A stretch of 30,605 bases of DNA, taken from Stentor roeselii. Its lineage: Eukaryota; Ciliophora; Heterotrichea; Heterotrichida; Stentoridae. The notes below the pieces were generated by a model. The model did no database searches. It worked only from the letters and a program-made list of their open reading frames with translations, and was not told the origin of the DNA. The first letter of the stretch is position 1; each line of letters starts with the position of its first letter. Where the stretch lies: the NCBI GenBank assembly GCA_006503475.1, contig RSEH01000382.1, forward strand, positions 1-30,605. The letters are read 5' to 3'. This document shows positions 1-30,605 of this stretch, one piece after another. Made by a program: the position numbers and the translations under genes.

Positions 1-1440
<1,440 letters not shown>

Positions 1441-1484
1441 ATTATAGGGTTCAATGACGCTTCAATGTTTTACACTCAGTAATT

Positions 1485-1952
1485 ATGGGAGAGTTACTGT
1501 CTACTGGGTCTAAACCTTCGCAGATAGTCACTCTTTCAGAGGGTACTGACGATCGTATTGTTCTGGTTGAACAGATGTGGAAGTACAAAAAGGACGTCAC
1601 TCGACTCTTACTCTTGAAACATGGCTTTGTTGTCACCACTACAGCCAGTGGCAAGAAGACCAAGCGAGACATTGTCTTTAAAAACAAACACAACAAGTCA
1701 ACCAGGGTTATTCAGTATCTTGATAGTCATGATGATCATGTTTATAGCAGGATTCTGGTTCAACCTCGATTTACTGAAGAACAGCTTCAGGAGAAATTGG
1801 ATGATATTTACAAACATTACCACTTCGCACAGAATAACTGCTGGCATTTTTCACATGATGTCGTTTTGACCCTGGAAGGACGCACTGACCCTCATCCTTA
1901 CTTGCACCTTCTCAAAAATTTATACATGCCTCTTTTTGGATGGATAGGTTAG
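1485..1952 (+). CDS. Small putative permuted papain-fold (LRAT/PPPDE-like) hydrolase
   Basis: 155 residues, ATG at 1485, TAG stop at 1950-1952, starting 44 nt after the CDC48 stop. The recognisable part is an NNCWHFSHD segment (about residues 117-125) near the C-terminus, preceded by LLKHGFVV (about residues 49-56). A His-first, Cys-later order with an N-C-x-H-F core is what circularly permuted papain-like enzymes show (LRAT-like acyltransferases, PPPDE/DeSI isopeptidases). From this I infer a Cys/His catalytic pair. No signal peptide is evident. LRAT proteins often carry a C-terminal hydrophobic anchor; here the last 15 residues (LKNLYMPLFGWIG) are only mildly hydrophobic. If it is PPPDE-like it would process ubiquitin or SUMO, which would suit its CDC48 neighbour, but the family call rests on short motifs. 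Confidence 0.6.
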   Translation: MGELLSTGSKPSQIVTLSEGTDDRIVLVEQMWKYKKDVTRLLLLKHGFVVTTTASGKKTKRDIVFKNKHNKSTRVIQYLDSHDDHVYSRILVQPRFTEEQLQEKLDDIYKHYHFAQNNCWHFSHDVVLTLEGRTDPHPYLHLLKNLYMPLFGWIG

Positions 1953-2020
1953 GATTAATCAAATTAAATCTCTGTCTTTATCCCTCACACCTGATTTAAA
2001 GCATTTTAAACAATTTTTAA

Positions 2021-2985
2021 AATTCAAGGTATAATATTAAGTTCTACGAAAATCTTCTATCTTCAGACCTGTAAGTAATAATCGTGATACTTGGGATTTA
2101 GGGCTCCTATCTTTTACTTCGAAGTTCTCCAGGAGAATATATAATGAAATCAGATACACGAATCAAAGCTGAGATACTTTCAAATACCCAGACTCAGTGT
2201 TTTTCGCACAGTTGTTGGTATCTCTGGTTATTTCCTCAATCAGTAAGCTTGAAATAGTGCTGCAGCTCAGTTCTGAATACATGCTCGATCTGCCTATGTC
2301 TAAAAAGTTCTGATATACGGCGGCGCTTAAGGGTACTGAATGTTCATGACAAGCTTTTCATTTACACTCATCAGTCGTCCGACCTAGCACTGGCCAAGTC
2401 CTGTAAAATTCTTCCAACATTCATTGGAAGCCTGCTTGTGAAAGGAATGAAGTACTACCCACTTCATTATCTCAGAGTCGTGATGATCACAGATGGTTGC
2501 CTTTAACTACAACTATAAAAAGAAGAGTCTTTTGATTCCTTGTCAGGAATACTTGCGCTGTTTATCATTGATGCAGTGACATTTATTACCTTGAAAATTA
2601 AATATTATACAGTTCTACTGATATGTCAGTCAAGCAGATCTGCTCTAGGTTCGGGGCTTTGCTGGTTGTTTTCAATAACCTCATTTTTCCTGATGTAACA
2701 TTTCTTGAGTAATTAAAAGTTCCTGACGTGGATGCTGATATTCTCCTGTTCGCAATTCTTAGCGCTGTTGTTAAATATTTCATTTTTGGAAGCTTGAATC
2801 TTATAATTATCACCACGACTTGCAAATCCCTGATTATTCTTGTGTCGATTTAATTGAGTCATCATGTTAGCTGGCTTCATGTTGTTTGTATTGCTTTTTT
2901 TATTGTTTGAACTGGAATTTATATTTATGTCAATCGTGCAGGATGCCCATAAAGATCTTAAGAATAGGAGTAATAGAATAATTAG
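2021..2985 (+). pseudogene. Degraded coding sequence, membrane-protein-like fragments in several frames
   Basis: No long ORF survives, but protein-like stretches follow one another on the plus strand in changing frames. A hydrophobic stretch beginning SVFFAQLLVSLVISS (from about 2195) ends at TGA near 2310. A stretch containing VHDKLFIYTHQSSDLALAK (about 2340-2400) reads on in a different frame to TAA near 2504. GILALFIIDAVTFITLK (about 2545-2595) and DADILLFAILSAVVKYFIF (about 2730-2790) look like membrane helices. Base composition is richer in G and C than the surrounding intergenic DNA. No 15-nt GT...AG intron joins the pieces. I read this as an old membrane-protein gene broken by frameshifts and stops. 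The family was not recognised, and it may or may not belong with the fragment at 3248-3940. Confidence 0.4.
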
Positions 2986-3188
2986 TTAGTAAAAGTTAAT
3001 AGTTGGGGATCTGATATGTTATGGGTTCTGAATAATTCGTGGAAGAACAAGAGGATTGGAGTGAAGAGAATTAAACCGAATAGTGATAGGAATATTCCTG
3101 AGAGTGAAAATAAGAAAAGACCTTGCTGGATAAAAATACTACTGCCTAGAAGAAGTGAGCATATAGATATAGTTGTTCTTGAACACAT
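2982..3188 (-). CDS. Small two-helix membrane protein, hypothetical
   Basis: 68 codons on the minus strand, ATG at 3188, with a TATATA-rich sequence immediately upstream. The product is very hydrophobic from about residue 6 to 51 and could form two membrane helices, followed by a short polar tail (ELFRTHNISDPQ). The family is not recognised. The ORF sits between two stretches of decayed plus-strand membrane-protein sequence, so it could be a small independent gene or a chance ORF. A plus-strand ORF over the same bases (3016-3255) is highly charged and looks less protein-like. Confidence 0.3.
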   Translation of the reverse strand: MCSRTTISICSLLLGSSIFIQQGLFLFSLSGIFLSLFGLILFTPILLFFHELFRTHNISDPQLLTFTN

Positions 3189-3247
3189 TATATATTTGGT
3201 TAGGATTAATAATTATTATGCAAATATCAAAAGAAATAACTCTATAA

Positions 3248-3940
3248 ATTACTAATCTTTCACTGCTTATAATTGCTCTAACAGAAATCTATTATAAATA
3301 TAGTTACATCAATAAAGAGAGAGAGCCTTTCGATTACCAAGAATTTCGGTTTGCCAAATTGTTCGGATCGTTCATAATGTCTTCAATCTCTAAAAAAATT
3401 ATTTTCTTAATTAGCTCTTTTCAAGTCACATTTTTCACTTTTAATCATCTTCTACTACAGAGTAGCTTTCGCATACTCGATGACCACAAACTACTCTTTA
3501 ACTCTTATCAGCTACCCTATTATGTAATGATATTATTATTCAAATTGATTCTTGATAAGTTTGGAGCCTATTGGGTGAGAGGATTGCATTACTAACTGTC
3601 CCAGTACGTAGGTGCTGCATTGATTACTGTTTTAATCATTCTTTTCAAATCTTACAATAGGAATTCTGGTTTTGCAACTTCATTGATCTCACAAGGATTC
3701 ACCCTTTACTTCATTGAATATTGAAAATAGGGCATAATCCAACTTCTTTTTCTATCAAGCGATATTGTTCTGCTTCTTGTGTTTTGTTGATATTACCTAT
3801 TTTTTGTGCAAAATTCAATTTCTTTTAAGCAGTTAATCTTGGAGTATTCATCGAATGACCCTGAAATAGTAATATTATCAGTGTTAGGTGCTTTAATAAT
3901 TGTAAATTTCTATGAAGATCTTTCAAATAATATCACATGA
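3248..3940 (+). pseudogene. Multipass membrane-protein relic, one frame with four internal stops
   Basis: A single reading frame (codons starting at 3248, 3251 and so on) reads as a plausible hydrophobic, multi-helix protein for about 230 codons, from NLSLLIIALTEIYYKYSY through EPFDYQEFRFAKLFGSF to a terminal TGA at 3938-3940. It is interrupted in frame by TAA 3593-3595, TGA 3722-3724, TAG 3728-3730 and TGA 3788-3790, with no frameshift. Both TGA positions would read well as tryptophan (EYW, FCWYYLFF), as expected of TGG to TGA mutations. No start codon or 15-nt intron explains the interruptions. The first stop could be removed by a 30-nt GT...AG segment (3575-3604), but the others could not. 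I read it as a gene inactivated by point mutation. The family was not recognised. Confidence 0.5.
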
Positions 3941-4250
3941 GTTTAGTAACTTTCTGCAGTTAGAATAATTTAGATAACTATTATTCATGATAAAGTTTAA
4001 TTAAAAACGAGACAATAATCCAATAAAGTAATCTAATTTATCACTCTCTATCAATAAATATCTTATAACTACTAAGAAACAAACCCTTTACAACTGAAAG
4101 CCCACAATTTTAAATCGATTTATAGTAACCCTTGCTAATAACTATACTCTTCATTTCTAAATAAGACATCTCACACACCTCAACTATCTCAATAAATCAA
4201 CTAAATTCACTTAATTGCCTTCTATAAAATCCAACTAATTATCAATCTCA
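3941..4250 (+). promoter_or_regulatory. A/C-rich upstream region of the Ser-Pro repeat gene
   Basis: No gene is visible. The plus strand becomes poor in G and rich in A and C toward the start at 4251. A TATAAAAT lies at 4223-4230, 20 nt before the ATG, and is a candidate core promoter element (inference). Confidence 0.35.
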
Positions 4251-4988
4251 ATGTCAAAAAAAATTAAAGAAAAAACCATCGGAGAAACTCATTCTACGAA
4301 CCTCCTTACTCTCCTCGACATCACAAAAGAAAAATTTTTAGACAGAAGACCATCAGAAATGCCTCTTCAAACTTTAAAAGTAAACACAGACAAAAACCTA
4401 AACAACTCAGAAGAGTTTGACCTGAGCAGCGTGAGTTCGAGAAGCATCAACGAGCTAAGTCGCAACAACCTTCTCGACCAAATCGCTGAAATCAAAGAAA
4501 TGTTCCGAACTCAAGGCCAGGTGATAGACAACCTGCAGCACGAGTTTTCTTACTCGCCGAAAAGTCCTCATAGCCCACGAAGCCCACGAAGTCCTCACAG
4601 TCCTCATAGTCCTCACAGTCCTCAGAGTCCTCAAAGTCCTCACAGTCCTCAGAGTCCTCAGATTTCCAGAAGCCCTCAAACCCCCAAAAGCCCGAAAAAC
4701 TTCAAAGCGCCTGGCAGTCCTCATAACTCAAGGCCTGCCATGCCGAGAATCTCTAGAGAAGCAGTCAGTTCAATCGAAAGTGTATTGGCTAAAGCTGTGA
4801 GTGAAAATCAGGATGAAGATTACTCTATCATTGCATCAACACTGCTTGGGATTGGCCATAAACAGTCTTCGAAGGCGGATATTGAGGTAAAAAAAGAACC
4901 TGTGCTGAAATTTATGAAGAAGAGTAGTCGCATGATGTTTAAAAAACAGGTTTTTATAAGGTCTTACCTTTCGATATTAAACCTTTGA
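4251..4988 (+). CDS. Ser-Pro repeat protein, function unknown
   Basis: 245 residues, ATG at 4251, TGA stop at 4986-4988. The centre (about residues 102-137) is an uninterrupted run of twelve S-P-x triplets (x is H, R, Q or K), encoded at 4554-4661 by degenerate 9-nt units, followed by looser SP/TP motifs. Each S-P is a minimal site for proline-directed kinases (CDK, MAPK), so a heavily phosphorylated flexible segment is likely (inference). Before the repeat lies a predicted helical stretch (NNLLDQIAEIKEMFRTQGQVIDNLQHEF), possibly a short coiled coil. After it, EAVSSIESVLAKAVSENQDEDYSIIASTLLG looks like a folded helical segment. The 5' end is A/C-rich and the 3' end T/G-rich. The last residues (from about 4950) look less coding and could mark a missed intron or altered end. 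No family recognised. Confidence 0.75.
   Translation: MSKKIKEKTIGETHSTNLLTLLDITKEKFLDRRPSEMPLQTLKVNTDKNLNNSEEFDLSSVSSRSINELSRNNLLDQIAEIKEMFRTQGQVIDNLQHEFSYSPKSPHSPRSPRSPHSPHSPHSPQSPQSPHSPQSPQISRSPQTPKSPKNFKAPGSPHNSRPAMPRISREAVSSIESVLAKAVSENQDEDYSIIASTLLGIGHKQSSKADIEVKKEPVLKFMKKSSRMMFKKQVFIRSYLSILNL
4554..4661 (+). repeat. Coding tandem repeat, twelve 9-nt units (Ser-Pro-x)
   Basis: Twelve consecutive units of the form AGTCCTCAN or close variants (AGC/CCA/CGA versions also occur), all in frame, encode (Ser-Pro-x)12. Unit length 9 nt, total 108 nt. Confidence 0.9.
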
Positions 4989-5110
4989 TGAAGCCGATAT
5001 TAGAAAAAGTCAAGTAATTAAAATATTCCGACTTTCATATCTTTAATCTTTTACACTCTAAACTATTTCTTTAAATTCTCCCATTTATATCAGATACAAG
5101 CGTTTTCACT

Positions 5111-5117
5111 TATAAAT
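5111..5117 (+). promoter_or_regulatory. TATAAAT directly abutting the kinase ATG
   Basis: TATAAAT ends at the base before the start codon at 5118. The same arrangement occurs at 26343-26349, and a closely similar TTTATAA precedes the ATG at 28224 (minus). It may be a core promoter element with a near-leaderless transcript, or a start-codon context. Confidence 0.4.
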
Positions 5118-6572
5118 ATGGGAAGCATCTGTTCTACTTCACTACAGTCAAATATCGCAGACAAATCACCTAAATCATTAGCTCCAGTAGCTCCGATTTC
5201 CATGAAGTCCCTTCCTTCATACCGTCCATTCCTTTCAAAAAACCGTTCTCAATTTTCAGACACATACGAATTGGAATCCAGAAAAATCGGTTTTGGCTAC
5301 TACGGGGATGTGAAAAAGTGCACACACAAAGAGACAGGAATAGTTCGAGCCGTGAAGATCTTAAATCGCGAAAGAACAGGAAGTCACATTCTGCGAGAAG
5401 ACTGGTTCCTGAAACAACTGGAAATAATAAGTCAAATCGACCACCCGTGCTTTATCCGAGCCCACGAGTACTTCGAAGACCGGGACTACTTCTACCTCGT
5501 GATGGACTATCACAAGGAAGGAGACCTCATGCAAAAAATTCGGTCAAACAAGAAGTGCACTGAAGATTACTGTAAAAAAGTAATGAAAAAATTACTTATA
5601 GGTATTTCTTATCTTCATCAACAGCAGATCGCACATCGAGACTTGAAACCTGAAAACGTTTTGATCAGTGACCGAAACGGCGAAGTTCTTGTAAAAATCA
5701 TTGACTTTGACACTGCTTGTCACTTGAATGAAGGCACAGCGAAAGGCGTTTTCGGAACTGCTCATTACATGCCACCTGAAATGCTTTTAGGTGACTACAA
5801 CGAAAAGTGTGACCTCTGGTCACTGGGCATCGTCATGTTCAACATGCTGACGGGACTCATGCCTTTTTCAGGACTCAGCGACCATCAAATCATTTCCAAC
5901 ATCCAGAAGCTGCAGGTGAACCTTTCAGGTCCTGAGCTTTTCCTCTTGTCTCCGGAGTGCAAAGGTCTTCTGTCCAAACTTCTTCAAAAAGACCCGAAAA
6001 GAAGGATTTCAGCTCAAGAAGCCCTGAGAGACCCTTGGTTCAGTTTAGCAGATCCTCGCGAAAGCGCGTTGAAAGCAGAGAAAATTTTAACTGAAATCGA
6101 AAAATCAAAGGTGAAGAATGTGAAAGTTAAGGAACTGCTAATCAGCAACTTTTCGATCATCAAGGACTTCGAAGACTTGGACCTGGTCTTTCTTGAGTTG
6201 GACTCTGACAATGATGGCCTTATTTCTGTGGAGGACTTCGAGAGAATGTTCTCGAAAATCCACAGCGAAGCCGAAGCTCATTCAAAAACTGAAGAGCTGC
6301 TTGGAGGACTTAAGGGAATTTTCGAAGAACTTATCACATATGAGGACTTTTTGAACTCCACTATCAACTTGAGGAACATTTTAGATGATAAAAGAATTTC
6401 AAGGTTTTTAGATAAGCGCAAAAAGTTGGCGAATGACAGAAATGCTGAAGTTGGTTTCGATTGCGATGAAAGTTTTGAGCTTTTTATGGACTTGAAAGAA
6501 AAAATCGACCAGGATATCACTCCCTGTGACTTGAGAGGAGCCATGCTTGATACACTATTTGTTAATTTCTAA
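5118..6572 (+). CDS. Calcium-dependent protein kinase-like Ser/Thr kinase, lipid-anchored, DFD variant
   Basis: 484 residues. The N-terminus MGSICSTS fits myristoylation at Gly2 with palmitoylation at Cys5, so the kinase is probably membrane-attached. Kinase domain about residues 54-308: glycine loop GFGYYG (58-63), ATP-binding Lys80 (AVKIL), catalytic loop HRDLKPEN (173-180), metal motif DFD at 196-198 in place of the usual DFG, PPE at 219-221 in place of APE. The domain order matches the CDPK/CaMK group of plants and protists. Behind it lies one canonical EF-hand loop, DSDNDGLISVED (362-373), within a helical region. Other EF-hands are degenerate or absent, whereas typical CDPKs have four. 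Conserved Lys80, Asp175 and Asp196 suggest an active enzyme. TATAAAT (5111-5117) directly abuts the ATG. The next gene starts 27 nt after its stop. Confidence 0.93.
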   Translation: MGSICSTSLQSNIADKSPKSLAPVAPISMKSLPSYRPFLSKNRSQFSDTYELESRKIGFGYYGDVKKCTHKETGIVRAVKILNRERTGSHILREDWFLKQLEIISQIDHPCFIRAHEYFEDRDYFYLVMDYHKEGDLMQKIRSNKKCTEDYCKKVMKKLLIGISYLHQQQIAHRDLKPENVLISDRNGEVLVKIIDFDTACHLNEGTAKGVFGTAHYMPPEMLLGDYNEKCDLWSLGIVMFNMLTGLMPFSGLSDHQIISNIQKLQVNLSGPELFLLSPECKGLLSKLLQKDPKRRISAQEALRDPWFSLADPRESALKAEKILTEIEKSKVKNVKVKELLISNFSIIKDFEDLDLVFLELDSDNDGLISVEDFERMFSKIHSEAEAHSKTEELLGGLKGIFEELITYEDFLNSTINLRNILDDKRISRFLDKRKKLANDRNAEVGFDCDESFELFMDLKEKIDQDITPCDLRGAMLDTLFVNF

Positions 6573-6599
6573 GAGTTTATTAAACAGAAATAAATTAAA

Positions 6600-6917
6600 A
6601 TGATTTCTTTTTTCTTGATTTTGGCTTCAGTTGTCGCTTTTGATCAGGTTGAAACTTTAGAGTCTTCAACTTATTGTATTGAACTTTGCACTAAAATTTG
6701 TATTGATAAGCCTGATGTTTATCCTTGTTTCGATGACTGCACCATGATTGAGTGCTCGAAACGTAACTCAGACCCTGAAAGTGTCAAGAATTCGAGTTTT
6801 GACAGGATCGGGATGGGAATTCTCGTGATCGTTGTTGGAGCTACGCTGAAAGTTATTGGAATCTGGTGCAGGAAACTCAGAAGAAACTCGATATTTTTGA
6901 CTTCCGCCGATGATTGA
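6600..6917 (+). CDS. Small secreted-type Cys-rich protein with C-terminal membrane helix
   Basis: 105 residues, ATG at 6600, TGA at 6915-6917, only 27 nt after the kinase stop. A signal peptide covers about residues 1-14 (MISFFLILASVVAF). The outer part has six cysteines (26, 30, 34, 43, 47, 52) in a C-x3-C-x3-C-x8-C-x3-C-x4-C pattern, which suggests a compact disulphide-linked helical hairpin. One membrane helix follows (about 70-89, IGMGILVIVVGATLKVIGIW) and then a basic cytosolic tail (RKLRR). This predicts a type I membrane protein with a tiny luminal or surface domain. The twin C-x3-C pairs recall coiled-coil-helix domains, but the signal peptide argues against mitochondrial CHCH proteins. 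No family assigned. Confidence 0.75.
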   Translation: MISFFLILASVVAFDQVETLESSTYCIELCTKICIDKPDVYPCFDDCTMIECSKRNSDPESVKNSSFDRIGMGILVIVVGATLKVIGIWCRKLRRNSIFLTSADD

Positions 6918-7002
6918 CTAATATTCTAATCTATTATGAAATATTTACTTTTACACTTTCATCACTTGATTACTTTAAATAGCTAAAATTGCATGCTATT
7001 AA

Positions 7003-9210
7003 TTAAGAACTAAAGACAATCTCATCAATCACTACGAGATTCTTTGAATTCAGGTTGAAATGCAAGTCAACTAGGAATTCGTGAATGTCCTCATCTCTCA
7101 TGAACCACCTGTTCTTCTGTAAATATTCTGAAACTTCACCGATAGTCAGCAAATCCTTTTCGAAGTAGTTTTTTAGGACATTAGTAACAACTGAACCTGG
7201 CTTTTTGCTTAAGTTGCTGATTAATCTCTTTATTCCTCGAATTAAACTTTTGTAGCCGACACAGTCTTCTTCATCCAATTCGCAGTCTTTCAGAAAGACT
7301 CGGAACTGGTCGTTGTCCATTTCGACTCCGATTCGAGTCAGTAAGTCCTTGACCTTCAAATAGTGCATCTTCCAGGTGACAGTACCGAGTTCGAAAGCTT
7401 CTTTAATTAAGGTCTTCAAATGCATGTTTAATTTAGGCAGCTTTTCGTCTTGAGAGTCCATCAAAACATCTCTCCAAAGACTTTGAAACTGAGTTTGAAG
7501 TCGCCAGTTTCTTCGCATTCTCTGGCTTTGAGTGTTTTCGATCACTTTTCTGATCACTTCTGTTCTTTTCATCATTTCAATGCTGCTACTGATTGTTAGA
7601 GATTTCACCCAGAGAGGTAGTAAAAATAAAATTAAGCCGAGCGATGATATCACTGAGATTGAAATAACTGCAATACAGATATAGTCATACGAAAACAAGC
7701 TCTGAAAGTAAAGAACCATCACACTAGCCCAGAGACTCAAGGTAATAATACAAAGCTGGAGCAACGAGACCATAAATCTCACCCCAAACGAGTCCAACCA
7801 AAACAACAGCTGATGTCTATTTGGATAAACTCCTAAAAACAAGTAGCTGCAAGTTAACTTCAAAGAAAACACCGACAAAATCTTGGCATCTGAGGCAGGG
7901 CCAGGGATTCGTCCCTCAAGATATCTGGGCATCTGAATTCTGATGACTGAGTTATAATCATATTCAATTTGCAGATTCTGGCCTTCAGTTGGAATCAGCA
8001 TTCCACAGATTTTCTTACATTTAAACAAGCAAATCGCAGCAAGTATCAAAACAGTTAAATTCACCCCAAGTAAAAAGTAAATCTTGAAAGAACTTGACGC
8101 AGTCAGCACAGCTCTCCACACGAAAATCTCTACAACAACGAAAAAAAACGTCAAGGGACTCAAAGCGAAGACCTGTATCAAAATCTCCGCAACTGACTGT
8201 TTCAAATACTCTGAAAAGTTGAAGTCAGGCCTTAAAACTCTTTCAGTAAAAACTGGCAAAAAAGGGTTCGCAATGAAAATTTTTCTCATTATTCCGAAGT
8301 CTTTGGTGCTGTCGTCAGCTTTACCTTTGCAGAGTTTATCTTCAAGTTTTTCCCAAATGATTGAAAAGCTTTGACAGGCGAGGACGATCCAGAAGCCGAT
8401 CAAAAACCATGCAAGTACAAAAACAAAGCAACCTTGATAAACAAGTTCAAAGTACAAGTCGCTTTCCTCGAAGACTTCCTTGAGAACGAAGATCGTTAAA
8501 ACCGCGATAATAAGACAAAACAAAGCGAGTCCTACAATGAGTCCCAGAAAAGCTCTGAAAAAGGCAGAGAAAAAGACCTTGTCTGAGTAGTACTTCACAG
8601 TCTCCAGTATCAAAAACATGAAAAGAAGTCCAATAACGAATAAAAACTGGTAACTTTCTTCTTTCTCATCGCCATCGTCATCATCTTCATCTTCAGTTGA
8701 TGGAGGAATCACGTCTCCTGGTTGACTTAAATTTCCCTGACTCACTTGAAGGAAACTCGAAAGTTCCTGACTTTTCTTCTCTTCCTCGTCATTTTCGACT
8801 TCTTGGCTCAGTTCTTGATTTTTTTTCACTTGTTCGTCCATTTGGTCTGCAAGTTGTTTTAACTCCTTCGCAGTCTTTTGACGGTACTTGTTAAGTTCTT
8901 TAAGACCTGAAGCGATTTGGGACTCGAGGTCGGCGATGGACTTTTTTAGTTCTTTGTTGGTTTTTAGAAGATTGTTGTTGGACTTGCTTAAAGAGTAGTA
9001 ACGATTCATGACTGAGTGGCTTGCGTCGTATTTGCTTTGGTCGATGTTTACTGATTCTGTGTCGTAGTTCATCATTATCACCACCTCGGAGGATGACTCT
9101 TCTGGAATCTCTGTTGTTATGTCGCCTAAGGGCACTGTTGCTTCCTCTGCTTCCTCGTCTTTGTAGTAAACTGCTGCTGCTAGAAAAAGAATGAAATATA
9201 CGTTTTTCAT
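7003..9210 (-). CDS. Multipass membrane protein with signal peptide and coiled coil, tentative MLO-like core
   Basis: 735 residues from ATG at 9210. The frame is open 36 codons further upstream, but the start at 9210 places a signal peptide (MKNVYFILFLAAAVYY) at the N-terminus. Order: acidic linker, coiled coil (about 70-150), acidic stretch (172-185), then seven or eight membrane helices (about 188-205, 215-245, 258-282, 343-366, 375-398, 448-463, 475-502, 508-534), a basic cytosolic region, and a C-terminal region (about 585-735) resembling degenerate EF-hand pairs. Two places recall plant MLO proteins: PDFNFSEYL (328-336) before a helix pair, and YPNRHQLLFWLDSF (462-475), placed like the MLO motif in which a proline and leucines lead into L-I-H-F-x-L-F-Q-N-A. 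MLO proteins are seven-helix, calmodulin-regulated calcium channels. The family call is tentative. Convergent with the gene ending at 6917 (85 nt between). Confidence 0.85.
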   Translation of the reverse strand: MKNVYFILFLAAAVYYKDEEAEEATVPLGDITTEIPEESSSEVVIMMNYDTESVNIDQSKYDASHSVMNRYYSLSKSNNNLLKTNKELKKSIADLESQIASGLKELNKYRQKTAKELKQLADQMDEQVKKNQELSQEVENDEEEKKSQELSSFLQVSQGNLSQPGDVIPPSTEDEDDDDGDEKEESYQFLFVIGLLFMFLILETVKYYSDKVFFSAFFRAFLGLIVGLALFCLIIAVLTIFVLKEVFEESDLYFELVYQGCFVFVLAWFLIGFWIVLACQSFSIIWEKLEDKLCKGKADDSTKDFGIMRKIFIANPFLPVFTERVLRPDFNFSEYLKQSVAEILIQVFALSPLTFFFVVVEIFVWRAVLTASSSFKIYFLLGVNLTVLILAAICLFKCKKICGMLIPTEGQNLQIEYDYNSVIRIQMPRYLEGRIPGPASDAKILSVFSLKLTCSYLFLGVYPNRHQLLFWLDSFGVRFMVSLLQLCIITLSLWASVMVLYFQSLFSYDYICIAVISISVISSLGLILFLLPLWVKSLTISSSIEMMKRTEVIRKVIENTQSQRMRRNWRLQTQFQSLWRDVLMDSQDEKLPKLNMHLKTLIKEAFELGTVTWKMHYLKVKDLLTRIGVEMDNDQFRVFLKDCELDEEDCVGYKSLIRGIKRLISNLSKKPGSVVTNVLKNYFEKDLLTIGEVSEYLQKNRWFMRDEDIHEFLVDLHFNLNSKNLVVIDEIVFSS

Positions 9211-9655
9211 GGATTTATTCTTTAGATAAGTAAGAGTTAATTTGTTTAGCACTGCTGGAAAGTTAGAGGATTTGTGAAAAAAAGATAAGGAAATGAATGT
9301 ATTAGAGATGCTAATCACATGACTTTGATATTACATTATAAGTATTAATATTAATTTTTTTAATCTTGACTCCAAATGGCATCGGTTATTCCCCAATCAA
9401 TTCCAGCTCTTTCCTTTTAATAAAGTCTACGCGAATGAAAGATTGCTACTCAAAACAATTAAAATTTCTAGAAATTAAAGAGTCCTCATTAACACTCAAT
9501 CAATTCATGAAAACCAAAAAATGAAAATGATCTCAATCCTTAAACCAGTTATCTTCATTATTTTCCTCCTTCACAGACAGGACCAAAATCATAAAATTTG
9601 CTAATTTTCCTCAATCATACCTTGAGCAACCCAAATAAATGATTATAAATAAACA
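9211..9655. other. Divergent intergenic region with one doubtful tiny ORF
   Basis: This lies between divergently transcribed genes. TATAAAT at 9644-9650 sits 5 nt before the MAP3K start. A 27-codon ORF at 9521-9604 (plus) begins with a hydrophobic signal-like stretch (MKMISILKPVIFIIFLL) but stops at once, and I do not call it a gene. The rest shows nothing I recognise. Confidence 0.4.
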
Positions 9656-11227
9656 ATGAACTCAATCTCAAGAATCAAGAGAAAAATCCTATTCAACTCA
9701 GAGCCGAACGAAGTAAAACTTTCAAGTCTCAATTTAAAGTCAGGCTCGCGACCTTTCGAGTCATTAGAAACATCTCCTATCGCCCTAAAGCGTCCAGAGG
9801 TGAAGCTTCCTTCTCTGAACTACCGAACATCTCCAACCCGAGCCTTAAACCTATTAAACCGCAGTTCCCAGAAGCGTAGTGAATTGAAAGCAGCTTCAAA
9901 CAGTTCCTCTCCAATACGAAAGTCAAAAGACTCAATAAACTTCGAGACATCTCTTAAAAGTATTCAACAAAACCGCAAAGTAAGTCCTATTCGACTAAGT
10001 GACAGTCCACTTCCAGGAAAATTAAAAAAATCAGGGTATTTCGACAAGCCTTTATCAAAAACTCCTCTCGGAAGACTCTCGAAAATGAACCTGATAAAAT
10101 TTACAAAAAAACTGAAAAAAGCTGCAAATAACTTCCAAAGCTCAAGCTCAGAAATCAGCAGCGCTGAAGGCAAAGAAAGAGACCTGGACAGGGCAAAAGG
10201 ACCTAACAAGTTCGAGTCTCCTGTTCTTTGGAAGTCTGACTCGAATACTGGAAAAAGTTACGTCTCGGAAAATTCGTACTTGAAGCAGGGAAGTCTCGGT
10301 CAAAGTGAGAAAAATGAATTAGAAGAAGCGATGAATGCACCTGATTTGAATAGGTATAATGAAGTGAAGTACAAAATCATTGGAGAGGACCCAATTCATG
10401 ATGGCGTCTTGGGAGGCATACGTCATTGGAAAGCTGGAGAAATTTTAGGAATAGGGTCTTATGGCCAGGTGTTCAAGGCTTTTGATGTTGACACTGGAGA
10501 ACTCTTTGCTGTGAAGAGGATGTTTTTTAACCCGGTCAATAAAATGCAGGCCAAGTTTGTTTCTGACTTGGATTCGGAGGTTAGGATTTTGAAGGGTATG
10601 AAAAATAAAAGAATTGTGAAGTATCTAGGCAGCGAGTTTATCCAAGATGCTTTTTGTATTTATCTCGAGTATTTGCCTGGGGGCAGTCTTGCCAAGCTTC
10701 TCTATAACCTCGGAGCTCTTCCAGAAGTAACAATAAGAGCCTACTTGATTCAGATATTAAAAGGACTTGACTATTTGCATAATAATGGAGTAATTCACAG
10801 AGACATCAAAGGTGCCAACATCCTGTTAGACTCCAAAGGAAAAGTGAAGCTAAGCGACTTCGGTTGTTCAAGACAATACGTAAACATCGACAACGAGTCA
10901 GGCCTCGTGACAAGCGTGAAAGGCAGTCTTCCCTGGATGGCTCCAGAAGTAATAAAACAAAAAGGCTACGGCCGCAAAGCCGACATCTGGAGTGTCGGCT
11001 GTGTCGCTTTAGAAATGATGACAGCTCGAAAACCATGGGAACTCGATGAGAATCACATAATGTTCATGATGAAGATGGTCTCTGAAAACACGATCCCCGA
11101 AATCCCGTCAGGGATTTCGCCAAGTGCGAAGGACTTTCTTCTGCAATGTTTCCAGCGAGACCCATCCAGCAGAAAATCTGCGAAAGAGCTTTTAAATCAC
11201 GAGTTTTTGAAACAACTGGGAATCTGA
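9656..11227 (+). CDS. MAP3K/STE11-type protein kinase with long disordered N-terminus
   Basis: 523 residues. Residues 1 to about 250 are rich in Ser, Lys and Pro, with many SP/TP sites, and look disordered. The kinase domain runs from about 257 to the end: loop GIGSYGQVF, Lys287 (FAVKRM), catalytic HRDIKGANILL with Asp383, DFG with Asp401, and a GSLPWMAPEV activation segment (Trp427). HRDIKGANIL together with W-M-A-P-E-V is the signature of MAP kinase kinase kinases of the MEKK/NPK1 (STE11) branch. All catalytic residues are present, so it should be active, probably phosphorylating a MAP2K. The activation loop contains Ser/Thr for autophosphorylation. No regulatory domain is recognised in the N-terminus. 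The gene alternates between A/C-rich blocks (5' third and after about 10690) and a T/G-rich block (about 10320-10690). Confidence 0.94.
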   Translation: MNSISRIKRKILFNSEPNEVKLSSLNLKSGSRPFESLETSPIALKRPEVKLPSLNYRTSPTRALNLLNRSSQKRSELKAASNSSSPIRKSKDSINFETSLKSIQQNRKVSPIRLSDSPLPGKLKKSGYFDKPLSKTPLGRLSKMNLIKFTKKLKKAANNFQSSSSEISSAEGKERDLDRAKGPNKFESPVLWKSDSNTGKSYVSENSYLKQGSLGQSEKNELEEAMNAPDLNRYNEVKYKIIGEDPIHDGVLGGIRHWKAGEILGIGSYGQVFKAFDVDTGELFAVKRMFFNPVNKMQAKFVSDLDSEVRILKGMKNKRIVKYLGSEFIQDAFCIYLEYLPGGSLAKLLYNLGALPEVTIRAYLIQILKGLDYLHNNGVIHRDIKGANILLDSKGKVKLSDFGCSRQYVNIDNESGLVTSVKGSLPWMAPEVIKQKGYGRKADIWSVGCVALEMMTARKPWELDENHIMFMMKMVSENTIPEIPSGISPSAKDFLLQCFQRDPSSRKSAKELLNHEFLKQLGI

Positions 11228-11295
11228 CCAGGAGTCATGAAAAGTTTCTTAATAATTGAATTACCTGCAATATTTTAGTTTTCGATACATTAATT

Positions 11296-13032
11296 CTAAT
11301 AAGAAGGAATTTTTCGCATCAGGTCTTCGAGACTTTTCGAGATCCAGAATCCTGAGTCTTTCAAGTCGCGGTTTCTGATTTCGCTGTGAAGTCGAAGAAG
11401 GTCTGTTCGGAGTTGCTCAGTGATTAGACTGTTCTCAGAGTAAATTTCGCGAAGTTTAGACTCGAACTTCTTTTTCATCCTGTTGAGTTCTTCGTCTTTT
11501 CGCATGGCTTCAGTGCGGAAAAAGGAACTGTCTTGTTTGATTTTGTCTTCGAGTAGAGCCAGTTCTTCTTTAGCGGCTGAGTACTTTTGTTCTGCTGAAG
11601 ACTTGAGACTTGACATTTTCGCGAGTTTGCTTTTCAAGGTGTTGAGTTCTTCTATGACTGGATCTTCAGGGTTTTCATTTAAAGGCTTTTCTTTTGTTTT
11701 AGAGTCTTTTGTTTTCAGGTCTCGTTGACGAAGTTTCTTGTTTTCGCTTTCAAGTTCGAATAGTTTCGCCTTGTCTAACTCGACTTCTCGAGAAAGTGAC
11801 TTGATTTCGAGTTCTTTCGTTTCGATTTTGTTGTTTTTTTTACTCAGCTCGGCCTTTAAGGCCGAGCTTTCTGAGTTCAGCAGGTCTAGTTGCTTTTTCA
11901 AGTCACTTGCTTTGTTTTCCGAGTGTTTTAATTTGTCTTCTAAGACCTTCATGTTGGTTTCCAGGTCTTTTTCACGGAGGGTCAAGTTTTCCAGTTTGGT
12001 TTTTTCCAGCTTTTGAATTGACTCGTTTCTTTCGAGTTGGTTGGTTTTTTCTCTTAAATGACTTTGAACGGTTTGTAGTTCATTTTCGAGTTTTTCCAGC
12101 TGGTCTCTGAGGTTTTTTTCCAGATCCGCCGCTTTTTCATGAAGACTTCTGATGGTTTCCTTGAGTTGCAGGTTTTCACTGCGTGTTTTTAGATGTTCTC
12201 CGTCATTCAACTCAAGAGATCTCTGAATTTCTTCAATAGACTCTTTGACTTCTTGTTTCAGTTGCTGTTCTTTAGACTGATATCTCTTTTTTAACTTACT
12301 TTCAAGCAAGTCAAATCTTTCTCTGAGGTCTTTTTCCTTGTTTTCATAAATTTCTTTTTCTTCTTTGATGTATCTTTGGTAGTCTTCTTGGGCCTGCTTC
12401 AGATTCGCCGTCACTGTTTCAGAAATTTTTGCTTGTGTGGAAAGCCGGTCGCATTTAAAGACGAGATCTTCGTATTTAGCTTGGATTTCTTCAAGTTCTT
12501 CTTTATTTCTAAGAATTTCTTGCTCAAGTTTCAAATTTTTCACTTCTAAGGACTTGACTGAGGATTGGTACTCTTGGATTGCTGAGTTTTTTTCCATCAG
12601 TTGCAACTTCAAAGTCGAAATTTCTTCTGAAAGGTCGTCGCGGATTTTGCTTGCCAAGACGTTTTTTTCACTGATTTTTAGACTTTTTTTGAGATGTTCG
12701 ACTTGCTCGCTTAGTTTTTCGTTTTCGTCTTGAAGAGAGATCACTCGACTGTTCGACTCTTTTAAACGCTTTTCGAGGTTTTGGACTGTTGACTGGGTCT
12801 CTCGAGATGTCAGCTCTGCTTCTCTTCTTTGACGCTTCTGAGACTCGATTTCCAGGTACAAGTTCTATTTCGAAATTACTTCGATTGTATCTCGGCATTT
12901 CGCGAGTAAAGCGTCTTTCATAAATGAGCTGCTTTCATCTGCGCGGTCTTCACAAATGCTTTCGGTTGAGTCTAGGATGTTGATTTGAGCCTCGCTTATG
13001 ATTTGGCTGAGATTCTTTTCAATTTTTGACAT
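11296..13032 (-). CDS. Long coiled-coil protein, two exons
   Basis: Reads on the minus strand from ATG at 13032 to TAG at 11296-11298. Exon 1 is 13032-12880 (51 codons, beginning MSKIEKNLSQ), a 15-nt intron covers 12879-12865, and exon 2 is 12864-11296, giving 573 residues. Without splicing, the intron puts a TAG in frame. From about residue 52 to 540 the protein is an almost unbroken heptad-type coiled coil rich in Glu, Lys, Leu and Gln, without cysteines to speak of. A short non-coil end follows (RDLKDSGFWISKSLEDLMRKIP). No motor, kinase or zinc domain is visible. Such proteins usually serve as cytoskeletal, basal-body or vesicle-tethering rods; which one applies here cannot be told. The gene is divergent from the Kelch gene, with 204 nt between their starts. 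Confidence 0.88.
12865..12879 (-). other. 15-nt spliceosomal intron (coiled-coil gene)
   Basis: On the minus strand the sequence is GTAATTTCGAAATAG. It is phase 0, keeps the frame, and removes the in-frame TAG that would otherwise cut off the first 51 codons. Confidence 0.85.
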
Positions 13033-13236
13033 TTAAATTTTTTGAAGGAGTGGAAGGTGAATAGATTTGGTATATTTCGATAGCTTCTCATTGAATTTTT
13101 CATTTTTAATAAAACTTTAATAATAATTTATATAATCATTGTATAAGTTGTTGAATTAATTATATAAGAAAAATACGTAACCTAGAAATTATCTAATATA
13201 AATAAACCCATCTCCTCCATAATAAAGACTTCATAA
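13033..13236. promoter_or_regulatory. Divergent promoter region
   Basis: 204 nt, very A/T-rich, shared by the coiled-coil gene (minus) and the Kelch gene (plus). TATAAATAAA starts at 13197, about 40 nt before the Kelch ATG. Confidence 0.45.
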
Positions 13237-16200
13237 ATGCTGGTAATACTTATCATCCTAATCGAGTGCTCCTCAGATTCATTAGATTCAGAAACCATTC
13301 CAAAATCAGGAGCTCCTCCAAATGCCATGATAAATTCAGCAGCGATCTTCCATAAGAAGTCAAATAAGATCTACACCATAGGAGGCTTCGAAATCGAATC
13401 AAACATTCGAACAGTCGATATAAACTCCTTTGACCTCACCCGAAGAATTTGGGAAAAGGTAGAAACGAGCTCATCATACAAGCCTTCTGCTTTTCTCTCC
13501 CACTTCGCTTATATCTCGTCTAACGACCAAATCCTAATCTTCTCAAATTACTTCGAAGTCTTTAAATTCGACTTGCAGGGTCAAGGCTGGAGTGTCGACT
13601 ACCTTAAAGGTGATTTAATAAAACCTAAAAAAGGTTTCGCTTTCACAACTTTTAACTTTAAAGGAAAAGAATATGCTGCGATTTTTGGAGGAATTCAAGA
13701 CAATAGACTCAGCGATAATTTTCACTTGTAAGGATTAGGCAGGATTGATTTGGAAACTTTAGTGACTCGGTTAATACCTTGTTCTAGTGGTTGTCCCTAT
13801 CCTCAGCACTATGGTTTGATGAATTTTTATGAGGACTCGATTTATCTTTATTCAAGTATCAAGGAATACTGGTTCGGTAATGATGAGGTTTTTTATAAGT
13901 TTGATCTTCAAATGGAGACATGGCAAGTCTTGAGTCCTGCATTGACCAGGCCTAGTTATAAAGCTTTAAGGTATTCATGCATCTATCAAGGTGAATTTTA
14001 TCTTTTTTTTGGGTTTAATAGAACAGCTGTTTTTTTTTCAAATGAAATTTATAAGTATAATATCAAGAATCAGTCCTGGGCTTTGATATCTAATGAAACT
14101 GGAGAAGGGTTTGTCTATGGATCATTCGTGCAAGCAGATAATATTGCTTACTTTCTCTACGGTCGTAACTCAACAAACATTAAAAACTCTTTAATGTCAA
14201 TAGACCTGAGCACTATGCCCTTAAAGAAAGTAATCATTACAGATGACTGGGTGAATCCAAGTGCCAGAAAGTTTCACTGCGGCAATGTTATCAATACAAA
14301 CATGATAATTTTCGCTGGCATGACTGAAACTATTGATGGAAAAGTCGAGTATTTCAATGACATGTGGAAGTTCGACCTTCTACAACATTCCTGGAGATAT
14401 GTGACCCCTCTCGGAGAAATTCCTGAAAAAAGAGCTCTTTTTGGCTGTTCAAAGACCAAAGGAAGCATATTCGCTGTATTTGGGGGAAAAGGGAAAGATT
14501 CAATATTAGATGATCTTTTTATATATTATGACCTTCAAGAAATGTGGTATCAGATAACCCCTGATGGTACCCAAAGACCTTCTAAACGATACTCATCATG
14601 CTTGACATACGATAACGACACTTTATTCATAATTGGAGGGAGAAATGATATTTCTGCATTTAACGATATCTGGACTTACAATTTTATCACAAATTCATTC
14701 TCCTCTTTTAAAAATCACTTCAATTATGAAGGACTGTTTAACACGAACTGTTGGGTAGAAAAGGTGGGAAATTCAAGTGTGCTCTTTATAATAGGAGGTG
14801 AAAATATCAAACAAGTGCCGAACAAGTTGATACTACAATGCATTGTCGGCAACCAATCATGTCAAGCGGACCCTTTTGGATTAATTCACGAGCTTTTGGT
14901 GATTGGCTCAGAAACTTCAGTGATCGTGAGCGACTCACTTATAATCAGGCACGGTGGAACACTTTATCAATGGATGATAATGGCAAACCTTATAATTTAC
15001 GACAGGGCAACAAAAAGTTTTTTCCCCTACGATGTAGAATCTTTTGCAGGCCATTCACTAGTTTTCTTCAACAAGTCTTTATATGTCTTCGGGGGAGTGA
15101 AACCTGAGCAAAACTTTTACTCTTATTATACTCTTAACAAAGAAGTAAAGAAAATAGACTTGTCACATTTACCTATAATTAAATGTAGTCCAGGCACTTC
15201 CGGAGAAAAATGCTCTCCTTGTGGACTAGGAACATACTGGAATGATGGTAATTGCAATCCTTGCCCAGCAGGTAAATTTAGCAATTATCTGGCGTCAACA
15301 AGTGCCGAACAATGCATTTCATGCAAACAAGGATTTTTCTCTAAAAAAAACGGGTCACATGATTGTCTCGAGTGTCCTTCAGGGTTCTTCTGCCCGATTG
15401 GATCATCGCGTCCAAGACTTGAAATCAGCAGAGTAACTGAGCAGTCAATTCAACCTTCTGAATATCAAGACCGTCAAGGGTTCATCTCAAATATTTCCAG
15501 TTCTTTTTGGTTTATTTCCTTGGGACTCAGTTTGCTTTCTTTAGCCTTGTTGTTGGTCTTTATCAGGTTGAAGACTTGCATTACAAGTTTCGACCTGTTT
15601 GAAGCGCAACACAGTAACAACCTCGGAGTTCCTGTTGTTTACAGAAAAACATCTCTTGGAGGATTGTTTTCGATTATTTTCTTTTTAACTTGTGGAACTA
15701 CGGTGGTGGTGGCGCTTCTTGAGTTTTTTATGAATAATATTTCAGAAAATAGAGCCTTGGTGCCTATTGTCACTCTTGATAGTCTGGTAAAAGCCTCGTT
15801 TTTTGAAGTTTCTGCCACTTTTTATATCTACGGAGGTGAATGTGAAAATAGCTCAAAAAAAAATACTTGCACTGAATCATTAAAAATCACTCATGAAGGT
15901 CTTAAGTTCAGCAAAGTCAGTTTTAAGTGCTTTGATCTTCTTCAAGACTGTAAAATCGTTGCGAGATTTGAAAACCTTTACCTTAATGCGAAAGAAGTTG
16001 AAATTCAGTTAATTTTAGAAGATTCATCAAGTTATGCACAGTCAATTAGTTTGAATTTGACTTCTTCTTCATCAATTCCTTCAAAAATAAGCAGCGTGAC
16101 CAAGACCGTCAAGCCACTTCTTGACAACCAGGTCTTTAAAGGTCCAGACCCTTCAATATTTTACTTTAAAGCTACTCCTTCAGTCAGTTTTAATTAGGTT

Positions 16201-16662
16201 TTTCAAAGCCAGTCAAGTAAATGGCCAAGTGAAGAGACCGGCTTTCACATCACTGAATCAAAAAATGCTAAGCCTGGCTCAGTCTCAACTCATGAAACGT
16301 GAAAATTATTTAGACTGGATTTAAAATATAGACTCTTACTTTCTGTTATTATTACTGAAAGTGACACTGCTATGATCACCAAAAGACTTATCAAACAAAC
16401 TAGACTTTTTTTCATTGGGTCACTGCTTGGATCGGTTTTTGGATTGTTTGGAACTTTTGCGGCGTTTTTAGGATTTACTGAAAATTTGTCGGAAGTTTAT
16501 GAAAAAAGGAAAAACTCGAGGGCGAAAGTTAGGGATGTTAATATGAAAATTAGGAAAATCAAGAGTCAGGTTCATAAGAATAGGAATATGTCTGAAACAG
16601 AAATGAATCAGAATAAGTTTACTACTATTGATAGGATTGAATCGATCGTGATTTACAAGTAA
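13237..16662 (+). CDS. Kelch-repeat, Cys-rich (GCC2/GCC3-like) membrane protein, four exons
   Basis: Exons 13237-13727, 13743-16182, 16198-16298 and 16314-16662 give 1126 residues, with TAA at 16660-16662. All three introns are 15 nt. The N-terminus is a signal peptide (MLVILIILIECSS). Kelch-type repeats fill about residues 30-600, seen as recurring I-F-G-G/I-I-G-G-R and W-x(6)-P motifs with F-N-D-I/M-W; they should form a beta-propeller outside the cell or in a vesicle lumen. A Cys-rich segment follows (about 645-720: CSPGTSGEKCSPCGLGTY and similar), like GCC2/GCC3 or ephrin-receptor-like repeats. Three membrane helices lie at about 747-770, 800-825 and 1040-1065, with a further folded region between the last two, then a basic tail. 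This architecture occurs in large ciliate surface proteins; ligand and role are unknown. Without splicing, the third helix would be lost. Confidence 0.88.
13728..13742 (+). other. 15-nt intron 1 of the Kelch gene
   Basis: GTAAGGATTAGGCAG. It carries an in-frame TAA; its removal joins ...DNFHL to IDLETL in frame. Confidence 0.88.
16183..16197 (+). other. 15-nt intron 2 of the Kelch gene (GTC start)
   Basis: GTCAGTTTTAATTAG. It removes an in-frame TAG and continues the protein as ...ATPS-VFQSQSSKWPSEETG. The 5' end GTC departs from the more usual GTA. No other 15- or 16-nt GT...AG choice removes the stop. Confidence 0.75.
16299..16313 (+). other. 15-nt intron 3 of the Kelch gene
   Basis: GTGAAAATTATTTAG, phase 2 (inside an ACA codon). 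It removes an in-frame TGA and joins ...VSTHET to LDLKYRLLLSV, leading into the final membrane helix. Confidence 0.85.
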
Positions 16663-17169
16663 TCATTATTAAATGAATAGATAGTTGATTTAGATTATTT
16701 GATTGTGAGTAAAAAAGAAAAAAATAGATAAATTTTTGTTGCAGATTTATAAATGTTAAGATAAATTGCCATGAAATTTCAATTTTTTAGAAGTATTCGA
16801 AGATGGTCCTGAATATATGATTTGAATGAATTATAGTTAAATAGTTTATTATTTAGGAAATTTTCTAGCCAAATAGAAGCCTCTGAGGCTATTTCTAATC
16901 AAGAATCATGGAAAATTCGTAAATAAGTATTTATATATTTGAAGATTTTTTGGTGTTTTATTTATCTTTTACTTTATTTGCATGATTATGTCTTTTTCTT
17001 GAAATTTTAGCAAAAATAAAGTTTTACCTAAATAATTTAATCATTTCAGGTATTTTCAATAAGTGAAATAAATTAGCATTGATCTCTATAATATCAATAG
17101 TCTAATCAATGGATTAGACTATAACATTAATCCTAATATGTGTAAAATGTGATTAAAATATAAAATTAA
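16663..17169. other. A/T-rich intergenic region between convergent genes
   Basis: 507 nt holding the 3' ends of the Kelch gene (plus) and the WD40 gene (minus). No ORF of note. It contains an imperfect hairpin around 16873-16896 (GCCTC-T-GAGGC core) and a perfect one at 17097-17122. Confidence 0.6.
17097..17122. repeat. Perfect inverted repeat, 11-bp arms, 4-nt loop
   Basis: ATAGTCTAATC at 17097-17107, loop AATG, GATTAGACTAT at 17112-17122. It lies about 50 nt beyond the stop codon of the WD40 gene and between two convergent genes. A role in 3'-end formation is possible but not shown. Confidence 0.7.
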
Positions 17170-19191
17170 TTAAATTAAGCCATAGACTAGATCTGATAAA
17201 ATAAAATAATTTTCATGAAATAAAACTTCTTTTAATTCTCCATTATCATGAAAAAAATCCAAAACATCTGTCTTCGAGCCTTCTTTAATCATTTTTTTTT
17301 CCTGAGTAGAATATAATGAAAAAATAATTTGCCAATTTTTTACAAAAATATATTCACAAGAAATACTCACAAAAAGCTGAATAGATCCTGCAGTATTTTG
17401 AAATTTTTTCAGTGTTGATAAATTTTCGAGAATATATAAATTTGAGTGTGAATCAATGAAATAAAAATTTTGTCCAGTCTTATCAAAATCGCCTGCTATA
17501 AGTTTGCTATCATGTTTATATAAAATGTGAAATCCTTCTAAATTTATAATTTTCGTATAAATTTTTGATGAAATAACTAGTTTCTTAAAATCATTAGAGC
17601 ATTTAATAAATAAAATCTCAGTACGCTCAAAGTAATATTTTACCTTTACTCTTAATTCAGGAACTGCCATTACATAAACTTCTCCTGTTGATGTTCCACA
17701 AATAATAAAAGAACTTTTGAAAATAATGCTAGTTATTTTGTCAGTACAACGCCATTTCTTCAACTCTTCATTATTTTTCAAGTTAATTAATCTAAGTGAT
17801 TTGCATGCATAAGCAAGCATCATAAATTTCGGAGAAATTGCAATAGAGATATAATGTTTGAATTTTTTTTCTTTTATATATTTTTTATGGATAAAATTAA
17901 TAACAAATATATTTGAACTTTCTGTACAGTAATAAATTCTATTCTGATTCAATTTTGCACAAGTTTGATATATTCCAACACAATCAATAGTTTTTATGGA
18001 TTTACAATTTTGAAGTTCCCAAACTTTTATTGTTGAATCAAGAGAACTTGAAATAAATAATTTGTTGATTTTACAGATATCAACAGAATAAATAGAATTT
18101 GAATGAGCTTGGATAGGCTCAGTAACCGATTCTAAACTTTCTAAGTTTATCAAATAAATTTTACCATTTACTGACCCCATCACAGCTATTCCATGGCCTA
18201 TGCTGCAGCATTCAATTTGATGAGGATTTATTTTGTTGTATTTGTTTTCAAATTTTTTAGTATAATTCAAAGTGTTCCAATCATAATTATAGACTGATCC
18301 GTATATTTCGAAAACAAATACTGAATTTTTAAAAGTACCAGCAAATATCATCATCGAAGAAAAAAAGATAGTTTTTATTATTGACTTATTCGAAATACCC
18401 CAAATTCTTACTTGAAAATCATTCGATGTTGTTATAAAGTATTCAGAATTGTTACAAATCTGCAGAGTAAGTACGTAAGTGTTGTGATCTTCTATTGAAA
18501 ATTTCAATTTCCTTTTTTTGATATTTATGTAACAAATTTTATTATCTTGTGAACAAGAAAGGCAAAACGTAGAAGTTTTATCTATTTCCAATATTCTTAC
18601 AATTGTTTTATGCACACAAAAAGATTTTAAATGAGTCATATTTCGAGCTTTCCAGAGTCTTACAACAGAATTTTCTCCACTCATTAGAAATTTACGATCA
18701 GTCGAAAGAGAGATTGAATTGAAAGGCCCTGAATGAGAAGTGAGAAAATGCTTGAAATTCTTTGTTATAGTTTTTTTTTTATGTAAATATTTTGATACTT
18801 GTTTTATAGATGATTCCAAAAATTTATTTTTAACAAATCTGCTCAAAGTCCCTAAATTTTTCAAATTTTCGATAAATTCTTCTGACTGATATTTTATTGA
18901 AAGATTTTTTTCTTTTAGCTGAAGTCTTTCGTGCTTTTTCAAGAATAAGGCTCTTTTCAAAGTTTTTGTTAATATATCTATGCTTACTTTAGAAGAGTTG
19001 TTGATAAGCTCTTTTTTTAGTTCTTTTGATTGTTTGATTATTTTACTTTTTGAGAGCTGCTGAAGAACCAGCTTATTTCTTTTGTTTTGAATTTTTTGAA
19101 CTTTCAGTACGTGAGTTAGCGATGTTTTTTTTATGTGTTGTTGAAGCATATGCAGAGGTATTAGTTGTATTTGGCAAGTGCAAGAATACAT
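17170..19191 (-). CDS. WD40-repeat beta-propeller protein with N-terminal Cys/His motif
   Basis: 673 residues, ATG at 19191. The N-terminus (MYSCTCQIQLIPLHMLQQHI) has a C-x-C...H pattern resembling part of a zinc finger. A basic helical segment follows (about 25-145). From about residue 150 to 650 come WD40-type repeats, recognised by endings such as VVRLWKARN, VRIWGISN, IKVWELQNC and by S-x-D spacing (FISSSLDSTIKVW). The length allows two propellers or one large one. WD40 proteins are scaffolds for complexes; no catalytic domain is seen. The closest relative is its neighbour at 19930-21992, which aligns over the whole length. Codon use is much more A/T-rich than in the kinases and CDC48, which suggests low expression or rapid evolution. 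Two palindromes lie just upstream (19207-19248). Confidence 0.9.
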   Translation of the reverse strand: MYSCTCQIQLIPLHMLQQHIKKTSLTHVLKVQKIQNKRNKLVLQQLSKSKIIKQSKELKKELINNSSKVSIDILTKTLKRALFLKKHERLQLKEKNLSIKYQSEEFIENLKNLGTLSRFVKNKFLESSIKQVSKYLHKKKTITKNFKHFLTSHSGPFNSISLSTDRKFLMSGENSVVRLWKARNMTHLKSFCVHKTIVRILEIDKTSTFCLSCSQDNKICYINIKKRKLKFSIEDHNTYVLTLQICNNSEYFITTSNDFQVRIWGISNKSIIKTIFFSSMMIFAGTFKNSVFVFEIYGSVYNYDWNTLNYTKKFENKYNKINPHQIECCSIGHGIAVMGSVNGKIYLINLESLESVTEPIQAHSNSIYSVDICKINKLFISSSLDSTIKVWELQNCKSIKTIDCVGIYQTCAKLNQNRIYYCTESSNIFVINFIHKKYIKEKKFKHYISIAISPKFMMLAYACKSLRLINLKNNEELKKWRCTDKITSIIFKSSFIICGTSTGEVYVMAVPELRVKVKYYFERTEILFIKCSNDFKKLVISSKIYTKIINLEGFHILYKHDSKLIAGDFDKTGQNFYFIDSHSNLYILENLSTLKKFQNTAGSIQLFVSISCEYIFVKNWQIIFSLYSTQEKKMIKEGSKTDVLDFFHDNGELKEVLFHENYFILSDLVYGLI

Positions 19192-19929
19192 TTAATAATT
19201 ATATTACTAAAATATTTTAGTTATCAATACCTTGAAAATATTTTCAAGCGAATAAAGGTAAGACTATTAATTTTAAGTTTTATTTCAAAATATTCGATAA
19301 TAAAGTGATTAGAGATTGATTTACTTAATCCTTGCTGTAATTAGTTTGAATTCAAGAAGATAAACTTGTTCAAAGATTTTCTCTAGTTTAATTTATCGAA
19401 TGTTAACATGGAATATCTAAGAACATCTTAAAAACTCTGAGACTTTTCTAAATGAGAGAAATTTCAAATTTTTCAACTTAATCGAGGATTCAAACTTTAA
19501 ATTCTTAGGGACGTGATACTGAGAACAGAAAATCAGAGTTAAGCACTCAGGAAATTTCCTTTTATATAAAGATTGAAAAATTACGAAATTATGTCATTTT
19601 TGAATTAAACTTAAAGGAGTCAGAATTTTTGAATAAAAGAATGATTTAGATTTTTAAATAGACATTTATTTCAAGTTTGGATGGTAATATACTCTCAATA
19701 CTCTTCTACTATTAATAAACTTTTTTGAGATCACCAACACTCAATAAGATTTATCATAAGGTGTCTAATCATCTATTTCAATCTTTATTAGATAATATCA
19801 TTAAGATCAATATCTATTTTAAGTTCTCAACTTCTTGAGAATAAGAAAATATAAACTTTATCTCAACATATAAAAATAAGATACCTTAGTATTCGAAACA
19901 TTATAGTAATTATTAGAGATATAATTAAA
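19192..19929. other. A/T-rich spacer between the WD40 paralogues, with two palindromes
   Basis: 738 nt without a credible gene. Just upstream of the intact WD40 gene lie perfect palindromes CTAAAATATTTTAG (19207-19220) and CTTGAAAATATTTTCAAG (19231-19248). The rest shows nothing recognised. Confidence 0.6.
19207..19248. promoter_or_regulatory. Two palindromes with AAAATATTTT cores upstream of the WD40 gene
   Basis: A 14-bp palindrome at 19207-19220 and an 18-bp one at 19231-19248 share the core AAAATATTTT, with centres 26 bp apart. They lie 16-57 nt upstream of the start codon at 19191. Possible binding sites for a dimeric factor, or chance in A/T-rich DNA. Confidence 0.35.
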
Positions 19930-21992
19930 CTAATAAATAATAAAACCATATTCAAGAGCTGATAATACTAATGATTTTTGATCGAATAATATATTCTTTC
20001 TAAAATTAATATATTCGATTTCTAAGGCTCTTAATCTCTCTTTAGATATATTCAGAACTTCATGCTTTGAAACATTTTCCATTATTAATTTTCCTTGGGT
20101 GGAAAACAATGAAAATTCTAGTTTAGCATTTTTTATCAGAATATAATTGTTCTTAACATTCAAATATAACTGCATAGGTCTCATGATAAATGTTAATTTT
20201 TTCAAATTATTTAAATTTTCCAAGACACAAATATTTGAATCATAATCACTGAAATAGAAATTTTTACTTTCCTTATCAAATTTACCGGTAATCAGTTCTA
20301 ATTTCTCAGTATATATACACTCAAATGTTTCTAAATTGACAATTGAAAATTTTTCTGATAAATAAGCTAAAGTTTTGAAATCATTAGAGCATGTAATAAA
20401 ACGAATCTTATATTCACTTAAGTAGTATGTTCTTTTTAATTTCAACTGAGGAACCTTTAAAACAGCAACTTTTCCCGAAGATGTTCCACATAAAATAAAA
20501 GAATTTTTAAAAGAAAGACTAGTAATTTTGTTGAGAGAACTAGCCCATCTATTTAACACTGTATTAGTTTTCATGCAAATGATTCTTAGAGATTTACATC
20601 CATGAGCAAGAAGCATTAATCTCGCTGAAACTGCGATGCAACCATGCATGTAATGTTTGAATTTATTTTTTACTAAACTTTCAATCCTCCAGTTAAAAAT
20701 AGAAATTTTTGAATCCTCTGAACAAGAATAAATATGTCTTTTATTGAGTCTTACACTATTTTGCATATGTCCAAAATTTTTGAATTCTTTTAATAGTGAA
20801 TAAGTTTCAATATTCCATAATTTTATTGTTTTATCTCCAGAACTTGATACAAATATTTTGGTGAATTTGCAAATATCAACTGAAGTAATTGCTTCTAAAT
20901 GAGCTTCAATAGGACTTTCCAAGAAATTTAGGGTATTTAAATCGATTACTTGAATCAATCCTTCCATTGACCCCATCACAACTTTTCCAAAACCTAAGCA
21001 AAAACTTTCGAAAATATTATTTTTGCTTCTATATTCTTTTATAATACATTTCGATGAGAGCCAGTCATATTTAAAAACTTTTCCATATAAGTCACACATT
21101 ATCAATGCTTTATGATTATCAAAAGTATCAGAAAATATTACTTTTGTTAAATTTGAATACTTGTATATTATTGATTTCGTTAAAATATTCCAAATTTTTA
21201 CTTCGATAATTGATGTTGATATAAAGTTTTTAGAATCATTGCAAAATGCTAAGAATGTTATATTATCGTTTTTATTTTTTAGTGAAAATTTTAACTTCTT
21301 CTTTTTAAGGTTTAGGCAGCATATCTTACCATCAAATGAACTTGAAAGACATAAAGTTGAAGAATTATCTATTTCAACGATTTTATGCATGAATGATGAG
21401 CTATAAACGATTTTAAATGGTTTAGGGTTTTTGCGTCCCATAATCTTAAAACACAAGTTTCTCCAGTTATCAGAAATTTCAAATCACGTGAAACAGCGAT
21501 TGACATAAAAGTTCCTGAATGATATTTGATGAAACGATTAAAATTTATCATCAAAGTTTTCTTTTTATCAAAAAAAAAATGAAACTAATTTGACTGAAGA
21601 GCCAAGTAAATTATTCCTCATTATTCTACTAAATGAAAAAATTTCTGAATTTCTCAGTGGATATATTAAGTTTTCAGTGTTGTCATTAGATGATAAATTT
21701 TCTTGATTATTTAAAAATGTTTTTTGTATATTTTTTAGTTTTTTGATTGGTTTGATCGTTTATTTGTTATTTCTAGACTTACTTTTAAAGAACTTCTGAA
21801 ACTTTCTGCTTGAAGTTTTTTGAGTTCTTTTAGCTTTTTTTGGGTTGATACTATTTGATTGTTGCGTAATTCAGTCTCATTAGAAATTTTAAAGAATCGC
21901 AGCAAGTGACTTGAGGAAAAATTATTTTCTGATATATGGGCTCTCAAATTTTCCAAGGGAATGATTTGAAAATCGCAAGAACAAGTATACAT
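19930..21992 (-). pseudogene. Tandem WD40 paralogue disrupted by three single-base indels
   Basis: It aligns with the intact WD40 gene next door from start to end. The ATG at 21992 begins MYTCSCDFQIIPL, matching MYSCTCQIQLIPL. Three indels move the frame. An extra base near 21757-21768 follows ...SLEITNK. An A10 run (T10 on the coding strand) at 21570-21579 has one base too many between ...VKLVSFF and DKKKT. One G is missing from TTGGAAATAG at 21369-21377, between HLKSFIAHHS and EIDNSS. The last 1,440 nt (to TAA at 19930) are open, about 480 codons with recognisable WD endings (VKIWNILT, IKLWNIET). Either it was inactivated recently, or the indels are assembly errors and the gene is intact; the homopolymer case is the most suspect. 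The start context resembles that of the intact copy. Confidence 0.8.
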
Positions 21993-23393
21993 CTTATAAT
22001 AATTATATTTAGATTTTATATATAGCAGCTTAGAGTTTTTGCTCAATTTAGTGCGCATTCATCTTGTTTCAATACTGATTTCTTTAGAAAATTTAAAGTG
22101 TCTTAGTGTCCTAAGAAATATAGACAAATTTATTCGATATCACAGTTCAAGAAGGTCTAATATTATTTTAGATTTTTGTTTTTGAATAACTGATTGAATG
22201 TCAATTTAAGAAACTATGGATAGACTATTATTTGGTTTCTTTTCGAATGAACTTTATGAATTATATGCAAAGTGTAAAATTTGATTGAAAATTCAATAGA
22301 ATATCTAGTTTAATTGTTATTGAAGTATGAAGGGAGAATATACTTTTGAAACAATTCATAAGAGTATTTGCTTAAGTAATTACTGTTAATAAAGTTTCTT
22401 GTGGATTTTTATCTTTAGGAATAGTGTTATGCAAAATTGGATTTAACGTAAAACTTATACTAAACTCTGACCTTATATTCATGTCTATATATGGCTCATT
22501 ATAACTTCATTAGATAATAATAAAAAAGTTCTATTCTCTATCCCTATTCCTAGTATAAGTTTATTTCTACAGAGTGGTCAGTTGAAGCTTAAGAGCTTGT
22601 TGCAAAGCCTATCACCTTCAAGAAATTCTCAATAGATATTATCTATAAAACTAAAGTTATAGATCGATTTTATAATCTAGCTACTAAAAAAAATTATATA
22701 TTATTTTATACAATATTAATAGCCCATCCTACTGACTTATCATGTTCAGCTTACCAGACTGTTGAATCTATTAGAATAACATGTACTTTATAATGTTGAA
22801 ACTCAAGATATAGAATAAAGACTTAGTTTAAGATGATACTCAAATCAGATGTTTATTAATTTTAAAGGATCAGGTACTGATATTATTTATGAATTTAGTT
22901 ATTTAATCAAAGTGTTAAAACTTTATGATTAGATTCATAGAAGTTATTAATATTCCTCGAAGTGCCATACGATATTATAATAATGAAAACAATAAGCTCA
23001 ACAGAATATTCTACTAAAATTACAAAATTTAATAACCTAAGGACAAAACTACAAAGGCTCCTTCACCACTCAATACAAATCCCTTAACTACCAACTAATA
23101 TCCAAGACAAGCAATTCTTTTTTAAATGTCTCAAAGAAATTATAAATCATATAAAACTTACAAAATCATTCATCAATCATTATAAACAAATCTTTCCAAG
23201 AACAATAAATTAACAGCACCCAAAACCCACCTAAACCTCCTAAACCCTTAAAACTCTTAAAATCCCCCCCAAATCAACCGTCTAAAACAAAAATCCCGTA
23301 TTCCTCATAAAATCCTTTCATCACTTAATTCCTCACAAAACGCTTCCAACATTACCTTAAAGCATTTTTAACTCTTTAACAAAAAAAATATTA
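21993..23393. other. 1.4-kb spacer without recognised genes, A/C-rich at the right end
   Basis: No ORF with protein-like character was found on either strand. From about 22990 to 23390 the plus strand is strongly depleted in G and rich in A and C (including a C run near 23267-23273). This merges with the A/C-rich 5' end of the next gene and is likely its upstream region. Confidence 0.55.
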
Positions 23394-24833
23394 ATGGGAA
23401 ACCATTCATCAAGTAAAAAGAAGCCAAATTCCCAAAACCATCAAATTTCAACTCGTCGAAAGTTCGGATCAGAGACATCCTACCTAGAAAAATACATGAT
23501 TTTTCCCCCGCAGTCCTCAGACCTAACAAATATCCTAAAAAAAGAAACTCAAAATCATCGCAAGTCAGTCTCTTTGACCCTCAATCAACATCCCGACAAA
23601 TTAACCGACTTTGACGAGCTAGAAGACCATCCTCAAGAAGAATTCAAATTAAACTCTCCATCATTTGACCTCGACAAAGACTTTACATCGAGAAACCATC
23701 TAAAGTACTCAAATAGAAAAAAACTCATCGAAAATCGGAAAAAATTTCTCAGTTCTTCACGAAAATATCTGGGAACGGAAAGATTACCGGATTTAACTCG
23801 CGTGGTTTCTTTTGACTTCGGAGAGGAAAAAGAATGTCGTTCAGTAGAAAGAAATGAATTTCGTAGATTGAATACTTCTAAAAAAAAAAAATCACGAAGA
23901 ACAATCGTTTCTTATGATCTGGAAAAAATCAACTTCAAAAATGAGGTCTTGAAAGTAACTGAAAAAGAAGCATTACTTTTATTCTCAGTTCCTTTTCATA
24001 AAAGACTTATTCATGTTATTGACTATCATTTACGAGTCACTAAAGTGAAAAATTTTGTGAGTTTTTATAAGTCTTTTGATGAGAATGAAAGGAAATTAAT
24101 GAAAAAACAGTGTTTTTTTGCTGATTTACTTCAAACTTTTCCTACAAGATGGAAAAAAGCAAAGGTTCCTTATTTTATTGATAATTCCTTGCTTTTTATC
24201 AAAAGTCACACAAGTTTAAGCATCTACAACGTGATTCAACAGGCGATTAAAGAGTTCGAAGTAAGAACCTGCATTAAATTTGTATCATTTGTTGAAAGTA
24301 AGCATTCCGATTTTCTTTATTTTGAATCAGGAAATACGAATTCAGCTTTAATAGGAAAAATTAAAGGAAAAAACTTGGTCACTGTAAAGAAAACTGCTGA
24401 AAAAGAAGATGTCTTGCATTTGATTATGCATTGTTTAGGTTTTATGCATGTTCATAAGAAGGGAAACGATGAAGAGTTTCTTTATCTTTCTGCTGAGCAG
24501 GTAAATGACAAGAGCTTTATTGATGATAAAGATTCTCACTTTTGCATATATGGACTCAAATATGCACATTTTGATTCGGACTCGGTTTTGATGAAGAAAA
24601 GTTGTCAAAATATGATTTCTTATCATAATTTTGAATTTGAAGAGAGAGGGTTGTCGGAAATGGATGTTTTTAAAGTCAACTTTTACTATGATAATGAAAA
24701 CTTCGGTAAAAGTGAAGAAGAATTAAAAATTATTATGCAAGAATTTAATAAAGACTATTTGAATGAATCAATGAATGAAAACTCGATAAGTAGTTCAGAG
24801 AGTAATCTCGATTATTTATATTCATTTAAATAA
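23394..24833 (+). CDS. Astacin-like (M12A) domain protein lacking the catalytic Glu, N-myristoylation motif
   Basis: 479 residues, ATG at 23394, TAA at 24831-24833. The C-terminal half fits the astacin metalloprotease pattern: RWKKAKVPYFID (252-263; astacins have R-W-x(4)-I-P-Y), AIKEFEVRTCIKF (284-296), DFLYFESG (306-313), and HLIMHCLGFMH (342-352) in place of H-E-x-x-H-x-x-G-F-x-H. The three zinc histidines (342, 346, 352) and Gly349 are kept, but the catalytic Glu is Leu343. A Met-turn-like NMISYHNFEF (406-415) and a closing LSEMDVFKVNFYY (420-432) also fit. Astacins are normally secreted. Here there is no signal peptide; instead MGNHSSSKKK suits N-myristoylation with a basic patch, followed by about 200 residues of Ser/Lys-rich linker. 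I infer a cytosolic, membrane-bound, catalytically inactive zinc-fold protein, perhaps a binding module. Confidence 0.85.
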   Translation: MGNHSSSKKKPNSQNHQISTRRKFGSETSYLEKYMIFPPQSSDLTNILKKETQNHRKSVSLTLNQHPDKLTDFDELEDHPQEEFKLNSPSFDLDKDFTSRNHLKYSNRKKLIENRKKFLSSSRKYLGTERLPDLTRVVSFDFGEEKECRSVERNEFRRLNTSKKKKSRRTIVSYDLEKINFKNEVLKVTEKEALLLFSVPFHKRLIHVIDYHLRVTKVKNFVSFYKSFDENERKLMKKQCFFADLLQTFPTRWKKAKVPYFIDNSLLFIKSHTSLSIYNVIQQAIKEFEVRTCIKFVSFVESKHSDFLYFESGNTNSALIGKIKGKNLVTVKKTAEKEDVLHLIMHCLGFMHVHKKGNDEEFLYLSAEQVNDKSFIDDKDSHFCIYGLKYAHFDSDSVLMKKSCQNMISYHNFEFEERGLSEMDVFKVNFYYDNENFGKSEEELKIIMQEFNKDYLNESMNENSISSSESNLDYLYSFK

Positions 24834-26349
24834 TATTTTTACTTTGCATAGTGAATTTTGTCACAAATTATTTAATTATCATATGTTGAAACAGATTGAG
24901 GAGCCAAAAATTTTAAATTTTGATTGTTTGACTTAGATTCGGTAAATATTATAATTTTACTATGGTTGTTTAATATTTATTACAAATCAGTAATTTTTCT
25001 AATATTTTATTATCATACTATGATTATATTCCTAGTTCTTGCCAAGTGCACTGAAATTATTGCACAATTCACTAAACCATACTTTTATATATTCCAGTTA
25101 GTCTATAAGGGTAAATTTTAGGATAAAAATATTATAGTTAAATGCTATTTTTATAAAAAGTATACGTATTTCTATAATAAATATCTATCATCTTTTTCTC
25201 TATACTTTTCTATTGCAAATTAGGTAATTCAAAGGCCTCTAATATTTATTTTTTTTCTATAAAAATTGTGATTTTGAAAAAATGTGGTGCACAACATTTG
25301 AAAATCGATTAATTTTCATTTTTTTTTATTAAATATGATTTTATTCAATAATAAGTTATAAATTTTTTGGATTCTTTCCTAATGATTTGAATATCTACTT
25401 TTTACTAATAAAAGATTAACCTTTAAGGTGATTAAGTGGATTAGAAAACATCAATTATAATAATAATATGATTTATTGTAAAAACATAATTTCTTAGCTA
25501 GATGTCAGAAAATCTAAAATGATGTAACTTTAAAACTTTATTTTTACTCTTTAATTAATATTAGAGAGTATTAAGTAAGGATAATTTAAGGTTTGTTGAT
25601 CATAATGTTGTTAGAAGAGTTACTTTTATATGGCATTTATTGGGCCAAGAAAATTATTGAAATATCGATTCTCTTACCAAAAAAGATGATTCAATTTATT
25701 ATAGAGGTGATAATTAAGACATCACATATATATACCCTTTTGGATTATATCACTATTCTAAAATTTAAAAACATCTCTATACTAAACCTACTTTTTTGTC
25801 ATGCATTTCAATAGGAAGGACAGTTAAGTGGTACCCAGTGAAAAAAAACATTATTATATAACATGTTTTACTAACAACATCTCTATCCTCAAAGTTACAT
25901 ATATTTAAATTGATCAACACTAAACTTAAGTCCTTCTGAATTTTAATTCTCTTCAATACTAAATAATTTCCTCATAGTTACCCAAACCATGTATTATGAA
26001 ATCTTGTACTTTTTCAATATGCTGTGAGCCTTTCAGCTTTACTTCAAAGAAAGGTTCGAATTTATTTAAAATATTCAACTCACTAACTCTATCTAAAAAA
26101 ATCCTTCAAATAACTCAAATTTCTCCCAAAAAAAAAAATTAATTCTTTTAAAAATCTTCTTAAGCTCTTTTCCTTTCCCTAACAATAAAATCATCCTTCT
26201 TCAGAAAACCTTCCAAAAAATTCAAAATTCTCTGATAAGGTATTTTCATATACATTTATCATACAATATATTATTGAATAAATCTATCAGAAATGATGTA
26301 AATTCACTAAAAAATATGCAAATGCTCAGAAAAAACAGTGGCTATAAAT
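24834..26349. other. 1.5-kb A/T-rich spacer
   Basis: Contains only short A/T-driven ORFs of low complexity (24924-25121 and 25593-25814), which I do not accept as genes. From about 25850 to 26230 the plus strand is G-poor, as upstream of other genes here. TATAAAT at 26343-26349 directly precedes the next ATG. Confidence 0.55.
26343..26349 (+). promoter_or_regulatory. TATAAAT directly abutting the ATG at 26350
   Basis: Same TATAAAT-ATG junction as at 5111-5117. It supports the ATG at 26350 over an upstream in-frame GTG at 26338. Confidence 0.4.
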
Positions 26350-26565
26350 ATGGGCTGTGGATTAGCAAAGACAAACTATAAAATTCAAAGATCAACTGCG
26401 ATTGAAATTCTTGACAAGACTGAAGCGGAAAAGTTGGAAGGAGTCTCGATGGTCGAATGTGAGATTGAAGGAAGGAAGACAAAAATTTACTATAAAAGAC
26501 TTTATTCTAAAGTCATGACAAATTCAAAAAAACTAAAGACGAGAGGTATCTTTAATTTAACTTGA
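26350..26565 (+). CDS. Small protein with dual-acylation motif (MGCGLAK)
   Basis: 71 residues, ATG at 26350, TGA at 26563-26565. The N-terminus MGCGLAKTNYK suits myristoylation at Gly2 and palmitoylation at Cys3, as in Src-family kinases and G-alpha subunits, so the protein should sit on the inner face of a membrane. The rest is charged and probably partly helical (IEILDKTEAEKLEGVSMVECEIEGRKTKIYYKRLYSK). No domain recognised. MVECEIEGRKTKIYYKRL might form a beta hairpin. It may be a peripheral membrane adaptor, or the first exon of a larger gene, although I found no 15-nt intron that extends it. Confidence 0.6.
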   Translation: MGCGLAKTNYKIQRSTAIEILDKTEAEKLEGVSMVECEIEGRKTKIYYKRLYSKVMTNSKKLKTRGIFNLT

Positions 26566-27444
26566 TTAATAAATTTGCTTGTTAAGAGGAGATTTCTGAA
26601 TAGAATCTGATTTTTTAGTCTTTTTTCATGTTAGAAGCTTTCGAGGAAGAGAATTGTGAAAATGGAGCAAGGTGAGTTATTATCGAAATTTATAATTATC
26701 AGAACCATTTTTATCGATAGTTTCAGAAGTTTAGAAGGATGTAAAAGTTTCAGCTGAATTCATATATAATTAGAGTAATAGAAAAGAAAAATATTATTGA
26801 ATTTTAAATTTTCGGTCTTTAAAATAACTAAACCTGACATTTTAGATGATTTCGGAAATTATTCGATTTATTCAATTTTGGGCTTGGCATCTAAGCCGAT
26901 CATATTTTTCATGCAAATTTGATTATTTCAAGGTAAAAGAATTTGCTTTAAATATGTTAGAATGACATACAATCGGTAAAATATCAATTTTTATAAATAG
27001 CTATTCTTGGCAAGCCATAAGATATTTTTAGTTTAATCTAGAATCTATGTTTAAATTCTCAACAAATTGAGTAAAAGTTATCAGTAACGAAAACAGAAAT
27101 AATTAACTTCTTCAATTATTTATAAATCATCAGAAATTTTGAAAAATATTTTTCAAGGTATCTGAATTTATATTGATTCCATTTTAATCTGTTTGAAATA
27201 AGTATATTTATAAAAATCTACCAAAAAACCTGAAGTTTCGTTGAGACCTCATCAAAATGCTAATAATAAGGGTTTATTTGAATTATTCCCTCACATGGCC
27301 ACATTTCCCTACAAGAAACTACGAAAAATTTCAATAAAGCCTTCTAAAAAATTTAAAATTCTCAGATATTATCCTCTACTAACAACTAAAATCTTCAATC
27401 TCTTTAAAATCCATTCTTATCTCTACAATTATTAATTATTCACA
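26566..27444. other. Spacer without recognised genes, one 18-bp palindrome
   Basis: 879 nt, G/T-leaning just after the small gene, then A/T-rich. A perfect palindrome TTGAAAAATATTTTTCAA lies at 27139-27156, similar to that at 19231-19248. A 64-codon ORF at 27241-27435 begins with TTG, has no family signature and is not accepted. Confidence 0.5.
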
Positions 27445-28224
27445 TTAGTTTACGACTTCCATTGCTTTTAAAATAGCCCCATTACACAAAGGGCAAAGTT
27501 TAGGAGTTCTTTTTCTGTTTATCTTGCGATTAAGTTCGATTTTCATGCATTTTACAGTACAATGAACACAAGCGACGATATGTCCACAAGGAACAAAGAC
27601 AATAGTTCTTGGATTATCACAACAAAGAAGACATTCACCATAAAGGTTATTTTTTTTTACTTGTTTTGAAACTTTTTCTTGTTCTTTCAGTTCTTTCAAC
27701 TCTTTTGACAAATTTAATAGTTTTTCTTTTTGAATCTCTGAAGATTTCAAGTACTCTGAAAGGCTTTGGTTGTAAGAATCGACCCAAGTGTTAAACAAGA
27801 AGTGTTGCTCGATATCGTGAGCTTTGTGTGGCTGGAACATATTCAAGAATATGTTCATACTTGATAGCTCTTGAAAGGAAAAGAAAATTAGCAGAAACCT
27901 TGAAATCGGGTTCATGTCATCACATAAGATGAAAAATACTCCCTCTGGAGTCTCCTCAAAAGCTCGGTATATTGTTTTGTAGGATGATAGAGTGTTGTAG
28001 AAGTGGTATTTCAGGTAATTCTGAGAGCAATCGTCCTCATACAGAAATCCAATGATATGCTGATGATAAGGTGTAGGGAGCTCCCCTTGATCAATATAAA
28101 AGTACTTGTCAAAGTACAAAGTACTAACAACCCTCTCTGAAGAAAACTGTAAACTATTCACAGAAAAGCTTCCACTTTCAAATACGAGTTTGATTTGAGT
28201 GCAGGTTTGGTTATAGCAAGCCAT
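27445..28224 (-). CDS. RING-HC (C3HC4) zinc finger protein, probable E3 ubiquitin ligase
   Basis: 259 residues, ATG at 28224, stop TAA. The C-terminal RING uses Cys198, Cys201, Cys213, His215, Cys219, Cys222, Cys244 and Cys247 (CLLC...PCGH...CVHC...CPLC). This is the short RING-HC type of IAP and MULAN ligases, here with a 21-residue last loop instead of the usual 10-12. A hydrophobic residue after the first Cys pair region and Pro245 in CPLC are as in E2-binding RINGs, so ligase activity is likely. Residues about 150-195 are a Lys/Glu-rich coiled coil (LNLSKELKELKEQEK). Residues 1-150 are a folded domain I do not recognise. No membrane helix. TTTATAA precedes the ATG directly. Its neighbour is a ubiquitin-like protein, and CDC48 lies nearby. 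Confidence 0.9.
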   Translation of the reverse strand: MACYNQTCTQIKLVFESGSFSVNSLQFSSERVVSTLYFDKYFYIDQGELPTPYHQHIIGFLYEDDCSQNYLKYHFYNTLSSYKTIYRAFEETPEGVFFILCDDMNPISRFLLIFFSFQELSSMNIFLNMFQPHKAHDIEQHFLFNTWVDSYNQSLSEYLKSSEIQKEKLLNLSKELKELKEQEKVSKQVKKNNLYGECLLCCDNPRTIVFVPCGHIVACVHCTVKCMKIELNRKINRKRTPKLCPLCNGAILKAMEVVN

Positions 28225-28523
28225 TTATAAACGACAAAAGCCTCCAGTCAGAAGTCCAGTAAAAACAATTCAAGAACTTCAACCCAAAGTTAAAATTCCG
28301 AACCTTCTCAAAACACTGATCTTAAAAATCAATCTCAAATCAAATAAAACCTTTTTTTTCTAGATTTTTCTTCCCTATTTCAAATTCTTCCTAATCCTGA
28401 AACTCTTCAAAAAAATCCTTAAAAATCCTTCACCTCCAGTCTTCCATGTCAAGCGAAGTCAAATCCGCCTTAAAACAACTCTAAACCTGAAACGTCTCAC
28501 AAATACAATAAAAATGAATCCTA
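28225..28523. other. A/C-rich spacer between RING and ubiquitin-like genes
   Basis: 299 nt with no ORF of note. The plus strand is rich in A and C. It holds the start region of the RING gene and the 3' end of the ubiquitin-like gene, both on the minus strand. Confidence 0.5.
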
Positions 28524-28931
28524 TTAAACAGCAATAACATCTAAATTACATCCTTGAGGCACAGAACTTCCAACATTTTCATTCAAATCAAGCACTTTGC
28601 CATCAAAAATGAGTAAAATATCAGAAAAATTCATCGCTTCACAAAATTTCATCTTAAGACTCGCAACTTTTTCACTTGCCTGTACCGAGACAGTCGTTTT
28701 CTTCAAGTCAATAGTCCCTCCATGGACAGTGATGACATCCGAGCCATTCGCTTGAATGACTGTAGGAGGAGAGTAAAAGTACTGCGAAGTATTTCCATCT
28801 TTCTTCAAAATATCGACAAAACTCGCTTCATTCATCTCTTCTAACAAGGCCAGGTCTTTACTCTTAGAAGTTTTCGATTTATTTATAGGATGATTGTCTC
28901 CCACCAGTGAAGCCTTGCAACAACTGCCCAT
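28524..28931 (-). CDS. Lipid-anchored ubiquitin-like (UBL) protein
   Basis: 135 residues from ATG at 28931; an in-frame ATG at 28955 is rejected because the later start gives a strong lipidation motif, MGSCCKAS (Gly2 for myristoylation, Cys4 and Cys5 for palmitoylation). Residues about 15-65 are a polar linker. The C-terminal part (about 78-135) reads as a beta-grasp ubiquitin fold: TTVSVQASEKVASLKMKFCEAM, then ILLIFDGKVLDLNENVGSSVPQGCNLDVIAV, matching the ubiquitin order of strand, helix with L-K-x-K, L-x-F-x-G-K-x-L, and a final G-x-x-L-x-V strand. It ends without a Gly-Gly, so it is not a conjugated modifier but a docking domain fixed to a membrane. Divergent from the next gene with only 13 nt between proposed start codons. 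Confidence 0.8.
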   Translation of the reverse strand: MGSCCKASLVGDNHPINKSKTSKSKDLALLEEMNEASFVDILKKDGNTSQYFYSPPTVIQANGSDVITVHGGTIDLKKTTVSVQASEKVASLKMKFCEAMNFSDILLIFDGKVLDLNENVGSSVPQGCNLDVIAV

Positions 28932-28944
28932 AACTTGAATTATT

Positions 28945-29528
28945 ATGGAAAGCATGATGGCCCGGTTGAAGTCAGCAGTCGAATCTCAGAAAGGAAGACA
29001 AAAATCTGCTGGAAGGACTTTTAACATGGAAACTGAAGGTAAAGACTCAGAGTTCATCAAAGTCCAAACGAAAAAAATCATTGATATCCTTCTTCCTGAA
29101 CAGGACCCGCCTGAAAGTAATGAAAAAATAGTCAGTTTGTTTCAGCAGGTCTCAGATGTACTTAAAGTTGTACTTGGTAAAGGAAGGGAAAAGAAAAAAG
29201 AACCGGAAAACTCTAAAAAAGTGGAAGAATTGGAAAATTTAGTTAATGAAAGTGAAAGGGAAAAGGTAGATATAAACAGATTTATTTGAGAAGGCAGAAC
29301 TTGGAACTTAAGAAGAAAAATGAGGAGATGCTGGAAAGGATTGAACAAAATGGAATTTCTCAGGAACTTGTTGCGATGTTGAAGGATTCGCAGGTTAAAC
29401 TTATGGAGGCGAATAGGTTTTTGATTGAAGATTTGAAATTGCTGAAACAGGCACAGGCTGATAAGGACAGGCTTTGGGAATTGGAATTGGAAGATATTAG
29501 GAAAGCGTGTAGTTTGATGAAAAGTTAA
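28945..29528 (+). CDS. Coiled-coil protein, two exons joined by a putative 14-nt intron
   Basis: Exon 1 28945-29265 (107 codons), exon 2 29280-29528, joined as ...SEREK-IYLRRQNLELKKKN, giving 189 residues. The second half (about 90-189) is a strong heptad coiled coil. The first half has a predicted helical segment (KIIDILLPEQDPPESNEKIVSLFQQVSDVLK). The frames of the two halves differ, so the joint needs a length of 2 modulo 3. GTAGATATAAACAG (14 nt) fits best; a single-base indel in the DNA or assembly is the alternative. The ATG at 28945 leaves only 13 nt to the divergent gene; a later in-frame ATG at 29026 is possible. No family recognised. A role in ubiquitin handling is suggested only by neighbours. 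Confidence 0.65.
29266..29279 (+). other. Putative 14-nt intron
   Basis: GTAGATATAAACAG, phase 0. It bridges two halves of a coiled coil in different frames. It is one base shorter than the other introns here, so an indel is an alternative. Confidence 0.4.
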
Positions 29529-29922
29529 TGGAATTAAGATTTGTCTATATTTTTGGATTTTCATGGATTTTGGAAGTCTTGGATATTTGAGTGTAAGAGG
29601 TTTTAAAATGTAGAAGAATCTATTCTTTGGTCATGGGTTTTATATGATATGATGATTTGGTGGTTACTGTAACACATACACCCAATTGAAATTATCTTCA
29701 GACTTTTATACTTCGCTAAGAAACAACCCGCGTTGTGAATCTTTGTCTTTAGTTATATTTCTTCAAATGTCGAAAATTCCTACAATATTAAAAATTTTGA
29801 AACTCAAAGATATAAACTTCAAAAGTTTCTATTCTTGAAACCAATTAACTTATCTGACATAACTTTTCCGATATTTTGCCTTAGTTCGAATCCTAAAAAA
29901 TCCACCTTATGTCACCTAATAA
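29529..29922. other. Spacer upstream of the right-hand CDC48 gene
   Basis: 394 nt without ORFs of note. A sequence resembling a tRNA T-arm (TTAGTTCGAATCCTAA, 29881-29896) is present but no tRNA can be folded around it. Confidence 0.5.

Positions 29923-30605
<683 letters not shown>

Follow-up and report, generated by a model that had tools for sequence, protein, structure and literature searches.

The open reading frame at positions 23394–24833 on the forward strand of the window, as we call the whole stretch of 30,605 nucleotides that was analysed, encodes a 479-residue protein that is, by its sequence, a genuine member of the astacin family. Astacins are known as secreted or cell-surface proteases. 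Membership in a small conserved family of such proteins makes the window gene look like a true pseudo-enzyme and not like a gene in decay. We regard it as reasonably probable that the protein is a membrane-anchored pseudo-astacin on the inner face of the membrane, serving as a zinc-stabilised binding module that does not cut; the anchoring, the zinc, the membrane and the binding are all features that we infer. The first-pass annotation had proposed an inactive, cytosolic, lipid-anchored astacin. Its core stands, in that the loss of the general base, the Met-Gly (MG) start and the missing leader are all present and are shared by the three closest paralogs of the gene, but the segment that it had assigned to the Met-turn was the wrong one.

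The gene is a single open frame of 490 codons, 479 of which run from the first ATG, GTG or TTG after the stop in the ORF scan, and none of the 11 codons upstream of this point is a start codon. PF01400 is the only Pfam family in the window protein. It matches aa 252–432 (24147–24689; all features of the gene lie on the forward strand) with an E-value of 2.1e-15 and a score of 57.3 bits (cut-off 22.5), covering profile positions 1–186 of 189. The family membership first suggested for the protein is thus borne out by the profile search, above the curated cut-off and over nearly the whole domain. Solved astacins were also found by phmmer with the window protein as query (best E 4.7e-7). When a profile of the window protein and its three closest paralogs was compared with a profile of 106 bacterial astacins (one of the 107 collected was omitted), 174 columns were aligned with a probability of 99.7% and an E-value of 1e-26; the reversed-profile control gave 0.7% and 0.077. 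The Pfam scan found no match to the UBR box (PF02207) in the window protein, a phage origin of the protein was rejected after a PHROGs search without a match, and no RNA family reached its gathering score in the window.

The genome, which comprises 44.4 Mb in 522 contigs with the window as the whole of contig C325, was searched with the Pfam profile and yielded 9 astacin domains in 8 genes, counts that are lower bounds since the searches ignored introns, which could hide exons. The window protein as query recovered the same 8 genes, with further matches at E 0.19 or worse, and two cousin proteins as queries each led back to 7 of these genes, all but C129, and to no new one. The idea that further astacins, secreted and active, had been overlooked was therefore rejected, as the Pfam model, the window protein and the two cousin queries gave nothing beyond these genes. 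The closest paralogs (C212, C129 and C505, named after their contigs), at 27–34% identity, are open reading frames on other contigs. They and the window protein, together the MG proteins, all start with MG, lack a hydrophobic leader, have one disulfide pair replaced and share an SC..MIS motif. Identity among them is 26–34% over the full length, and the astacin domain of the window protein is 40–44% identical to those of its sisters. Ahead of the domain, the conservation is uneven. The Ser/Lys-rich linker (aa 3–165, 23400–23888) belongs to an N-terminal tail that is barely conserved, with identities of 19/152 to C212, 39/160 to C129 and 33/146 to C505. The region that follows it (aa 164–247, 23883–24134) is conserved within the MG clade; its best genome match outside the astacin genes has an E-value of 0.19, and the match of C508a, one of three cousin genes on contig C508, to the window protein starts only from aa 224.

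Eight of the 9 domains have lost the catalytic Glu and 8 keep the three zinc histidines, both features being found together in 7. In a tree built with 30 of the 107 bacterial domains and no animal astacin, these 7 domains form one supported clade (97/89), which is made up of the MG clade (98/92) and the C508 clade (100/97). The genome's own domains group together with 99/95 support, apart from the bacterial ones. The pairing of the window protein with C505 has weak SH support (96/62), and the tree should be read with the partial row of C508c, the long branch of the second C281 domain and the odd letter make-up of C505 in mind. Two changes are enough to explain the loss of Glu on this tree, which fits a loss once on the stem of the seven and once in the second domain of C281.

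Much of the astacin layout described in the first-pass annotation is present in the window protein. The R-W...P entry is seen as R252-W253 and P259, and the closing S-x-x-D as S421 and D424, which occur in all 9 astacin domains of the genome. The zinc motif HLIMHCLGFMHVH (aa 342–354, 24417–24455) keeps the three zinc histidines H342, H346 and H352 together with G349 and F350 in an alignment of the 9 domains with the 107 bacterial ones. The general base Glu of HExxH is replaced by Leu343 (codon TTG), as had been noted. The second Glu of HExxHxxGFxHE, missed in the first reading, is gone as well, its place being taken by Val353. It should be noted that the bacterial set is active-type by construction: Glu and His were fixed by the search pattern, and 107 of 107 at these positions is therefore no independent count. 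The Met-turn, Tyr and Cys columns lie outside the pattern and are therefore informative.

The segment NMISY (aa 406–410, 24609–24623) had been taken as Met-turn-like. This assignment is rejected because the alignment puts the true Met column at Leu399 and the zinc-facing Tyr column at Lys401, both within SVLMKKSC (aa 397–404, 24582–24605), which also contains the conserved Cys404. Met407 of NMISY, a motif of the MG clade, sits 8 residues beyond the Met-turn column, where 52 of the 107 bacterial rows have Ile and 29 have Met. The Met-turn Met is present in 102 of the 107 bacterial astacins and the zinc Tyr in 106. In the phmmer alignment to crayfish astacin (1ast), S-I-M-H-Y of the latter pairs with S-I-L-N-Y of the intact C281 paralog, and our link to the crayfish numbering runs through this alignment and the residue roles as we take them to be. 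To judge from its sequence, the astacin domain of the window protein looks catalytically dead.

The cysteines have changed as well. At the columns of what we take to be the Cys64–Cys84 disulfide of astacin, Cys is found in 76 and 78 of the 107 bacterial astacins, and Asn316 and Ala335 stand in the window protein; all four MG proteins have Asn and Ala there. Cys293 is aligned by phmmer with the first Cys of the presumed Cys42–Cys198 pair, and the window protein has no Cys after 404. Loss of disulfides does not by itself place the protein in the cytosol, because column 316 is also Asn in 16 of the 107 bacterial astacins and Cys293 is kept. A Cys lies 7 residues past the invariant Ser397 in all 7 domains that lack Glu and keep the three His, but in neither C281 domain and in only 9 of 106 bacterial astacins. 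As a lead only, this residue, Cys404, may be a fourth zinc ligand. If so, the domain could hold a structural or regulatory zinc site with four protein ligands, in which Cys404 would occupy the side of the water and the Tyr. We consider this reading unlikely, although it fares best among the alternatives: the bacterial occurrences at the same offset count against it, C212 has both the Cys and the Tyr, and the shared Cys may be a single event, since the 7 domains form one clade.

The conservation of the clade bears on two further alternatives. Across the six full domains that lack Glu and keep the three His (the split C508 gene was left out), 21 of the 201 window residues used are invariant, including all three His, and columns 343, 353 and 401 vary. 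The fold might be kept only as a protein-binding surface, with the His persisting without bound zinc, much as ADAM pseudopeptidases are described as using surface loops or discarding the domain (PMC11266112). The full conservation of the three His over 7 diverged domains, while the adjacent catalytic positions vary, makes this quite improbable. A working protease with an unusual site, in which another residue acts as the base or the sisters with Gln retain weak activity, appears slightly less credible still. All three zinc ligands are kept, and in C212, where the zinc-facing Tyr, the second Glu and the Met of the Met-turn are still present, the main deviation from a normal site lies at the general base. 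However, Leu343 cannot be a base, and the window protein also lacks the Tyr, the Met and the second Glu. Moreover, the Glu position is L in the window protein, Q in each of C212, C129 and C505, and N, I and I in the three C508 genes, a variation unlike catalytic constraint; in C281, it is E in the first domain and L in the second. The first-pass observation of a Leu at this position therefore generalizes as a loss of Glu shared by the MG and C508 genes, but not as a Leu.

Fourfold sites agree at 8/27 to 18/37 (0.30–0.49) between MG proteins. Since this is close to the 0.30–0.34 expected from composition, synonymous sites are near saturation, and the MG genes look old and maintained. Least credible of all is a decaying gene, that is, a duplicated astacin gene whose active site was lost and which now drifts within AT-rich DNA, for although the GC of the region is about 0.25–0.30, the match of the adjoining WD40 copy holds four stops and one C508 cousin has a split frame, the 479 codons are open, three open sisters elsewhere share the Glu loss, the MG start, the three His and the SC..MIS motif, and the domain is still 40–44% identical in spite of the near-saturated synonymous sites. 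Because paralogs share these features, no protein tested has a hydrophobic leader and the frames are open in all but the one frame-split cousin, the case is one of a family rather than of plain decay or misassembly, the outcome against which the first-pass annotation had cautioned.

The surroundings of the pseudo-astacin gene, AT-rich and with a broken WD40 copy next door, count against the favoured reading. GC drops from about 0.31–0.49 to about 0.24–0.30 at 16.5 kb (positions 16500–27000), and positions 17170–21759 hold two WD40 genes, the second being the copy interrupted by stops. At least 66 matches to this WD40 family occur in the genome, and several lie near base 1 of their contigs. The C505 sister also adjoins a WD40 gene, but a shared neighbourhood was rejected because such a neighbour means little with so many family matches in the genome. 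The contig opens (positions 19–1440) within a Cdc48-type ATPase gene, of which it holds the C-terminal part, and the bases at its other end, to position 30605, look by eye like the N-terminal part of a gene of this kind on the same strand. A search of the assembly turned up no other close Cdc48-type copy (best 51%), and the contig may represent a single locus that was assembled in circular permutation. Removal of a 15-nt GT..AG candidate intron (13728–13742) from a kelch gene elsewhere in the window leaves a continuous frame of 982 codons whose only stop comes at its end. TAA, TAG and TGA are all used as apparent stops. The candidate intron and the three stops fit a heterotrich with the standard code. 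A Blepharisma study gives 15 and 16 bp introns and UGA read as Trp in that genus (PMC9942806); tiny introns of Stentor figure there as the title of a cited work.

The N-terminus of the window protein, MGNHSSSKKKP..., holds a predicted N-myristoylation signal and a basic patch (aa 1–30, 23394–23483). The MG start and basic patch reported earlier are confirmed, residues 1–30 containing 6 K/R against 1 D/E, and the N-terminus is not hydrophobic, in keeping with the reported lack of a signal peptide: the maximal 9-residue Kyte–Doolittle mean within the first 40 residues is 0.24, a measure of hydropathy only rather than the output of a trained predictor. By this measure, a hydrophobic leader is absent from all seven proteins tested, with a top mean of 1.16. 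The MG proteins start at the first ATG of their open frames with MGNHSS, MGACIS, MGNCTT and MGQCSC. The myristoylation-type motif, a weak consensus that we take to be PROSITE PS00008, fits all four members of the MG clade but only 1 of 45 other ORFs, of which 3 begin with MG. These control ORFs, of at least 150 aa, come from the window and nine fetched stretches, with overlapping ORFs kept; among them is the front piece of the split C508 gene, a piece without the zinc motif. Cys4 is present in the three sisters and could be palmitoylated, and the window protein has His4 and a basic stretch. The genome contains an N-myristoyltransferase gene (E 8.9e-67). We infer that the window protein would be myristoylated and held on the inner membrane face. 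Two other genes of the window have starts of this kind: a protein kinase with EF-hand-like matches (5118–6572) begins with MGSICSTS, and a small ubiquitin-like protein on the reverse strand (28524–28955), possibly another acyl-anchored protein, has an internal MGSCCKAS start.

The more distant cousins carry different additions. The C281 protein (L010 1904–5836; 1310 aa) combines two astacin domains with two stretches of UBR box (PF02207; 33.8 bits, cut-off 25.2) and has no hydrophobic leader. Its first domain, with the motif HEMMHCLGFSHEH, is the only catalytic-looking one of the 9, though its Met-turn residue is Leu, and its second domain has lost both the Glu and the His triad. The C508 cluster (L011 2701–7841) contains three pseudo-astacin genes with Cys/His-rich tails, one of them split over two frames. 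The second piece of the split gene gives a UBR match of 30.5 bits; PF02207 does not match the two intact C508 proteins at E-values up to 1, but C508a is 36% identical to the split gene across the Cys/His-rich, UBR-matching part. Our full-text search of open-licence papers found none in which an astacin domain and a UBR box occur together.

We thus favour the inner-face binding module and suggest how it might work. This branch of astacins would be intracellular in the ciliate, where the predicted N-terminal myristate and the basic patch would tether the protein to a membrane from the cytosolic side. Its astacin domain no longer has the general base, the Tyr that faces the zinc or the Cys64–Cys84 disulfide, yet it retains the three zinc His and the fold-defining residues, and zinc would give it its shape. 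At the membrane, the zinc-stabilised cleft and surface would then take up a partner, whether a peptide or a protein, in or around the former cleft, and the domain would act as a scaffold or compete with the active cousin. A bolder scenario, which we rate as a long shot, is that a heterotrich-type ciliate moved its astacins inside the cell, where an acyl-anchored branch might carry a His3-Cys binding site and the dead domain of a sister branch became fused to UBR-like zinc fingers, the clefts and the UBR boxes reading or guarding protein N-termini. A conserved astacin branch without leader and base and with a predicted acyl anchor would put the fold to a new use and offer a natural test of what a metzincin zinc site does when nothing is catalysed. 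What had appeared as a single odd protein is one member of a maintained pseudo-metallopeptidase family of astacin type.

Among the matches listed in the open-licence full-text literature, no ciliate astacin pseudoprotease was apparent from the title or the start of the abstract. The 2024 review of metallopeptidase pseudoenzymes highlights M12 ADAM proteins and M14 carboxypeptidases, and the word astacin occurs in it once and M12A never (PMC11266112). Of the bacterial astacins, which have the same domain, all 107 were recovered by the profile of the ciliate domains. LegP (NCBIfam NF045530), a named zinc-dependent protease, scores best among the NCBIfam models in each of the five proteins scanned, but the window protein reaches 53.1 bits against a cut-off of 300 and is not a member. 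The UBR box of the N-recognins (PF02207) is shared, above the cut-off, by C281 and the split C508 gene, whereas the window gene lacks it. With the astacins of subfamily M12A (PF01400), including 1ast, the meprins and BMP1/tolloid, the window protein shares a profile match over nearly the whole domain, the three zinc His, the Gly-Phe pair, the Ser before the Met-turn and the S-x-x-D end; unlike them, it lacks the catalytic Glu, the Met-turn Met, the zinc Tyr, Cys64/Cys84 and a hydrophobic leader and has an MG start. A parallel is offered by the ADAM pseudopeptidases (M12B), which are likewise metzincin domains without the Glu, some retaining the His, as in HQLGH of ADAM7 and HHLGH of ADAM29 (PMC11266112, Table 2). 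However, these are transmembrane proteins of another subfamily with extracellular domains, whereas the window protein is predicted to be lipid-anchored on the inner face of the membrane.
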